Assembly (NCBI GenBank): GCA_009861545.1
Contig: VXME01000003.1
Location: forward strand, 1 to 64,000
Direction of reading: 5' to 3'
Source of the DNA: Acidobacteriota bacterium
GTDB taxonomy: Bacteria > Acidobacteriota > Vicinamibacteria > Vicinamibacterales > UBA8438
DNA length: 64,000 nt
Below, in pieces: positions 1 through 64,000 of this stretch (its first letter is position 1; each line of letters starts with the position of its first letter). The notes beneath the pieces are model-generated. The model did no database searches and was not told the DNA's origin. It saw only the letters and a program-made list of their open reading frames with translations. The position numbers and the translations under genes were made by a program.

Positions 1-100
1 GGGGCCGCCCCCCCGCGGGGGGGGGCCCCCGACGCCGGCGTGCCCCGGGGGGGGGGTGGGGGGGCCGGGCCCCCCCCGCCCCCGCCCCCCCCCCCCACGA
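1..100. other. Low-complexity G/C homopolymer run at window start
   Basis: The first 100 bases are almost entirely runs of G and C, up to about 14 in a row. No other stretch of the window looks like this. No gene or site can be read here. It is most likely an assembly or sequencing artefact at a contig edge. Confidence 0.6.
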
Positions 101-104
101 CCGG

Positions 105-1556
105 TTACGCCAGCTCGGCGAGCGTGGCGGTCAGCAACCGGTAGAAGCGCCCCACCGAGTCGATATGGACCCGTTCGTCGGGCGAGTGGGGCGCCTCGAT
201 GACCGGGCCGAACGAGATCATGTCCATGCCGGGAATCTTCTTGCCGATGATGCCGCACTCCAGTCCGGCGTGAATCGCCGCGACCTTCGGTTCCTTTCCC
301 AGCTCCCGGGCGTGAACCTGCTTGACGACCTCGAGCACCTCGGACTCCATGTTCGGCTTCCAGCCCGGGTAGGCGGGGCGCACGTCCACGTTCGCGCCGG
401 CGAGCTCTCCGGTCGCGCGAATGCGGCGGCGCAGGGCGTCGAGCTCCGCGTCCACCGATGAGCGCGAGCTGGTGGTGATGACGAGAGAGCCGTTGGCGCC
501 CTTCACCGTGGCGACGTTGTTGCTCGTCTCCACGAGGCCGGGTATGTCGTAGCTCATCGCCTCGACGCCGTGCGGGAGGCTGGAGATGAGCCGCAGCACG
601 GTGGCCGTGGCATCGGCTTCCCAGGCCCGGCTCGCGGCCGCGGCGTCGCCGATGTCCAGGGTCATGCCCGGGTCCGCGGGCCGATACTCCTCCCGGAACG
701 ACTCGAACTCGGCTCGCATGGCCGAGGCGATCGAGTCGACGTCCGACGCTGCGGCCACGATGGTCGCGAACGCCTCGCGCGGGATGGCGTTGTGGGCGCT
801 GCCTCCTTCTAGGCGGGCGAGGCGGAACGGCGCGCCGGCGTGGGCCGCCCAGAGGGCGCGGGCCAGCAGGCAGACCGCGTTGCCGCGCTGCAGGTGGATC
901 TCGCAGCCGGAGTGGCCGCCCTTCAGCCCGCGCAGCGCCACCGTCAACGCCCGGTCGCCGCCGCCGGTGCCGGCCGCCGTCACGCCGAGGGAGAGCCGCA
1001 TGTCGCCGCCGCCCGCGCAGCCGACGTACAGGATGCCCTCCTCCTCGGAGTCGAGGTTGATCAGCCGGCGTCCGGACAGCAGGCTCGCGTCGAGCTGCGC
1101 GGCGCCGGTGAGCCCCGTCTCCTCGTCGATCGTGAACAGCAGTTCCAGCGGTCCGTGTGCGAGGTCGGTGGAATCCATCACGGCGAGCATGGCCGCGACG
1201 CCGATCCCGTTGTCGGAGCCGAGCGTGGTGCCGGTGGCGTAGAGATGCGCCCCCTCCCGCCGCGGGACGATGGCGTCGGTCCCGAAGTCGAAGGCCACGT
1301 CGGCGTTCTTCTCCTGCACCATGTCGAGGTGCGACTGCAGGATGGTGACCGGCGCTCCTTCATGCCCCGCGGTAGCCGCCTTGCGCACCACCACGTTGCC
1401 GGCGTCGTCGACCACATGGTCGCATCCGGCGGCCCCTGCCGCCGCGATGACGTGCCGCCGCATCCGCTCCTCGTCCTTGGAGGCGCGCGGAATGGTCAGG
1501 ATGGTGTCGAAGTGGCTCCACACCGGCTTCGGTTCGAGCGCTGAAACGAACGTCAT
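105..1556 (-). CDS. pepD: Aminoacyl-histidine dipeptidase (cytosol non-specific dipeptidase, M20C)
   Basis: A 483-residue cytosolic dizinc dipeptidase that cleaves dipeptides such as Xaa-His. The M20 metal and catalytic signature is complete: HLDMV near residues 76-80, SDNGIG near 114-119 (bridging Asp115), DEETG near 144-148 (catalytic Glu145/Glu146) and EAPHSPDER near the C-terminus (last His ligand). Length matches the PepD family. The ATG at 1556 is preferred over an in-frame start five codons upstream because the family begins just before the conserved LEPKPVW segment. It is divergent from the acyl-CoA ligase across a short gap. No signal peptide is seen, so it acts in the cytoplasm. Confidence 0.93.
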   Translation of the reverse strand: MTFVSALEPKPVWSHFDTILTIPRASKDEERMRRHVIAAAGAAGCDHVVDDAGNVVVRKAATAGHEGAPVTILQSHLDMVQEKNADVAFDFGTDAIVPRREGAHLYATGTTLGSDNGIGVAAMLAVMDSTDLAHGPLELLFTIDEETGLTGAAQLDASLLSGRRLINLDSEEEGILYVGCAGGGDMRLSLGVTAAGTGGGDRALTVALRGLKGGHSGCEIHLQRGNAVCLLARALWAAHAGAPFRLARLEGGSAHNAIPREAFATIVAAASDVDSIASAMRAEFESFREEYRPADPGMTLDIGDAAAASRAWEADATATVLRLISSLPHGVEAMSYDIPGLVETSNNVATVKGANGSLVITTSSRSSVDAELDALRRRIRATGELAGANVDVRPAYPGWKPNMESEVLEVVKQVHARELGKEPKVAAIHAGLECGIIGKKIPGMDMISFGPVIEAPHSPDERVHIDSVGRFYRLLTATLAELA

Positions 1557-1674
1557 GGCATGTCTCCGCAATCTGCGCCCGGCGGGCCGGTTCGGGTCCG
1601 CAGGCGCGCTTCACTTCACTCCGCAGGGTGGCGTGCCCCACGGCCCGACGAGCGGCAGGATGCTCAATCCTGCA

Positions 1675-1683
1675 TGGTATCAT
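1675..1683 (+). promoter_or_regulatory. Putative extended -10 promoter for the acyl-CoA ligase
   Basis: The string TGGTATCAT has the TGnTATnAT form of an extended -10 element. Transcription would start about 1690, a few bases before the GTG at 1695, and after the alternative ATG at 1674. This decides the start chosen for the ligase. No -35 box is visible. Confidence 0.4.
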
Positions 1684-1694
1684 CCGGGGCCATC

Positions 1695-3266
1695 GTGGAG
1701 ACGCCGCTCACGCCGCTGGAGTTTCAGCGCCGCGCCCGCAGCCTGTACGGGGATCGCGAGGCGGTGATCGATGGATCGCACCGGTTCACCTACGCCGAGT
1801 TCTTCGCGCGTTGCGACCGTTGGTCCGCGGCCCTGCAGAAGCTGGGCGTCCGCAAGGGCGACCGGGTCGCCTATGTCGCGCCGAACACACACGCGCAGCT
1901 CGAGTCGTTCTACGCCGTGCCGCAGATCGGCGCCGTGCTGGTGCCCATCAACTTCCGGCTGACGCCCGACGAGATCGCCTACATCATCGGCCACAGCGGC
2001 GCGAAGGTGGTGTGCGCACACGCGGACTACCTGGATGCGGTCGACAGCGTCCGCGCGGACTGCCCGGGGGGCGAGCATCTGGTAGCGCTGGAGGGCGCGC
2101 GCGCCGGATGGCTCGACTACGAGGCGCTGCTCGGTGCCGAGGAGCCGGTCTTCGAGGCGGCCGAGGTGGACGAGAGCGACCTGCTGACCATCAACTACAC
2201 GAGCGGCACGACGTCGCGCCCCAAGGGCGTGATGATCACGCACCGGAACGCCTGGGCGAACGTGGTCGGCACCCTCGTCCACTGGCCCATGAGCTGCGGG
2301 ACGCGGTATCTGTGGACGCTGCCGATGTTCCACGCCAACGGCTGGACCTTCACCTGGGTCGTGACCGCGGTCGGCGGGGCGCACGTCTGCCTGCGGGCGG
2401 TGGATCCGGCGCTGGCGTTCCGGCTGATGCGCGACGAGTCGGTCACGCACATGTGCGCGGCCCCGACCGTGTTGATCATGCTGGCGAACGCGCCCGCCGA
2501 CGCCCGGGGCGAGGTCCGGGGCGGCGTCAACGTGATGACCGCCGGGGCGCCCCCGGCGGCAGCGACCATCCAGCGGCTCGAGGGCGAGTTCGGGTGGGAG
2601 CTGATCCACGTCTACGGACTGACCGAGACCGCGCCGTTCATCACCGTCTGCGAGCCCCGTCCGGAGCACCGTGATCTCCCGGCCGACGAGCGGGCCACCG
2701 TCAAGGCGCGGCAGGGGGTCGAGCTGATCACGTCCGGCGAGCTGCGCGTCGTCGACGACGACGGCAACGAGGTTCCGCGGGACGCGCAGACCCTCGGCGA
2801 GATCGTGGTGCGCGGCAACGTGGTCACCGCCGGCTACTACAACGATCCGGAGGCGACGGCGAAGGCGATGCGCGGCGGCTGGTTCCACAGCGGCGACGCC
2901 GCGGTGGTCCATCCGGACGGCTACGTGGAGATCCGCGATCGCTTCAAGGACGTCATCATCAGCGGCGGCGAGAACATCTCCTCGGTCGAGGTCGAGGGCG
3001 TGATGATGCGCCACCCGGCCATCTGCGAGATCGCCGTCGTCGGCGTGCCCGACGAGCGCTGGGGCGAGACGCCGCATGCCTTCGTGGTCCTGAACGACGG
3101 GGCGTCGGCCGCCGCCGAGGAGCTCGCCGCCTACGCGCGAGACAACATGGCGCACTTCAAGGCGCCGCGCCGTTTCACGTTCGTCGACCAGTTGCCCAAG
3201 ACCGCGACCGGCAAGATCCAGAAGTACGTGCTGCGGCAGGGCCGGACGGCGATCGGCAGGCAGTAG
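1695..3266 (+). CDS. AMP-dependent fatty-acyl-CoA synthetase (AlkK-like)
   Basis: A 523-residue ATP-dependent acyl-CoA ligase that adenylates a carboxylic acid and transfers it to CoA. Adenylate-forming motifs occur in order: the P-loop YTSGTTSRPKGV near residue 175, YGLTE near 315, the A7/A8 region GWFHSGD and RDRFKDVIISGGENISSVEVE around 400-435, and the catalytic lysine in PKTATGKIQK near 508. The length and N-terminus (TPLEFQRRA...) resemble the AlkK group of medium or long-chain ligases; the substrate cannot be read from sequence. GTG at 1695 is preferred because an extended -10 box sits just upstream; ATG at 1674 is the alternative and would add seven residues. Confidence 0.88.
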   Translation: METPLTPLEFQRRARSLYGDREAVIDGSHRFTYAEFFARCDRWSAALQKLGVRKGDRVAYVAPNTHAQLESFYAVPQIGAVLVPINFRLTPDEIAYIIGHSGAKVVCAHADYLDAVDSVRADCPGGEHLVALEGARAGWLDYEALLGAEEPVFEAAEVDESDLLTINYTSGTTSRPKGVMITHRNAWANVVGTLVHWPMSCGTRYLWTLPMFHANGWTFTWVVTAVGGAHVCLRAVDPALAFRLMRDESVTHMCAAPTVLIMLANAPADARGEVRGGVNVMTAGAPPAAATIQRLEGEFGWELIHVYGLTETAPFITVCEPRPEHRDLPADERATVKARQGVELITSGELRVVDDDGNEVPRDAQTLGEIVVRGNVVTAGYYNDPEATAKAMRGGWFHSGDAAVVHPDGYVEIRDRFKDVIISGGENISSVEVEGVMMRHPAICEIAVVGVPDERWGETPHAFVVLNDGASAAAEELAAYARDNMAHFKAPRRFTFVDQLPKTATGKIQKYVLRQGRTAIGRQ

Positions 3267-3395
3267 CACCGAAAGGCGCTACCGAGTCCGCGCCATTCTG
3301 CGCCGGAGAACGGCACCATACCGACTGTCTGCTTCGCGACCATCGAAGGAATGCGAACGTGGCCCTCCAACATGCCGCATGACGCAGGCGTGCGA

Positions 3396-6041
3396 CTACT
3401 GGTCGGATTGGAGCAGCATCCCGGGCGGAGTGCTGACGGCCCGGGTCGCCGGCGCAAGACAGGCGGCGGCGGCTACACCGAGGATGAACAGCGCCGCTCC
3501 CGCGAGCACGGTCCAGTCGTACGGCGCCACTTCGTAGAGGAGCCCCGCCATCGCCCGGCCGGCCGCCACGGCGGCGCCCAGACCAACGATCGCTCCGCCG
3601 ATGACGGGGCGCATCCCATGTTCGAGCGCCATCCCGAACACGCGCCGGGTGGTGGCGCCGAGCGCCAGACGGACCGCGATTTCGGTGCGCCGCCGCTCGA
3701 CGGCGGCCGCCACCACGCCGTAGACGCCGAGTCCGACGAGCAGCAGTCCCGCCAGCGCGAAGCCTACGGTCAGAACGACCTGGAAACGGCGCCCGGCGAC
3801 GGCGTCCGATAGCACCTGGCCCATCGTGCGGACGTTGTGGACTGGCAATGCGGGGTCGACGGACTTCACTGCCTCGACGACTGCCGTGACCACGGCGAGC
3901 GGATCGGTCTCGGTACGCACCACGACCGTAGCTCGTCTCCGGGGCGCGTCCCAGTACGGGAGGTAGGCAACGGGCCCGGCGTCGGTCTCCAGGTCGACCA
4001 CACGCGCATCCGCGACCACGCCGACGACTTCGAGCGCCTCACCGTCTCCGCGCTGGACGAGCCGCCCGATCGGGTCCTCGACGGACCACAGCGTCCGCGC
4101 CGCGTGCTGGCTGATCACGACGGGCCGGCGCGTTCGGTCGTCCTCGGTGAACATGCGGCCGCGAGTGACGGCGATGCCCATCGCTCGCAGATAGTCCGGG
4201 TTCACGATTCGATAGCTTCCGAGCGGCCGCTCCTCGAGCGGGCGCGTGTCGTCCATCCGGGCCAGGAAGTCGACGAATGCGTGCCCCTCCATCGGGAGGC
4301 GTTGCACGAGTCCGACCGCGCGCGCCGCGGGTATGTTCTCGAGCCGGCGCAGGACCTCGGCGTAGACGGCTGCCACGTCGTCGGCGTCCGGGTATCGAAG
4401 GCGCGAGAGTTGCACGTCGGCGGCGACGATGCGATCGACGTCGAATCCACGGTCGATCTGCATCACGCGTACGAAGCTGACGAGCAAGAGTCCGGTCACG
4501 ACCAGCAGACCCGCACCGAAGGCCGCCTGGAGTCCGATGAGCAGGCCCGACACCGCCCCGCATCGCTGGGAGACGGCGTCGCGCACGGTCAGCGTTTCCA
4601 GCGGAGCGACGCGGCCCGCGTGCCATGCGGGTGCGAGCGCGCACAGCACGCCGCAGGCGAGCGTCACGCCGAACGACGTGGCTAGCACCGCGCCGTCGAC
4701 GGTCACCTCGTCGAGCCGCGGCAGGTCGACCGGCGCCGCCGTGACCAGGGCGCGGAGCGCGCCGTGAGCAATCAGCACGCCGCCGAGTCCGCCGGCCAGG
4801 GCGAGCAGCAGACTCTCGCGCAATGCGCGCAGCACGGCGTCGCGCGGCGGCGCGCCCAGCGCTCCCCGGAGGGCCAGGTCGCGGCGGCGTTCCAGCCAGC
4901 GCGCGCCCAACAGGTTCGACACGTTCGCGCACGCCACCAACAGCACCGCGACGACGGCGGCCAGCAGGAGCCAGAGCGGGCCGCGCGCAGCACTGACGAC
5001 CTGATCCGCCAGCGGTTGCATTCTTACCCGCGGGTGGATCGAAGCCGTCTCGTATACGCCGTCCAGAATGCCCTTCAGTTCGACCGTTGCCTGCGTCGCG
5101 GTCACGTCCGGCGGCAGGCGCAGGAACACCAGATAATCGAACTCGCCCGGTGATCGGAGCTGGGCCTCCGACCAGATGAGCGGTTCGAAGAACTCCGGCC
5201 GGCCCGGCAAACCCTCGATGGGCGCCAGTTCCCCGAACCGTGGAAATCGGAACGAGGCCGGCAGGACGCCAACGACCTCGATAGACCGATCGTCGAGGGT
5301 GATCCTGCGGCCGAGCACGGCCGGATCGCCGCCGTAACGGCGCTGCCACAAACCGTGGGTCAGCACCGCGACGCGGGCGTTGCCGGCTTCGCCGTCGCCG
5401 GTGCGGAACACGCGGCCGAGCAGCGGCTCGATCCCCAACAACTCGAAGAATCCGGGCGAGACGCGCGCCCCGCTGAGCGGCTCGGGAGCGCCGGCCCCGG
5501 TGACGACCGCATCGGTGGGCTGCAACCCTGCCAACTCCCGGCAGGTCGCCTCGCACGCGTGCTGCCACGCGTCGATCGATCGTGCATTGACCGAGAATAC
5601 CGGGAACCGGTCCGCGAACTCGGGGATGACGAGCTGCACCATCATCAGCCGGTCGGGCTGCCGGTAGGGAAGCGGCGAGAGCAGGATGCCGTCGACGAAC
5701 GAGTAGACCGCGGTCGTGGCGCCGATGCCGAGGCCCAGCGTCGCCACCGTCACCGCCGTGAAGAGCGGTTTGCGCCGCAGCGACCGCATGGCCAGTCCGA
5801 TGTCCCGAATCGCGTCCGCCAGTGGCCGCACGCCGCGTGCGTCCCGCACCGCCTCCCGGATCGCGGCCACCCCGCCGAGCCGCAGGTGCGCCCGGCGGCG
5901 CGCCTCGCGGGCGTCCATGCCGGCGGCGCGGTTCTTCTCCGTCTCCATCTCCAGGTGGAAACGAAGCTCCTGTTCCGTCTCGGCGTCCTCGCGTCCCCCG
6001 CGCACGAGGCTCCGGAGTCGTCGCAGCGATTCGGTGAGCAT
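3396..6041 (-). CDS. ADOP-type ABC transporter permease (MacB-like)
   Basis: An 881-residue membrane protein of the acidobacterial duplicated orphan permease group. Residues 1-75 form the charged prefix domain (MLTESLRRL... with ELRFHLEME). Two FtsX/MacB-like units follow, each with a large periplasmic loop: the first starts near residue 85 (RRKPLFTAVTVATLGLGIGATTAVYS) and the second has helices near residues 480 and 760-870. No ATPase is encoded beside it, as is usual for this orphan family. The ATG at 6041 lies five bases after the PadR stop, so the two genes are almost certainly co-transcribed and coupled. The exported substrate is unknown. Confidence 0.87.
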   Translation of the reverse strand: MLTESLRRLRSLVRGGREDAETEQELRFHLEMETEKNRAAGMDAREARRRAHLRLGGVAAIREAVRDARGVRPLADAIRDIGLAMRSLRRKPLFTAVTVATLGLGIGATTAVYSFVDGILLSPLPYRQPDRLMMVQLVIPEFADRFPVFSVNARSIDAWQHACEATCRELAGLQPTDAVVTGAGAPEPLSGARVSPGFFELLGIEPLLGRVFRTGDGEAGNARVAVLTHGLWQRRYGGDPAVLGRRITLDDRSIEVVGVLPASFRFPRFGELAPIEGLPGRPEFFEPLIWSEAQLRSPGEFDYLVFLRLPPDVTATQATVELKGILDGVYETASIHPRVRMQPLADQVVSAARGPLWLLLAAVVAVLLVACANVSNLLGARWLERRRDLALRGALGAPPRDAVLRALRESLLLALAGGLGGVLIAHGALRALVTAAPVDLPRLDEVTVDGAVLATSFGVTLACGVLCALAPAWHAGRVAPLETLTVRDAVSQRCGAVSGLLIGLQAAFGAGLLVVTGLLLVSFVRVMQIDRGFDVDRIVAADVQLSRLRYPDADDVAAVYAEVLRRLENIPAARAVGLVQRLPMEGHAFVDFLARMDDTRPLEERPLGSYRIVNPDYLRAMGIAVTRGRMFTEDDRTRRPVVISQHAARTLWSVEDPIGRLVQRGDGEALEVVGVVADARVVDLETDAGPVAYLPYWDAPRRRATVVVRTETDPLAVVTAVVEAVKSVDPALPVHNVRTMGQVLSDAVAGRRFQVVLTVGFALAGLLLVGLGVYGVVAAAVERRRTEIAVRLALGATTRRVFGMALEHGMRPVIGGAIVGLGAAVAAGRAMAGLLYEVAPYDWTVLAGAALFILGVAAAACLAPATRAVSTPPGMLLQSDQ

Positions 6042-6046
6042 GCCTC

Positions 6047-6382
6047 TCACTCGGCCCAGTTCAGCACGCCGTTGACGGCGCCGGCGGTACGCTCCCACTG
6101 CGCGCGTTCGGCATCGAGCTGCCGGCGGCCGAGCGGGGTGAGCCCGTAGTAGCGCGCTCGGCGGTTGTTCTCGGTCACGCGCCAGGCCGAGTCGATCCAG
6201 CCCCTGCGCTTCATCCGCTGCAGGGCGGGGTACAGCGTGCCCTGCTGAATCGCGAACACGTCGCCCGACATCTGCTCGATCCGCTGGGCCAAGCCCCAGC
6301 CGTGCATCGGCTCGATGGCCAGGGCGCGCAGCACCAGCAGGTCGAGCGTGCCCTGGAGTACGTCGGTTCGGTCGGGCGGCAC
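6047..6382 (-). CDS. PadR-family transcriptional regulator (acidobacterial type)
   Basis: A 111-residue winged-helix repressor. The PadR domain spans residues 7-85 with the typical LQGTLDLLVLRAL start, the recognition region GTLYPALQRMKRRGWI and the wing around RRARYYGLTPLGRRQL, followed by a helical dimerisation tail. The start is GTG at 6382, with AGGAG five bases upstream. It is the first gene of a two-gene operon with the ADOP permease. In this family the regulator usually controls its own operon; an inverted repeat overlaps the promoter upstream and is a candidate operator. Confidence 0.92.
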   Translation of the reverse strand: MPPDRTDVLQGTLDLLVLRALAIEPMHGWGLAQRIEQMSGDVFAIQQGTLYPALQRMKRRGWIDSAWRVTENNRRARYYGLTPLGRRQLDAERAQWERTAGAVNGVLNWAE

Positions 6383-6408
6383 GGAAGCTCCTTTTGTGAT
6401 TCTGGAGG

Positions 6409-6437
6409 ATTCTGTCGCATCTTCTTCAGAATGTCAA
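6409..6437 (-). promoter_or_regulatory. Sigma70-type promoter of the padR-ADOP operon with overlapping inverted repeat
   Basis: Read on the minus strand, TTGACA (6437-6432) and CAGAAT (6414-6409) are separated by exactly 17 bases, a near-consensus housekeeping promoter. On the plus strand ATTCTG at 6409-6414 pairs with CAGAAT at 6427-6432 as an inverted repeat around the spacer, and ATTCTG occurs again at 6399-6404. This would suit autoregulation by the PadR protein (inference). Confidence 0.65.
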
Positions 6438-6605
6438 TAGAAGCTGGCAGGGAGCTTCCCGGGCGAGTTTTCGAACGGATCGGTGAAGCGCTGCGGCGTA
6501 CGACGCTGCCCGTGCGAGCCCATCGTCGTCAGCCTCGGACGGCGCGAATCGAGGTGGGTGCGACAGCAACTCGCAGCCACGGAATTCGGCGGGGTTCGCT
6601 CCGGA

Positions 6606-6935
6606 TCATGCTGGCGCCGGCGCCAGGACCGCGAGCACCAGCAACCGTCCGGTGCCGGTGTTGCGGATCCCGTGCGGCGCGCCCTCCGGGGCAATGAGCA
6701 GGGCGCCGGCCCGCATCGGCGCCTCCCGGCCCTCGAGCAGGAACAGTCCCTCGCCTTCGAGGACGTGGTAGACCTTGTCCATCCCGGCGTGGGCGTGGAG
6801 CTTGTGCTCCTGGCCGGGCTCGAATGCGTTGAGGCCCACCATCACCCGGTCGGATCGGAAGAGGGTCGCCTTTCCCATCTTGTCGGATCTGTAGACGGCG
6901 TGGTCGCGTGGGTCGATGGGCATGGGATGCTGCAT
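6606..6935 (-). CDS. Small cupin-domain protein
   Basis: A 109-residue single-domain cupin beta-barrel. Metal ligands of the first cupin motif are visible as H44, H47 and H49 in GQEHKLHAHAG, with H88 in APEGAPHG serving the second motif. The ATG at 6935 is preferred over a much longer upstream reading because GGAGG lies six bases before it and the upstream residues are not cupin-like. It is divergent from pyruvate kinase. No signal peptide is present. The ligand or reaction cannot be assigned. Confidence 0.8.
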   Translation of the reverse strand: MQHPMPIDPRDHAVYRSDKMGKATLFRSDRVMVGLNAFEPGQEHKLHAHAGMDKVYHVLEGEGLFLLEGREAPMRAGALLIAPEGAPHGIRNTGTGRLLVLAVLAPAPA

Positions 6936-7038
6936 GGTCGGTCCGCCTCCGCTACTGGCAAGCGAGAGTGTATCGCGGCGGGCGGCGGGTCGTGCAGTGC
7001 GCGTGTCATGATGTAGCCGGCTCGAAAGGAGACACGTC

Positions 7039-8436
7039 CTGCGCCACACGAAGATCGTCGCCACCCTCGGACCGGCTTCGGCATCCGAAGCCACGGTGGA
7101 CGCCCTGCTCGCGGCCGGCGTCGACGTGTTCCGCATCAACTCCTCCCACGGCACGCGCGACGACCGGCGGCGCATGGTGGACCTGGTGCGCCGCCGCGCC
7201 GCGCAGGCGGGCCGCATCGTCGGCGTCCTGCAGGATCTCGCCGGTCCGAAGATTCGCATCGGGCAACTGGCCGATCCCGACGGCGTGCAGCTCGAGGCGG
7301 GCGCGCGCCTGCGGATCGCGGTCGGCGATTTCCCGGGGGATGCCGAGCGTGTGTCCACCACCTGCGAGCCGCTCGCGGCCGCGGTGCGGGGCGGCGAGAC
7401 GCTGCTGATCGACGACGGGCAGATTCTGCTGCGGGCAGTCTCCAGCGACGGGACGGAGATCGTGGCCGAGGTGGAGCACGGCGGACTGCTCACGTCCCGC
7501 AAGGGCATCAACGCGCCGGGCGTCGAGCTGCCCCTGTCGGCCGTCACCGACGTCGACATGGACGAGATCGAGGCCGGCGTGGCGATGGGCGTCGACTTCC
7601 TCGGGGTCAGCTTCGTCCAGAGCGCGGACGATCTGCGGAAGGCCCGCGCGATGACCTGGGCGCACGGCGGGGACGGTGTCGGCCTGGTGGCGAAGATCGA
7701 GAGGCCTCAGGCCATCGAGCGGTTCGACGACATCCTCGCCGTCTCCGACGCGGTGATGGTGGCGCGCGGCGACCTCGGGTTGGAGATCCCGCTCGAGCGC
7801 GTGCCGCGCGTCCAGAAGAGCCTGACCCGGCGGGCGCGGGACGCCGGGGTGCCGGTCATCGTGGCCACCCAGGTCTTCGAGACCATGCGGCACGCGCCGC
7901 GGCCCACGCGGGCGGAGGTGAGCGATGCTGCCAACGCCGTGGACGACGGGGTGGACGCCATCATGCTCGCCGGGGAGACGGCGGCCGGCGAGTACCCGGT
8001 GCTCGTCGTGCAGACCCTCGACGCCGTGTTGCGCGACGCGGAATCGATGCAGCCGGACCGGGTGATCCCGGGCGCCATCGGCGACCGGCACGACCGTGCG
8101 CTGTGCGATGCGGCGGTGACGCTGGCCGCCGCGGCGGGCGCCACGTCCATCGTGGCGGTCACCGGGAGCGGCGCGACGGCGCGACTGCTCGCCGCCCTGC
8201 GACCGTCGATTCCGATACACGGGGTGACTGCCGACGACGCCGTGGCCCGCCAACTGGCGCTGCATCGGAGCGTGTCGCCGCTGGTGGCGGCGGCCGACCG
8301 CCTCGTGCAGGGAGAGTTGAAGCCGGAGCTGGTGCGCCGTGGGATCGTCAAGGCCGGCGACGCGGTGGTGATCGCGCGCGTGCATTCGGACCTGGAGGTC
8401 GAGGATGCGAACTTCGTCGAGCTGCAGCGATTCTGA
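7039..8436 (+). CDS. pyk: Pyruvate kinase, probable CTG start
   Basis: A 465-residue glycolytic enzyme converting phosphoenolpyruvate and ADP to pyruvate and ATP. Motifs include LRHTKIVATLGPAS at the N-terminus, RINSSHG, QDLAGPKIRIG, the catalytic region AKIERPQAIERFDDIL, VARGDLGLEIP, ATQVFETM, PTRAEVSDAANAV and AGETAAGEYP. The reading frame has no ATG, GTG or TTG before the first conserved strand. AGGAG at 7027-7031 lies seven bases before CTG at 7039, so translation most likely starts at CTG. The GTG at 7096 would lose the conserved KIVATLGP strand. No operon partner is close. Confidence 0.88.
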   Translation: MRHTKIVATLGPASASEATVDALLAAGVDVFRINSSHGTRDDRRRMVDLVRRRAAQAGRIVGVLQDLAGPKIRIGQLADPDGVQLEAGARLRIAVGDFPGDAERVSTTCEPLAAAVRGGETLLIDDGQILLRAVSSDGTEIVAEVEHGGLLTSRKGINAPGVELPLSAVTDVDMDEIEAGVAMGVDFLGVSFVQSADDLRKARAMTWAHGGDGVGLVAKIERPQAIERFDDILAVSDAVMVARGDLGLEIPLERVPRVQKSLTRRARDAGVPVIVATQVFETMRHAPRPTRAEVSDAANAVDDGVDAIMLAGETAAGEYPVLVVQTLDAVLRDAESMQPDRVIPGAIGDRHDRALCDAAVTLAAAAGATSIVAVTGSGATARLLAALRPSIPIHGVTADDAVARQLALHRSVSPLVAAADRLVQGELKPELVRRGIVKAGDAVVIARVHSDLEVEDANFVELQRF

Positions 8437-8443
8437 GAAGCTG

Positions 8444-8495
8444 GATCGGGGCCGGCGGTGAATCCGCTCGCGGTGTTCCGAGGCGGGCCCCGATC
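8444..8495 (+). terminator. Hairpin after pyk
   Basis: GATCGGGGCC (8444-8453) is perfectly complementary to GGCCCCGATC (8486-8495), with a 32-base loop, starting eight bases after the pyruvate kinase stop. There is no T-run, so it could be a factor-dependent terminator or an mRNA 3' stabiliser. Confidence 0.45.
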
Positions 8496-8579
8496 GGGTC
8501 TTGAATCCCGGCGGCGGACGGGGCAAACTGATACGTGCCATACGTGCATGCCGAGCCTGTACCGCTGAGTGGGAAGTAG

Positions 8580-11018
8580 ATGAAGGCCCGAGCCGCCGTC
8601 ACCGTTGGATTCTGCGTTGTGCTGGCAATGGCCGGCGCCCCGCTCGGGGCGACGCCCGCGGAACCCGGCCCGGCCGCCGTGCCGGCGTCGGCCGCGGCCC
8701 GCGCGGCAGGCGCCGGGCAGGGATCGGCGGCGGGCGTCGCGCAGACCGCGCGGGCCGACGCCGAGGCGAACCGGGTCGTCCAGGGCACCTGCAGGACGTG
8801 CCACAACGACCGCACGTTGCGCGGCAACCTGTCCCTGGAGCGATTCGACGTCCGGGACGCGGTCGAGCACGCCGATATCGCCGAGCGGATGGTCCGCAAG
8901 CTGCGGGCCGGCATGATGCCGCCGCCCGGGCCCCGGCGGCCGGACGCCGCGGCGTTGCTGAATCTGGCCGAGACCCTGGAGCGCCGCCTCGACGCCGCCG
9001 CCGCGCTGGCCCCGGATCCGGGCAGCCGGCCCTTCCAGCGCCTCAACCGCGCGGAGTACGCGCAGGCCATCCGCGATCTGCTGGACCTGGAGGTCGACGC
9101 CGGCGACTGGCTGCCGCTGGATCCGGTGAGCGCCAACTTCGACAACATCGCCGACGCGCAGACCCTGTCGGCCACGCTGCTCGAGGCGTACCTGAACGCG
9201 GCGAGCGCCATCAGCCGGCTCGCGGTCGGCGAGCGCAGCGGCCGGGCCGTCGATCACACCTACACGAACTCGGAGTACGTGTCGCAGCACCCCTGGGACC
9301 ACGTCGAGGGAGCGCCCTACGGGACGCGCGGCGGCCTGGTGGTCGATCACGTGTTCCCGGCCGACGCCGAGTACATCTTCGGGCTGACGTTCACCTCCGG
9401 CGCCAACACGCGCGTCGAGGACGTCGACGTTTCGATCGACGGCGAGCGGGTGGCGCTGCTGCACTACAACACCGACCGGCAGGTCGACGCGGACGGCCGG
9501 GGCGGCGTCAGCACCGCGACCCCGCCGATATTCGTGCGGGCCGGGACGCACCGGTTGGCGGCGGCGTTCATCCGGCGGCACGACGGGCCCTACGAGGATT
9601 TGATCCGCCCCCACGACTGGTCCTTCGCCGGGGGCGGCTCGGGCGGGGCGGGCATCACGACGCTGCCGCACGTGCGCGACGTCATCGTCAGCGGCCCCTA
9701 CAACGCGACCGGACTGTCCGACACGCCGAGCCGGCGGCGCATCTTCTCCTGCCGCCCGACCGCGCCCGACGAGGCGGTCCCTTGTGCGCGGCGCATCCTC
9801 GCCCGGCTGGGCCGCGAGGCCTATCGGCGGAGCCTGACCGACGGCGAGGTGGACGACCTGCTCGGCTTCTTCGACGCAGGCGCGGCGGCCGGTGGTTTCG
9901 AGGCCGGCGTGCGGACGGGACTCGAGGCGTTGCTGGCGAGCCCCCACTTCGTGCTGCGCCTCGAGCGCGAGCCGGTGGATGCGCCGGAGCGGGGCTATCG
10001 CCTGGCCGATGTCGATCTGGCGTCCCGGCTCTCGTTCTTCCTGTGGGGGACCCCGCCGGATGACGAGTTGCAGGCGCTTGCCGACGAGGGGTTTCTGACG
10101 CCGGACGAGCTGGACCGGCAGGCGCTGCGCATGCTCGCCGACCCGCGCTCGGCGGCGCTCGGCCGCCGGTTCGCCGCGCAGTGGTTCCGGCTGCAGGACA
10201 TGGACAAGGTTCGGCCCGACCCGAACTTCTTCCCGAACTACGACGAGAACCTCGCGCGGGCGATGCGCCGCGAGACGGAGCTGTTCTTCGCCAACCTGGT
10301 GCGGGAGAACCGGAGCCTCCTCGATCTCTACCGGGCGGACTACACGTTCGCCGACGAGCGCCTCGCGCGCCATTACGGCATCCCCGGCGTGGCGGGGCGC
10401 CGCTTCCGGCGGGTCGCGTATCCCGACGACACGCGCCGCGGGATCCTGGGCCACGGCAGCATGCTCGTCCTCACGTCGCTCGCCAACCGCACCTCGCCGG
10501 TGTTGCGGGGCAAGTGGGTGATGGAGGTCCTGCTGGGCACGCCGCCGCCGCCGCCACCGCCCGACATTCCGGCGCTGGAGGACACCGCGGAAGTTCTGGA
10601 CGGGCGGCGCCTGACGACCCGCGAGCGGATGGAGGCGCACCGGTCGAACCCGAGCTGCAGCTCGTGTCACCGGCTCATCGACCCCATCGGTCTGGCCCTC
10701 GACAACTTCGACGTCACCGCGAGGTGGCGCCTGCGCGAGAACGGGGTTCCGCTCGACACGCGCGGCGACTACTATGACGGCACGCCGGTGACGTCGCCGA
10801 GCGAGCTGGTCGACGCGCTGCTGGCGCGGCCCCTCCCGCTCGTGCGCACGTTCACGGAGAATCTGCTGGCCTTCGCCACCGGCCGGCGGGTCGAGCACTT
10901 CGATCAGCCGACCGTCCGCGCCATCACGCGGGCGGCCGAGGCGGACGACCACCGGATGGCGTCGTTCATCATGGGCGTTGTGAGAAGCGACGCGTTCCAG
11001 CGCAAGCGGGGCGACTGA
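8580..11018 (+). CDS. Secreted DUF1592-family haem protein (DUF1587/1592/1588/1585)
   Basis: An 812-residue exported protein: signal peptide over residues 1-24, a planctomycete-type cytochrome c segment with CRTCH at 71-75 and possible Met ligand in AGMMPPPG, then DUF1587 (PFQRLNRAEYAQAIRDLLDL), a carbohydrate-binding-like middle, DUF1595, DUF1592 (LASRLSFFLWG), DUF1588 (RTSPVLRGKW) and DUF1585. The latter holds a second haem-like motif, CSSCH, near residues 694-698. The biochemical role of this family is not established. It heads a three-gene run with a DUF1552 protein and an ankyrin protein, an arrangement repeated at 41.6-47.1 kb. ATG at 8580 follows GGGAAGTAG. Confidence 0.87.
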   Translation: MKARAAVTVGFCVVLAMAGAPLGATPAEPGPAAVPASAAARAAGAGQGSAAGVAQTARADAEANRVVQGTCRTCHNDRTLRGNLSLERFDVRDAVEHADIAERMVRKLRAGMMPPPGPRRPDAAALLNLAETLERRLDAAAALAPDPGSRPFQRLNRAEYAQAIRDLLDLEVDAGDWLPLDPVSANFDNIADAQTLSATLLEAYLNAASAISRLAVGERSGRAVDHTYTNSEYVSQHPWDHVEGAPYGTRGGLVVDHVFPADAEYIFGLTFTSGANTRVEDVDVSIDGERVALLHYNTDRQVDADGRGGVSTATPPIFVRAGTHRLAAAFIRRHDGPYEDLIRPHDWSFAGGGSGGAGITTLPHVRDVIVSGPYNATGLSDTPSRRRIFSCRPTAPDEAVPCARRILARLGREAYRRSLTDGEVDDLLGFFDAGAAAGGFEAGVRTGLEALLASPHFVLRLEREPVDAPERGYRLADVDLASRLSFFLWGTPPDDELQALADEGFLTPDELDRQALRMLADPRSAALGRRFAAQWFRLQDMDKVRPDPNFFPNYDENLARAMRRETELFFANLVRENRSLLDLYRADYTFADERLARHYGIPGVAGRRFRRVAYPDDTRRGILGHGSMLVLTSLANRTSPVLRGKWVMEVLLGTPPPPPPPDIPALEDTAEVLDGRRLTTRERMEAHRSNPSCSSCHRLIDPIGLALDNFDVTARWRLRENGVPLDTRGDYYDGTPVTSPSELVDALLARPLPLVRTFTENLLAFATGRRVEHFDQPTVRAITRAAEADDHRMASFIMGVVRSDAFQRKRGD

Positions 11019-11090
11019 GCGCCGGCAGTCTGCGCGGCAGCAACCGTGCACGCGGACGACGCTGAACTGGGTACGGGCAGAGGAGAGACC

Positions 11091-12503
11091 ATGTCGTTCA
11101 TTACCGGAAAGCACCTGCCTCGCCGGACGTTCCTGCGCGGAATGGGGGCCACCGTGGCGCTGCCGTTCCTCGATGCGATGGCCCCGGCGGGCCGGCTCGG
11201 CCGCGCCGTCGCGGCGGCCACCGCGGACGTCACGCGCCTGGTCTGCATCGAGGAGGTTCACGGCCTGCCCGGCTGCAACGAGTGGGGGGCGGGCCGGCAC
11301 CTGTTCGCGCCCGCCACGGTGGGAGCCGACTTCGAGCTGCTCGACGACAACGCGCTGAAGTCGCTGGAGCCGTTCCGCGACCGCCTCACCATCGTCAGCA
11401 ACACCGACGTGCGCATGGCCGAGGCGTTCAGCCCGCCGGAGATCGGCGGCGACCACTTCCGGTCGTCCGCGGTCTTCCTGACCCAGTCGCATCCGAAGCA
11501 GACGCAGGGCTCGGACCTGTGGGTCGGCACGTCGCTCGACCAGCTCTACGCCCGCCGCTTCGGCCAGTCGACGCCGATGCCGTCGATGCAGTTGTGCATC
11601 GAGAACCTCGACCAGGCCGGCGGCTGCACCTACAACTACTCCTGCGCCTACACGGATTCCATAAGCTGGTCGTCGCCGAGCGAGCCGCTGCCGATGATCC
11701 GCGACCCGCGCGTGGCTTTCGAGATGCTGTTCGGCGCGGGGGGCACGCCCGAGGAGCGGGCCGAGCGGCGGGCGACGCGGCGCAGCATACTGGACTGGAT
11801 CCTCAACGACGTGGCCGAGGTCCGCAAGGAGCTCGGCACGGTGGACCGGCGCCGGATGGACCGCTACCTCGACGATGTTCGCGAGGTCGAGCGCCGCATC
11901 CAGATGGTCGAGGGACGCAATGACGGCGGCGAGACCCGGGAGCTGCCCGATGCGCCGCGCGGCGTGCCCGACTCGTTCACCGAGCACATGCAGCTCATGT
12001 TCGATCTCCAGGTGCTGGCCATGGAGACGGACATGACACGGGTGATCTCGTTCAAGACCGGCCGCGACGCGCAGAACCGCGTGTTCCCCGAGAGCGGCAC
12101 CAACCGCCCGTTCCATCCCTCCTCGCACCATGGGAACAACGAAGAGCGGATCATGGTCTTCAACCAGATCTGCCAGTACCGCGTCGGCCAGCTCCCGTAC
12201 TTCCTCGAGAAGATGCGGGACACCATGGAGGGGGACGCGTCGCTGCTCGACAAGACGGCGATCATCTGGGGCTCGCCGATGGCCGACGCCAACATCCACA
12301 ACCACCGGCGCTGCCCGCTGATCCTGCTCGGCGGAGCCAACGGCCACCTGACCGGCAACCTGCACCTGAAGGCGGCGGACGGGACGCCGATGGCGAACGC
12401 CATGCTCACGCTGATGCAGTCGCTGGGGTTGGAGATGGATCGGTTCGGCGACAGCAGCGGAACGTTCGCGCTGCATGCGCCGGTCGCCGCGGACGCCATC
12501 TGA
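11091..12503 (+). CDS. Tat-exported DUF1552 protein
   Basis: A 470-residue protein with a twin-arginine signal (PRRTFLRGMGATVALP, Arg11-Arg12), so it is exported folded. The body is the DUF1552 domain, seen in segments such as QTQGSDLWVGTSLDQL, DLQVLAMETDMTRV and the C-terminal WGSPMADANIHNHR. DUF1552 proteins nearly always sit beside DUF1592 proteins, as here, and their function is unknown; the resemblance to sulfatase or DUF1501-type folds is only suggestive. ATG at 11091 follows GAGGAGAGACC and lies 72 bases after the DUF1592 stop. An in-frame start 15 codons upstream lacks a ribosome site. Confidence 0.88.
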   Translation: MSFITGKHLPRRTFLRGMGATVALPFLDAMAPAGRLGRAVAAATADVTRLVCIEEVHGLPGCNEWGAGRHLFAPATVGADFELLDDNALKSLEPFRDRLTIVSNTDVRMAEAFSPPEIGGDHFRSSAVFLTQSHPKQTQGSDLWVGTSLDQLYARRFGQSTPMPSMQLCIENLDQAGGCTYNYSCAYTDSISWSSPSEPLPMIRDPRVAFEMLFGAGGTPEERAERRATRRSILDWILNDVAEVRKELGTVDRRRMDRYLDDVREVERRIQMVEGRNDGGETRELPDAPRGVPDSFTEHMQLMFDLQVLAMETDMTRVISFKTGRDAQNRVFPESGTNRPFHPSSHHGNNEERIMVFNQICQYRVGQLPYFLEKMRDTMEGDASLLDKTAIIWGSPMADANIHNHRRCPLILLGGANGHLTGNLHLKAADGTPMANAMLTLMQSLGLEMDRFGDSSGTFALHAPVAADAI

Positions 12504-12580
12504 GGGCATCCAGGGGTACGCGCCGGGAAGGTGCCGACGCAGGCGGCGTTGCCGCGTGAGCCGATGGAAGGGGAGAAACG

Positions 12581-14449
12581 GTGGACGTGACACCGACTTC
12601 GAGTCGAGCGGGCGTCGCGGGCGTCGCGCCGCTGCTGGTGACTGCAGTGGTGTGGGCACTTGGCATCGCAGTCTCGGCCGCACCCACCGCCACGCCGGTA
12701 GCCGACGCCGCGCGCTCGGGCGACCTCGCGGCGGTGCGGTCGTTGCTGGCCAGCGGCGAGGATGCCAACGCCGCCCACGGCGACGGCATGTCGGCCCTGC
12801 ACTGGGCCGCCGATCGGGGTGATGCGGCGATGGCCGAGGCGCTGATGCACGCCGGCGCCACCGTGGACGCGGTGACCCGCATCGGTCTGTACACGCCGCT
12901 GCACGTGGCGAGCACCGCGGGCCATGCCGAGGTGGCCGAGCTGCTGCTGGTGGCCGGGGCGGATGCGAGCGCCTCGACGAGCACCAGCGGCGTGACCCCG
13001 GTGCATCTTGCGGCCGCCGCGGGCAACGTCGCCGCGCTCACCGCCCTGCTCGACCACGGGGCCGACGTCGACGCCCGGGAGGCGGCGTGGGGCCAGACCC
13101 CGCTCATGTTCGCCGCGGCCCGCGACCGCGTCGACGCCATCCGCACGTTGCTTGCGCGTGGCGCCGCTCCCGACGTCACCTCCAGGACGGTCGACCTCGT
13201 CGCGGACCGGCGTCTCGCCGGGGAGGCCCAGCGGCGGCAGCGGAGCGTGATGGAGGCGTTCGAGGCGGGAGACGTCCAGGCGACGCCGAGCCAGATTCAG
13301 GCCGCCGTATTGGCCGGGCGCGAGCGTTACCTGAACGGGGACGTGCCGGAGGCCGAGGAAGACCCCGACGCGCGGCCGCCCGCCATCGAGACCCAGGGCG
13401 GCCTGACGGCGCTGCTGCACGCGGTGCGGCAGGGGTACGGGAGTGCGGCGACGGCGCTGTTGGACGGCGGGGCCGATGTCGACCGGGTATCGGCGGGCGA
13501 CGGGACCAGCCCGCTGCTGATGGCGGCGATCAACGCACAGTTCGACTTGGCCCTGATGCTCATCGAGCGGGGCGCCGATCCCAACCAGGCGTCCAATCTC
13601 AACGGGGTGACGCCTCTGTGGGCGACGGTCAACGCGGAATGGCAGCCGCGGACCCGGTTTCCGCAGCCGCAGCAGCACGGCTTCCAGCAGGCGACCTACC
13701 TGGACGTCATGCTGGCGCTGCTCGACGCGGGCGCCGACCCGAACGCCCGGCTGACGCGCCATCCCTGGTACATGGTCTACAGCGGGTGCGGCAACCGGAA
13801 CTGCGGCCTCGTGGACACCGAAGGCTCCACTGCCTTCTGGCGGGCCGCCTACGCGACCGATCTGCCGGCGATGCGCCTGCTCGTGGAAAACGGCGCGGAC
13901 CCGCACATCCCGACGAAGGCGCCGCCGCCGCGCCGCGCCCGGGGCGGCACCACCGCGCAGAACGAAGACGGCCCCGATCCGTTCGCATCGCTGCCGGCCG
14001 CGCCCGGCCTGTGGGTGGCCACCGACCTGACGACGATGGGGCCCGATCCGTCCGGGCTGCCGCCGTACAAGGCGGGCGACCCGGGCGTTTATCCGCTCCA
14101 CGCCGCTTCCGGAGTGGGCTACGGCGAGGGCTTCGCCGGCAACGCCCACCGGCATGCACCGGACGCCTGGCTGGCGACGGTCGAGTACCTGGTCGAACTG
14201 GGCGCCGACGTCAACCAGCGGGACCACAACGGCTACAACGCCATCCACCATGCCGCGGCGCGCGGCGACGACGAGCTCATCCTCTATCTGGTCGAGCAGG
14301 GGGGCGACGTCATCGCGGTCAGCCGCCGCGGCCAGACCACGGCCGACATGGCCAACGGCCCGGTGCAGCGGGTGTCTCCGATACCGGAGACCGTGGCGTT
14401 GCTGGAGAGCCTCGGCTCGAAGAACAACCACAACTGCGTGTCGTGCTGA
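12581..14449 (+). CDS. Secreted ankyrin-repeat protein (cassette 1)
   Basis: A 622-residue protein starting at GTG with AAGGGGAG upstream. A hydrophobic segment at residues 15-34 ending in AVSAAP looks like a signal peptide, placing the protein in the periplasm or outside. Ankyrin repeats cover most of residues 40-290 and 430-600 (for example DGMSALHWAADRGDAAMAEALMHAGA is split over repeats one and two). A Cys-containing insert (SGCGNRNCG) occurs near residue 405 and the protein ends NCVSC. It follows the DUF1552 gene by 77 bases, in the same order as the cassette at 41.6-47.1 kb. A binding role toward its neighbours is inferred. Confidence 0.83.
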   Translation: MDVTPTSSRAGVAGVAPLLVTAVVWALGIAVSAAPTATPVADAARSGDLAAVRSLLASGEDANAAHGDGMSALHWAADRGDAAMAEALMHAGATVDAVTRIGLYTPLHVASTAGHAEVAELLLVAGADASASTSTSGVTPVHLAAAAGNVAALTALLDHGADVDAREAAWGQTPLMFAAARDRVDAIRTLLARGAAPDVTSRTVDLVADRRLAGEAQRRQRSVMEAFEAGDVQATPSQIQAAVLAGRERYLNGDVPEAEEDPDARPPAIETQGGLTALLHAVRQGYGSAATALLDGGADVDRVSAGDGTSPLLMAAINAQFDLALMLIERGADPNQASNLNGVTPLWATVNAEWQPRTRFPQPQQHGFQQATYLDVMLALLDAGADPNARLTRHPWYMVYSGCGNRNCGLVDTEGSTAFWRAAYATDLPAMRLLVENGADPHIPTKAPPPRRARGGTTAQNEDGPDPFASLPAAPGLWVATDLTTMGPDPSGLPPYKAGDPGVYPLHAASGVGYGEGFAGNAHRHAPDAWLATVEYLVELGADVNQRDHNGYNAIHHAAARGDDELILYLVEQGGDVIAVSRRGQTTADMANGPVQRVSPIPETVALLESLGSKNNHNCVSC

Positions 14450-14519
14450 GGTCGCCCATGTACGGCGGGCGACGGAGTCGAAGTCGTGTCGTTCCGCGGC
14501 ACGAGTGGGATGCCCGGTG

Positions 14520-14548
14520 GTCGGATCCGGAATAGTCGCGGATCCGAC
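14520..14548 (+). terminator. Hairpin after ankyrin gene
   Basis: GTCGGATCCG (14520-14529) pairs perfectly with CGGATCCGAC (14539-14548) around a nine-base loop, 71 bases after the ankyrin stop. No T-tract follows. A candidate end signal for the cassette transcript. Confidence 0.4.
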
Positions 14549-14626
14549 TACATCCCCCACACGGCGATTCTTCCCTGCGGCGTCGGCCGCGTCCTGCGGT
14601 CCGGCATTCGTGTGATACTTGGCGAC

Positions 14627-15400
14627 ATGCGGCGAGGACCGATTCGAGCGAGAGCGTGGGGACACCGGGTGGTTCCGGCGGTCCTGCTGGCCGGCGTCAT
14701 CTCCGGACCGGTTGCGGGGCAGGAGACGCCGCCCTGGATCGAGATGACCATCGTCGGGGTCGATCCCGGCCGCGTGGACGAGTTCCTGGCCGCGCAGCGC
14801 GAGCTTTCGGCACTCGATCGGGACGCCGGCGTGCCCTGGCGCAACGTCAGCCGCACCGCCGTCTTCGGCGACACCTACCGGTTCATCGTCATGAGCCCGC
14901 TCGACAACTTCGCGCGCTTCGACCGCGCAGGCGACGCCGATCCCGCGCGCGCCGCCATCATCAGCCGCATCCGGCGCGCCATCACCAGCCGCGCCACCTA
15001 CGCGTTGCGCACCACGCCGGGAATCGACAACCCGCTCCCGGACGACGCGGCGCCGTCGCTGACGATCGTCCAGGTGGTTTCGGTCGCCGCCGGCCGCGAG
15101 CAGGACTACCTGCGCGTGATGGCGGAGGACGTGCTGCCGCACTTCGAGGAAGCGGAGATGCACCACACCTCCGGCGCCCTCACCTTCGGCGGCGAGAGCG
15201 GCTACGTCCACTTCTTCCACGTCGACAGCTTCGCCGCGCTCGACCAGGGGTCGCCGCTGGCCCGCGCCCTCGGTGCGCAGGGAGCCCAGGAGGTCATGGG
15301 TAAGCTCTCGGGAGTCGTGCGCCGGACCGAGCAGTGGATCGTGCGGTACCTGCCCGACGCGAGCCTTCGGCCGGAGGTCGAGGCGGAAGACCAGCCCTGA
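14627..15400 (+). CDS. Exported hypothetical protein, two ferredoxin-like halves
   Basis: A 257-residue protein with signal peptide (RVVPAVLLAGVISGPVAGQ, cleavage near residue 28). The mature part seems to contain two similar halves, WIEMTIVGVDPGRVDEFLAAQREL... and LTIVQVVSVAAGREQDYLRVMAEDV..., each with the pattern of a dimeric alpha/beta-barrel (antibiotic monooxygenase/NIPSNAP-like) unit. No catalytic residues can be assigned. ATG at 14627 was chosen over an upstream frame opening because the signal peptide begins here. GATACT lies seven bases before the ATG, so the message may be almost leaderless. Confidence 0.6.
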   Translation: MRRGPIRARAWGHRVVPAVLLAGVISGPVAGQETPPWIEMTIVGVDPGRVDEFLAAQRELSALDRDAGVPWRNVSRTAVFGDTYRFIVMSPLDNFARFDRAGDADPARAAIISRIRRAITSRATYALRTTPGIDNPLPDDAAPSLTIVQVVSVAAGREQDYLRVMAEDVLPHFEEAEMHHTSGALTFGGESGYVHFFHVDSFAALDQGSPLARALGAQGAQEVMGKLSGVVRRTEQWIVRYLPDASLRPEVEAEDQP

Positions 15401-15503
15401 GCGGACACGTGATCGACCGCGCGGCGTCCGATTCGCGCGGTCGCGGTGCGGGCCGCGGGCCGGAGCCGGCCGTGGCCGAGCAAGAAAACAGGAGAACGGA
15501 TCG

Positions 15504-15965
15504 ATGAAGCTGGAGTTCGGGACGAAGCGACTCGACGCACAGCCCATTCTGGGCATTCGGTCGACGACCGGAATGGACAAGCTGGCGCAGACGATGGGCC
15601 CCCTGTTCGGAGAGGTGCACGGGTACATCCTGCAGAACGGGCAGAAGCCGGCAGGGATGCCCCTCGCGATCTACCACTCGATGGAGGGCGGCACCGTCGA
15701 CGTCGAGTGCGCGATTCCCGTTGCCGTGCCGCTGGCCGGCACGGACCGCATCAAGGCGTGCGAGCTTCCCGCCGGAAACGCGGCCACCGTGACCCACAGG
15801 GGGCCGTACGACAGTCTTGGTCAAACCTGGAGCGCACTGACGGAGTGGATGAAGTCGCAAGGCCTCGAGGCCGCGGGAGCACCCTGGGAGGTCTACGCCA
15901 CCGACCCCGGCGCGGAGCCGGACCAGTCGAAGTGGCGTACCGATATCTTCTTTCCGGTGCGCTGA
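15504..15965 (+). CDS. GyrI-like effector-binding domain protein
   Basis: A 153-residue cytoplasmic protein consisting only of the GyrI/SOUL-type effector-binding fold (AraC/BmrR C-terminal type), with the typical GPLFGEVHGYI, ECAIPVAVPLAG, VTHRGPYDSLGQTWSALTEWM and WEVYATDPG segments. Stand-alone members bind or hydrolyse small organic compounds; no DNA-binding domain is attached here. ATG at 15504 follows AGGAG with nine-base spacing. It is convergent with the lipoprotein gene on the other strand. Confidence 0.82.
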   Translation: MKLEFGTKRLDAQPILGIRSTTGMDKLAQTMGPLFGEVHGYILQNGQKPAGMPLAIYHSMEGGTVDVECAIPVAVPLAGTDRIKACELPAGNAATVTHRGPYDSLGQTWSALTEWMKSQGLEAAGAPWEVYATDPGAEPDQSKWRTDIFFPVR

Positions 15966-16041
15966 GGACGTCGATGCGCCCCGGCGTCGATTCGTTGCCC
16001 GCGGGAGCGGTCGCCGCCGCGCTTCGACGAGGATTGGTCCG

Positions 16042-16827
16042 TCAACCCGACAGTCTGCACCGCGAGCCGGAGTCGGCCGTCGAGGCCAGCACGCGCAGTC
16101 CATAGGCGGCCCGCATGCGCCGAACGGCGTTCGCGCGGAGACGGCGGCTGCCGCCGTTCGACGCGGCCGCCTCCGGCGAGACGCAGCGCGCCCGCAGCCC
16201 GCAACGGACGAAGCGGACCAGGCCGGATGCGCCCAGCAGGTGCGCGCCGGATACGAGGGCCGCCTGGTCGAGGACGACGCCGCCGACCGTCCTGCCGATC
16301 AGGTCCTTCACGCATGGCGCCACCTGCAGCCAGTTGTTCGTCGTATAGCGCAGCATGGCCGCACGCTGCGCGCGGCGGTTTCTCTGGAACTCGTCGTCCG
16401 AGTCGACGCCCCAGGCGTTGTCCAGCCAGTCGCCGGAGGCGTTCTTGAACCCGACGTCCCGCAGCGCCGCGTGGGTCATCTGGTAGCAGCCGATGGCCGA
16501 GCCGCCGGGTGGTCTGGCGAGGCAATCGCCGCCGGTCTCGACCTCCTCCAGCATGGCGAGATACAGGGGGAAGTCGGCGCCGCCGGCCGGTGCGGCCGCT
16601 GCCGGGGCCGGGTGGGCCTCGGGCGCCGCGTCGACCGCGGGCGCCGACGGCGAGGGAAACGGCCGCGGCACGGGTGCGCCCATCCGGGCCGGCCCGCACG
16701 CGGCCAGGGCGATGGAAATCGCCATCGGGATAGCGGTCGGAGCCGCGCGCGCTGCGCGCGCCATCATCGGGCGAAGCGCCGAGCGCGGCCGCCGACCGGG
16801 AAGGTTGCCTTTCCGCGGTTGGAACAT
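16042..16827 (-). CDS. Lipoprotein with lysozyme-like (transglycosylase-type) domain
   Basis: A 261-residue protein. A hydrophobic segment ends in the lipobox IALAACG, so it is probably a lipoprotein. A Pro/Ala-rich linker follows. Then FPLYLAMLEEVETGGDC...SAIGCYQMTHAAL resembles the catalytic Glu plus GxYQMT pattern of lysozyme-like peptidoglycan hydrolases, with an Arg-rich C-terminal part bearing several cysteines. ATG at 16827 gives a long n-region; ATG at 16767 would give a more typical lipoprotein signal, and neither has a strong ribosome site. It lies 65 bases downstream of the SDR gene. Family assignment is moderate. Confidence 0.6.
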   Translation of the reverse strand: MFQPRKGNLPGRRPRSALRPMMARAARAAPTAIPMAISIALAACGPARMGAPVPRPFPSPSAPAVDAAPEAHPAPAAAAPAGGADFPLYLAMLEEVETGGDCLARPPGGSAIGCYQMTHAALRDVGFKNASGDWLDNAWGVDSDDEFQRNRRAQRAAMLRYTTNNWLQVAPCVKDLIGRTVGGVVLDQAALVSGAHLLGASGLVRFVRCGLRARCVSPEAAASNGGSRRLRANAVRRMRAAYGLRVLASTADSGSRCRLSG

Positions 16828-16892
16828 CACGCCTTGTATCGACCGCTGCGCGTGACCGGTGCAGTCGCGTTGCTCTTCCGAGGAGCCTGCGT

Positions 16893-17651
16893 TCACGACC
16901 GCAGGTACGACGCCCCGTTGACGTCGATGATCGTGCCGGTCGTGAACTCCGCTCCCTCGGATGCCAGGAACGCCGCCGCGTAGGCCACCTCGTCCGGCGT
17001 CGCCACCCGCCCGAGCGGGCTCTGCCCGCGGATGTCGTCCCCCTCGGAGCCGTCCAGGCGCCAGGCCACCCGATCGGTGGTGACGAACCCGGGCGCGACC
17101 GCCCCGACGAAGATGCCGTGCGGAGCCAGCGCGAGCGCGAGCGACTGGCTCATCGCGTTCATGCCCGCCTTGCTGGCGCCGTAGGCGGGGGCGTCGGGCT
17201 CGCCGCGGAACGCGCCGCGGGAGGAGACGTTGACGATACGGCCGCCGCCCTGCCGGATCATGTGCCGGGCGGCGCACCAGGAGGCGTTGGCCGCGCCGAG
17301 GAGGTTCGTCTCCAGCGTGCGCCGCCAACTCGCCTGCCAGTGCTCGTAGGAGCAGTCGGCCGGCGGGTGCGCCTCGTAGATCCCCGCGTTGTTCACCAGC
17401 ACGTCGATGCGGCCCAGACCGTCGACGACCGCATCGACCATCCGCTCGACGGCGCCGGCGTCGGCGATATCGGCCTGTACGATCACATGCGGTCCCCCGG
17501 GCAGCGCCGCAAGCGTCGCTTCGGCCGCCGCCCGGCCCTGACGGCAGTGGACGCCCACCCGCGCGCCGCGTCCGGCGAACTGCCGGGCGACGGCGCGCCC
17601 GATGCCGCGAGATGCCCCGGTCACCAGCACGGTCTTGCCGCTGAAGTCCAT
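16893..17651 (-). CDS. Short-chain dehydrogenase/reductase (FabG-like)
   Basis: A 252-residue NAD(P)-dependent oxidoreductase of the classical SDR family. The cofactor motif TGASRGIG is at residues 11-18, NNAG at 87-90, catalytic Ser144 in VNVSSRG, and Tyr157 and Lys161 in YGASK; the C-terminus has the usual [16 protein letters not shown] at 17651 has GGAGG nine bases upstream. Substrate is not predictable; FabG-like ketoacyl reductase or sugar/alcohol dehydrogenase activities are possible. It is divergent from the transketolase-like gene. Confidence 0.87.
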
Positions 17652-17874
17652 GTCTCGACTGCCTCCGTTCGTGCGCCCGCGCCGCCGGGTCGCGGGGTGA
17701 TGCCGCCGACGCGGTGCCGGGGTGCGGTTCGGGCAGGGAAGCGTGAGGCTTCGCCGCCCCCGGGTCCGGCCGGGGGGCTTCTCCGCCGCGCCGCGGGCTG
17801 ACACCGCCGCCGCGCGCGTGTAGTATGCAATCCCTGCCCGGCCGATCCGAAGCCGGCTTCGGGATCGCACGCCC

Positions 17875-20430
17875 ATGACCACACACGTTTCGCAGGCTGT
17901 CACGCTCCACACCGTCTCGGCGGCGGACCGGCTCGAGGCCCTTCCAATCGAGTTGCCCGACTACGACCGGGAGCGGTTCGACGACGTCGCGTTCATGACT
18001 GCCATGAGCCTGTGCCTGATGGGCAACTACGCCCAGACCGGGCACTTCGGCGGCCCGTTGGCCTACACGCCCTACAACGTGGCCTGCCACCTGGCCGGCC
18101 CGGCCCTGGGCGGGCTGCGCTACGACCTGCGTGAGCCGAAGTTCGCCTACGCCGACAAGTTCATGCTGGCCGGGGGACACTGCATCCCGACCTGCTACGC
18201 CCTGTGGATCATCCTGTACGAGGCGTTGCGGCGGCAGCGCGAGGCGACGGGCGACGACCGCTTCGCCTGCGATCCGCAGGTGGCGATGTTGCCGATCGAC
18301 GCGCTGGGTTTCCGGCGGGGGGCCGGCGCGCTGTCGACGCTGCTGGCCGACAACGGCTTGGCCGATGATCCCCTGTTCGCGGATGCCAGGGGCCGCGGGA
18401 TCCGCGCGCTGTCGGGGCATGCGGAGTCCACCGACGCGACGAACGACGTCAACGGCGGTCCTTCAGGCATCGGCATCGCGACGGCGGCCGGGAAGGCGCT
18501 GTTCTGGGACTACGTCGGGGCGCCGCCGGGGATGAAGGTGGTCGCGCTCGAAGGGGAGTTCGCGCTGACCGAGGGGCATGCGCAGGAACTGAAGAACATC
18601 GCCCTGGCTCAGCAGGTCGGCAAGCGTCTGCGGGTGCTCGTCTCCCAGAACAACGCGGGGATCGACGACAGCCTGATCGGCGGCGTGGTCAAGCCGCGCT
18701 ACAGGGACTACGACATCGCGCAGCAGTGGGTGTCGTGGGGCTGGAACGTCTTCACGGTCGAGAACGGGAACGACTTCGATCAGGTCCTCGCCGCGCTCAA
18801 GGCGATGGAGGAGTGGCCGGCCGACGACCGCCGGCCGATGGTCCTGGTCGGCCCGACGGTCAAGGGCTGGTGGCCGGCGGTCCGCGACGGGCGGATCAAC
18901 GGGCGCGAGCAGATCGTCGGCTACCCGTCCCACCCCTACGCGTTCAAGATGAACAGCGACTACTTCGTCGGGCTGGCCGAGACGTTCGAGCACGCCTACG
19001 AGGTGCGTTTCGAGGGCATTCGCGACGGGGTGCCGGCGACCGAGGCGGAACGCCTGATCGAGTTCAAGACCAACGTCGACGCGGTGATGTCGGTGATGGA
19101 GCGCCGGCCGGGGCTGCGCGCCTGGATCGCCGAGCGGCTGCTCGACATCGCGGGGACGGTCGACCGGTCGCTGTCGCTGGGCATCGACCCGGCCGCGAAC
19201 CCGTTTCTCGACGAGCGCCTCGAGGTGGAGAACCTGCCGACCGAGCCGCTGGACGTGGCGGCGCGCAATCCGCACACCGGCGAGGACGTCGAGCGACGGA
19301 TTTCCCTGTTCCTCGAGCCGGGCGAGAAGAAGGGGCCGCGGCGGGCGGTCAGCGAGATCGGCGCCTGGTTGAACTACGTCACCGGCGGGCGCTTCATGAC
19401 GATGGCGGCCGATCTGTCCGGTTCGATCAACGTCGAGAAGGCCAACCTGTTCGGCCATTACGACCCGGTCGACAACCCGTTCGGCACGCGCCTCAAGGCG
19501 GCCATACAGGAAGCCGGCAACGCGTCGACCATCATCGGGCTGGTCAGCCAGAACGCGTCGACCGATCCCGAGGGCTACGCCGGGGTCTGGGGGATCTCGG
19601 GCACCTACGGCGCGTTCACGCCGCTGATGTACACCCCCGCCCGGGTTTTCTCGCAGATGAACCAGGACAGCCCGTTCCAGCTCGGGGTCCTGCACGTGCT
19701 GGCCGGCCACTCGGGCCCGGAGACCGCCGCCGACGCGCGCACCCACTTCGGGATCTTCGCACCGCAGGTGTGGACGCTGCTGCCGCGCGGGCAGGTCGTC
19801 AACCTCTACTTCTGGGACTACAACGACGTGGCTCCCGGCTACTTCGCGGCGGTCCAGCGGGCGCTGGCGGTCAAGGAGATCGGCATCATCGTCATCCACG
19901 TCGCGCGGCCGGACTTCGAGGTGACGGATCGATCGACCTTCGCCGACAGCGACTTGAGAGCCGCGGCGAAGGGCCTCTACCTGATCCGCGACCACGACCC
20001 CGGCGCGCCGCCGATGGGCACGGTCTTCGTGCAGGGATCCAGCTCGACGAAGAACCTGGTCAACGTCGTTCCGCGCCTGGAGGCCGAGGGCCTCAACGTG
20101 CGCATCGTGTCCGTCATCAGCACGGAGTTGTTTGCCGTCCAGCCGACGGCGTACCGGGAGAAGCTGCTGCCCGACGCGTCGCGCTACGACTGCATGGTGG
20201 TCAGCACGATGACCAAGCGGGTGCCGCCGATCCCGAATCTCGGCGCCTTGACGGAGGAGTACTCGCTCTACGCCGACTTCGACGACCGCTGGCGGAGCGG
20301 GGGTACCGAGCCGGACGTCATCGCCGAGGCGCAGCTCGACGAGGAGTCGATCTTCCGGGGCATCGCCCGCTTCGCACGCGAGCGCGCCTCCCGCCTGGAA
20401 CGCCAGCGGCGCGCGCTCGGGGCGCTCTGA
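17875..20430 (+). CDS. Large divergent transketolase-like ThDP enzyme
   Basis: An 851-residue thiamine-diphosphate enzyme, about 190 residues longer than ordinary transketolase. The N-terminal third carries a ThDP-site pattern: [20 protein letters not shown] near 181-200, and [19 protein letters not shown] near 225-243 where the classic GDGE...E is altered to LEGE. An NxxGIDD stretch follows. The middle part ([44 protein letters not shown]) resembles the pyrimidine-binding domain, and the last ~170 residues resemble the transketolase C-terminal domain ([14 protein letters not shown]). No strong ribosome site is seen. A PQQ dehydrogenase gene follows after 37 bases. The exact donor and acceptor are unknown. 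Confidence 0.78.
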
Positions 20431-20467
20431 ACGGCGTGGTCGTGGTCGCAGAGAACAGGAGTCGCAG

Positions 20468-22276
20468 ATGAAAGCCCGTTCCGCATCGACGCGCGTCCCT
20501 TCGGCCGTGGTCGTCGTTCTGTCACTGGCGTCCGGCGCGGCGCCGGCCCACGCGCAGCCCGAGAGCGACTTCACGCCGGTCACCGACGCCATGCTGCAGC
20601 AGCCGGCCGACGGCGACTGGCTGACGTGGCGGCGCACGACCGACGGGTGGGGCTACAGCCCGCTCGATCAGATCGATCGCGACAACGTGGGCGACCTGCG
20701 CATGGTCTGGACGCGGGGGCTCACCGCGGGGTTCCAGTCGGGCACGCCGCTCGCCTACCGCGGGGTGCTCTACATGCCCAACCCCAACGACGTCATCCAG
20801 GCCATCGACGCGGTGACCGGCGACCTGATCTGGGAGCATCGGCGCGACGTGCCGGACGACGTTCGCGAATACCTGCTGGGCAACCTCACGACCAACAATC
20901 GCAACATCGCCATCTACGACCGGCTCATCATCGACACGAGCGTCGACACCCACGTCTTCGCCCTAGACGCCGAGACCGGCGAGATGGTGTGGGAGACGCA
21001 GGTCCTCGACTACCGCGAGCATGCGGCGATGCAGGGCGCGGGACCGATCATCGCGGACGGGAAGGCCGTCTCGGGCCGGAGCTGCCTGCCGCGGGGCGGG
21101 CCCGAGGCGTGCGTGGTCGTCGCGCACGACGCGTTGACGGGGGCCGAGGTGTGGCGGCGGCGGCTCATTCCGGGGCCGGGCGAGCCGGGGGACGAGAGCT
21201 GGGGCAGCGTGCCGTTCGAGGAGCGCTCGCACGTCGGCGCGTGGATGGTCCCCAGCTACGACCCGGCGCTGGACCTCATCTACGTGGGGACCTCGGTCAC
21301 CTCGCCGGCCCCCAAGTTCATGCTCGGCGGGGTCGACCTCCAGCACCTCTACCACAATTCGACGCTGGCGCTGGACGCCGGCACGGGCGAAATCCGCTGG
21401 TACTACCAGCACCTGAACGACCACTGGGACCTCGACCATCCCTTCGAGCGCATCCTCGTCGACACCGCGGTGGCCCCCGACCCCTCGCAGGTGAGCTGGA
21501 TCAACCCGCGGCTGCAGGCGGGCGAGACGCGCCGGGTCGTCACCGGCATCCCCGGCAAGACCGGGGTCGTCTACACCCTCGACCGGGCCACGGGCGAGTT
21601 CCTGTGGGCGACGCCGACGGTGGCCCAGAACGTCATCAGCGGCATCGACGGGGCGTCCGGCGCGGTGACCGAGAACGCCGAGGTCACCTTCACCGCGGTC
21701 GGGCAGCAGGTCTTCGCGTGCCCGACCTGGAACGGCGGCAAGGACTGGGAGGCCGGCGCCTACAGCCCGCTGACCAACACGATGTACATGCCCCTGCGGA
21801 ACACCTGCGCGCGCATGATGGCGACGCGCGTCTTCCCCGAGGACGCGCCGCCGGCCGAGCGCAACGAAAGCCGCTCGGAGCTGTACGCCATCGCCTACCG
21901 CCACCAGCTCGCGCCGGGCAACGAGAACGCGGGCACGGTGCGGGCGATCTCTGCCGAGACCGGGGCCACGCTGTGGCTCCACGAGCAGCGCGCGGCGACG
22001 ATGTCGCTCGTGGCCACGGGCGGCGGGCTCGTCTTCGGCGGCGACGTCAACGGCCGGTTCCGGGCCTTCGACCAGGAGACGGGCGAGATCCTGTGGGAGA
22101 TCAACCTGGGGTCGGCCGTGACGGGGTTCCCGATCACCTATGCGGTCGACGGGCGCCAGTTCGTTGCGGTGAGCACCGGCTCGGGGGGGACGTCGTCGCA
22201 CTTCACGGGGCTGACGCCGGAGCTGCGGCCGAGCGCGGGGAACAACCTGTTCGTATTCGCCCTGCCGGCTCCCTGA
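20468..22276 (+). CDS. Periplasmic PQQ-dependent dehydrogenase (quinoprotein)
   Basis: A 602-residue exported quinoprotein: signal peptide at 1-30 (ending AHAQ), then an eight-blade propeller with repeated W-docking motifs ([43 protein letters not shown]). The region NSTLALDAGTGEIRWYYQHLNDHWDLD carries the Asn and Asp typical of the metal/catalytic site. No cytochrome domain is fused, so electrons must pass to a separate cytochrome. AGGAG lies six bases before ATG 20468. It is probably co-transcribed with the transketolase-like gene. The alcohol or sugar substrate is not known. Confidence 0.88.
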   Translation: MKARSASTRVPSAVVVVLSLASGAAPAHAQPESDFTPVTDAMLQQPADGDWLTWRRTTDGWGYSPLDQIDRDNVGDLRMVWTRGLTAGFQSGTPLAYRGVLYMPNPNDVIQAIDAVTGDLIWEHRRDVPDDVREYLLGNLTTNNRNIAIYDRLIIDTSVDTHVFALDAETGEMVWETQVLDYREHAAMQGAGPIIADGKAVSGRSCLPRGGPEACVVVAHDALTGAEVWRRRLIPGPGEPGDESWGSVPFEERSHVGAWMVPSYDPALDLIYVGTSVTSPAPKFMLGGVDLQHLYHNSTLALDAGTGEIRWYYQHLNDHWDLDHPFERILVDTAVAPDPSQVSWINPRLQAGETRRVVTGIPGKTGVVYTLDRATGEFLWATPTVAQNVISGIDGASGAVTENAEVTFTAVGQQVFACPTWNGGKDWEAGAYSPLTNTMYMPLRNTCARMMATRVFPEDAPPAERNESRSELYAIAYRHQLAPGNENAGTVRAISAETGATLWLHEQRAATMSLVATGGGLVFGGDVNGRFRAFDQETGEILWEINLGSAVTGFPITYAVDGRQFVAVSTGSGGTSSHFTGLTPELRPSAGNNLFVFALPAP

Positions 22277-22318
22277 AACCGGCACGCCGCTTGTTCGCCA
22301 AGGGTGCTACGATGGCGG
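22268..22318 (+). promoter_or_regulatory. Conserved promoter block, copy 1 (extended -10 TGCTACGAT)
   Basis: About 50 bases starting in the stop region of the PQQ gene closely match the block at 26972-27022. Shared text includes GCTCCCTGA, CCGGCACG, CTTG and GGTGCTA(C/G)GATGGCGG. TGCTACGAT (22305-22313) fits an extended -10 element. Both copies lie upstream of members of the same secreted protein family. Confidence 0.5.
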
Positions 22319-22373
22319 TGCTCGAGCGCGCACCCCGCGCGCCGTCGCCGTCCCCGTGGGGTGGAAGGCGACC

Positions 22374-22625
22374 ATGGGCACCGGGCAGATGGAACAGCGG
22401 CTCGAAAACGTCGAACGCCGGGTCGATCGGATCGAGCAGATTCTGCCGACTCTCGCGACCCGCGAGGATCTGAAGAGGGCGATTGCGCCGCTGGCGACGA
22501 AGGCGGATCTGCGGGAGTTCGAGCAGCGCCTGCGCACCCACTTCGACGTGGTCACCGAGGGCCTGCGGGGCGACATACGGCTGGTCGCCGAGGCCGTGGC
22601 CGCGCTCTCGGAACGGGTGCGCTAG
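22374..22625 (+). CDS. Small coiled-coil hypothetical protein
   Basis: An 83-residue, highly charged protein with heptad periodicity throughout (MEQRLENVERRVDRIEQIL, then ATREDLKRAIAPLATKADL). The repeated AT(R/K)xDL units are common in short bacterial coiled-coil proteins of unknown function. No signal peptide. It sits between the promoter block and the first paralogue of the secreted family, 26 bases upstream of it, so the two are probably co-transcribed. ATG at 22374 is a tentative start. Confidence 0.6.
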   Translation: MGTGQMEQRLENVERRVDRIEQILPTLATREDLKRAIAPLATKADLREFEQRLRTHFDVVTEGLRGDIRLVAEAVAALSERVR

Positions 22626-22651
22626 CTGACCGTTCGCGGGAGGAGGGTGAG

Positions 22652-23677
22652 ATGAGCTATCGGTGTCTCCCGGCGGTGTGCATCCTTGTCGCTGTCGCCG
22701 TGCTGGTGCCCGTCGCCGGCGCGGGCCAGAGCCGGTCGTCCGCGTCGGACGATTGGACCGCGCCCCTGATGCCCTGGGGTGATCCGGACCTGCAGGGCAT
22801 CTGGGACTTCCGAACCATCACGCCCATGGAACGTCCCGCCGAGCTGGCCGGGAAGGCCGTTCTGACGGCGGAGGAAGCGGCGGACTTCGAAGCGCGCGAA
22901 AACCGGCGCCTGAATCGCGATCTGGTCGATCCGAAGGTGGGCGGGGCCATCTATCCGCCCGAGTCGGAGGGCGGGGTCGTGCCCTACAACGAGTTCTGGT
23001 ACGACCGGGGAAACGCGCTGGTCGAGGATCGGCGAACGTCGCTGATCGTGGATCCGGCGGACGGCAGAATTCCGCCGCTGACGCCCGCGGCGGCGGAGCG
23101 AACCGCGGCGCGGAGCGCCTACCTGCGTGACCACCCGGCCGACTCCTGGGAGGACCGCAGCCTCGGAGACCGCTGCATCCTGGGGTTCAACGCCGGGCCG
23201 CCCATGGTGCCCGCCGCGTACAACAACAACGTGCAACTGCTCCAGACGCCGGACCACGTGGTGATCCTCAACGAGATGGTCCACAACGCCCGCATCGTTC
23301 CTCTGGACGGGCGGCCGCACGGGGCCATTCCCCAGTGGGTCGGTGACTCGCGCGCCCATTGGGAGGAGGCGACGCTGGTCGTCGAGACCCGCGGCTTCGG
23401 CGACCAGGTCGGCTTCAGGGGAGGGGCCAGCGCGAACCTGCACGTGGTGGAACGCTTCACCCTCATCGGGCCGGACCGCCTCGGATACGAGTTCACCCTG
23501 GAGGATCCGGAAACGTGGACACGGCCATGGACCGCCGTGGTGCCCATGAAGCGGACGCCGGGACCGCTGTTCGAGTATGCCTGCCACGAGGGCAACTACT
23601 CGATGGCGGGCATCCTCGGCGGGGCGCGCGCCGAGGAACGGGCCGCGGCGCAGGCGGAGTCGACCGGATCACGATAG
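22652..23677 (+). CDS. Uncharacterised secreted family protein, paralogue A
   Basis: A 341-residue exported protein: signal peptide 1-25 (ending AGAGQ), followed by the family signature GDPDLQGIWDFRTITPMERP, EFWYDRG plus RRTSLIVDP, DRCILGFNAGPP, QTPDHVVILNEMVHNARI and, near the end, FEYACHEGNY. Two cysteines (in DRC and YACHEGNY) are kept in three of the four paralogues and, with changed context, in the fourth. Tryptophans and aromatic residues are abundant, as in a beta-rich binding protein. No known family name can be given. GGAGG lies before ATG 22652. Function is unknown. Confidence 0.8.
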   Translation: MSYRCLPAVCILVAVAVLVPVAGAGQSRSSASDDWTAPLMPWGDPDLQGIWDFRTITPMERPAELAGKAVLTAEEAADFEARENRRLNRDLVDPKVGGAIYPPESEGGVVPYNEFWYDRGNALVEDRRTSLIVDPADGRIPPLTPAAAERTAARSAYLRDHPADSWEDRSLGDRCILGFNAGPPMVPAAYNNNVQLLQTPDHVVILNEMVHNARIVPLDGRPHGAIPQWVGDSRAHWEEATLVVETRGFGDQVGFRGGASANLHVVERFTLIGPDRLGYEFTLEDPETWTRPWTAVVPMKRTPGPLFEYACHEGNYSMAGILGGARAEERAAAQAESTGSR

Positions 23678-23813
23678 CGAGCGAAGAGCAGAGACACCCG
23701 GACCGGGCCGACGCCATCAACCGCCAGGATCCATGGATCGCGTGGCGCCGGCCGCCAGCCGACGATGGTTCGATCGGCGGTTGTGTCGAGGCGTTGGCGC
23801 GGATAGGATGTGA

Positions 23814-24215
23814 GTGAATCCCATGCATGTTCTGCTGTCCCTCGCGTTGATGGCTCTCGGCGTGCAGGCGCAGGATCCGCTGCGCGAAACCCAGGTGTCG
23901 ACGCCGGAGGTGGTGCGCACCGTGTACGACATGCCCGCGGTCGTCACGCCGCCGTCGCTCTCCGAGGATGCGCTGGCGGGCTGGAAGCTGTTCGTGCAGC
24001 GGTGCGCAATCTGCCACGACCCGCTCGGGCAGCCCTCGTATCCCGACACCCTGGGCCCCGTGCTCGGTCAGGGGAACGTGCGCCGGCTGGGCGAGGAGAC
24101 GGTCCGCGAGATTATCATGGTCGGCTCGGTGCGGATGCCGGGCTGGCAGTACACCCTGTCGCAGGAGCAGGTCGGTCAGGTCATCGCGTACTTGAACACC
24201 GTGACGCGGGAATAG
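23814..24215 (+). CDS. Small periplasmic c-type cytochrome
   Basis: A 133-residue class I cytochrome c. Signal peptide over residues 4-20 (HVLLSLALMALGVQAQ), haem-binding CAICH at 64-68 and likely sixth ligand Met in SVRMPGW near 103. The C-terminal helix is YTLSQEQVGQVIAYLNTV. GTG at 23814 has AGGAT just upstream; ATG at 23823 is the alternative. It lies 109 bases before the Vgb-like propeller protein that has its own CxxCH, so electron transfer between the two or to a quinoprotein is plausible (inference). Confidence 0.87.
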   Translation: MNPMHVLLSLALMALGVQAQDPLRETQVSTPEVVRTVYDMPAVVTPPSLSEDALAGWKLFVQRCAICHDPLGQPSYPDTLGPVLGQGNVRRLGEETVREIIMVGSVRMPGWQYTLSQEQVGQVIAYLNTVTRE

Positions 24216-24324
24216 CCGTAGAGATATCCGAGCTTACGCGCACAACGATGCCGGCGCATTCGAGACACGCCCCAGGGTCGGACGGCCCGGGTCGGGCGGG
24301 TGGCGATGCGCGAAGGAGGCCGAC

Positions 24325-26193
24325 ATGTTCGAACGCCGACCGTCCGTGGTGCTGGCCGGAATGATCCATGGCGTCTGCGTGCTGCTGCTGGCGGGAGCAA
24401 TCGCGCCGGCGGCGGCGCAGGAGCCGACACCGCTCGCCGGGACCGTCAGCGCATCGAGCGGCGAACCGATGGCCGGCGTGGCCGTCTCCGCGCGGGCGGA
24501 GGGCACGCCGCTCACGACCTCGGTCTTCACCGACGAGGCCGGCCGGTACTACTTCCCGCCGCTGGCGCCGCCGCTCGAGGGCGGACGCTACCGCGTCTGG
24601 GCCCAGGCCGTCGGCTACGAATCCGCAAGCGCCCACGTGGCCCTCGATCCGGCTCGACGGATGGCGCAGGACTTCACGCTCTCCACAGCCGCCGACTTCA
24701 CCCACCAGTTGTCGGGCGTGGAGTGGCTGGACGCCCTGCCCGCCGAGACCCGCGAGGATCGCCGGCTGAAGGAGGTGTTTCGCGTCACGTGCACGGAATG
24801 CCACCAAGCCGGTCTGGTGCTGCAGAACCGGTTCGACGAGCGCGGCTGGCGCGCCATGATCGACCTGATGGCGAACGTCAGCTACCACGGCTGGCGCGGA
24901 CGCAACGCCCGGCCGTCGATCACGATCGAGTACTACCGCGACGAGTTGGCAGCGTATCTGACCAAGGCCCGTGGCCCGGAGTCGCCGCCCCTGACGTTCA
25001 ACCTCCAGCCGCGCCCGACCGGCGAGGCCGCGCGCCACGTCGTCACGGAGTACGACATCCCCATCGCGGAGCTGCCGACGGAACTGACCTCCATCGACGG
25101 GAGCGACTGGTCGGAAGGCATTCCGTCCGGGATGCGCGGCGGCGGCGGCATGCACGATGCCGCGGTCGACGACGACGGCAACGTCTGGATCACCGACTCG
25201 GTGCGGAACGACTTCCGGACGCTCGCCAAGGTCGATCCGCGGACCGGCCAGGTCACTGGCTACAAGCTGACGGCGCCCGACGGCAGACGTGCGCGCAACT
25301 CGCACGGCATCACGAAGGCCCGCGACGGCGTCCTGTGGTTCGACACGGCGGGCAGCCTCGGACGCCTGGACCCGACGACCGAAACCTTCGAGCTCTACAC
25401 GCCGCCGCGGCCGCTGCGCGTCGGCGGGAGCTTGCAGGAGGACGGCCAGGGCAACATCTGGGTCGGCAACCGTCACGGCGCGCTCAAGTTCAATCCCGAG
25501 ACCAACGACTTCACGTACTACCAGAACAGGACCATCGGCGACGGCCAGACCTACGGCACGGCCGCCGACCGGCTCGGGAACGGCTGGTGGGCGCAGTTCA
25601 ACATGGACATCGTCGGGCACGCGAACGGCACGACCGGCGAGGTCGACGAAGTGCCGATGCGGCCGCCCGGCGCGCTGGACCGCGAGCAGTTGCTGACGCC
25701 GGAAGACCGCGACTTCTTCCATCGCATCGGCGCGATGCGCTTCTCCGGGAGCGTGTACAACCCCGGCGGGCAGGCGCCGCGCCGGCTCGCGGCCGACCCG
25801 AACGGCGACACCGTGTGGGTCGCGAACTGGTGGGGCTCCAACCTGGCGAAGATCGACATCCACACGCTCGAGGCGACGTACTACCGGCTGCCGGTCGACG
25901 CGCATCCCTATGCGACGGTGGTCGACAGGAACCACATGGTGTGGACGAACCTGTCGTCGGACGACGCCGTCGCGAAGTTCGATCCGAACACCGAGGAGTA
26001 CACGATCTACAAGCTCCCCAGTCTCGGGGCCGAGTTGCGCCACATCGCGGTCGACGACGCGGGCGGTCCGGACGTCTGGATCGTCTACCGGGAGGCGAGC
26101 CGCGCGGCGCGCATCCAGTTCCGAACGGAGGCGCAACTCCGGGACGCCCGCGCCGCCAGCGCGCTCGCTACTGCGGCGGCCGGCGGCCAATAG
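24325..26193 (+). CDS. Exported Vgb-like beta-propeller with CnaB-like domain and haem site
   Basis: A 622-residue protein. Signal peptide 1-31; residues 35-120 form a carboxypeptidase-regulatory-like beta-sandwich (PLAGTVSASSGEPMAGVAVSA); CTECH at 156-160 is a c-type haem site within a short helical segment; residues 215-600 form a propeller with virginiamycin B lyase/SMP-30-like repeats (HDAAVDDDGNVWITDS, FDTAGSLGRLDPTTE, VWVANWWGSNLAKID). The lyase reaction of Vgb is not implied, since most such propellers are uncharacterised. It follows a small cytochrome c gene and ends before a strong terminator. Confidence 0.8.
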   Translation: MFERRPSVVLAGMIHGVCVLLLAGAIAPAAAQEPTPLAGTVSASSGEPMAGVAVSARAEGTPLTTSVFTDEAGRYYFPPLAPPLEGGRYRVWAQAVGYESASAHVALDPARRMAQDFTLSTAADFTHQLSGVEWLDALPAETREDRRLKEVFRVTCTECHQAGLVLQNRFDERGWRAMIDLMANVSYHGWRGRNARPSITIEYYRDELAAYLTKARGPESPPLTFNLQPRPTGEAARHVVTEYDIPIAELPTELTSIDGSDWSEGIPSGMRGGGGMHDAAVDDDGNVWITDSVRNDFRTLAKVDPRTGQVTGYKLTAPDGRRARNSHGITKARDGVLWFDTAGSLGRLDPTTETFELYTPPRPLRVGGSLQEDGQGNIWVGNRHGALKFNPETNDFTYYQNRTIGDGQTYGTAADRLGNGWWAQFNMDIVGHANGTTGEVDEVPMRPPGALDREQLLTPEDRDFFHRIGAMRFSGSVYNPGGQAPRRLAADPNGDTVWVANWWGSNLAKIDIHTLEATYYRLPVDAHPYATVVDRNHMVWTNLSSDDAVAKFDPNTEEYTIYKLPSLGAELRHIAVDDAGGPDVWIVYREASRAARIQFRTEAQLRDARAASALATAAAGGQ

Positions 26194-26239
26194 GGTGGAC
26201 AGCGGGTCCGGAACCCGGAGTGGGCTCCGGACGCGACAG

Positions 26240-26275
26240 GAACGCGGCCGCGCGGCTCGGCCGCGTTCTTACTTC
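26240..26275 (+). terminator. Rho-independent terminator
   Basis: GAACGCGGCCG (26240-26250) and CGGCCGCGTTC (26258-26268) form a perfect 11-base stem with a seven-base loop, followed by TTACTT. It lies 46 bases after the propeller gene stop. Confidence 0.75.
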
Positions 26276-26365
26276 GCGAGCGGCGGCGACGACACGGAGC
26301 GGCGATTCGGAGACAGGCGCGTGCGGAACAGGTAGCGTGCCCGTCGCTCATCCTGCGAGGAACCC

Positions 26366-26980
26366 ATGCTCGAGAGACTGCTCACTGCGTTGATTCTCGC
26401 GACGGTGACATGCGCGTGCGGCAGCGGGGCCGCGCAGAGCGGGGCCGCACAGAGCGGGGCCGCACAGAGCGGGGCCGCACAGAGCGGGGCCGCACAGAGC
26501 GGGGCCGCACAGAGCGGCAGCGAGAACGCCGATACAGCGGGAGGCGGACCCGCGCCCGCCGGGCTCTCGGCGGACGATCACGTCGCCATTCGGAATCTGG
26601 CCGGCCGCTACAGCCAAGCTCTCGACCTGGGGGATCCGGCGGCCTGGGCGGAGGTGTTCACCGACGACGGTGTGATGGAGATGGTGGCGCAGGGATACGA
26701 GATCAAGGGTGAGGCCCTGCGATCGTTGCCGAGGGACGGCGAACCTTCCCGAAGCCGGCACATCCCGACGACGTTCGTCATCGACGGCGCCGGCGACGAG
26801 GCGACCATGCGTTCGTACGTGACCGTCGTCAGCACCGACGACCCGGCCCGGATCGTGTTCCAGGGCCGCTACGAGGATCGCCTGCGGCGCGTCGACGGCC
26901 GGTGGCGGATCGAGCGCCGCCGGATCCTCACGGACTGGATCGATTCCGCGGTCGCGGAAGGCGTGGCGGACGCTCCCTGA
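26366..26980 (+). CDS. NTF2-like (SnoaL-type) lipoprotein with GAAQS repeats
   Basis: A 204-residue protein. The first 20 residues look like a lipoprotein signal (LTALILATVTCAC, with Cys at 16 or 18). Six GAAQS repeats follow as a surface linker. Residues 70-190 form an NTF2-like fold (DDHVAIRNLAGRYSQALDLGDPAAWAEVFTDDGVMEM ... RYEDRLRRVDGRWRIERRR). Such domains are either small hydrolases/isomerases or ligand binders; the catalytic residues are not evident. GAGGA lies five bases before ATG 26366. Its stop lies inside the second copy of the conserved promoter block. Confidence 0.8.
   Translation: MLERLLTALILATVTCACGSGAAQSGAAQSGAAQSGAAQSGAAQSGAAQSGSENADTAGGGPAPAGLSADDHVAIRNLAGRYSQALDLGDPAAWAEVFTDDGVMEMVAQGYEIKGEALRSLPRDGEPSRSRHIPTTFVIDGAGDEATMRSYVTVVSTDDPARIVFQGRYEDRLRRVDGRWRIERRRILTDWIDSAVAEGVADAP
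26426..26515 (+). repeat. Six tandem 15-bp repeats in lipoprotein linker
   Basis: Six head-to-tail copies of GGGGCCGCACAGAGC run from 26426 to 26515. Five are identical; the first has one change (GCGC for GCAC). They encode GAAQS repeats just after the lipid attachment region. The near identity suggests recent slippage and possible length variation. Confidence 0.95.
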
Positions 26981-27022
26981 ACCCGGCACGGCCCTTGCCC
27001 CACAACGGTGCTAGGATGGCGG
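26972..27022 (+). promoter_or_regulatory. Conserved promoter block, copy 2 (extended -10 TGCTAGGAT)
   Basis: This is the second copy of the block seen at 22268-22318, again starting at the stop region of the preceding gene. TGCTAGGAT (27009-27017) fits an extended -10 element. The block lies 52 bases upstream of paralogue B. Confidence 0.5.
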
Positions 27023-27073
27023 CGACGGTCTGGCTTCTTGAAGCCGGAATCGCAAAGCACCAGGAGGGTTGAG

Positions 27074-28069
27074 ATGAGCTATCGATGTTTCGCGGCGGCG
27101 TGCACGGCAATCGCGGTGGTCGCGCTGGCGGCGGCGCCCGCGTCGGGCCAGATGCCCCGGACCCCCTGGGGGACGCCGGATCTGCAGGGTATCTGGGACT
27201 TCCGCACCATCACGCCGCTGGAGCGGCCGGAGGATCTGGGCGACAAGGCGTTCCTGACCGTGGAGGAAGCGGCGGAGGCCGAGGCCGCGGAGGTCCAGCG
27301 CAACATCGAGCTCTGGGAGGCCGAGGCGCGGCGGACCGAGGCCGGTGGGAACGTCGGCGCCTACAACAACTTCTGGATGGACAGGGGCACGGCGCCGATC
27401 GAGACGCGGCGCACTTCGCTGATCACCTACCCGCCGAACGGGCGTTTCCCGGAGCTGTCCGAGGTCGGCGCCCAGCGGGCCGAGGCGCGGCGCGCCTACA
27501 TGGCCGAGCACCCGGCCGATTCGTACACGGATCGCAACTCGTCCGACCGCTGCATCGTCGGCTTCAACGCCGGCCCGCCCATCACGCCTCTGGCCTACAA
27601 CCAGAACATGCAGCTCTTCCAGACGCCGGACCACGTCGTGATCTACACGGAGATGGTCCATACGCCGCGCATCGTGCCGCTCGACGGCCGGGCCGCGCTC
27701 GATCCGGGCATCCGGCTCTGGTCGGGCGACTCGCGCGGGCGCTGGGAGGGCAACACGCTGGTCATCGAGACCGCGAACTTCAACGAGCAGCGCCAGTGGA
27801 TCCCCCTCACCTCCGGGGGATCCGGCGTCACTTCGACCGCGAACATGACGCTGGTCGAGCGCTTCACCCGCCTCGACGACGACACGCTCGAGTACACGTT
27901 CACGGTCACCGATCCCGACACGTGGGCGAGCGACTGGACGGCTTCGATGCCTATGCAGCGGACCGAGAACCCGCTGTTCGAGTACGCCTGCCACGAAGGC
28001 AACTACTCGATGGAGGGCATCCTGTCCGGGCACCGGGCCGACGAGCGCAGAGCGGCGGAGCAGCAGTAG
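27074..28069 (+). CDS. Uncharacterised secreted family protein, paralogue B
   Basis: A 331-residue exported protein with signal peptide 1-25 (MSYRCFAAACTAIAVV..., ending ASGQ); the first five residues MSYRC match paralogue A. Family signature: GTPDLQGIWDFRTITPLERP, NNFWMDRG, RRTSLITYPPNGR, DRCIVGFNAGPP, QTPDHVVIYTEMVH, GDSRGRWEGNTLVIET and FEYACHEGNYSMEG. AGGAGG lies six bases before the ATG. Closest to paralogue A in its upstream region. Function unknown. Confidence 0.8.
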   Translation: MSYRCFAAACTAIAVVALAAAPASGQMPRTPWGTPDLQGIWDFRTITPLERPEDLGDKAFLTVEEAAEAEAAEVQRNIELWEAEARRTEAGGNVGAYNNFWMDRGTAPIETRRTSLITYPPNGRFPELSEVGAQRAEARRAYMAEHPADSYTDRNSSDRCIVGFNAGPPITPLAYNQNMQLFQTPDHVVIYTEMVHTPRIVPLDGRAALDPGIRLWSGDSRGRWEGNTLVIETANFNEQRQWIPLTSGGSGVTSTANMTLVERFTRLDDDTLEYTFTVTDPDTWASDWTASMPMQRTENPLFEYACHEGNYSMEGILSGHRADERRAAEQQ

Positions 28070-28268
28070 CAGCGGCGCGATGCGGGAGTGCAGGGGCTCG
28101 GTCGATGAGCGCCTGCACCACCGCGCGCTCGTCTTCTGGTCTCTTCAGCGTGCCGGCTGCCGGATGCGGCGGCGGAACGCCGACCATGCAGGCTTTCGCC
28201 GCGGGCTCGTTGGCGTCATACTTGTCGTTTCCGTCGTTACCACGCGGCTCCAGCATGAGGTGCAGAAG

Positions 28269-29279
28269 ATGACCATCCGATCGATTCTGAAGATCGTCGG
28301 CAGCGCGGCGCTCGTGTTGCTGCTGGCCACCACCGCCGCCGCGCAGTCCGCCGGCGACACCGTGACGCTGCGCACCCCGCACGGCCACCCGGATCTCAGC
28401 GGCATCTGGGATTTCCGCACCGTCACGCCGCTCGAGCGTCCCGAGGAACTGGCCGATCAGGCGTTCTTCTCGGAGGAGGAGAGCGCCGAGTACGCCGCCG
28501 AACGGGTGCTGGCCAACAACGCCGACCGGGATCGCGAGGAGCGCAAGCAGATAACCACCGATCGCGGGACGGTGAACGGCACGCGCGAGAGCCGCGACCT
28601 CGCGCTCGCATACAACGATTTCTGGTGGGACCGCGGGGACAACGTCGTCGAGACCCGGCGCACCTCGCTCGTCGTCGATCCGCCGAACGGCCGGATCCCG
28701 GCGCTTACGGAGCAGGGCGCGCAGCGCGCGGCCGAGCGCCTGCGGATCAACCAGCGGCCGACCGAGGGGCCGGAGGACCGTCCGCTCGGCGAGCGCTGCA
28801 TCACCGGCTTCAATTCCGGGCCGCCGATGCTGCCGGCCGCCTACAACATGAACGTGCAGATCTTCCAGACACCCGACCACGTGGTGCTGCTGAACGAGAT
28901 GGTGCACAACGCGCGGATCATCCCGCTCGACGGCAGCGATCACGGCACCATACCGCTGTGGACCGGCGTGTCGCGCGGACACTGGGACGGCGACACCCTG
29001 GTCGTCGAGACGAAGAACTTCCTGCGCGAGACCAGCTTCCGCAACTCCAGCAAGAACCTGCATCTGGTGGAGAGGATCCGGCGGGTGGACGCGGACACGC
29101 TGCTCTACACCTTCACGGTCACCGATCCGACCACCTGGACGGCGCCGTGGACGGTCGAGCTGCCGATGCGGCAGAGCGACCTGCCGATCTTCGAGTACGC
29201 CTGCCACGAGGGCAACTACGGCATGGACGGCACGCTGACCGGCGCGCGGGCCGTCGAGCGGCGCGCCGCGGGGCGGTAG
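28269..29279 (+). CDS. Uncharacterised secreted family protein, paralogue C
   Basis: A 336-residue exported protein with signal peptide 1-25 (VLLLATTAAAQ). Signature: GHPDLSGIWDFRTVTPLERP, NDFWWDRG, RRTSLVVDPPNGR, ERCITGFNSGPP, QTPDHVVLLNEMVHNARI, SRGHWDGDTLVVET and FEYACHEGNYGMDG. It has a longer charged insert near residues 75-105 than B. It is 199 bases from B, and the space between holds no convincing gene. Two strong hairpins follow its stop. Function unknown. Confidence 0.8.
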   Translation: MTIRSILKIVGSAALVLLLATTAAAQSAGDTVTLRTPHGHPDLSGIWDFRTVTPLERPEELADQAFFSEEESAEYAAERVLANNADRDREERKQITTDRGTVNGTRESRDLALAYNDFWWDRGDNVVETRRTSLVVDPPNGRIPALTEQGAQRAAERLRINQRPTEGPEDRPLGERCITGFNSGPPMLPAAYNMNVQIFQTPDHVVLLNEMVHNARIIPLDGSDHGTIPLWTGVSRGHWDGDTLVVETKNFLRETSFRNSSKNLHLVERIRRVDADTLLYTFTVTDPTTWTAPWTVELPMRQSDLPIFEYACHEGNYGMDGTLTGARAVERRAAGR

Positions 29280-29300
29280 CGGACGCAGTTTCCGGCGTCG

Positions 29301-29324
29301 CCGGCGGGGCGGCCGCCCCGCCGG
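29301..29324 (+). terminator. 24-bp perfect GC palindrome after paralogue C
   Basis: CCGGCGGGGCGG is followed directly by its reverse complement, 22 bases after the stop of paralogue C. Very GC-rich with no T-run, so it may be a pause or factor-dependent end signal. Confidence 0.4.
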
Positions 29325-29376
29325 AGGAATGTCCCGGTGCAACCGCCCGGGTCGCGTCGCACCGATCGATTACCCG

Positions 29377-29405
29377 GAGCGGACCGCAACGGCCGGTCCG
29401 CTCCG
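29377..29405 (+). terminator. Strong hairpin, candidate terminator
   Basis: GGAGCGGACCG (29377-29387) and CGGTCCGCTCC (29395-29405) form a perfect 11-base stem with a seven-base loop, followed by the pyrimidine-rich GTCCTCTATCC. Confidence 0.55.
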
Positions 29406-29453
29406 TCCTCTATCCTGTCGACCGCCCCCAGGCGCAACGGAGTGAACCCACTC

Positions 29454-29470
29454 GGCAAGTGACTTGCCGA
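29454..29470. promoter_or_regulatory. 17-bp palindrome upstream of NCS2 permease (candidate operator)
   Basis: CGGCAAGT-G-ACTTGCCG is a perfect interrupted palindrome 108 bases before the permease ATG. Its AT-richer centre and size suit a dimeric regulator binding site. No regulator gene is adjacent. Confidence 0.4.
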
Positions 29471-29577
29471 CGCGGCGGCGGCAGACCCGCGCCGCCCGGC
29501 AGGGTCGTCCGAATCAGCCGTTTCAACGGTGTCCGGGTCTCCGCACCCGGGTCGAGCCCGGCGGAAGAACCCGAACG

Positions 29578-31338
29578 ATGGCATCCCACGCGGCTGACAC
29601 TCGCCGCGACGTGCGCTACGAGCCCGACGAGCGTCCTCCGAGGTTGCTGTCGCTCGGGCTCGGAATGCAGTATGCGCTGCTCGCCGTTCCCAGCATCGTG
29701 CTGAGCCCGACCATTCTGATCCAGGCCGCGGGCGGCAGCGATGCCTATCTGATGTGGGCGGTGTGCACGGCGCTGGCGATCTGCGGGATCACGACCGCGG
29801 TCCAGGCGGTCCGGGTCGGGCGCATCGGCGCCGGCTACGTCATGCTGATGGGGAGCAGCAGCGCCTTTCTCGCGGTCTCCGTGTCGGCGCTGGAGCAGGG
29901 CGGGCCGGGGCTGCTGGCCACGCTGATCATCGTATCTTCGCTGTTCCAGTTCGCGCTGGCGGCCAGGTTGTCGGCGCTGCGCCGGATCTTCACCCCGACG
30001 GTGGCGGGCACCGTCCTGATGCTGATCCCGGTCGCCTTGGCGCCTGTCATCCTCGGCAAGCTCGCGGATGTGCCGCCGGGCGTCTCGCCCGCGGCGGCGC
30101 CGGTCACGGTGGGCGTGACGCTGCTCGTCATCGTCGTGAGCGCGCTGCGCGGCTCCAGCCTGTGGCGCCTGTGGGGACCGGTCGTCGGCATTCTCGTGGG
30201 CACCGTGACCGGGAGCCTCGCCTTCGGACTGTACGACACGGCGGGCGTTCGCCAGGCGGGCTGGATCGGCTTGCCGCCCATTGCCTATCCCGGACTCGAT
30301 CTCGGCTTCGGACCCGAGTTCTGGGCCCTGCTGCCCGCGTTCGTGCTGGTGACCCTGGTGGGCGCGATGGACACGCTCGGCGACGGCGTCGCCATCCAGC
30401 GGGTATCGTGGCGCCGGCCGCGCGCCATCGATTTCCGATCGATCCAGGGTGCGATGTCGGCCGACGGCCTCGGGAACCTGCTGTCGGGTCTGGCGGGCAC
30501 GCTACCGAACACGACCTATGCCACGGGCATATCGATCGTGGAGCTGACCGGCGTGGCGGCCCGTTCGGTCGGCGTCTCGATCGGGCTCCTCTTTGTCGCG
30601 ATTGCGTGCATACCCAAGTTCCTGGCGGCGATCATCGCGATCCCCGGCCCGGTGGTGGCCGGCTACTTCGTTCTCCTGGTGGCCAGGCTCTTCACCTTCG
30701 GCATCGAGATCCTGCAGCACGAAGGGCTCGACCCCCGGAAGGGGGTGGTGGTCGGTCTCGCGTTCTGGATCGGACTCGCCTTCCAGCTCGACCGGATCTT
30801 CCCGGAGTACTTGCAGGGACCCTGGAGCGAGATGCTCGGCAGCGCGGTCACCGCAGGCGGTTTGACGGTCATCGCGCTGACGTTGTTCGAGGAGCTCACG
30901 GGACCGCGTCGGCGGCGCCTGCGGGTGGCGCTGAGCGCCGACGCGTATCCGAAGATCGATGCGTTCCTTGCGCAGATCGGCGCCCGCCGGCGGTGGAGCG
31001 AGGAAATGATCGAGCGGGTTCGCGCGGTTGGTGAAGAGACGTTCCTGTTGCTGATCCGCAAGCAGGAGGAACACACGGCGGGGAACAAGCGGCGGTTGTT
31101 GCTGGTGGCCGGCGGCGAGCGTGATGCGGCCGTGCTGGAGTTCATCGCCGCCACGGACGAGACGAACCTCGAGGACCAGATGGCGTTGCTCGGCGACCGG
31201 GCGGCGGGCGGAGGGGTGGAGCAGGAAGTATCCCTTCGGTTGCTGCGGCACTACGCCTCGTCCGTGCGCCACAACCAGTACCACGACACCGACGTGATCA
31301 CGGTGCGCGTCGAGGCCGCCTCACGCACGATGCTCTGA
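29578..31338 (+). CDS. NCS2-family purine/pyrimidine permease with C-terminal ATPase-like domain
   Basis: A 586-residue protein. Residues 20-440 are hydrophobic helices of the nucleobase:cation symporter-2 family, with GLGMQYALLAVPSIVLSP at the start, the substrate-site helix LVGAMDTLGDGVAIQ, and LAGTLPNTTYATGISIVELTGVAAR. Residues 442-586 form a soluble tail (YPKIDAFLAQIG ... VGEETFLLLIRKQEE ... SLRLLRHYASSVRHNQYHDTDVI) resembling the RsbW-type HATPase fold, though no clear G-box is visible. Substrate would be uracil, xanthine or urate. ATG at 29578 is chosen because the TM core begins soon after. Confidence 0.82.
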   Translation: MASHAADTRRDVRYEPDERPPRLLSLGLGMQYALLAVPSIVLSPTILIQAAGGSDAYLMWAVCTALAICGITTAVQAVRVGRIGAGYVMLMGSSSAFLAVSVSALEQGGPGLLATLIIVSSLFQFALAARLSALRRIFTPTVAGTVLMLIPVALAPVILGKLADVPPGVSPAAAPVTVGVTLLVIVVSALRGSSLWRLWGPVVGILVGTVTGSLAFGLYDTAGVRQAGWIGLPPIAYPGLDLGFGPEFWALLPAFVLVTLVGAMDTLGDGVAIQRVSWRRPRAIDFRSIQGAMSADGLGNLLSGLAGTLPNTTYATGISIVELTGVAARSVGVSIGLLFVAIACIPKFLAAIIAIPGPVVAGYFVLLVARLFTFGIEILQHEGLDPRKGVVVGLAFWIGLAFQLDRIFPEYLQGPWSEMLGSAVTAGGLTVIALTLFEELTGPRRRRLRVALSADAYPKIDAFLAQIGARRRWSEEMIERVRAVGEETFLLLIRKQEEHTAGNKRRLLLVAGGERDAAVLEFIAATDETNLEDQMALLGDRAAGGGVEQEVSLRLLRHYASSVRHNQYHDTDVITVRVEAASRTML

Positions 31339-31366
31339 ATCGCCTTCGCGGCGGCTCGATTGCCGA

Positions 31367-33094
31367 TCATTCCCGCGGCAGCGCGAACACCTGGAGCACC
31401 GAACCGGACCCCGGCGGCCGCTGCATCGTTTCCGGAAACGCAATGCGCGCGTTCCGCCACGAGATGCTCCAGCCGGGGCCGGACGGGATGGCGACGTACT
31501 GGCGGCCGTCGACCGCGTAGGTGATCGGGAAGCCGTCGGTCGCCGTCGGCGTGCGTGTGCGCCACAGCTCCGTGCCGTCGCGCGCGTCGAAGGCGTACAT
31601 GTAGCGGTCGATGTCGCCGACGAACACCAGCCCGCCCCCGGTGGTGAGGACCGCCGTTCCGTACTGCCAGCGGCTGCGCCGGCGCCACAGAAGCTCTCCG
31701 GTACGGCTGTCCATCGCCACGAAGTCGCCCAACTGCTCGGGGCTGTCGGGATGAACCCTGAAGCGGCGGTCGTTCGGGCCGACGCCGCCGCCGCCCAGCT
31801 CGGGCGGGGGCATCGCGCCGAAGATGGAGTGCGCGCACCCGGGTGTGAGCGGGACGTAGAACGCCTCCGTCTCCGGGTGCCAAGCCATGGCCCAGAGGTT
31901 CTTCAGCCCGCCGGGACCGGGGCAGTAGTCCACCGGCACGTCTATCTGCGGGATGCGCTCGCGGACCAGGATGCCCTGGCCGCTGACCGGGTCGATCTCC
32001 ACGATGTTCTGGTAGCCGAGGTCGAAGGCGTTGCGGAATGCCCCCGTCCGGGGATCGAGCTCCCACAGGACGCCGATCTTGCCCATCTTGAAGAGCGACA
32101 GCCCGTCGCCCCGGTCGACGAGTACGATCTCGAAGACCTCGTCGAGGTCGTGCGTTTCGGCGGGGATGTGCTGGAAGTACCACCGGAGCTCTCCGGTGTC
32201 GGGATCGAGGGCCAGCGTCGAGTTCGTGTACAGCGCCGCGCCTTCGGTGCCGCGCTGTACGATGGCCCACGGCTTGGCCTGGGCGGTGGACCAGTAGATG
32301 AGATTGGTTCCCGGGTCGTAGCTCCCGGGGATCCACGCATCGGCACCCGCCCGCCAGGTCAGCGGCAGGTCGCCCCAGGTATCGCCGCCCGGGTCTCCGG
32401 GGCGAGCCACGGTCGACGTGCGCCACAGCTCGGCCCCGGTCTCCGGATCGTGGGCGGAGATGAAGCAGATGTCGTTCTTGTACCGCTCGCACCCGGTCAT
32501 CCCGGCGACGACCTTGCCCTGCACGACGATCGGACCGCTGGTGTATCGGTAGCCGAGGCTGCTGTCGGCCACCTGGTGCTGCCAGACCAGCTCGCCCGTC
32601 CGCGCATCGAGGGCGATCAGCTCGGCCCGGCTGGTGCCGGCGTAGATCTTGTCGCCGTAGATGGCGATGCTGCGCCGCGCCATGCCCGGGCGGCGGTTGA
32701 TGGGCAGATCTTCGTCTTCCGGGACGGCCTGTCGGCGCGAGTGCTCCCAGAGGAGGTCGCCGGTGGCGGCGTCGAGCGCCTGCACCCCACTTCGGCTGGG
32801 GACGTACATGACGCCGGCGTGCACCAGCGGCGTGACCTCGTCGGTGCCGGGCTGCATCGCCCACGACCAGACGAGCTGGAGGTTGCGAACGTTCTCGCGG
32901 TTGATCTGGTCGAGCGGGCTGTAGCCCTGACCGTTCAGCGTTCGGCGCCAATTGATCCAGTCGCCGTCGTCCGGGGCGAGGAGCTCCTCGGTCGTGACGG
33001 GCTCGAAGTCCGTCACTTGCGCCTGGGCGACGGAAACGAGGGTCCAGAGCAGCGTCGAGACGAGCAAGGCGAATGTCACGCGGGTCATGACCAT
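31367..33094 (-). CDS. Periplasmic PQQ-dependent dehydrogenase, second copy
   Basis: A 575-residue quinoprotein with signal peptide 1-25 (ALLVSTLLWTLVSVAQAQ). Propeller motifs include ALDAATGDLLWEHS, ALDARTGELVWQHQ, NSTLALDPDTGELRWYFQH, AMDSRTGELLWRRR and AFDARDGTELWRTR. The active-site region has HIPAETHDLDEVFE. Cysteines occur in TGCERYKNDICF. No cytochrome domain is fused. AGAAGGG lies four bases before ATG 33094. It is convergent with the NCS2 permease, 28 bases away. Confidence 0.87.
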   Translation of the reverse strand: MVMTRVTFALLVSTLLWTLVSVAQAQVTDFEPVTTEELLAPDDGDWINWRRTLNGQGYSPLDQINRENVRNLQLVWSWAMQPGTDEVTPLVHAGVMYVPSRSGVQALDAATGDLLWEHSRRQAVPEDEDLPINRRPGMARRSIAIYGDKIYAGTSRAELIALDARTGELVWQHQVADSSLGYRYTSGPIVVQGKVVAGMTGCERYKNDICFISAHDPETGAELWRTSTVARPGDPGGDTWGDLPLTWRAGADAWIPGSYDPGTNLIYWSTAQAKPWAIVQRGTEGAALYTNSTLALDPDTGELRWYFQHIPAETHDLDEVFEIVLVDRGDGLSLFKMGKIGVLWELDPRTGAFRNAFDLGYQNIVEIDPVSGQGILVRERIPQIDVPVDYCPGPGGLKNLWAMAWHPETEAFYVPLTPGCAHSIFGAMPPPELGGGGVGPNDRRFRVHPDSPEQLGDFVAMDSRTGELLWRRRSRWQYGTAVLTTGGGLVFVGDIDRYMYAFDARDGTELWRTRTPTATDGFPITYAVDGRQYVAIPSGPGWSISWRNARIAFPETMQRPPGSGSVLQVFALPRE

Positions 33095-33314
33095 GTATCC
33101 CTTCTCACGCTCGAACCGTCATCTACAACAGCACCGTCCTGCGCGGCGCCGGACTCCTGGCCAGCGTCCGTGGCCTCTTTGCGGCACGGGCTTCTGGAAC
33201 GTGGCAATCGGATTCACGTCGTCCGCTGCGTGCGCGCCACTCGCCGCGATGAGGACAGGGGCGACGGCCCTGCCTTCACCACGGCAATAGGCGCCGGCGT
33301 GAAACACCACGGGC

Positions 33315-34283
33315 TCAGCGTTGCGCTCCCGCGGCGATGACCGCGTTGCGCGCCGCCGCGTTCGTTTCGGTCAGGCCGCCGTTCGCGCCGCCGAAGTTGA
33401 AGATCCGATAGCCCTGCTCCATGCGGAGGGCGGCGTTGGCTGGCGTCACCGTGCCGCCGCAGGCGAGGTCGCGCGTCCGGCAGACCTCCAGCAGGTGCTC
33501 GAAGGCGGCCGCCACCTCGGGGTCCTCGGCGCTCTCCGCGCCGTACGAGGAGCTGAGGTCTCCGCCCGCTCCCAGGTAGAAGCCTCCGACGCCGGGCACC
33601 TGGGCGATGGCATCGGCGTTCTCCACACCTTCGCGAGTCTCGATCATCGCCCAGAACAGCAGATCACCCCGTGGATTGAGAGGCCAGAGGTCGGCGCGTT
33701 GCCGGCACTCGGCCCGCCCCACGCCCCAGAACGGGCATTGCACCGTGCCCCGCACGCCGGGCGGATTCGGGATGGCCGACGAGCGGAGCTGCCGGGGACG
33801 GATCGTCCGCACGATGTTCTCCGCCTGCTCGGGGGTCTCGATGTTGTTGATGAGGATGCCCATCAGGCCGAGGTCGAGCGCGTGCTTGACGATCCACTGC
33901 GTCTGCTCGCGGCCGTAGGGCGGAAAGCGCGCGAACACCGGCGGGTGCATCTGCGCGTTGCCGCGCTCGACGATGCCGGCCTTGTCGCCGGCGACCAGAT
34001 ACGCCACGAACTGCTCGAGCTGTTCGAACCGCAGCGGGTTGTGCTCCATGTCGACGTACACGTAGTCGATGCTCGGATCGCCCGCCAGCGACAGCGCGTT
34101 CTGCAGCGACAGGTCTGCCGTGCTCACCCCGAACACGTGCTTGCCCTGCTCGAGCTTCTCGACGACGGGGTTCAGGTGGAGGTACGACTCCTGGGCCGAC
34201 GGAACGGATGCGAACAGGACCGCGATGACGATGCCGGCCGCAAGCAGCGGCCACGCGGGACGATGACGGGATGGGAGCACCAT
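33315..34283 (-). CDS. Exported HpcH/HpaI-type aldolase family protein
   Basis: A 322-residue protein of the HpcH/HpaI (2,4-dihydroxyhept-2-enedioate aldolase/citrate lyase beta) family. The barrel motifs are YVYVDMEHNPLRFEQ, ALDLGLMGILINNIETPEQAE, WAMIETREGVENADAIAQVPGV and FYLGAGGDLSSSYG. Unusually, an N-terminal hydrophobic signal (WPLLAAGIVIAVLFASVPSAQ, ~30 residues) directs it out of the cytoplasm, where the classic enzymes work. GAGGAGG precedes ATG 34283. Activity on pyruvate-derived hydroxy acids is possible but unproven. It is divergent from the DUF1800 gene. Confidence 0.82.
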   Translation of the reverse strand: MVLPSRHRPAWPLLAAGIVIAVLFASVPSAQESYLHLNPVVEKLEQGKHVFGVSTADLSLQNALSLAGDPSIDYVYVDMEHNPLRFEQLEQFVAYLVAGDKAGIVERGNAQMHPPVFARFPPYGREQTQWIVKHALDLGLMGILINNIETPEQAENIVRTIRPRQLRSSAIPNPPGVRGTVQCPFWGVGRAECRQRADLWPLNPRGDLLFWAMIETREGVENADAIAQVPGVGGFYLGAGGDLSSSYGAESAEDPEVAAAFEHLLEVCRTRDLACGGTVTPANAALRMEQGYRIFNFGGANGGLTETNAAARNAVIAAGAQR

Positions 34284-34456
34284 GGGAAACCTCCTCCTCG
34301 CAGTTCGCCTACCGTTGCAAGCGTACTCCAATCCCCAACGAATCCGGGTAGAGGAGTGGTGTATAAGGGTGCCGATCCCGGCTCCTGGAACGGCGCTCCC
34401 GCGCCAGGGCAGGGGTCGTGCCAGAGGGACCGACCTGGATGAGGGGGAAACATCCG

Positions 34457-36328
34457 ATGACAGCTCGATGCCTTCGGTGCCACGTGGGGTTTCGCCACGG
34501 GCTCCTGGCCGGCGCGGTTCTGGTGCTTGTCTTGACCGGTCACGCGGTTGCGGCGAGCCCGACGAGCTGGTCCCCGGGACCGGCCTCATGGACGGGCGAT
34601 CTGGCTCCGATCACCGCGGCGGACTGGAGCTACGACCGCGCCGCGCATCTACTGGGCCGAGCCGGCTTCTCCGGCACGCCGGAGGAGATCCGGAAGCTGG
34701 CCGACATGACCCCCGAGCAGGCGGTCCGTTCCCTCGTGTACTACGACCACATCGCCAACGACCACCTGCAGCCCTTCATGCATTCGGGCTTCTGGGACGA
34801 GACGTTGATCCCGTTCCCGCCGAGCCGGCCGGCCGCCACCGACCTGGCGATGGAGAGCGGCGAGAGCATGGGTGTCCGGGTCAAGCCCGAGCATGTCAAC
34901 CGCCACGTGCAGCCGGTCTCGGATCGCTTCTTCTACTGGCTGCGCGCGACCACGCTGGAGACCCGCCGGGTCGGCTACTGGTGGGCCGAACGGATGCTCG
35001 ACACCCACCGCCCGCTCGAAGAGAAGATGGCGCTGTTCTGGCACGGGCACTTCGCGACCGCCCAGGGCAAGGTCCGCGACTACCGGAAGATGCTGCTGCA
35101 GATCGAGATGTTCGAGCGTCACGCGACCGGCAACTTCGGCGAGCTGCTGGTCGCGGTCGCGAAGGACCCGGGGATGCTCTACTACCTCGATGCCGGCGTG
35201 AACGTGAAGGGGGCCGCCAACGAGAACTTCGCCCGCGAGGTGATGGAGCTGTTCACGATGGGCGTGGGCCACTACACGGAGCGCGATGTCCGCGAGGCGG
35301 CGCGCGCCTTCACCGGCTGGTACTTCGAGAACCTGGACTTCGTCGTCAACGAAGCGCAGCACGACGACGGACCCAAGACCTTCCTGGGCCGCACCGGGAA
35401 CTTCGACGGCGTGGACGTGCTCGAGATCATCCTCGAACAGCCGGTCACGGCCGAGTACATCGCCTCCAAGACCTATCGCTTTTTCGTTCGGGAGGATCCG
35501 TCGCCGGCGCTGCAGGCCGAGCTCGGCGCCATCCTGCGGGACAACGACTACGAGCTGCGGCCGCTGCTGGAGACCATGTTCCTCTCCCGCGACTTCTACA
35601 GCGCGGCCAGCTACGGCGCCCACGTCAAGGGGCCGGTCGAGCATGTGTTGACGATGCTCAAGCAGTTCGGCGCTGAGGACGTGCCGGGCGTGCCGGACTT
35701 CAACGACACCACGATCGCGCTGGGCCAGCACCTGCTGAACCCGCCGTCGGTCGCGGGCTGGGCACAGGGCCGAGCCTGGATCACGCCCGCCCTCCTGCAG
35801 GAGCGGGGCAACGTCGCCTTCAACTACCTGTTTCCCGACATCGTCGGGTTCCAGGATCCGAACTTCCTCACCCGGCGCCGGGACGGGCTGGTGGGGGAGC
35901 GCCTGCGCCGCGGCCATGACTTCGGGGCGGCGATCGCCCTGGACAACGTCGACGACCCCGGCATGATGTCGGCGGAGGATTTGGCGCTTCTGGAGCGGGA
36001 CGAGCTGTTCAATACGCGCGTCTCCGACTACATCGCCTGGGCGCAGGTCTTTCGCACACTGATTCCGACGCCCCGCGGCGCGGCCCGGATCAATTTGACA
36101 CGGGTGGTCCTGGATTCCGGCTCGACGACCACTGGGGAGGCAGTGGATTACTTGTTGGGGCGATTCCTGCGCATGCCGGTCTCGTCGGACATGCGCGACG
36201 CGCTCGTGGCGCTCCTCGACGACGAGCTCGGCACCTCGGACCTGATCCGCGCCCGGACTTATCTGGAGGATCCGCTGCGCATGGTGACCCACCTCATCAT
36301 GAGTACCCCGGAATACCAGATGAACTAG
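34457..36328 (+). CDS. Exported DUF1800 protein
   Basis: A 623-residue protein with signal peptide 1-33 (GLLAGAVLVLVLTGHAVAA). DUF1800 spans most of the rest: HLLGRAGFSGTPEEIRKLA near 65, RRVGYWWAERMLDTHRPLEEKMALFWHGHF around 175, FAREVMELFTMGVGHYTERDVREAARAFTGW around 270 and HVKGPVEHVLTMLKQF. DUF1800 genes are normally followed by a DUF1501 gene; none is present here or elsewhere in the window. TATAAG at 34362-34367 could be its -10 element. Function of the family is unknown. Confidence 0.84.
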   Translation: MTARCLRCHVGFRHGLLAGAVLVLVLTGHAVAASPTSWSPGPASWTGDLAPITAADWSYDRAAHLLGRAGFSGTPEEIRKLADMTPEQAVRSLVYYDHIANDHLQPFMHSGFWDETLIPFPPSRPAATDLAMESGESMGVRVKPEHVNRHVQPVSDRFFYWLRATTLETRRVGYWWAERMLDTHRPLEEKMALFWHGHFATAQGKVRDYRKMLLQIEMFERHATGNFGELLVAVAKDPGMLYYLDAGVNVKGAANENFAREVMELFTMGVGHYTERDVREAARAFTGWYFENLDFVVNEAQHDDGPKTFLGRTGNFDGVDVLEIILEQPVTAEYIASKTYRFFVREDPSPALQAELGAILRDNDYELRPLLETMFLSRDFYSAASYGAHVKGPVEHVLTMLKQFGAEDVPGVPDFNDTTIALGQHLLNPPSVAGWAQGRAWITPALLQERGNVAFNYLFPDIVGFQDPNFLTRRRDGLVGERLRRGHDFGAAIALDNVDDPGMMSAEDLALLERDELFNTRVSDYIAWAQVFRTLIPTPRGAARINLTRVVLDSGSTTTGEAVDYLLGRFLRMPVSSDMRDALVALLDDELGTSDLIRARTYLEDPLRMVTHLIMSTPEYQMN

Positions 36329-36438
36329 AGCGTCCGGGACAGCAGCCCCACTGCATTCGAGCGGCAGGTTCGGCCGGGACGGAAGCCGCCGGCCGTTCGG
36401 CCGACCGCACGCGCGACTCCGGCGGGTGCAGGCCTGCG

Positions 36439-36447
36439 TGCTACGAT
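36439..36447 (+). promoter_or_regulatory. Putative extended -10 promoter of the MNT/HEPN operon
   Basis: TGCTACGAT matches the extended -10 pattern found in the two conserved promoter blocks at 22.3 and 27.0 kb. It lies 66 bases before the TTG start at 36513. No -35 box is apparent. Confidence 0.4.
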
Positions 36448-36512
36448 GAATCTTGTGTTGTGACTGGAATACGGCCTACGTTGCGTTCAGCCCGGCATTG
36501 CAGGAAATTCCG

Positions 36513-37670
36513 TTGAGCACGAAACTTTCGACTTCGAACGAATCCGAGACGTCCGCTCTCGACAGAGATTCCCGAGGCCGGAAGCGAGCCAGGAAGGCGA
36601 GAGAGGAACGGCAGGTCCGGCGTCTCCTGGTTGAGCTGGAACTGGCCGACGGCGGCGAGTTGCTGAGTGGCGAGGCTCCGGATTTCGTCTTCCAGGTGGG
36701 GCCGCGCCGGGTTGGCATCGAGGTGTCGATGCTGTTCAGAAACGAGCCGATAGAAGAGGCGGCTCGGCGCGAGCGAATTGTCTCGGAGGCGAGGAAGCTT
36801 GCCGCGAACGATCACCGGTTCGACCGGCTGGACATCTGGGTAGCGTTCGGGGACAAGGAGATATCGACGGTCAAGGAAGGCGCGGCAGCACTGATACGCC
36901 AGCTCGATCGACACGTGCCAAGAGCAGAATTCGGGACATTCGAGCCGGAGCGCGGCCGCCTGTTCCGGCAGTTCACGATCTGGCCATCGGAATCAGGCGC
37001 GGGGTCATGGAGAGCCGTGCCGAAGTCGGAGCTCGCGGAGGCGCTGACGAGAGACGCGCTGAAGCAGGCCGTAGCCAAAAAGGACCTGAAGGTCGGAGAG
37101 TATCGCAACAGGTGCACCGAAGCTTGGTTGTTGCTGGTGTTGCCCCTCTTCCCGGCCGAGGACAGGCCTGCCTTCGGACAGTGGACGTGGCCGGAGTCCG
37201 GGCAGCAATGGCGGTTGGATACCGGTTTCGACAGAGTCTTCGTATATGAGGAGCGCTTCCGCCCTCCCTTGCACGAGATTCCAACGAAGGTGAACGGGAC
37301 GCCTCGGCTGCCTCGGTCGGGCCAACCCGAGGCCACGAGGACGCTCCATCCCGAGGAACGAGAGTGGCTGGATCAGTTCCGGGAGATGCTCGCCACGCGG
37401 TTCGCCGATGTCGTGGTGAACATGGTGCTGTACGGATCGAAGGCGCGAGGCGACGCACGAGAAGACAGCGACATCGATGTGCTTCTCGTCGTGAGCGACG
37501 CCGCCGCGCACCTCAAGCGGCCGGTGCGGCAACTGGCACACGAGTTGGCTGCGACGTCGTACGCGTTGCCGTCGATAGTGGCGTACACCGAGGCCGAATG
37601 GACACGACTGGGGCGATTGGGCTCTCCTTTCCGGGCCGCGGTGGAACGTGACGGGGTCCCGGTACTGTGA
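36513..37670 (+). CDS. PD-(D/E)xK-like domain fused to MNT nucleotidyltransferase (antitoxin-like)
   Basis: A 385-residue two-domain protein. Residues 30-130 show a restriction-endonuclease-like core: PDFVF at 56-60, nine residues, then GIEVS at 68-72 (E70), followed by a helical stretch; this is a PD-(D/E)xK-like pattern with a non-Lys last position. Residues 290-385 form a minimal nucleotidyltransferase with the full GSx10DxD motif (GS 308-309, DID 320-322). TTG at 36513 has AGGA seven bases upstream; an earlier TTG at 36453 has none. Its stop overlaps the GTG of the HEPN gene by four bases. Such MNT proteins modify or neutralise HEPN toxins; the nuclease-like fusion is unusual. Confidence 0.78.
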   Translation: MSTKLSTSNESETSALDRDSRGRKRARKAREERQVRRLLVELELADGGELLSGEAPDFVFQVGPRRVGIEVSMLFRNEPIEEAARRERIVSEARKLAANDHRFDRLDIWVAFGDKEISTVKEGAAALIRQLDRHVPRAEFGTFEPERGRLFRQFTIWPSESGAGSWRAVPKSELAEALTRDALKQAVAKKDLKVGEYRNRCTEAWLLLVLPLFPAEDRPAFGQWTWPESGQQWRLDTGFDRVFVYEERFRPPLHEIPTKVNGTPRLPRSGQPEATRTLHPEEREWLDQFREMLATRFADVVVNMVLYGSKARGDAREDSDIDVLLVVSDAAAHLKRPVRQLAHELAATSYALPSIVAYTEAEWTRLGRLGSPFRAAVERDGVPVL

Positions 37671-38092
37671 ATCGCGAGCTGTTGCTCGCCGAGTGGCGGC
37701 GATCCGTCCGGGGGCTGGAGGCAGCCCGACTCCTGGCGCGAGAGGGTTATGCGGAGGATGCCGTCTCACGCACGTACTACGTCATTCTCCACGCGGCGAA
37801 GGCTGCATTGCTGGTGCACGATGTGACCGTGGACAGCCACGCCGCACTTCGCCGCCTGTTCGGCGAGCACTTGGTCCGTGCCGGCAGAATCGAACGGGAG
37901 TGGTCAGCTCAACTACGCGTCGGCCTCGAAGACCGGCTCGCCGCCGACTATGACCCGGTCCATGTTGTCGCCGCGCAAGACGCTCTACAGGAGGTCGAAC
38001 GCGCAGCGGCGTTCGTAGCGCGTATTCGCAGCTATCTGCTCGACAACGCGTTGACGGACTCGGATTTGGAATCTGTAATCGTGAATCCCTGA
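37667..38092 (+). CDS. HEPN-domain protein (toxin-like RNase)
   Basis: A 141-residue helical HEPN protein starting at GTG, overlapping the MNT stop by four bases. The RNase motif appears as R35-TYYVIL-H42 (R, six residues, H), within the usual helix (EDAVSRTYYVILHAAKAALL). LRVGLEDRLAADYDP matches the later HEPN helix. It is the expected partner of the MNT protein upstream: HEPN degrades RNA and MNT AMPylates or blocks it. The MNT-first order and coupling suggest the antitoxin is made first. Confidence 0.85.
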   Translation: MNRELLLAEWRRSVRGLEAARLLAREGYAEDAVSRTYYVILHAAKAALLVHDVTVDSHAALRRLFGEHLVRAGRIEREWSAQLRVGLEDRLAADYDPVHVVAAQDALQEVERAAAFVARIRSYLLDNALTDSDLESVIVNP

Positions 38093-38284
38093 CACACGGC
38101 TCCCGGGGCCCTCCGGGTCACTCCTCGAAGACCGCGCTTGACAACAGAATTGCTTGCATGCAGTCCTGATGGCAACGAATCTGTTGGTAGACGTGATGGC
38201 GGGTTTGGCGCTCGACTGCCTCGCCGCGCCCGGGCCAGACAATGCGGGGCTGGGGACGGGCGCGGGTTGCGCCATCTCTCGGCG

Positions 38285-38523
38285 TCAGGGAATCACATCG
38301 TCGACGACGATCCGTGCGTCGGGACGCGCGAGCGGCGCGACCTTGTCGCCGGCTGCGGCAGTCGGCGACGAGATCCATGCCGGTCGTGTGGCCGACTCCC
38401 TCCGGTGTCCTGGCGTTCAGGTCTCCGTCGATGAGTTCCAGCTTGGCGTCAGGCTCGAACGCACCGGCTTCTACGGCACGGTCGTACTCGACCCGGCTCA
38501 GGCGGTAGTGACAGATGGGCACG
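38285..38523 (-). pseudogene. Uma2-family (DUF820) nuclease remnant with internal deletion
   Basis: On the minus strand the N-terminal part reads MPICHYRLSRVEYDRAVEAG then KLELIDGDL and TPEGVGHTT, the start of a Uma2-type PD-(D/E)xK protein. After about 60 residues the match jumps to the family's C-terminal end GDKVAPLARPDARIVVDDVIP, in the +1 frame and ending at TGA 38287-38285. The ~110 residues that hold the catalytic core are missing. The gene is therefore inactive. It lies 190 bases from the HEPN gene. The 619-base stretch 38093-38711 holds only this remnant; nothing else convincing is seen. Confidence 0.7.
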
Positions 38524-38711
38524 TCCGACGCTGTGGGTCTCGTGGCGGCGCCTCTATCGTAGCGCGGCAACCGGTCTCGACCGCGCAGACTCGATCATCA
38601 AGACCCTGAATGCGATCCTGGACCGCACGGAAGGGGCTCACGTGATCGACTATACCGCCGAGCAGCGCTCAGCGGTCAGTCGAATCAGTCCGGGTGCGGT
38701 GCGCCGGCACC

Positions 38712-40886
38712 TCACTCCGGAAGCGCGAACACGTGCAGCGCGTTGCCGGTCTGCGGGTGGTGAACGTCGGGCGCCAGGGCGCGCGGGGCCGCCCGCGGGC
38801 TGCCGCCGCCGAGGCCGGTCGCCACGGCGATGTACTGCCTGCCGTCCACGGCGAACGAGATCGGAAAGCCCTGCACGGACGTGCCCAGCCGGGCCTGCCA
38901 CAGCACCTCGCCCGTCCGCACGTCGAACGCCCGGAACCTGCGGTCGAGGTCCCCGGCGAATGCCAGATCGCCGGCCGTCGACAGCACGCCGGTCAGGAAC
39001 GGCGCCCGCTGCTCGACGCTCCAGACTTCCTCCAGGGTATCGGCGTCGAACGCGGCGAGCTTGCCGAGCCGGCCCTCCGTATCGGGCATCTCGAAGAAGG
39101 GACGCGCGCTCAGGCCCACACCGCCCGAGCCTATCTCGAAGGCGACCTCGCGGGCCGACAGCTCCATGCAGGTCTGCGAGAGCGGGAGGATGAGCAGCCC
39201 CGAGCCGGGGTGGTAGCTCATCGGGTGCCAGTTCTTGCCGCCGGCAGTGCTGGGGCACGCCGGTACCAGTTGCTCGAACTGCGCGTCGGCAATGTCCTGG
39301 CGGTAGGTGACGGCGCCGGTCTCCGGGTCGATGTGGTCGAAGACGTTCTGGAAGACGGTTTCCTTGTGGCCGAGGAACTCGCCGGTCTCCCGATCCAGCT
39401 TCCAGAGGATGCCGTGCTTGCCGGCGCTGAAGACTACCTTGCGGTCGTCCAGGTCGACGAGCACCCGCTCGAAGACCTCGTCGAGGTCGAGGCTCTCGCC
39501 GGGGACGTGCTGGAAGTACCACTCCAGCAAGCCGTCGTCCGGCCGCAGGGCGACCGTCGCGCTGGTGTAGAGCGCCGGGTCGTGCACGGTCATGCCCCGG
39601 CTTATCGCGACCCACGGCTTCGCCTGCGCCACCCCGAAGTAGACCAGGTCGAGCACGGGATCGTAGCTGCCGGTGATCCAGGTCTCGCCGCCCCCGCGCA
39701 GAAAGTTCGGGAGGTTGGCCCAGGTGTTGCCGCCGGGCTCGTCCGAGCGGGCTACGGTGTTGAACCGCCAGAGCTGCTCGCCGCTCGCCGCGTCGTAGGC
39801 GCTGATGAAGCAACCCTCGCGGGTGAACTGGCCGCAGCCGCCGAGTCCCTGCACGATCTTGCCGCCGACGATGACCGGTCCGCTGGTGTTGCGGAAGCCC
39901 TGGGCGTCGTCGGCGATGCGGGTGGTCCAGACCTCCGCGCCGGTGCGCGCGTCGAGCGCGATCAGCCGCGCGTCGGCCGTCGCCAGGAAGAGCTTGTCCT
40001 GGTAGATGGCGAGGTTGCGGCTCGAGCTGGCGAGCTGGCCTTCCTCGACGCTCACCTCGTGCTCCCAGATCAAGTCGCCGGTGCGTACGTCGAGCGCCTG
40101 CACCACCGGGCCGAAGTTGGCGAAGTAGAGCACGCCGTCGTGCGCGATCGGCGAGGGCGCGTTGCGTCCGCCCTCGTTCATGGCCCACATCCACTGCAGC
40201 TCGAGTTCGCCGACGTTGTCCCGCGTGATCGAGGTGAGCGGGCTGTGGCTCCAGGCCTGGTAGTTCCGCCGCACCATCAGCCAGTCGCCCGGAGGCGTGT
40301 CGCGCAGCAACTCGTCGGTCACCGGCGTGAAGTTCTCCACCTCGCCCGCCACGGTCACGCCGCCCGCCACGGCGGCCGCCGCCGTGCGCGTGTCGGGCCG
40401 CCGCGCCCGGCCCTGGGCCGCCGCGGTAATCGTCGGCGCGGCTGTTTCCCCTGTCGCTACCGCGCCGATCGTGACGTCGGTGGCCGCCGTCAGCGCCTGG
40501 TCCCCCGCCGGCGCGCCGTTCGCCTGCAGCAGGTAGGCGACGATATCGACATAGGTCTGGTCCCCGAGGCGGCCCGGCCGGTCGGGGGGCATCGTTAGCC
40601 GGATGCGCTCGACGAGATCCTGCGGGGTAAGGTCTCCCCAGAAGTTCAGGAAGTTGGGGCCGGCCAGCGGCGGGGACTCGAAGTTGCCCCGCAGGTCGGT
40701 CCGATGGCAGATGGCGCAGCTCCGCGTGTAGTCGGCGCGGCCGTTCTCGGCCTGCTCCGCGGTATGGATGCCGTCCTGCGCGGGCTGCCCGGCTGCGAGG
40801 GCGGCCGGGGCGGTGAGACCGCCGGCGACGCACAGTGCGGCCGTCGCTATGAGCAGGCGTCGGTGCGAGTCTTGCGCTGAGATCAT
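38712..40886 (-). CDS. PQQ-dependent dehydrogenase with N-terminal cytochrome c domain
   Basis: A 724-residue exported quinohaemoprotein. Signal peptide 1-32; residues 45-125 form a cytochrome c domain (CAICH 57-61; Met in [10 protein letters not shown] near 98; [14 protein letters not shown] helix); an Ala/Thr-rich linker to about 180; then the PQQ propeller ([59 protein letters not shown]). In typical alcohol-dehydrogenase quinohaemoproteins the cytochrome is C-terminal, so the domain order here is reversed. It lies downstream of the VOC gene on the same strand. Confidence 0.88.
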
Positions 40887-41003
40887 CTCTTTAGTTCCTT
40901 CCCTTACTGCCGCCCGCGGTGGTCGTTACCGCCGAGGATTCCAACGCTTTCCCCTCGAAGCCGCACTGGCCGGCCCACGCTCTTGCCGCCCGCAACCGCT
41001 CCG

Positions 41004-41522
41004 CTACGAGTAGATCATGAACTCCAGGAGGTTGCCGTCCGGGTCGCGAACGTAGCGGCTCATTCCACGCACCGTCCCGAGGGCGCGTCCGCCGTCCCGC
41101 ATGCCCGAGCCGATGATCTCGGCCCCCGCTCGATCCAGGGCGGCCATCAGCGATTCCTCCGAGCCAGACCATACGAAGCAGAAGTCGCCGCACGGCGGCG
41201 TCGCGGCGGGCGCCCGCAGCGACGCGGGGGTTGCCCTTTGCCACGACGCCGGCCGGTGGAAGTTGATCTTCTGGTCGCCGAAATGGACCGAGACCCTGCC
41301 GGCGGTCTCCATCACGTGCACGCCGAGGGCCCGATAGAACGTGATCATCTCCTCCGTGTTCTGCATCGGGACGGCGACGTGATCGAAGCTGCTGATCGCA
41401 CCTTCCTGTGCGCGCACGCCCGAGCCGCCGGCTGGGGAGGCGGAAGCCGCGACGGTCGTGCCGGCAACGAGCCGCTCGAGGAACTTTCGGCGACCGTGGC
41501 GTTGTCGGGTCGGCTGCACCAT
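41004..41522 (-). CDS. Exported VOC (glyoxalase-fold) protein
   Basis: A 172-residue protein with a Tat-like N-terminus (HGRRKFLERLVAGTTVAASAS, Arg11-Arg12) and one vicinal-oxygen-chelate domain: ISSFDHVAVPMQNTEEMITFYRALG with metal ligand His48, VHFGDQKINFHRP, and RYVRDPDGNLLEFMIYS with the final Glu ligand. ATG at 41522 has GGGAG eight bases before it; ATG at 41537 lacks a site and would lengthen the n-region. The reaction may be isomerase, lyase or dioxygenase; not decidable. 117 bases separate it from the downstream PQQ gene. Confidence 0.78.
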   Translation of the reverse strand: MVQPTRQRHGRRKFLERLVAGTTVAASASPAGGSGVRAQEGAISSFDHVAVPMQNTEEMITFYRALGVHVMETAGRVSVHFGDQKINFHRPASWQRATPASLRAPAATPPCGDFCFVWSGSEESLMAALDRAGAEIIGSGMRDGGRALGTVRGMSRYVRDPDGNLLEFMIYS

Positions 41523-41547
41523 CTCCACGTCTCCCATGAACAAAGCA

Positions 41548-41568
41548 GCCCGTGGCCAAGCCACGGGC
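41548..41568 (-). terminator. Rho-independent terminator after ankyrin gene (cassette 2)
   Basis: On the minus strand GCCCGTGGC and GCCACGGGC form a nine-base stem with a three-base loop (41568-41548), followed by TGCTTTGTTC. It lies between the ankyrin stop and the VOC start, so it ends the cassette 2 transcript. Confidence 0.6.
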
Positions 41569-41629
41569 TGGTAGACGAAACGGTCAAGAAGGGTGCGACG
41601 CTTGGTCTTCTGCGGCGCAGATTCCCGGC

Positions 41630-43165
41630 TCAGCGCGCCCCCAATCCGTGAAGGAGATCCCCTGTTGCCCGAGTTGCCTCGTCACTGACCTCCGGGCGGC
41701 GGCGGGCGAACCTCGTGAGCGGCGTCTGGCCGCGTCTGTTCTCCGCGTTCACGTTGGCGCCGCTTTCCGTCAGGAACGCCACGACGCCGGGGAAGCCCTT
41801 GTCGACGACGTAGTGCAGCGCGGTGTTGCCGTCCTCGTCGACGGCGTTGACGTCGCTACCCGCCTCGGCCGCCATCCTGACTGCTTCCAGCGTGCGGCGT
41901 TCGTCGTACAGTTCGTGCTGTGCCGCCGGAAGGCGGATCAAGGCACGGTCCCGGCGGTCCCACGTCCCGTACCGCCAGCCGGCGCCCGCCGCCAGCGATA
42001 CCGGTGTCCAGCCGTTCTTCAGCGGCAGCGCGGCATCGGCGCCTGCGTCCAGCAGGACGCGCATGATCTCGATCTCGATGAACTTCGCCGCCAGGGCGAA
42101 GGGGGTCGCGCCGAGCAGGTGCTCGCCCAGATACAGGACCTGCCCGTTGCGTGCGACCCGTGTGCCTTGCGTGATCTGGGCGTTCGGACTGGCGCCGTGG
42201 TCCAGGAGCGCTTCGACGACCTTCAGGTCGCCCTGCAGCACGGCGGCATGCAACGCGGCATAGCCGACGATGGCGGCATTCGGGTTCGCACCCCGGTCCA
42301 GCAGTAACCGCGCCAGCGCTCCGTGGCCGCTGTGCGTCGCCACGACCAGCGCGCTGGCGCCGTCCGGGCCCGTGTCGTTGACGTCGGCCCCCGCGGCCAG
42401 CAGGAGATCCGCCGACTCGACGTCGCCCACCCTTGCCGCAAACAGCAACGGCGTGAAACCTCCGATGTCGGTCTCTTCCGCATCGCTCCCGAGGCTTCGG
42501 CTGCGCTCGCCGTACCGGAGGTCCGACTGCAGGCGGCGGCTGATCACCTCGCGCCTGATGCGCGATCGCGCGTTGGGGTCGGCCCCGTGATCGAGCAGGA
42601 GCCGCACGACGGCCGGGTGGCGTTGCGCGGTGGCCCACATCAACGCGGTCTGGCTCTCCGACGCCTCCCGGGCATCCACTTCCACGCCGCGGCTCAGGAG
42701 CGCGTTGACGGCGTCCACGCTCCCGGTGCGCGCACAGGCCATCAGCGCGGTCTCCCCGGTAGTCAGGGTCGCCCGCGCGTCGGCGCGGGCCGCCAGCAGC
42801 CGCTCCACCATCGGCCCGCTCGCGTTCGCGCAGGCGAGCCAGAGAGGCGTGACCTCGTAGGCGTTGGCGGCGTCGACGCCGGCGCCAGCGCGGATGAGCA
42901 ACTCCGCGGTCTCGTGGTCGTCCCAGTAGACGGCCCAGTGAAGCGCCGTCGCACCGTCCCCCTGGGTGGCATTCACGTCGGCCCGGTCTGCCAGCAAGGC
43001 AGGCAAGGCTTCCCATCTCTGCGCCTTGACGGCCTCCACGAGGCGCAGGTCGTCGCTCGCGGCCTGGAGGAGACCCCCGCCGCTCAGGGTGACGAGACCG
43101 GCGACGGCCGCCAGCCGGTATGTCCACGAGCGGCCCCGCCACCGGATGCGCTTGCGCGTCGTCAT
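41630..43165 (-). CDS. Secreted ankyrin-repeat protein (cassette 2)
   Basis: A 511-residue protein with a basic n-region and hydrophobic segment 19-40 ending LLQAASDD, a probable signal peptide. Ankyrin repeats cover residues 45-230 and 250-490 (TPLWLACANASGPMVERLLAARADA, TPLLFAARVGDVESADLLLAAGADV, TALHYVVDKGFPGVVAFLTESGANV). Early repeats (NATQGDGATALHWAV) closely resemble cassette 1 (NAAHGDGMSALHWAA). ATG at 43165 with AGAAGG upstream is preferred to the GTG at 43177. It follows the DUF1552 gene on the same strand. Confidence 0.85.
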   Translation of the reverse strand: MTTRKRIRWRGRSWTYRLAAVAGLVTLSGGGLLQAASDDLRLVEAVKAQRWEALPALLADRADVNATQGDGATALHWAVYWDDHETAELLIRAGAGVDAANAYEVTPLWLACANASGPMVERLLAARADARATLTTGETALMACARTGSVDAVNALLSRGVEVDAREASESQTALMWATAQRHPAVVRLLLDHGADPNARSRIRREVISRRLQSDLRYGERSRSLGSDAEETDIGGFTPLLFAARVGDVESADLLLAAGADVNDTGPDGASALVVATHSGHGALARLLLDRGANPNAAIVGYAALHAAVLQGDLKVVEALLDHGASPNAQITQGTRVARNGQVLYLGEHLLGATPFALAAKFIEIEIMRVLLDAGADAALPLKNGWTPVSLAAGAGWRYGTWDRRDRALIRLPAAQHELYDERRTLEAVRMAAEAGSDVNAVDEDGNTALHYVVDKGFPGVVAFLTESGANVNAENRRGQTPLTRFARRRPEVSDEATRATGDLLHGLGAR

Positions 43166-43174
43166 CGTCCTTCT

Positions 43175-43212
43175 CACTGTTCAGGCGTTCGACCACTGTT
43201 CAGGCGTTCGAC
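43175..43212. repeat. Two tandem 19-bp direct repeats
   Basis: CACTGTTCAGGCGTTCGAC occurs twice head to tail (43175-43193 and 43194-43212), in the gap between the DUF1552 stop and the ankyrin start of cassette 2. It could be a slippage product or a tandem regulatory site. Confidence 0.9.
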
Positions 43213-43223
43213 CAGCGGTCCCA

Positions 43224-43243
43224 GGAGCCCCTGTACGGGCTCC
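43224..43243 (-). terminator. Small hairpin between DUF1552 and ankyrin genes
   Basis: GGAGCCC and GGGCTCC form a seven-base stem with a six-base loop, 21 bases downstream of the DUF1552 stop. No T-run; may only attenuate read-through into the ankyrin gene. Confidence 0.3.
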
Positions 43244-43263
43244 CGGGTCGGTTCGCGTTCGAG

Positions 43264-44634
43264 TCAGACCCCGACCAGGCGCTCGCGTCTTGGCCCGGCA
43301 GAGATCCGCGGCAGCCCGCCGGTGCTGTTGCTCACCCGCTCCACCGGCATGCCGAACTTGTCCAGCAGCGCGACGTGCAGGTTCGCCAGCGGCGCACCGT
43401 CCGGATACACGAGGTGTTGGCCGCCCTTGATCTGCCCGCCTCCGCCGCCCGCCAGAAGGATCGGCAGGTTCCGCGGCGAATGGGCGTTGCTGTCGCTGAA
43501 CCCGGCGCCGTAGACGATCGTGACGTGGTCGAGCAACGACCCGTCACCGTCCGGCGTCGATCGCAACTTCTCGAGGAACGACGCGAACAGCGACATGTGA
43601 TAGGTCTGGATCTTCGTCAGCTTTGCCAGCGTCTCCGGGATGTTCTTGTGATGCGAGAGCGGATGATGCGCCTCGAACACCCCGGCTTCCGGGTAGGTCC
43701 GGCCGCTCAGCTCGTGGCCGATCATGAAGGTGATGACCCGCGTCCGGTCCGACTGGTAGGCCAGCAACTGCAGGTCGTACATCAGCGCCGCGTGCTCGGC
43801 GAAGCTCGCCGGGACGCCCAGCGGCCGCGTCGCCGTCGGCGCATCCTCGTCGTCCTGCCGCCCCGCCAGCTCGATGCGCCGCTCGACGTCGCGGACCGCA
43901 TCGAGGTACGCGCCGACCTTGACGCGGTCGCTCGGACCGAGGCGCCGCGACAGCCGCGCCACGTCCTCGCTCACCGCGTCGAGAATGCTGCGCTGCTCGC
44001 GCATGCGGGCCCGGCGCACTGCCGGATCCGTGCTCTCGGTGTCGCCGAACAACCGTTCGAAGACCGCCCGCGGATTGTGCTCCATGGGCAGCGGGGTCGA
44101 CGCGCTGCGCCACGAGACCGTGTACGAGAACGAGCAACTGAGGTCGCCGCTGCACGAGCCCGCGAAGTTGGCGCCCTCCAGGCCGATCTCGAGCGATGCC
44201 AGCGGGGTGTGCTGCCGCAGCTCGTCCGCCAGCCGCTGATCCAGCGAGAGGACCGCCTTCCGGTTCCAGGCCTCCGGCCGGTCCGGCATCTCGGCCGTCA
44301 GGAACCAGGTCGAGGCGCGGGCATGCGGCCCGCGGCCCGTTCCCCGCGGCGTCTCGAGCCCCGACAGCACGGTCAGCCGGTCGCGAAACGGCGCCAGCGG
44401 CTGCAGAATCGGTGTGAGCTCGAAGCCGGCCCCCGCGGTCGCCGGCGTCCAGTTCTGCATCACCATGCCGTTCGGCACGTAGACGGCGCCGAACCGCAGC
44501 GCCGGTTTCGCCGCCGATCTGCCCAGCGCGGTCAGCGCCGGCACCATGCCGTCCAGCAACGGCAGGGCCAGGGTGGCGCCGATGCCCCGCAGGACCGTTC
44601 GCCGAGGGATCGCCTTCTTGGTAACGAACATCAT
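43264..44634 (-). CDS. Tat-exported DUF1552 protein, second copy
   Basis: A 456-residue protein. The twin-arginine signal IPRRTVLRGIGATLALPLLDGM has its Arg pair at 11-12, exactly as in the first copy. The DUF1552 body includes YVPNGMVMQNWTPATAG, SLDQRLADELRQHTPLASLEIGLEG, SCSFSYTVSWRSASTPLPMEHNPRAVFERLFG and YGAGFSDSNAHSPRNLPILLAGG. Its ATG overlaps the stop of the upstream DUF1592 gene (ATGA), so the two are translationally coupled. The terminal PRRERLVGV is unlike copy 1. Biochemical role unknown. Confidence 0.88.
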   Translation of the reverse strand: MMFVTKKAIPRRTVLRGIGATLALPLLDGMVPALTALGRSAAKPALRFGAVYVPNGMVMQNWTPATAGAGFELTPILQPLAPFRDRLTVLSGLETPRGTGRGPHARASTWFLTAEMPDRPEAWNRKAVLSLDQRLADELRQHTPLASLEIGLEGANFAGSCSGDLSCSFSYTVSWRSASTPLPMEHNPRAVFERLFGDTESTDPAVRRARMREQRSILDAVSEDVARLSRRLGPSDRVKVGAYLDAVRDVERRIELAGRQDDEDAPTATRPLGVPASFAEHAALMYDLQLLAYQSDRTRVITFMIGHELSGRTYPEAGVFEAHHPLSHHKNIPETLAKLTKIQTYHMSLFASFLEKLRSTPDGDGSLLDHVTIVYGAGFSDSNAHSPRNLPILLAGGGGGQIKGGQHLVYPDGAPLANLHVALLDKFGMPVERVSNSTGGLPRISAGPRRERLVGV

Positions 44635-47096
44635 GACTCCGACCTCCTCATCTGGAACGGCATGCTCTCGACGAGCTCGAGAATGATGGACGACCAGCGG
44701 TAGTCGTCGTCCGCCGCCGCCGCGACGATCCGCCGGATGGCCGGCTGATCGGTGTATTCGACGCCGCGCCCAAGCGCGTACGTCAGCAGCTTCTCCGTGA
44801 CGGTTCGCATCACGCTGACTTCGTTGCGCAACAACGCGTCCCGCAAGCTCGCGGCCCCTTCCACGACGCTCCCGTCGACGAGCGTGCCCGACGCGTCGAT
44901 GGGCGTGCCGGCCTCGCTCGTGGTCCGCCAGCGCCCGATCGCGTCGAAGTTCTCGAGCGCGAAGCCCGGCGGGTCCATCATCCGATGGCACGCCGCGCAC
45001 GCCGGATTCGCCCGGTGCTGTTCCATCTGCTCTCGGATCGACAGTGCCGCACGCCCGCGGAGGTCCTCCTCCAGGGACGGCACGTCGGGAGGCGGCGGCG
45101 CCGGCGGCATGCCCAGGATGTTGTCGAGCAGCCACTTGCCCCGGAGGACCGGGGAGGTCCGGGTGGGATAGGCGGTGAGCGTCAGCAGACTGGCGTGTCC
45201 CAGCAGACCCGCTCGACCGCCGCCGTCGACCGTCACGCGCCGGAACCGCTCGCCGTACACGCCCGGAATGCCGTAGTGGCGCGCCAGGCGCTGGTTCACG
45301 AACGTGTAGTCGGCGGTCAGCAGTTCCATCAGGCTGCGGTCTTCGCGCAGTTGGCTTCGCAGGAACAGCTTCGTTTCCTGCTCCATGTCCGCCCGGAGGT
45401 TCTCGTCGAACTCGAAGAACACCTCGAAGTCCGGCTGCACGCCGCCCAGGCGGTCCAATTGCAGCCACTGACTCGCGAAGTTGTCGACGAGCGCCGTCGA
45501 GCGAGGGTCGGCCAGCATGCGGCGCACCTGCCGCTTGAGCACGGCCGGTTCATGGAGTCGACCCTCCTCGGCCACGGTGAGCAACTGCTCGTCGGGAATG
45601 CTGCTCCACAGGAAGAACGACAACCGGGAGGCCAGCTCCAGGTCGCTGAGGGGATAGGCCGTCCCGTCCGCGATGTCCACCGGGTCGGCCTCTACCCGGA
45701 ACAGGAAATCGGGTGCGACCAGCAGGCGCTCGAGCGCCTTCTGCATGGCCCCTTCGAAACCGTGTTCATCGCGGTTGGACGTGTAGAAGGTCAGCAGCCT
45801 CGTGACCTCGTCCTCCGTCACCGGGCGCCGATAGGCCCGCCGCGCGAGCGCGGACAGAATCTGCCTCGCGCAGGGCTCGTCGTCCGCTCCGCTCGTTGGG
45901 CGGCACGTGAAGATCCGTCGCCGGCTCGGCGTGTCGCCGGGCCCCGTTGCGTCGTACGGGCCGGTCAGATCCACGCGCTCGACCGCCGCGTTGCCGTAGT
46001 AGAAGCCCTCGCCGCTGAGCGAGAAGCCCGACAGGCGCCGTTCGAGGATTCCCGTCGGCTCCGAGCGGACGTTGGCGAAGGTCACGCCCAGCACACGCGT
46101 CCCCGCCTGCGCCGGGAAGCGAACCACCAGGCCCGCGTCCGCGCCGCCTGACAGGTAGTCCTCCCATTCGGGGTCGCCGCGGATGGTGCCGAAGAACGTG
46201 TAGGCCGACGGATAGCCTTTCCGGTCCGCATCCCCGATCGTGAAGCGCTTGACCAGCGCGCCGTCGAGGCGGACGTCGAGCTGCTGCGGCTTGCCCATCC
46301 CGATGATGTAGTCGTAGATCTGGCGACGCAGGCGGATCCGGACCTCGTACTGGCCATCGAGCGGGAAGTGGTAGCGGATGGCCATTCCCCCTCGCGACCC
46401 GAACGGCAGGTCTTCGCTCATGCGGTCGTCCTGGTACAACAACCGGGGCGTGCTGTACGTGGCCGGGGCGAATCCGGGCCCGATCGTCGGGTCGCCCACG
46501 GCCAGACGACTGATCCGATTGGCTGCCACGAGGTAGCGCTCGAACAGCGCCGGCGACACCGACAGCACGTCGGCGTTGGTCGCAAAACCCTGCTCGTCCA
46601 CGTCGTCGGCGGGAAAGAGCAGCGTTTCCTCGTCGACTTCGAGCGCCAGCAGATCGCGGATCGCGTTGATGTATTCGGCGCTGGTCAGCCGCCTAACGGC
46701 GGGTCGGCCCGGATCGGGCCTGGCCGCCGCCGCGCGGTCCAGCTCGGTTTCCAGCCACGTGACGAAACCGTCGTAGGTTTCCTCGTCAGGTCGCGGCCGG
46801 CCCGCGGGCGGCATCGCCCGGGCGTGCAGCTTGCGGACCACCTTCTCCCAGACCTCGGCGCCCGCACCCACGTCCGCCACGGTGAGCTCCTCGAAGGACA
46901 CCGGCACCGTGCCCCGCGCGAGCAGCCTCTCGTTGTGGCAGGCGAGACAGTACCGGCCGAGGAACGTGGCGTGGGGAGCCGCCGACTCCGCCGGCGCCCG
47001 GGAAGGTGGGAGCTGAGGACCGGCGGCTTGCGCGTAGGCGCCGGTCCCGATGAGGACCAGCAACCCCGCAGTCCATACGGTGAGGCGCCACGTCAT
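44631..47096 (-). CDS. Secreted DUF1592-family haem protein, second copy
   Basis: An 821-residue exported protein: signal peptide 1-22, CLACH at 50-54 as the N-terminal haem motif with AMPPAGRPRP after it, DUF1587 (RRLTSAEYINAIRDLLALEVD), a beta-rich middle, DUF1595 (RRAYRRPVTEDEV), DUF1592 (LASRLSFFLWSSIPDEQLL), DUF1588 (TRTSPVLRGKWLLDNILG) and DUF1585 with CAACH at 700-704 and LLTYALGRGVEYTDQ. AGGAGG lies five bases before ATG 47096. It heads cassette 2 and is divergent from the MmgE/PrpD gene. Confidence 0.88.
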   Translation of the reverse strand: MTWRLTVWTAGLLVLIGTGAYAQAAGPQLPPSRAPAESAAPHATFLGRYCLACHNERLLARGTVPVSFEELTVADVGAGAEVWEKVVRKLHARAMPPAGRPRPDEETYDGFVTWLETELDRAAAARPDPGRPAVRRLTSAEYINAIRDLLALEVDEETLLFPADDVDEQGFATNADVLSVSPALFERYLVAANRISRLAVGDPTIGPGFAPATYSTPRLLYQDDRMSEDLPFGSRGGMAIRYHFPLDGQYEVRIRLRRQIYDYIIGMGKPQQLDVRLDGALVKRFTIGDADRKGYPSAYTFFGTIRGDPEWEDYLSGGADAGLVVRFPAQAGTRVLGVTFANVRSEPTGILERRLSGFSLSGEGFYYGNAAVERVDLTGPYDATGPGDTPSRRRIFTCRPTSGADDEPCARQILSALARRAYRRPVTEDEVTRLLTFYTSNRDEHGFEGAMQKALERLLVAPDFLFRVEADPVDIADGTAYPLSDLELASRLSFFLWSSIPDEQLLTVAEEGRLHEPAVLKRQVRRMLADPRSTALVDNFASQWLQLDRLGGVQPDFEVFFEFDENLRADMEQETKLFLRSQLREDRSLMELLTADYTFVNQRLARHYGIPGVYGERFRRVTVDGGGRAGLLGHASLLTLTAYPTRTSPVLRGKWLLDNILGMPPAPPPPDVPSLEEDLRGRAALSIREQMEQHRANPACAACHRMMDPPGFALENFDAIGRWRTTSEAGTPIDASGTLVDGSVVEGAASLRDALLRNEVSVMRTVTEKLLTYALGRGVEYTDQPAIRRIVAAAADDDYRWSSIILELVESMPFQMRRSES

Positions 47097-47249
47097 CGTA
47101 GCCTCCTCTCGCATGCCCGGCGAATCGGGTCCGCGATCGCGCGCGTGCCCCGCCCGGCCGGACAGCAGAGAAACCGCGTGGCCGGATGCGAATTCCCCCG
47201 CGATGATGGGCGAAGGTCGCAGGTCTGTCAAGGCGCGAACGGTCCCGTC

Positions 47250-47278
47250 TTGATTACGGGATCCGCCGGTGATAGCGT
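47250..47278 (+). promoter_or_regulatory. Promoter of the MmgE/PrpD gene
   Basis: TTGATT (47250-47255) and TAGCGT (47273-47278) are separated by 17 bases, and TG precedes the -10 box by one base. Transcription would start only a few bases before ATG 47289, so the mRNA may be nearly leaderless. Confidence 0.5.
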
Positions 47279-47288
47279 CGCTCCCACC

Positions 47289-48788
47289 ATGAAAGCTGGA
47301 CTGACTCGGCGGAGCCTGTTGCAGAGCGCGTTCGCGGCCGGCGGCTTGCTCGGGATCGGGGCCGCGTCGCCGATCGCCGTGAGCGCGCGGCGGGCGCAGC
47401 GGAGCGGCGCATCCCGAACCGACCCGGCCGCATCCCTCAGCCGCCAGTTCGCCCGGTGGGTCGTCGACCTGCGGTACGAGGATCTCCCGCCGGAGGTGGT
47501 CGACCGCGCCAAGGGGCTCACGCTTCACAACCTCGCGTCGGCCCTGCTCGGCTCGCAGCTACCCGCGGGCCGCGACGCCATCGAGCTCGTCACCGCGGAA
47601 GAAGCCGGGGTCCCCAACGGCGTCACCGTCATGGTGAACGGTATGACCGCCACCAAGGCGGGCGCCGTCTTCGCCAACGCGGAGCTGATGCTGGCCGGGG
47701 GGAAGTGGGACACGTTCCGGATGCTCACGCATCCCGGCACGTGCATCATCCCGTGTGCCTTCGCCGCCGCGGAGACCGAGGAGGCCTCCGGTCGGGACTA
47801 TATCGTCGGCATGGTCGCGGGCTACGAGGTCATGCAGCGGATGGCCGCCGATTTCATTCCGACGCTGATGGCGCGCGGCTTCCACGCCGGTCCGGTGTTC
47901 GGCATCTTCGGTGCCGCCGTCGCGGCCGCCAAGGTCATGCGCCTGAGCGAGGACGAGCTGACGAACGCCATCGGGCTCTGCGCGAACCTGGCGGGCGGCA
48001 ATCTCGAGAGCCGCGGCCTGCGGGAGAGCGCCGCGGCGCGCAATGCCATGCTCGCGGTGGCGCTGGCGCGGCAGGGCCGCCAGGCGGGCGAGGCCGCCCT
48101 GGAGGGCGACGCCGGCTTCTACCATGCGTATGCCGGCAACAACCGTGGCGATCTCACCTACAGCTTCGTCGGCGACACCCGCACGAGCCTGGATGCGCTC
48201 ACCGCCGGGCTGGGCGAGGAGTGGCTGTTCCTGGAGACGCTCTACCGCATCTATTCCACGGCCGGTTACAACATCGCCCACGTCGACGTCACGGCGCAGC
48301 TCTGCGAGGAGCACGACATCCGCTACGAGGACGTCGACCGGGTCGAGGCGGTGGTGAACTGGCTGGAGACGCAGTACCCCAGCCCCGCCTTTCCCGTCCG
48401 GCGAGAGGACCTCGGGGAGGCGACGGTGGGCAGCACGCGCTACCACACGGCGTATGGGGTCGTGCGGCGCGGTCTGCCGGTGCTGCCGGGGGCGCCGGAC
48501 CCGCCGGAGGTGCTCGACCTGATGACGCGGGTCACGATCATCCCGTCCCACGAGATGACGCTGTTCGGCCCGCGGATCACCATCTTCACGAAGGACGGGC
48601 GCAGCTACACGAAGCAGGCCACCGGACGCGAGTTCATCTGGGACTTCGACGAGGAGGTGCGCCGCATCGGCGACGTCGTTCCGGGCATTCCCATTTCGGC
48701 GGCGCAGTTCGAGGAGATCGTCGCGACCTGCCGCGATCTGGACCGGGCCGACCGGGCCGACCGGCTCGTCCGGTTGACGGTGCCGTAG
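47289..48788 (+). CDS. Tat-exported MmgE/PrpD family protein
   Basis: A 499-residue protein of the 2-methylcitrate dehydratase (MmgE/PrpD) family, with segments LHNLASALLGSQLPAG, GGKWDTFRMLTHPGTCIIPCAFA, FHAGPVFGIFGAAVAAAKVM, AGFYHAYAG and STAGYNIAHVDV. The first 35 residues form a Tat signal (LTRRSLLQSAFAAGGLLGIG), so the protein is exported, unlike cytoplasmic PrpD. No other methylcitrate-cycle gene is nearby, so a propionate role is doubtful; dehydratase or isomerase on another acid is more likely. No clear ribosome site. Confidence 0.82.
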   Translation: MKAGLTRRSLLQSAFAAGGLLGIGAASPIAVSARRAQRSGASRTDPAASLSRQFARWVVDLRYEDLPPEVVDRAKGLTLHNLASALLGSQLPAGRDAIELVTAEEAGVPNGVTVMVNGMTATKAGAVFANAELMLAGGKWDTFRMLTHPGTCIIPCAFAAAETEEASGRDYIVGMVAGYEVMQRMAADFIPTLMARGFHAGPVFGIFGAAVAAAKVMRLSEDELTNAIGLCANLAGGNLESRGLRESAAARNAMLAVALARQGRQAGEAALEGDAGFYHAYAGNNRGDLTYSFVGDTRTSLDALTAGLGEEWLFLETLYRIYSTAGYNIAHVDVTAQLCEEHDIRYEDVDRVEAVVNWLETQYPSPAFPVRREDLGEATVGSTRYHTAYGVVRRGLPVLPGAPDPPEVLDLMTRVTIIPSHEMTLFGPRITIFTKDGRSYTKQATGREFIWDFDEEVRRIGDVVPGIPISAAQFEEIVATCRDLDRADRADRLVRLTVP

Positions 48789-48953
48789 GCCGCGGCCGCG
48801 CGCCGGGGGTGTGCAGCGGCCAGAAGGCCGCGCTTCGAGGCGGCACGGGTCTGCGGGTCGCGGAGGATGCATGCTGGGAGTCCTGACCGCTCGTCGGGCT
48901 GGTTGCCAACGCTGCGGGCCGGCAGGTTCGGTCCGTGGGTCGGAGGAGACAGG

Positions 48954-50882
48954 ATGGAGAAGCAGCGAGTAGTGAATTCCCTGGGTGTAGGACCAGTTGC
49001 CGGCTCCCTGGCTGTTGCGGTGGCGGCCGGCCTTGTCCTGGCAGCGGGCGGCACGGCCGGTGCGGCGCCGCAGAGCGCCCGGAGCGGCGATCCGGGGGAC
49101 GTGACCTGCCGGATCGAGCAGGCGCCGATGCGCGACGGCGTCGAGCTGGCGACCGAAGTGTACCTGCCGCCGGGCGAAGGACCGTTTCCGGTGATCCTGC
49201 AGCGGACTCCCTACAACCGCCGCTCGCCCAGTCCCGGCAGCGACTGCGACGCAGCCGTCGGCCGCTACTTCGCCGCGCGCGGCTACGCCTTGCTGAACCA
49301 GGACACGCGCGGACGCTACCGCTCGGGGGGCGAGTTCGACGCCATGCGCCAGGAGCCGCCCGACGGCTACGACGCGGTCGAATGGGCCGCGGCCCAGCCG
49401 TGGTCCAACGGCAAGGTGGGGATGATCGGCGGCTCCTACGTCGGTCTCACGCAGTGGCAGGCAGCCGGCGAGACCCCGCCGCACCTGGTGGCCATCGCGC
49501 CGCACTACAGCTCGTCCGACTACCACAAGGGCTGGACCTACCAGGGCGGCGCGTTCGACCTCTGGTTCGCGCAGAGCTGGACGGCGCAGACGCTGGCCCC
49601 GGATACCCTGCAGCGCCGGCTGGAAGCGGCCGGCATGCCGCTGGAGCAGGTGGTGCAGGAGGTCGAGGCGTTCGTGGCGGAGGGCCGCGAGAACCTGCTC
49701 GACGACTGGCTCTGGCAGTTGCCCCTGAAGGACTTCGCCGGGTTCCGTCGCAACGGCAACCTCGCCGCCTACTACGACGAGTGGCTCGCCCGGCCGGACT
49801 ACGACGATTACTGGGCGTTGCTGGACGTCGAGGCGAAGTACCCGAGTATCACGGTGCCCGCGCTCATCACCGGCGGCTGGTACGACATCTTTCAGGAGGG
49901 CACGATCCGCAACTTCATGGGGATGCGGGAGGAGGGCGGATCCGACGCCGCGCGCACCGGCACGCAACTCGTCATTCGGGCGCTCTGTCACGCCTGTCCG
50001 GCTGACACCACGGCGGGCGAGATCGACTTCGGCCCCGACAACGTCCTGGACCTGAACGCAGCCTGGGCGCGCTGGTTCGACTATTGGCTGAAGGGCATCG
50101 CCAACGGCGTCGCCGACGATCCGGCGGTGCGGCTGTTCGTGATGACCCCGCCGGACCAGGGGACGGCGGGCGGCGGCTTCTGGATCGAGGCGGACGAGTT
50201 CCCGCTGCCAGACGCGGTCGAGACGCGTTTCTACCTGCGGAGCGGCGGCCACGCTAACTCGGCGGCCGGTGACGGCGTGCTCAGCACCGACGGTCCGGGT
50301 GGGGAGCCGGACGCCTACGTCTACGACCCGCGCGAGCCGGTGCCCACCGTGGGCGGCAACATGTGCTGCCGCAACGACCTGCTGGCCTCCGGCGCGTTCG
50401 ACCAGCGTGGGGTGGAGCGGCGCGGCGACGTGCTCGTCTACACCACCGAGCCGCTGGAGGAGGATCTGACGGTGATCGGCCCGGTGCAGGTGGAGCTGTG
50501 GGCGGCCTCGTCGGCCCGCGACACCGACTTCACCGCCAAGCTCGTGGACGTGCACCTCGACGGTTACGCGCACAACGTCTCCGAGGGCATCGTCCGCGGC
50601 CGGTTCCGCAACTCCGACTACCTGGAGTCGTGGCTCACGCCGGGCGCCGTGCACGACTACACGATAGACATGGGCTATACGGCCACCGTGTTCCGCAAGG
50701 GGCACCGGATCCGGCTGGAGATCAGCTCGTCGAACTTCCCGCACTTCGATCGCAACCTGAACACCGCGACCGTCTTCGGGGAGGGCGCCGAGCCGCAGCC
50801 TGCCACGCAGCGGGTGCTGCACGACGATCTGCACCCGTCGCAACTCGTGTTGCAGGTGGCGCCGGATGTCCGCGTGCCGTAG
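48954..50882 (+). CDS. Secreted CocE/NonD family hydrolase (X-Pro dipeptidyl-peptidase-like)
   Basis: A 642-residue exported alpha/beta-hydrolase. A signal segment runs from about 14 to 38. The hydrolase domain has RDGVELATEVYLP, the nucleophile Ser161 in GGSYVG, the acid Asp in TGGWYDIFQEG near 308, and a His candidate in ALCHACP. The C-terminal jelly-roll domain (DVLVYTTEPLEEDLTVIGPVQVELWAASSARDTDF) is the X-Pro/CocE type. The family cleaves acyl esters or proline peptides. GGAGGAGACAGG precedes ATG 48954. The last 17 bases overlap the VWFA gene. Confidence 0.87.
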   Translation: MEKQRVVNSLGVGPVAGSLAVAVAAGLVLAAGGTAGAAPQSARSGDPGDVTCRIEQAPMRDGVELATEVYLPPGEGPFPVILQRTPYNRRSPSPGSDCDAAVGRYFAARGYALLNQDTRGRYRSGGEFDAMRQEPPDGYDAVEWAAAQPWSNGKVGMIGGSYVGLTQWQAAGETPPHLVAIAPHYSSSDYHKGWTYQGGAFDLWFAQSWTAQTLAPDTLQRRLEAAGMPLEQVVQEVEAFVAEGRENLLDDWLWQLPLKDFAGFRRNGNLAAYYDEWLARPDYDDYWALLDVEAKYPSITVPALITGGWYDIFQEGTIRNFMGMREEGGSDAARTGTQLVIRALCHACPADTTAGEIDFGPDNVLDLNAAWARWFDYWLKGIANGVADDPAVRLFVMTPPDQGTAGGGFWIEADEFPLPDAVETRFYLRSGGHANSAAGDGVLSTDGPGGEPDAYVYDPREPVPTVGGNMCCRNDLLASGAFDQRGVERRGDVLVYTTEPLEEDLTVIGPVQVELWAASSARDTDFTAKLVDVHLDGYAHNVSEGIVRGRFRNSDYLESWLTPGAVHDYTIDMGYTATVFRKGHRIRLEISSSNFPHFDRNLNTATVFGEGAEPQPATQRVLHDDLHPSQLVLQVAPDVRVP

Positions 50883-51936
50883 GCGCACCGTGCTGCTCGC
50901 CGCGCTCTGGTTCCTCGCGGGAGGCGAGAGCGCGGCGCAGCCGCAACCGATTGTCGAGCGTGTCGATGTCGCCCGCGTGATCATCGACGTGCGCGTCGTC
51001 GACGACGACGGCCGGCCGATCCGGGGGCTGGAACCGGACGATTTCGAGGTACGGATCGACGACGAGCCGGTCCGCGTCGAATCGGCGTTCTGGGTCGGAG
51101 ATGATCCGGGGAACGACGCGAGCGACGGCGCGCTGGCGAGGGAGAACCTCCGTTCAACGGAGATCGCCGGCTTTCTCGAACCGGCGGACCGCGGCCAGTT
51201 GATCGTCTTCGTCGTGCAGAAGAGCTTGGTGCACAGCCGGGCGCTGGGACTCCTGCGCGTCATGATGTTCAGCGATCGGCTGCTGGCGGGGATCACGCCC
51301 GCGGATCGGGTTGCCGTCGTGTCGTTCGACTCCCACCTGAAGATCTGGGTCGACTTCACCGACGATCTCGACCGCGTCGAGACGGTGCTGGCCGAAGAAA
51401 TCATGTTCGGCCGGCCGCCCGTCCTGGAGCCGGATGGCGAGCCGTCGCTGCTGGCGAGGCTCAGCCAGGACGAGGGGCGGCGGACCTGGGAGATCCAGGA
51501 AGCCATGCAACTGTTGGGCGAAGCCCTCGAGCCGCTGCCCGGCGCCAAGTCGGTCGTCCTGATCGGCTACGGCTTCGGGGACCTCCGGGTCGTGCTGGGG
51601 ATGGTGGGGTCGAGGCTCGACGACCGCTACGACGAGGCGCGGGCGGCGCTGGAGGCGGCACGCGCCTCGGTCTTCACGCTCGACGTCACGCAGGCCGACT
51701 ATCACACCTTCGAGCACGGGCTGCAGATGGTGGCGGAAGACACGGGCGGGTTCTTCGTACGCACCTACCAGAGACCGCCGCGGCGCGCGCTCGAGCGGGT
51801 AGCCAACGCCATCGCCGGCCGCTACGTGCTGTTCACGGAACGGCCGGACGTCGAGCCGGGCGAGTACCCCATCGAGGTCGATGTGGCCGACGTCGATGGG
51901 ACGGTACTGGCCCGCAGCACCTACGTCGCGCGGTAG
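50866..51936 (+). CDS. Exported VWFA-type protein (acidobacterial family), degenerate MIDAS
   Basis: A 356-residue protein with a short signal peptide (VLLAALWFLAGGESAAQ). The N-terminal strand-rich part VIIDVRVVDDDGRPIRGLEPDDFEVRIDDEPV is typical of acidobacterial VWFA proteins. The von Willebrand A domain follows, but the DxSxS metal site is replaced by VFVVQKSLVHS, so metal-dependent adhesion is doubtful. RVAVVSFDSHLKIWVDFTDDL and ALEPLPGAKSVVLIGYGFG are its later strands. It starts inside the hydrolase gene (17-base overlap), implying coupled expression. Role unknown. Confidence 0.8.
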   Translation: MSACRRRTVLLAALWFLAGGESAAQPQPIVERVDVARVIIDVRVVDDDGRPIRGLEPDDFEVRIDDEPVRVESAFWVGDDPGNDASDGALARENLRSTEIAGFLEPADRGQLIVFVVQKSLVHSRALGLLRVMMFSDRLLAGITPADRVAVVSFDSHLKIWVDFTDDLDRVETVLAEEIMFGRPPVLEPDGEPSLLARLSQDEGRRTWEIQEAMQLLGEALEPLPGAKSVVLIGYGFGDLRVVLGMVGSRLDDRYDEARAALEAARASVFTLDVTQADYHTFEHGLQMVAEDTGGFFVRTYQRPPRRALERVANAIAGRYVLFTERPDVEPGEYPIEVDVADVDGTVLARSTYVAR

Positions 51937-52034
51937 GAGCGCGGCACGGTCACTTCGTCGCTGCTGCTCGGCTCGACGAGACTCTCTGGCCAGGACAAAT
52001 CGCTTGCGGCTCCGATTGCCGCCCATCCGGGCGG

Positions 52035-52049
52035 GACCAGAGTCTGGTC
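52035..52049. terminator. Palindrome between convergent genes
   Basis: GACCAGA-G-TCTGGTC (52035-52049) is a perfect interrupted palindrome in the 131-base gap between the VWFA gene and paralogue D. It may act as a weak bidirectional end signal or a protein site. Confidence 0.3.
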
Positions 52050-52067
52050 GTTCTACGGCGCAGACTT

Positions 52068-53105
52068 CTACCGCGCCGCTTCCGCCGCCGCGGCGTCCTC
52101 GGCGCGCGAGCCGGTCAGCATGTTGAACAGCCCGTAGTTCCCCTCGTGACAGGCGTACTCGAACACCGGGCCCGCGGAACGCGCCATCGGCAGCGACCCG
52201 CTCCAGGGGCGCGTCCACGTGTTCGGATCGGTCACCGTGAACTCGTAGCCGAGCGTGTCGGGTCCGACGCGCGTGAAGCGCTCGATGACGTGCAGCTCCT
52301 CGCTCAGGTTCGCGTTGAAGTTGCGAATGAAGGCGTGGCGGTTGAAGTGCGTCGTCTCGACCACGAGCGTGTCGCCCTCCCAGTGGCCGCGCGAGTCGCC
52401 CGCGAACTGCCGGATGGCCGGGTCGATGTGCGGGCGTCCGTCGAGAAGGATGAAGCGCACGTCGTGGATGTGCTCCTGCAGAATCGCCACGAAATCAGGG
52501 TTCTGCACGATCTGGTAGTGGTTGTTGTAGGCGGTGGGGAACGACGGGATGCCCCGGTACCACAGGCAGCGGTCGCCGCCGTCCAACTGCGTGTAGGTGT
52601 CGGTGGGCAGCCGCCCGCCGCGCACGTCGGCCAGCCGCGCCGCCTCGTCCGACGCCAGCCATGCAGCGACCTCCGGGGTCGGTTCCGGCAGCCGGCCGTT
52701 CGGCGGGTCGGTGACGATCGACGTGCGCCGGGTCGGCAGTACCGTCGTGCCGCGCTCCATCCAGAAGTTGTTGTAGGAGCCGGGGGCGCCGTCGACGCCG
52801 CGGTCGACGTTGCCGTTCGGGTCGGCCGCGGTGCGGAGCGCGGGCCGGGCGGCCAGATCGGCGTTGCGGTCCGCCGCTTCCTGCTCGATGCGCGCTGCCT
52901 CTTCCTCGGTCAGGAATTCCTGGTCGGCGAGCGACGCCGGCCGCTGGAAGGGGGTCAGCGTGGAGTTGTTCCATATGCCCTGCAGGTCGGGATCGCCCCA
53001 GGGCGTCCGCGGGGACCCTGTGTCCGACTGCGCGGCGGTCAGGCCGGGGGCCAGCGCCACACACGCGATCACGGCGAGTATCACGGCCAGGCAGCGGTTG
53101 CTCAT
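52068..53105 (-). CDS. Uncharacterised secreted family protein, paralogue D
   Basis: A 345-residue exported protein: signal peptide 1-25 (AVIACVALAPGLTAAQ). Signature: GDPDLQGIWNNSTLTPFQRP, NNFWMERG, RRTSIVTDPPNGR, DRCLWYRGIPSFPTAYNN, QNPDFVAILQEHIHDVRF, GDSRGHWEGDTLVVET and FEYACHEGNYGLFN. It is the most divergent of the four: WDFRTI is replaced by WNNSTL and GFNAGPP by YRGIPS. AAGGAGG precedes ATG 53105. It is divergent from the ABC importer run. Function unknown. Confidence 0.8.
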   Translation of the reverse strand: MSNRCLAVILAVIACVALAPGLTAAQSDTGSPRTPWGDPDLQGIWNNSTLTPFQRPASLADQEFLTEEEAARIEQEAADRNADLAARPALRTAADPNGNVDRGVDGAPGSYNNFWMERGTTVLPTRRTSIVTDPPNGRLPEPTPEVAAWLASDEAARLADVRGGRLPTDTYTQLDGGDRCLWYRGIPSFPTAYNNHYQIVQNPDFVAILQEHIHDVRFILLDGRPHIDPAIRQFAGDSRGHWEGDTLVVETTHFNRHAFIRNFNANLSEELHVIERFTRVGPDTLGYEFTVTDPNTWTRPWSGSLPMARSAGPVFEYACHEGNYGLFNMLTGSRAEDAAAAEAAR

Positions 53106-53293
53106 CGGATCCTCCTTCGGTCTTCACGAATCTTGACACAGGACGGGCGCGGGCGTGCCCCCGGCGTCGTCGACGGCTGCGGGGCCGGGTCGTAGCATCG
53201 GCTCGACCGCGGTCGTGGTACCGTCGTGTCCTCGGGCCGCAGCAGCCGCGCCGCATGATCGTGGCCGTGGCGCCGCGTGGTAAGGTCCCCGCC

Positions 53294-54400
53294 ATGGGCT
53301 GCTGCGAGGCGACCAATCCGAACCTGCTGGGGGCGGTTACCCGGTCGGGACGGAAGTCGGAGCCCGCGGGGGAGCACTGGCCCGCGCCGGGCGCCGCCTG
53401 GGACCGCCGCACCACGCTCAAGAGCCTGGCGGGCGCCGCCGGCGTCATCGCCGTCAGCGGCTGCGCCCGGGAGCTCGACGACGGGATGACCGGCGTCCGC
53501 CTCGCCTTCTGCGGCCAGCTTCTGTGCGTCGTCCCGTATGAAGTCTCGCGAGTGCGGGGGCACTTCGCCGAGCAGGGGCTGGCCGTCGAGTTGGTCTACA
53601 CCCGCGGCGGCAACGCGGCGATGCAGGCGCTGGTGGGCGGCGCGGTCGATTATGCGGGCACCTCGTTCGACGTCGCGCTGCAGGCGTCCGCCAACGGGGC
53701 GCCGATCCGCCGCGTGGCGTCCACCGGGCGGTTGCCGCTGTTCGCGCTGGCAACGGCTCCGGCGCAGGCGGGCGTCATCGACTCGGTGGCGGCGCTCGAA
53801 GGCCGGACGGTCGGGATTTCCGCCCTGGGGAACGCCGATCACGCCCTGCTGCTGTATCTGCTGGATCAGGCCGGCGCCGATGTAAACGCCGTGCAGTTCG
53901 CGGCCATCGGCACGAACGTGTTCGACGCCCTGCGAATCGGTCAGGTCGCCGCCGCAATGCTGCAGGAGCCGGCGTTGTCGCTGATCGTCGAGGCGGGCGG
54001 GCGCGAGCTGGTCAACTTCATGGAAATAGACGAGGCGCGGCGTCATCTCGGCGGTCCCTATGCGTTCATGGGGGTCTCGGTGCGGGCGGCCGAGCGCGAC
54101 GGACGTCGGCCCGAGATACGCAGGCTGGCCGCCGGCCTCGCCGCGGGCCTGGTCGATACGCGGACCCTGCCGCCGGCCGAAGTTGTCGCCGCGCTGCCGG
54201 AGGCGCTCGTCGCGGGCGGGGACATCGACCGCCTCGAGAGAGTCATCGAGCGCTACCGCCAGTCGCTGTACCCCGAGCGCGTCGACGTGGACATCGAGGC
54301 GGCTGCGCGGGTGATGCGCGCCCAGGAGGTCGCGGGCCTGCTCGAGCCGGGACAGGTGGATCTGGATACCCTGCTCGACGCCGGCGCGCTCGCCGGATAG
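53294..54400 (+). CDS. NMT1/SsuA-type ABC substrate-binding lipoprotein
   Basis: A 368-residue periplasmic binding protein. The N-terminus combines a twin-arginine motif (Arg38-Arg39 in WDRRTTLKSLAGAAG) with a lipobox (VSGC, Cys57). The body is the NMT1/THI5-like fold: VPYEVSRVRGHFAEQGLAVELV, GNAAMQALVGGAVDYAGTSFDVAL, LEGRTVGISALGNADHALL. Members bind alkanesulfonates, taurine, nitrate or pyrimidine precursors of thiamine; the ligand is not predictable. ATG at 53294 follows AAGG; an ATG 13 codons upstream has no site. First gene of a five-to-six-gene run. Confidence 0.83.
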   Translation: MGCCEATNPNLLGAVTRSGRKSEPAGEHWPAPGAAWDRRTTLKSLAGAAGVIAVSGCARELDDGMTGVRLAFCGQLLCVVPYEVSRVRGHFAEQGLAVELVYTRGGNAAMQALVGGAVDYAGTSFDVALQASANGAPIRRVASTGRLPLFALATAPAQAGVIDSVAALEGRTVGISALGNADHALLLYLLDQAGADVNAVQFAAIGTNVFDALRIGQVAAAMLQEPALSLIVEAGGRELVNFMEIDEARRHLGGPYAFMGVSVRAAERDGRRPEIRRLAAGLAAGLVDTRTLPPAEVVAALPEALVAGGDIDRLERVIERYRQSLYPERVDVDIEAAARVMRAQEVAGLLEPGQVDLDTLLDAGALAG

Positions 54401-55183
54401 GTGCGCACGCGGACGACCATGCTGCGGGTCAAGGGGCTGGCGGTCGGTTTCGGCGGCGAGCCGGTGCTCGACGGCATCGACCTCGACGTGGCGGCGGGGG
54501 AGTTCGCCACCCTCATCGGTCCCTCCGGCTCCGGCAAGACGAGCATCCTGCGGGTCGTGACCGGTCTGCTGGAGCCGTCGCGCGGCACCGTCGATCTCGA
54601 CGTCGGGGTGCGCGACGTCGGCTTCCTGTTCCAGGACGACGCGCTGCTGCCGTGGCGCACGGCACGGCAGAACGTGGCGCTGGGGCTGCGCATCCGGGAG
54701 GTCGCGCCGGACGCGGCCGACGAGCAGGCCGAGCACTGGCTGCAAGTGCTGGGGCTGGCCGGCTACGGCGACCGCTATCCGGGACAGCTCTCCGGCGGCC
54801 AGCGCAAGCGGGTGGCCATCGCCCAGGTGCTGGCGCTGCGGCCCCGGCTGCTGCTGATGGACGAGCCGTTCGCGGCTCTGGACGCCATCGTCCGGACGCG
54901 CATCACGCAAGAGCTCCTGGAGTGGGTCGAACGCGAGCGGCTCACCGTGCTGCTCGTGACCCACGACCTCGAAGAGGCGATCAGCGCTTCCGACGTCGTG
55001 CACGTGCTGGGGCAGGGGCCGCGCGCCGCGATCCGCGCCACTCACCGCGTCGGGATTCCGCGGCCGCGGCGCGTGCTCGAAGCGCGGGGGCACCCGGCCT
55101 TCGGTCCACTCCTGCGGCGGCTGTGGGACGAGCTGGCCGCGGAACGGTCGCAGGCACGGTCCAAGGAGGCGGTCACCCCATGA
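54401..55183 (+). CDS. ABC importer ATP-binding protein (SsuB/TauB-like)
   Basis: A 260-residue ABC ATPase. Walker A GPSGSGKT at 40-47, Q-loop FQDDALLPW near 76, signature LSGGQRKR near 130, Walker B LLLMDEPF near 152 and switch His in LVTHDLEEA near 187. The FQ..LLPW form is typical of nitrate/sulfonate/taurine-type importers. GTG at 54401 follows the binding protein's stop with no gap; ATG at 54419 is possible. Its stop overlaps a small ORF by four bases. Confidence 0.92.
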   Translation: MRTRTTMLRVKGLAVGFGGEPVLDGIDLDVAAGEFATLIGPSGSGKTSILRVVTGLLEPSRGTVDLDVGVRDVGFLFQDDALLPWRTARQNVALGLRIREVAPDAADEQAEHWLQVLGLAGYGDRYPGQLSGGQRKRVAIAQVLALRPRLLLMDEPFAALDAIVRTRITQELLEWVERERLTVLLVTHDLEEAISASDVVHVLGQGPRAAIRATHRVGIPRPRRVLEARGHPAFGPLLRRLWDELAAERSQARSKEAVTP

Positions 55184-55356
55184 AGGGCGGGTGCCGGTCT
55201 CCAATAGTGGGCTGTCATGCAGCCGACTTCCCGTCGGCCGACGCCAACCCTGCGGCTGCCGGGGAACGGGGCGGCGGTACGGACAGGTTCGTGCAGGACA
55301 TTCCGGCAGTGGTGGATCCACGCCGTCGCGCTGCCGAGCGGCAGGTGACGTCATGA
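55180..55356 (+). CDS. Possible 58-residue small protein coupled between ABC genes
   Basis: An ORF starting MKGGCRSPIVGCHAADFP and ending ERQVTS. Its ATG overlaps the stop of the ATPase gene (ATGA), its stop overlaps the ATG of the permease gene (ATGA), and AAGGAGG lies 11 bases upstream. This exact double coupling argues for translation. Against it, third-position GC is clearly lower than in neighbours and there is no recognisable domain; two cysteines and a His (C5, C12, H13) are the only notable residues. It may carry ribosomes through the gap rather than make a functional protein. Confidence 0.45.
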   Translation: MKGGCRSPIVGCHAADFPSADANPAAAGERGGGTDRFVQDIPAVVDPRRRAAERQVTS

Positions 55357-56114
55357 AGCGCTGGCACGCGTCTCCGCCCGTGCGCCGCAGCGTGGCGCTG
55401 CTGCTCCTGCTGGCCGTGTGGGAGACGGCGTCCCGTGGCGGCGCGCTGGACCCGTTCTATGCGCCCCCGCCGTCGGCCGTCGCGGAAGTCATGTTCACCC
55501 TGGCCGCCGGCGGCGACCTGTGGCCGCACCTGGGAGCGACGGCAACCGCCGCGTTCGCCGGCCTGCTCGTCGGCCTCGTGCTCGGTATCGCGCTCGGCTT
55601 CGCCGCCGCGCTGGCGCCGCCCGTCGCCGACCTGCTCGAGCCGGTGATGATCCTGCTCAACGCCATCCCCCGCGTCATCCTGGCGCCGCTGTTCGTCATC
55701 TGGCTCGGCATCGGCCTCGCCTCGAAGCTGGCGCTCGCCACCATCCTCGTCGCCGTGCTCATCTTCTTCGCGGTCTACAACGGCGTCCGAGAGGTGGACC
55801 GGCGGCTGGTGGAGCGAGTCCGCACGCTGGGCGGCGGACGCCGGACCCTGGTGCGCGAGGTGTACGTCCCGTCGGTCACGAGCTGGGTGATGGGCAGCTT
55901 CAAGGTCGCCGTCGGGTTCGCATTCACCGGCGCCGTGGTGGGCGAGTTCGTCGCGTCCAGCCGCGGGCTGGGCTACCTGCTGCAGTTCGCGCAGAGCACC
56001 TACAACGCCGCGCTGACCATCGCCCTGATTGTCATCATCATGGGGATCGTCCTGCTGCTGTTCGCCTGCGCCGAACGGATCGAGCGGCGCCTGCTGCGCT
56101 GGCGCTATCTGTGA
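55353..56114 (+). CDS. ABC importer permease (SsuC/TauC-like)
   Basis: A 253-residue inner-membrane protein with about six helices (ATATAAFAGLLVGLVLGIALGFAAAL split over helices one and two; FVIWLGIGLASKLALATILVAVLIFF; TIALIVIIMGIVLLLFA). The EAA-like loop that contacts the ATPase is RTLGGGRRTLVREVYVP. FYAPPPSAVAEV near the start is typical of the sulfonate/nitrate importer class. It completes a binding protein-ATPase-permease importer with the two genes upstream. The antiporter gene follows after 14 bases. Confidence 0.9.
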   Translation: MKRWHASPPVRRSVALLLLLAVWETASRGGALDPFYAPPPSAVAEVMFTLAAGGDLWPHLGATATAAFAGLLVGLVLGIALGFAAALAPPVADLLEPVMILLNAIPRVILAPLFVIWLGIGLASKLALATILVAVLIFFAVYNGVREVDRRLVERVRTLGGGRRTLVREVYVPSVTSWVMGSFKVAVGFAFTGAVVGEFVASSRGLGYLLQFAQSTYNAALTIALIVIIMGIVLLLFACAERIERRLLRWRYL

Positions 56115-56128
56115 GGAGGAGAGTCGCA

Positions 56129-57538
56129 ATGATCCGTCCGACGCCACGCCAGCCGGGTCAGGTGCGGCCGTACCGCGGGTTGTTGGGGAACTGGTGGCTC
56201 CTCGTCCCCGCGCTGGTCTTCGGCGCGTGGCGGGCGGCCGGCGCGCAGCACGGCACCGAAGACGTGGGCACGGGCGACGTGACGCTCTTCTTTCTGGCCC
56301 TGGCCGCCATCCTGGTGGCCGCGAAGGTCGGGGGCGAGCTGATCGAGCGATTGAACCAGCCCGCCGTGCTCGGCGAGCTCGTCGTCGGGATCATCCTGGG
56401 CAACCTCGCGCTGGCCGGCATCGGGGTCTTCGAGCCGCTGCAGACCGCCCCGTTCCTGCCCATCGCGGCCGAGATCGGCGTGGTCCTTCTGCTGTTCCAG
56501 GTGGGGCTGGAGAGCGAGCTCGACGAGCTGCTGGCGGTGGGCGCCTCGGCCGTCGCGGTGGCGGTGCTGGGCGTGGTCGCGCCGGTCGCGCTCGGCTACG
56601 CGCTGTCGTCCGTCTTCCTGCCGGGCGGCGCGGCGTGGTACGTGCATCTCTTTCTGGGGGCCACGCTGGCGGCGACGAGCGTCGGGCTGACCGCCCGCGT
56701 GCTCAAGGACATCGGCAGGCTGGATGCGCCCGAGTCGAACCTCATCCTGGGCGCCGCGGTGGTGGACGACATCCTGGGCCTGATCGTGCTGGCGATCGTC
56801 CTCGGACTGGTGCACGCGGCCGATGCCGGGGGCGCGATCGAGATTTCCGCGGGGCCGATCCTGCTGATCGTCCTCAAGGCGGTCGGCTTCCTGGGCGGGT
56901 CGGTCATCGTCGGCCGGCTGCTTTTCGTCCCGCTCATGCGGCTCGTCCGCCTGGCCCGCTCGCCGTCCGTGCCGGTGGTCCTCGCCGTCGCCTATTGCTT
57001 CCTGATGGCGGCGCTGGCCGAGCTGGTCGGCCTGGCCGACATCGTGGGCGCGTTCACCGCGGGACTGGTGGTCAACGACGAGATCGGCAGGTTCTTCGGC
57101 GAGAAGAAGGAGCTGTACCGGATCGACGCCTCCATCACGCCGGTCAGCACGATCTTCGTGCCGGTGTTCTTCGTCTACATGGGCCTGCGCGTGGACCTGG
57201 CCGCTTTCGCTTCGCTGGAGGTCATCGTCTTCGCCGTCCTGTTGAGCATCGTGGCGATCGCGAGCAAGCAGGTCTGCGCGCTGGGCGTCTTCCAGCGGGG
57301 CCTCAACCGCTGGGTCGTCGGCATCGGCATGATTCCGCGCGGCGAGGTCGGCCTCATCTTCGCCAGCATCGGCCACACGGTCCTGGTTGCCGGAACGCCG
57401 GTTCTCGGTGACGCGACGTTTTCTGCGATCATCGCCATGGTCATGTTGACGACGCTGGTGACGCCGCCGCTGCTGAAGGCCGCGTTCCTGAAGTCGTCCG
57501 GGAGTCAGGCCCCCATCGAAGTGGGTCGAGGAGGGTAG
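56129..57538 (+). CDS. CPA2-family Na+/H+ antiporter
   Basis: A 469-residue membrane protein of the monovalent cation:proton antiporter-2 family, about 12-13 helices. Features: NQPAVLGELVVGIILGNL, LLLFQVGLESELDELL, the ion-site pair Asp213-Asp214 in GAAVVDDILGL, LADIVGAFTAGLVV and the late GIGMIPRGEVGLIFA helix. No TrkA regulatory domain is fused, unlike KefB/KefC. GAGGAGGAGAG precedes ATG 56129. Position inside the importer/oligopeptidase run may reflect ion coupling, but this is only inferred. Confidence 0.88.
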   Translation: MIRPTPRQPGQVRPYRGLLGNWWLLVPALVFGAWRAAGAQHGTEDVGTGDVTLFFLALAAILVAAKVGGELIERLNQPAVLGELVVGIILGNLALAGIGVFEPLQTAPFLPIAAEIGVVLLLFQVGLESELDELLAVGASAVAVAVLGVVAPVALGYALSSVFLPGGAAWYVHLFLGATLAATSVGLTARVLKDIGRLDAPESNLILGAAVVDDILGLIVLAIVLGLVHAADAGGAIEISAGPILLIVLKAVGFLGGSVIVGRLLFVPLMRLVRLARSPSVPVVLAVAYCFLMAALAELVGLADIVGAFTAGLVVNDEIGRFFGEKKELYRIDASITPVSTIFVPVFFVYMGLRVDLAAFASLEVIVFAVLLSIVAIASKQVCALGVFQRGLNRWVVGIGMIPRGEVGLIFASIGHTVLVAGTPVLGDATFSAIIAMVMLTTLVTPPLLKAAFLKSSGSQAPIEVGRGG

Positions 57539-57540
57539 TC

Positions 57541-59694
57541 GTGTCCGCAGAACGGGTGCTTGCTCGCGTGCTCGTCGTCGGTCTCGCCGCCGTCTTCGCG
57601 GCAATAGTGGGAGGCGCCGGAAACGCAACCGCTCAGGTCGCGCCGAGCGAGGCCCCGGTAGCGAAGGTGATCCCGGAGCGGCTCGAGGCGCACGGGCATA
57701 CGCGAATCGACAACTACTACTGGCTCAACCAGCGCGAGAACCCGGACGTCGTCGCGTACCTCGAGGTCGAGAATGCCTACACCGACGCCCGGATGGCGCA
57801 CACCGAGGAGTTGCAGAAAGAGCTCTTCGACGAGATCAAGGGGCGCATCAGGCAGACCGATCTCTCGGTGCCGGTGAAGGACGGCGATTACTTCTACTAC
57901 AGCCGGGTCGAGGAAGGCCGCGACTATCCCATCTACGCGCGCAAGCATGGGTCGCTGGACGCCGACGAAGAGGTGATTCTCGACGTCAACGCGCTGGCCG
58001 AGGGGCACGATTTCTACAACGCGTTTCCCAACGTCAGCTCGGACGGCAGCCTCATGGCCTATGCCGAGGACACGCGCGGACGGCGCATCTACACCATCCG
58101 AATCAAGGACCTGGCGACCGGCCGGTCGTATCCCGAGGCGATCGAGGGGGCGTCGGGCAACATGGCGTGGGCCGAGGACAACCGGACGCTGTTCTATGCC
58201 CGGCGCGATGCCACCACGCTGCGCGCGGATCGGATCTACCGCCACGCGGTCGGCTCCGATCCCGGACAGGACGAGCTCGTGTTTCACGAAGAGGACGAGG
58301 AGTTCAGCGTTTTCGTCCGCAAGACGAAATCGAAGCGCTACATCGTCATCTCGTCGTCGCACACCATCACCGACGAACACCGCTTCGTGGACGCCGCCGA
58401 GCCGGACGGCGACTTCCGGGTGTTCCTGCCGCGCGCCCGCGGACACGAGCACAGCATCGACCATCTCGGCGACCACTTCTACATCCGGACCAACCGGGAC
58501 GGCGCCGAGAACTTCCAGTTGATGCGCACGCCGGTCGGCCGCACGGGCACGGAGCACTGGGAAACGGTGATCCCGCACCGCGGCGACGTCCTGTTGCAGT
58601 ACTTCGAGCTCTTTCGGGACCACCTCGTGCTGTCCGAGCGCGAGAGCGGGCTGACCCGGCTCCGCGTGCGTCCCTGGAACGGGGAGGAGCACTACATCGC
58701 GTTCGACGAACCCGCGTACCTCGCCTACCTGTCCGCCAACCGGGAGGTCGACACGGACGTGCTGCGCTTCGGCTACACGTCGCTCTCGGCGCCGAGCGCC
58801 GTCTACGACTACGACATGACGACGCGCGAGCGGATGCTGCTGAAGGAGGACGAGGTCCTGGGTGGCTACGACCGCGTCCGGTACGTGGTGGAGCGCCTCG
58901 ATGCGCCCGCGCGCGACGGAAGGGTGGAAGTGCCGGTGTCGCTGGTCTATCGGAGGGGGCTGGAGAAGGACGGGACCAATCCGCTCCTGCTGGGTGCGTA
59001 CGGGGCGTACGGGTACGCCATGGATGCGACCTTCTCTTCCCCGCGCGTCAGCCTCCTCGACCGCGGGTTCGTGTACGCCATCGCCCACGTCCGCGGGGGG
59101 CAGGAGCTCGGGCGGTCCTGGTACGACGACGGGAAGATGTTCAACAAGAAGAACACCTTCACCGACTTCATCGACGTCGCCGATTTCCTGGTCGCCGGCG
59201 GCTACACGAGCCCTTCGAAGCTGTTCGCCACCGGCGGCAGCGCCGGCGGCCTGCTGATGGGCGCGGTGACCAACATGCGGCCCGAGCTCTTCCGCGGCGT
59301 CGTCGCGCACGTGCCCTTCGTCGACGTCGTCACGACCATGCTCGATACGTCGATACCGCTCACCACCTTCGAGTTCGACGAGTGGGGCAATCCCGCCGAG
59401 CGGGAGGCATACGAGTACATGCTCTCCTACTCGCCCTACGACCAGGTCGAGGCCAAGGGGTATCCGAACCTGCTCGTCACGACCGGACTGCACGATTCGC
59501 AGGTGCAGTACTGGGAGCCCGCGAAGTGGGTGGCGAAGCTGCGGGCGCTGAAGACCGACGACAACCGGCTGCTCCTGAAGACGCACATGGACGGCGGCCA
59601 CGGCGGCGGCTCCGGCCGCGACCGCCGCTACGAGGAGCTTGCGTTCGAGTACGCCTTCATCCTCGACCTCGCCGGCGAGGATGTAGCGCAATGA
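57541..59694 (+). CDS. ptrB: Exported prolyl oligopeptidase / oligopeptidase B-type S9 peptidase
   Basis: A 717-residue serine peptidase. Signal peptide 1-31 (VLARVLVVGLAAVFAAIVGG), S9 N-terminal propeller from about 50 to 440 (RIDNYYWLNQRENPDVVAYL), then the hydrolase domain with catalytic Ser567 in GGSAGG, Asp652 in TGLHDSQVQYWEPAKW and His687 in DGGHGG. The YWEP and KW context is that of protease II (basic-residue specificity). Classical PtrB is cytoplasmic, so the export signal is noteworthy. GTG at 57541 lies two bases after the antiporter stop, with GAGGAGGG upstream. Confidence 0.9.
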   Translation: MSAERVLARVLVVGLAAVFAAIVGGAGNATAQVAPSEAPVAKVIPERLEAHGHTRIDNYYWLNQRENPDVVAYLEVENAYTDARMAHTEELQKELFDEIKGRIRQTDLSVPVKDGDYFYYSRVEEGRDYPIYARKHGSLDADEEVILDVNALAEGHDFYNAFPNVSSDGSLMAYAEDTRGRRIYTIRIKDLATGRSYPEAIEGASGNMAWAEDNRTLFYARRDATTLRADRIYRHAVGSDPGQDELVFHEEDEEFSVFVRKTKSKRYIVISSSHTITDEHRFVDAAEPDGDFRVFLPRARGHEHSIDHLGDHFYIRTNRDGAENFQLMRTPVGRTGTEHWETVIPHRGDVLLQYFELFRDHLVLSERESGLTRLRVRPWNGEEHYIAFDEPAYLAYLSANREVDTDVLRFGYTSLSAPSAVYDYDMTTRERMLLKEDEVLGGYDRVRYVVERLDAPARDGRVEVPVSLVYRRGLEKDGTNPLLLGAYGAYGYAMDATFSSPRVSLLDRGFVYAIAHVRGGQELGRSWYDDGKMFNKKNTFTDFIDVADFLVAGGYTSPSKLFATGGSAGGLLMGAVTNMRPELFRGVVAHVPFVDVVTTMLDTSIPLTTFEFDEWGNPAEREAYEYMLSYSPYDQVEAKGYPNLLVTTGLHDSQVQYWEPAKWVAKLRALKTDDNRLLLKTHMDGGHGGGSGRDRRYEELAFEYAFILDLAGEDVAQ

Positions 59695-59709
59695 CGCCGG
59701 CTCGGGCCA

Positions 59710-60969
59710 TCAGGGACCGGTGATGCTGGCCCCGGCCAGCCCGGCGATCGCGGCCAGCGTGGTCTGCGCCGCGTTCAGCCCGAGCCGGAAGTCGTCGTCG
59801 GTGTAGGTCACGTAGAGGTCGGTCGGCTGGTGCCAGTGGGGGTTCCAGCCGGCCCCGACGTGCATGCCGCGCTCGTTCTCGCGCAGGCTGATCGACGGCG
59901 TGATGTTCATGAACGGCATCGAGTCCGTGCTGCTCATGTGCGGTCCGACCGCCGCGGGGTAGTCGGTGGCGTAGGCGTCGTTGGCTGCCTTGAAGCGGAA
60001 CGCGAGGTCCCGCGACTCGTCGGCCAGGTCCGAGCTCGACTGGAACTCGATGTTCACGTCCGCCTCGCGCCGCTGGTCGCGGCTGACCACGCCGTCCGGT
60101 CCCGGCGCCCCGTGGTCGAACAGCATCATGTCGTGCTGGATCATCCCGAGCCAGCGCGGCTCGGGGTACAGTCCGGAGCCGGGCGGATTCTCCAGTCCCT
60201 GCCGCTCGCGCCGCTGCTCGACGTAGGCGCGGCTGCCGATGAGTCCGACCTCCTCGTCGTTCCAGAGCGCGAAGCGGATCGAGACCTCCGTCTGCACGTC
60301 CGGCGCGCTGAGAATGCGCGCCAGCTCCATCACCAGGGCCGTCCCGGACGCGTCGTCGTCGGCCGCCTCGCCGAAGCCGTGCCCGTCCATGTGGGCGCCG
60401 AGGATGTACATCTCGTCGGGCCGCGTGGTTCCCACCCTGGTGCAGTACACCTGCGAGCGGTCGCCGTTGACCGGCTCCTCCAGGTTGAGCGCGCGCAGCG
60501 CCTCGTCCGGCTGCATCAGCGGGTCGCGGACCACGCCGGTGCGCACGCGGTAGCCGAAGATCGAGCTGCCGCCCGCACCGCTTCCGTTGCGCCCGATGCG
60601 CCCGCCGGTCGGCGTCGGCTCCGTGGGGTTCAGGGGCGCGGACGGTCTGCCGCGGCCCCCGCCGGTGCGCGGCGGCGGATCGTAGGTGTAGTGGAGACGC
60701 TCGGTGGGGCAGCCGGCCGCCTCCAGCCAGGCCTCGATCCAGTCGACGGCGTCGCGGTTGCGCTGCGTCCCCTGCCGCCGGTCCCCGAACTGCGTGAGGC
60801 CCTTGATGACGGCCTTGTAGCGCTCCAGATCGAGACGGCCGACCAGCTCGGCGATGGGATTGGCCGTGTCGTCGTTGCCGTCCGGTTGTTGGCCGGAGAC
60901 CACGGCACCCGGACCCGATCCGATCACCAACGCCAGAACGACAGCCAGCCCTGCTGCAAAAGCGCGCAT
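59710..60969 (-). CDS. Secreted M28-family zinc aminopeptidase
   Basis: A 419-residue exported peptidase with signal peptide 1-26 (FAAGLAVVLALVIGSGPGAVVSGQ). The M28 dizinc site is GAHMDGHG, EAADDDASGTALVMELAR (bridging Asp), WNDEEVGLIGS (catalytic Glu and ligand Glu), HDMMLFDHG, and the final His in HWHQPTD. An Arg/Gly/Pro-rich stretch around residues 100-130 is low complexity. Likely releases amino acids from peptides in the periplasm, complementing the oligopeptidase that is convergent with it 15 bases away. AAGGAG lies before ATG 60969. Confidence 0.88.
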   Translation of the reverse strand: MRAFAAGLAVVLALVIGSGPGAVVSGQQPDGNDDTANPIAELVGRLDLERYKAVIKGLTQFGDRRQGTQRNRDAVDWIEAWLEAAGCPTERLHYTYDPPPRTGGGRGRPSAPLNPTEPTPTGGRIGRNGSGAGGSSIFGYRVRTGVVRDPLMQPDEALRALNLEEPVNGDRSQVYCTRVGTTRPDEMYILGAHMDGHGFGEAADDDASGTALVMELARILSAPDVQTEVSIRFALWNDEEVGLIGSRAYVEQRRERQGLENPPGSGLYPEPRWLGMIQHDMMLFDHGAPGPDGVVSRDQRREADVNIEFQSSSDLADESRDLAFRFKAANDAYATDYPAAVGPHMSSTDSMPFMNITPSISLRENERGMHVGAGWNPHWHQPTDLYVTYTDDDFRLGLNAAQTTLAAIAGLAGASITGP

Positions 60970-61123
60970 CGGTCTCTCCTTGATCCCATTCCCGCTCCGA
61001 GACGACATCGTCGCCATTGTACGTCTCCGAGCCGTTCCGCTACCCGCCGTGCTCCTGCCCGCGATTCTCCTCGACGGGGATCGGGAGACGGTTCTGCCGC
61101 GACGGCCCGCGAGTCCGTCCGAC

Positions 61124-61153
61124 TTGACCGGCCGTCGGGCGGGCTACCATAGT
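61124..61153 (+). promoter_or_regulatory. Putative promoter of the Phd/VapC operon
   Basis: TTGACC (61124-61129) is followed by TACCAT (61145-61150, 15-base spacer) or CATAGT (61148-61153, 18-base spacer). Either would start transcription at or just before ATG 61160, so the antitoxin mRNA may be leaderless. Confidence 0.4.
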
Positions 61154-61159
61154 GTCCGC

Positions 61160-61525
61160 ATGAAGATCACCGCCACCGCGGCGAGCCTGAGGGAGCGCCT
61201 GAACGAGTACCTCGGACACGTGAAGGCGGGCAGTGAGGTCGTGGTGACCGAGCACGGTCTGCCGGTCGCCCGGCTCACGGCCATCGAGACGGCCGGCCGG
61301 CCGGCGAACCCTTCCGGGCCATCGATACCTGCGGCCGGCGCCGAGAGCCTGTTTCTGGAACCCGCCGAGCAGGGCACGAGCCGCCGGGATCGACTTGCGC
61401 GGGCCGGATCGCTGAAGCTCGGGCGCGGTTCCGCGCGGCCGGGGTTGCTCACCCCTCCCTCGGGCGAACCGTTCGGGGCGCGAATACTCGCGGCGCTGCT
61501 CGCCGACCGCATGGGAGGCCGATGA
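61160..61525 (+). CDS. Phd/YefM-type antitoxin
   Basis: A 121-residue protein. Residues 1-45 match the DNA-binding Phd/YefM fold (MKITATAASLRERLNEYLGHVKAGSEVVVTEHGLPVARL). The remaining ~75 residues, rich in Pro, Gly and Arg, are longer than usual and would contain the toxin-binding region (EPFGARILAALLADRMGGR). Its stop overlaps the VapC start (ATGA), the usual antitoxin-toxin coupling. It probably represses its own promoter with the toxin as co-repressor. Confidence 0.85.
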   Translation: MKITATAASLRERLNEYLGHVKAGSEVVVTEHGLPVARLTAIETAGRPANPSGPSIPAAGAESLFLEPAEQGTSRRDRLARAGSLKLGRGSARPGLLTPPSGEPFGARILAALLADRMGGR

Positions 61526-61944
61526 TGTTCTGGGACAGCTCCGCGGTCGTCCCGCTCATCGCGCCGAGCCCGCAATCGACGACGCTGACGGACCACCTTG
61601 CGGCCGACCGGGGGCTGACCGTCTGGCGGGGCACGGCGGTCGAATGCGCCGCCGCTCTCTATCGCTCCCATCGGGAGGAGTCGATCGGGCAGGCCGCGCT
61701 CGACGCGGCGCTTCTCCGTCTTCATGCGTTCACGGAAGACGCCGACACGGTGGCGCCCGGGGAGTTCGTTCGCCGCCGGGCGAGCGAACTGGTGGCGACC
61801 CACCGCCTGCGGGCGGCCGACGCGTTCCAGCTCGCCGCGGCGCTCGCGTGGTGCGAGGGGCATCCGCGGGGCGAGCGCTTTCTGTCCCTCGATGACCGGT
61901 TGCGCGACGCGGCACGGCGCGAGGGGTTTACCGTGCTGCCCTGA
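61522..61944 (+). CDS. PIN-domain toxin (VapC-like)
   Basis: A 140-residue PIN-domain ribonuclease. Acidic metal ligands are visible: Asp5 in MMFWDSSAVV, Glu41 in AVECAAAL, Asp100 in RAADAFQLAAAL and Asp124/Asp125 in LSLDDRLRDAA. The set is complete, so it is likely active on RNA. It overlaps the antitoxin by four bases and ends one base from the convergent ATPase gene. Confidence 0.9.
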   Translation: MMFWDSSAVVPLIAPSPQSTTLTDHLAADRGLTVWRGTAVECAAALYRSHREESIGQAALDAALLRLHAFTEDADTVAPGEFVRRRASELVATHRLRAADAFQLAAALAWCEGHPRGERFLSLDDRLRDAARREGFTVLP

Positions 61945-61945
61945 T

Positions 61946-63751
61946 TCAGCGCGGACGAGGCAGCTCCGTCAGGGCGTCCCGGGGCGCCGACAGCCGTTGC
62001 CGCGCCCACGCCCGCACGTCTTCTTCGTGCGTGAACAGAATCACCTGCGTTTCCGCCCCTACCGCCTGCAGGGTTTCCAGCACGGTCTGCTTGCGCTCGA
62101 CGTCGCACGCGGCCACCACATCGTCGAGGATCAGCGGGCAGACCTCCCCCGGCGCGACGAGATGGCGCGAGAGGGCGAGCCGCAGCAGCAGGTAGATCTG
62201 CTCGGCGGCGCCGTGCGAAAGGAGCGCGGCGCGCCGCCAGGGGCCGTGGCCGTTCCGGACGTCGACCTGCAGGGATTCCGGATCGACCTTGCAGTCGGTG
62301 TAGCGCCCGCCGGTGACCCGCGGCAGCCACTCGAGGGCGGTAGCGCGGAGCACGGGCGCCACGTTGCGGTGCACGCGCTCCTCGGCGCGCTCGAGGAACT
62401 CGATGGTCCTGGCCAGCGTCCGGTCGAGCTTTTCGACCCGCCCCAGCTCGCTTCGTGCGGCAGCCAGCTCGTCCTCCGCATCCGCCATGTTGGGCACGTC
62501 CCCGGCGAGCTGCTCGATCCGGCCGCGGGCGGTATGGCAGGCGTCGCGCGCCCTGCGGGCCTCGTGCTCCGCGGCTTCGAGCCGGTCCGGCGCCGCGCCG
62601 CGCGCCGCCTGGAGCGCGCTCGGGTCCACCGGCTCGGCCAGCGCAACGGCCTCGTCACGCAGGCGTCCGGCTTCGGCCCGGAGCTCCCCGAGCAGCCGTC
62701 GCCCTTCCGCCGCCGCTGCCGCCGCCCGCCGCTTCGAGAGCCACCACCACGCCAGATAGCCGAGACCCGGGGCGCCGGTGAGAAGGCCCGGCAGGCTGAA
62801 ATCGGTCAGGGCCAGTGCGACGCCGGCCGCCACCGCGGCCGCGGCGACGTACGGCGCCGCGGCGTGGACTACGGCCGCGGTCCGCGGCCCTGACCCCGCA
62901 GCGGCGGAACGGGGAGGTCCGGCGGGGAACAGGGCCGGGAGCTCCGCCGCGTGGCCCGCCCGGCGCTCGGCGTCTTCCGCGGCCTCTGCCGCGCGCGCCG
63001 CCCGCAGCGCCGCCGCCTCCTCCTCGAGTGCTTGCGCTTCCCGTGCGAGTTGCTCTACATCGCGTCGGCGAGCGAGATAGTGCGCCTGGGCTTCCCGTGC
63101 CCGTTCCAGGGCCGACAGCGCGGCGTCCACCCGTTCGCGGGAAGTCCGCAGCGGCTTCTTCGGAGCGTGCTCGGACCCCACCTGTTCCTTGCGGTACGTG
63201 GCGAGCAGCTCCAGGGCCCGTGCGGCGGTCTCGTCTGCGCCGGCCGTTGCCGCGGCGCGCTGCAAATCCTCCTGGAGCGCGCCGGCGTCATTGAGCAGCC
63301 CGAGGATTTGCGCCTGCCGGACGCAGGCCACGCCGAGGAAGGACCGGCGGTTGAGTCCGAGCCACCGTGATCCGTCCGGTGCGCCCTCGTACGTGATCCG
63401 GCCCGCGTAGTCGCGCCCGGCCAGGTCGGCGTCGACGGCGCTGGAGTTGACCCGGTTGGCGAGGTCGTGATGCAGCTCGACGCGGTGGCCGTCCTCGAGC
63501 GCCACCACGGCCGAGACCGCCCATTCGCCGTTGCCGTCCCAGGGCCGGTGGCGGTCCCGGAAACGCTTGTCCTCCGCGCTCAGCCCACCCTTGCGTCGCC
63601 GCATGCCGCAGAGCCCGGCGTAGAGTGCTGCGTGCCACGTCGATTTGCCCGCCTCGTTCGTCCCATAGACCACGTTCAGGCCCGGTGCCAGGGTCAGGGT
63701 GTCGTCGTCGAACGGCCCGAAGGGGTGCGCGCGAACCGATTCGAACCGCAT
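61946..63751 (-). CDS. YhaN-like SMC/Rad50-type ATPase
   Basis: A 601-residue AAA ATPase of the RecF/SbcC/YhaN group. Walker A is GTNEAGKST (30-38) right after the N-terminal strand FESVRAHPFGPFDD; coiled-coil segments run about 195-260 and 340-455; two hydrophobic stretches (VHAAAPYVAAAAVAAGVALAL and TGAPGLGYLAWWW) lie between them, as in YhaN; the signature LSHGAAEQIYLLLRLAL and Walker B CPLILDDVVAACD are C-terminal. It starts four bases after the stop of the upstream nuclease-like gene. Likely involved in DNA-end processing (family inference). Confidence 0.82.
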   Translation of the reverse strand: MRFESVRAHPFGPFDDDTLTLAPGLNVVYGTNEAGKSTWHAALYAGLCGMRRRKGGLSAEDKRFRDRHRPWDGNGEWAVSAVVALEDGHRVELHHDLANRVNSSAVDADLAGRDYAGRITYEGAPDGSRWLGLNRRSFLGVACVRQAQILGLLNDAGALQEDLQRAAATAGADETAARALELLATYRKEQVGSEHAPKKPLRTSRERVDAALSALERAREAQAHYLARRRDVEQLAREAQALEEEAAALRAARAAEAAEDAERRAGHAAELPALFPAGPPRSAAAGSGPRTAAVVHAAAPYVAAAAVAAGVALALTDFSLPGLLTGAPGLGYLAWWWLSKRRAAAAAAEGRRLLGELRAEAGRLRDEAVALAEPVDPSALQAARGAAPDRLEAAEHEARRARDACHTARGRIEQLAGDVPNMADAEDELAAARSELGRVEKLDRTLARTIEFLERAEERVHRNVAPVLRATALEWLPRVTGGRYTDCKVDPESLQVDVRNGHGPWRRAALLSHGAAEQIYLLLRLALSRHLVAPGEVCPLILDDVVAACDVERKQTVLETLQAVGAETQVILFTHEEDVRAWARQRLSAPRDALTELPRPR

Positions 63752-63754
63752 CGG

Positions 63755-64000
63755 TCAGAGGGTCTCCAGGTCCGTCCGGCCTTCGAGCGCCCGCAGGCCG
63801 GCCGCCAGCACACGCCGCGCCTCGTCGTCCGGCAGCCCGGCCTCGAGCACGTCCCGTACGAACTGGCCGCGTACCGTCTCTTCCCGGACTATCTCCTCGG
63901 TGTCGTAGCCTGCGTGCATGGCGGAGAAGCGGACCTGGACGGCATCGAAGGACCGGAGCAGCACCTGGCGCAGATCCTCCTCGCGGAGGTCGACCTCGGG
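63755..64000 (-). CDS. C-terminal end of YhaO-like (SbcD-type) exonuclease, partial
   Basis: The frame is open from the window edge to its stop at 63755-63757; only the last 81 residues are seen. They read DLREEDLRQVLLRSFDAVQ ... GQFVRDVLEAGLPDDEARRVLAAGLRALEGRTDL, helical and without catalytic motifs, as expected for the tail of an SbcD/YhaO-type metallophosphoesterase. Assignment rests mainly on its coupling to the YhaN-like gene three bases downstream. The catalytic part lies outside the window. Confidence 0.6.
   Translation of the reverse strand, partial: PEVDLREEDLRQVLLRSFDAVQVRFSAMHAGYDTEEIVREETVRGQFVRDVLEAGLPDDEARRVLAAGLRALEGRTDLETL

What the first reader, a model, noticed from the sequence alone, without database searches (positions are those of the whole stretch)
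55180..55356. 58-codon ORF with ATGA overlaps at both ends
It fills the only gap in an ABC importer operon and is stop-start coupled to both neighbours. Low third-position GC for this genome makes it either a foreign or relaxed sequence or a translational bridge.
Basis: seen in the sequence. Interest (0 to 1): 0.5.

Follow-up and report, generated by a model that had tools for sequence, protein, structure and literature searches.

The report
Relay mini-gene inside transporter operon
A short, probably meaningless reading frame sits between two transporter genes that directly overlap in most of the related bacteria examined, and it may survive because it hands ribosomes from one gene to the next; this is a small example of a known kind of coupling rather than a new system.

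Summary
In detail: ORF 55180-55356 has 58 codons, and ATGA overlaps join it to the ATPase stop and the permease start. The architecture alone is at chance level: 16 of 268 gaps in 876 kb of this genome hold such a bridge ORF, 15.1 expected.

Relatives add interest. In 27 of 39 distinct junctions the ATPase and permease overlap directly by 4 nt; four carry a gap ORF, each ATGA-open frame-ATGA. Three are in the window's genus. The fourth, in another genus, has an exact 33-nt junction repeat. The ORF's first bases match the permease start of congener G003 (17/19 nt, 0 of 2000 shuffles). The frame is open in 3 of 3 readable genus members, and G000 and G001 differ in length only by two 3-nt indels. 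Four control bridge ORFs were not kept in relatives, though only two are clean controls. The peptide looks non-coding and weakly constrained.

Best reading: a junction duplication separated two coupled genes and the frame now relays ribosomes. Chance persistence is the main rival.

The parts
53255..54400 (+). substrate-binding protein of the importer, NMT1/SsuA-like
   Evidence: Pfam NMT1 5.4e-19; NCBIfam SsuA_fam below its cut-off
54401..55183 (+). ABC ATPase, upstream partner; its stop lies in the first ATGA
   Evidence: Pfam ABC_tran 2.8e-29; sequence
55163..55172 (+). Shine-Dalgarno-like AAGGAGGCGG in the ATPase tail, 7 nt before the ORF start
55180..55183 (+). first ATGA: ATPase stop and ORF start; the position where the permease starts in 27 of 39 examined junctions
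55180..55356 (+). 58-codon bridge ORF
55180..55202 (+). stretch resembling the permease start (ATGA plus 19 nt)
   Evidence: 17 of 19 nt identical to the G003 permease start, 0 of 2000 shuffles; 15 of 19 to G021, 6 of 2000; not significant against the window's own permease start, 841 of 2000
55339..55348 (+). Shine-Dalgarno-like CGGCAGGTGA inside the ORF tail, 4 nt before the permease ATG
   Evidence: duplex -10.0 kcal/mol
55353..55356 (+). second ATGA: permease start and ORF stop
55353..56114 (+). permease of the importer, TauC/SsuC-like
   Evidence: Pfam BPD_transp_1 8.6e-23; NCBIfam TauC and SsuC below their cut-offs

Best explanation
The ATPase and permease were ancestrally joined by a 4-nt ATGA overlap, so ribosomes ending the ATPase could restart directly on the permease. 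In an ancestor of this genus the junction was enlarged, leaving a permease-like start at the old site and the real permease start 173 nt downstream (68 nt in G003). Ribosomes would now restart on the old site, translate a short peptide without protein function, and restart again at the second ATGA on the permease. Selection keeps the frame (no stops, fitting length) but hardly the amino acids. Shown: the anatomy, the direct overlap in most relatives examined, the repeated start, an open frame in three species, and a junction duplication in G006. Inferred: that translation occurs, that the relay is needed, that the frame is selected, that the gap arose once in this genus, and that duplication rather than another insertion made it.
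For: Of 39 distinct ATPase-permease junctions, 27 have the direct 4-nt overlap and 4 have a gap ORF, each ATGA-open-ATGA; of the 8 others, 3 have 1-nt overlaps. The ORF's first bases match the G003 permease start: 17/19 nt, 0 of 2000 shuffles. G006 has an exact 33-nt junction repeat at a distance of 74 nt and groups with its own genus, 100/99, apart from the window's genus. G000-G001 insert identity is 0.84 per column with indels of 3 and 3; 23 other spacers have median 0.49, and in those above 70% ungapped identity 28 of 151 indels are multiples of 3. Four control bridge ORFs (the longest four of the 15 others found) are not present as bridges in the relatives read, with the reservations given below. 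Composition is not coding-like and dN/dS is 0.53, against 0.09 (ATPase) and 0.23 (permease), so the frame rather than the peptide would be what is kept. A published test found that about 20 nt of spacing nearly abolishes coupling in six gene pairs (abstract of PMC10666635), which would make a relay useful.
Against: Bridge ORFs occur at the chance rate in this genome (16 found, 15.1 expected). Only three species could be read. G000-G003 differ by 105 nt only as a net sum; most of the single alignment gaps are not multiples of three. No stop would arise by chance about 65% of the time. Two of 23 other spacers are more identical than the insert. Of the four controls, one proved to be part of a longer gene and one lacks its downstream gene in the relatives, so two are clean. 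The permease has its own good Shine-Dalgarno match and may start independently. The start repeat is not significant within G000 or G001 themselves (841 and 1237 of 2000), and the rest of the insert has no demonstrated source. No expression data were available.
Confidence: 0.55

Rival explanations
1. Neutral spacer: the gap is an insertion or duplication whose frame is open by chance in a GC-rich genome; the permease starts on its own Shine-Dalgarno.
For: Chance rate of bridge ORFs; 45% of focal-gap shuffles open; good own Shine-Dalgarno; amino-acid change close to neutral, P 0.08-0.13; non-coding composition.
Against: High identity and only 3-nt indels against G001; frame open in 3 of 3 readable genus members, while control bridge ORFs were not kept (two clean controls).
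Confidence: 0.3
2. The ORF encodes a functional small protein of the importer.
For: Open in three species; 79% protein identity between G000 and G001; slightly fewer amino-acid changes than neutral.
Against: No Pfam, NCBIfam or PHROGs match; non-coding composition; only 23 codons with little similarity in G003; single-sequence model pLDDT 59.7.
Confidence: 0.07
3. A mobile MIRU-like element inserted at the ATGA, duplicating it.
For: Same architecture as described for MIRUs (PMC12548453 section 11).
Against: No further strong copy in 28 family genomes apart from G001's orthologue, though that search missed the diverged G003 version and scored 29 of 126 candidates in G000; the repeat at the two ends reaches beyond ATGA into the permease start.
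Confidence: 0.05
4. The gap is an N-terminal extension of the permease, starting at GTG 55191.
For: That frame is open in the window.
Against: It has an in-frame stop in G001's gap, and directly overlapping relatives begin at the short N-terminus.
Confidence: 0.02

Closest known systems
MIRU (mycobacterial interspersed repetitive unit) ORFs at coupled junctions
   Same: A short ORF at a start codon, coupled to the gene behind it with -4 nt spacing, thought to let an insertion be tolerated (PMC12548453 section 11; the 1997 source paper is not held)
   Different: MIRUs are described as repetitive and apparently mobile; this insert was found at one locus per genome as far as searched, and carries a stretch resembling the neighbouring gene's own start
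Short coupled upstream ORFs and engineered bicistronic designs
   Same: A short ORF that delivers a ribosome to the next start (PMC12548453 section 11). That engineered designs place a Shine-Dalgarno inside the short ORF is recalled, not taken from a call; here such a match is present
   Different: Here the ORF lies between two genes and is itself coupled at its own start
ATGA-overlapping gene pairs coupled by termination-reinitiation
   Same: The two overlaps and the direct ATPase-permease junction of relatives (PMC6728339, start of abstract in the listing; PMC10666635 abstract)
   Different: Two overlaps in series joined by a frame without detectable protein family

Membership tests
[quoted passage not shown]
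   ATGA at both ends; feature from PMC12548453; coupling itself not measured
MIRU | repetitive sequence | tested here: not met
   best further matches in G000 are 20-nt stretches, E 0.006; only 29 of 126 first-look candidates in G000 were scored, and the diverged G003 version was missed
MIRU | sequence similarity to mycobacterial MIRUs | not tested
   no MIRU sequence was fetched
MIRU | mobility | not testable with these tools
   no strain series
termination-reinitiation coupled junction | overlapping stop and start codons | tested here: met
   in relatives 27 of 39 junctions, plus 3 with 1-nt overlaps
termination-reinitiation coupled junction | downstream translation depends on upstream translation | not testable with these tools
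   needs reporters
functional small protein gene | purifying selection on amino acids | tested here: inconclusive
   dN/dS 0.53 for G000-G001; 12 changed codons against about 15 expected, P 0.08-0.13
functional small protein gene | coding-like composition | tested here: not met
   hexamer score -0.10 per codon; third-position GC 0.71

The most novel reading that the evidence does not exclude
Duplication of a stop-start overlap automatically creates a relay ORF when its length is 2 mod 3 and the frame is open, and selection then preserves the frame but not the peptide. Coupled operon junctions would thereby tolerate insertions, and some short intercalated ORFs would be genes whose only task is ribosome delivery.
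Probability: 0.38. Interest if true: 0.55.

Novelty: new variant of a known kind. Interest (0 to 1): 0.36.

Why it matters
If true, it gives a testable natural case in which a reading frame is selected for being translated rather than for its protein. It would show how overlapping operon genes can be pulled apart in evolution without losing coupling, and would warn against annotating such ORFs as small proteins.

Tried and rejected
Foreign or repeated element: a 177-nt DNA search of 28 family genomes found only the window and G001 with strong matches; the next best was E 7.7e-4 over 41 nt. Small protein family: no hits and a poor single-sequence model. RNA structure: fold z-score -0.92, and the predicted local fold before the permease start differs between species. 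Source of the insert body: compared with ATPase tail, permease head, binding protein and antiporter by DNA and by protein profile. Scattered low shuffle counts (1 of 300, 11 of 400, 6 of 500) were not collinear or rested partly on the already known head, and the profile test was negative. Start-repeat tests: nine made; four gave 6 or fewer of 2000 (G000 and G001 against G003 and G021), G003 against itself 27, and four were not significant. Tail-repeat tests: seven made; only G006 was significant (0 of 2000). Permease N-terminal extension: stop in G001. Literature: one search returned nothing; some searches gave coupling papers, MIRU mentions and unrelated papers.

Rows dropped: the seven distant permease loci L024-L030 were not put through the junction table. 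Of the 61 loci given to (L020, L095, L098, L099, L100) had no adjacent ATPase upstream; of the remaining 56, 17 were duplicates, leaving 39. One of the 39, L090, did not resolve and is counted under 'other'. The 42 rows of the Shine-Dalgarno table include duplicates. Controls: 4 of the 15 other bridge ORFs, the four longest.

Full report
WHAT IS THERE. The window belongs to a 6.35-Mb, 174-contig genome, with about 65-74% GC around the locus. The closest matches of the permease in genome contigs are MAGs titled Vicinamibacterales or Acidobacteria. Positions 53255-56114 hold a binding protein (NMT1), an ABC ATPase and a permease. NCBIfam places them near taurine, sulfonate, nitrate and other importers, with all listed scores below the curated cut-offs, so the substrate is open. 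Between ATPase and permease lies the reported ORF, 55180-55356, with ATGA overlaps at both ends. Its third-position GC is 0.71 against 0.92 and 0.94 in the neighbours, and a hexamer model trained on 29 long ORFs of the contig scores it as non-coding.

IS IT MORE THAN CHANCE? As an architecture, no. In 875,902 bases of this genome (the window's contig and 40 stretches), a simple gene caller of my own gave 455 co-directional pairs: 81 with a direct 4-nt overlap, 6 with 1 nt, and 268 gaps of 20-500 nt without direct overlap. Sixteen of the 268 held a bridge ORF, with 15.1 expected from shuffled gaps. Given ATGA at both ends, 2273 of 5000 shuffles of this gap are open.

RELATIVES. The permease was found in 49 of 100 related genomes and 19 of 28 family genomes, the window's own included; a scan of genome contigs gave 38 loci. 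Of 61 loci put through the junction table, 56 had both genes adjacent and 39 of these were distinct. Of the 39, 27 overlap directly by 4 nt in the permease frame, 4 have a gap ORF and 8 are other. Three of the 8 (L079, L083, L093) can start with a 1-nt overlap, going by the start positions; L021, L023, L090, L091 and L094 do not show either overlap in the permease frame. The directly overlapping loci include records titled Betaproteobacteria, Deltaproteobacteria and Elioraea, so the overlap is probably old. The four gap ORFs are G000 (the window), G001 and G003 of the same genus, and G006 of another genus. In each, an ATGA-started frame runs open to a second ATGA at the permease (58, 58, 23 and 25 codons). 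The fourth genus member, G002, is cut off by a contig end inside the permease and has no close ATPase match.

HOW THE GAP AROSE. In G006 the ATGA and its surroundings are an exact 33-nt repeat at a distance of 74, so the junction itself was copied, although the 40 nt after the first ATGA show no significant match to its permease start (1166 of 2000). G006 groups with its own genus (100/99), where two species have the direct overlap, so this is best seen as a separate event. The tree does not resolve the window's genus from G021 and one other genus, so a single origin within the genus is inferred. In the window's genus the trace of duplication is fainter. The 19 nt after the first ATGA match the G003 permease start at 17 positions in both G000 and G001 (0 of 2000 shuffles each) and the G021 start at 15 (6 of 2000 and 1 of 2000). 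The matches to the own, changed permease starts are not significant (841 and 1237 of 2000); G003 against itself gives 27 of 2000. The rest of the insert has no demonstrated source. The G003 insert shares its 3' part with G001 (1 of 3000 shuffles) but not significantly with G000 (402 of 3000). So a repeated start is supported, and a full tandem duplication is inferred.

IS THE FRAME KEPT? G000 and G001 inserts are 84% identical per column with two indels of 3 nt each. The 23 other syntenic spacers between the same genomes have a median of 0.49; two of them are more identical than the insert (0.86 and 0.91). In spacers of over 70% ungapped identity, 28 of 151 indels are multiples of 3. At that rate, two of two would occur about 3% of the time. 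G003 is shorter by 105 nt net, but most of its single alignment gaps are not multiples of 3, so that counts only as a one-in-three event. Under random substitution a stop would appear in 33-37% of trials. As a control, the four longest of the 15 other bridge ORFs of G000 were followed. One is part of a longer gene in G003 and so is no spacer. One (three relatives) ends at other stops, with no downstream match found. One is gone in G001 and G003 by a changed upstream stop and stops early in G002. One stops early in G001 and is replaced by a direct overlap in G003. None is kept as a bridge, but only the last two are clean controls. The evidence for frame selection is thus moderate and rests on three species.

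IS THE PEPTIDE KEPT? G000-G001 dN/dS is 0.53, against 0.09 for the ATPase and 0.23 for the permease; with G003 it is 0.75 (G000) and 0.48 (G001) over 22 codons. Twelve codons change amino acid against about 15 expected, P 0.08-0.13. There are no family matches. The single-sequence model has pLDDT 59.7. A protein function is unlikely but not excluded.

MECHANISM. An AAGGAGG-type site in the ATPase tail (-10.6 kcal/mol) now precedes the ORF start. A second site (-10.0) in the ORF tail precedes the permease; the median of 42 relatives' rows, duplicates included, is -5.85. A relay of two restarts is the simplest reading that uses both overlaps. It fits the finding that about 20 nt of spacing nearly abolishes coupling in six tested pairs (PMC10666635, abstract only). 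The permease's own good site means that independent initiation remains possible.

KNOWN KINDS. A 2025 review describes MIRUs as repetitive elements that insert at start codons so that their ORF is coupled at -4 nt, and short ORFs that deliver ribosomes, used in biotechnology (PMC12548453, passages and section 11 read). This case works like these. It did not meet the repetitive feature of MIRUs as far as searched, so it is not filed as one. In the searches made I saw no description of a junction duplication making such a relay; apart from the passages and the abstract named, those papers were seen only as listings.

VERDICT. It is a small variant of a known coupling device, with a clear experiment to decide it.

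Noticed in passing
52068-53105 (-): A 345-aa protein, with a signal-peptide-like start by eye, without Pfam match at E 1 or NCBIfam match at E 0.01. DNA from another locus (L171), whose G003 counterpart has a similar N-terminal region by eye, matches this gene; 47-49 matches per genus genome are counted for that query, so it may belong to a large unnamed paralogous family.
   Followed up: partly
L182:10971-11545: In G000 this reads as a gap plus a gene, but G003 has a single 191-aa frame from the same GTGA overlap, so the G000 gene looks frameshifted or misassembled.
   Followed up: partly
L171:4688-4808: Another junction with a direct ATGA overlap in G003 but about 125 nt (G000) and 196 nt (G001) between the upstream overlap and the downstream start; there the bridge frame is not kept in G001.
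   Followed up: partly
L014 and L016, ATPase 3' end: The ATPase C-terminal tail in G006's genus is expanded, in L014 by repeat-like stretches (SPTADGEAPAG and similar), suggesting that this junction is prone to duplication.
   Followed up: no
L011, permease start: The permease frame starts at a GTGA overlap but is about 16 residues longer than in most relatives (269 aa against about 253): another way of absorbing extra junction DNA while keeping the overlap.
   Followed up: no
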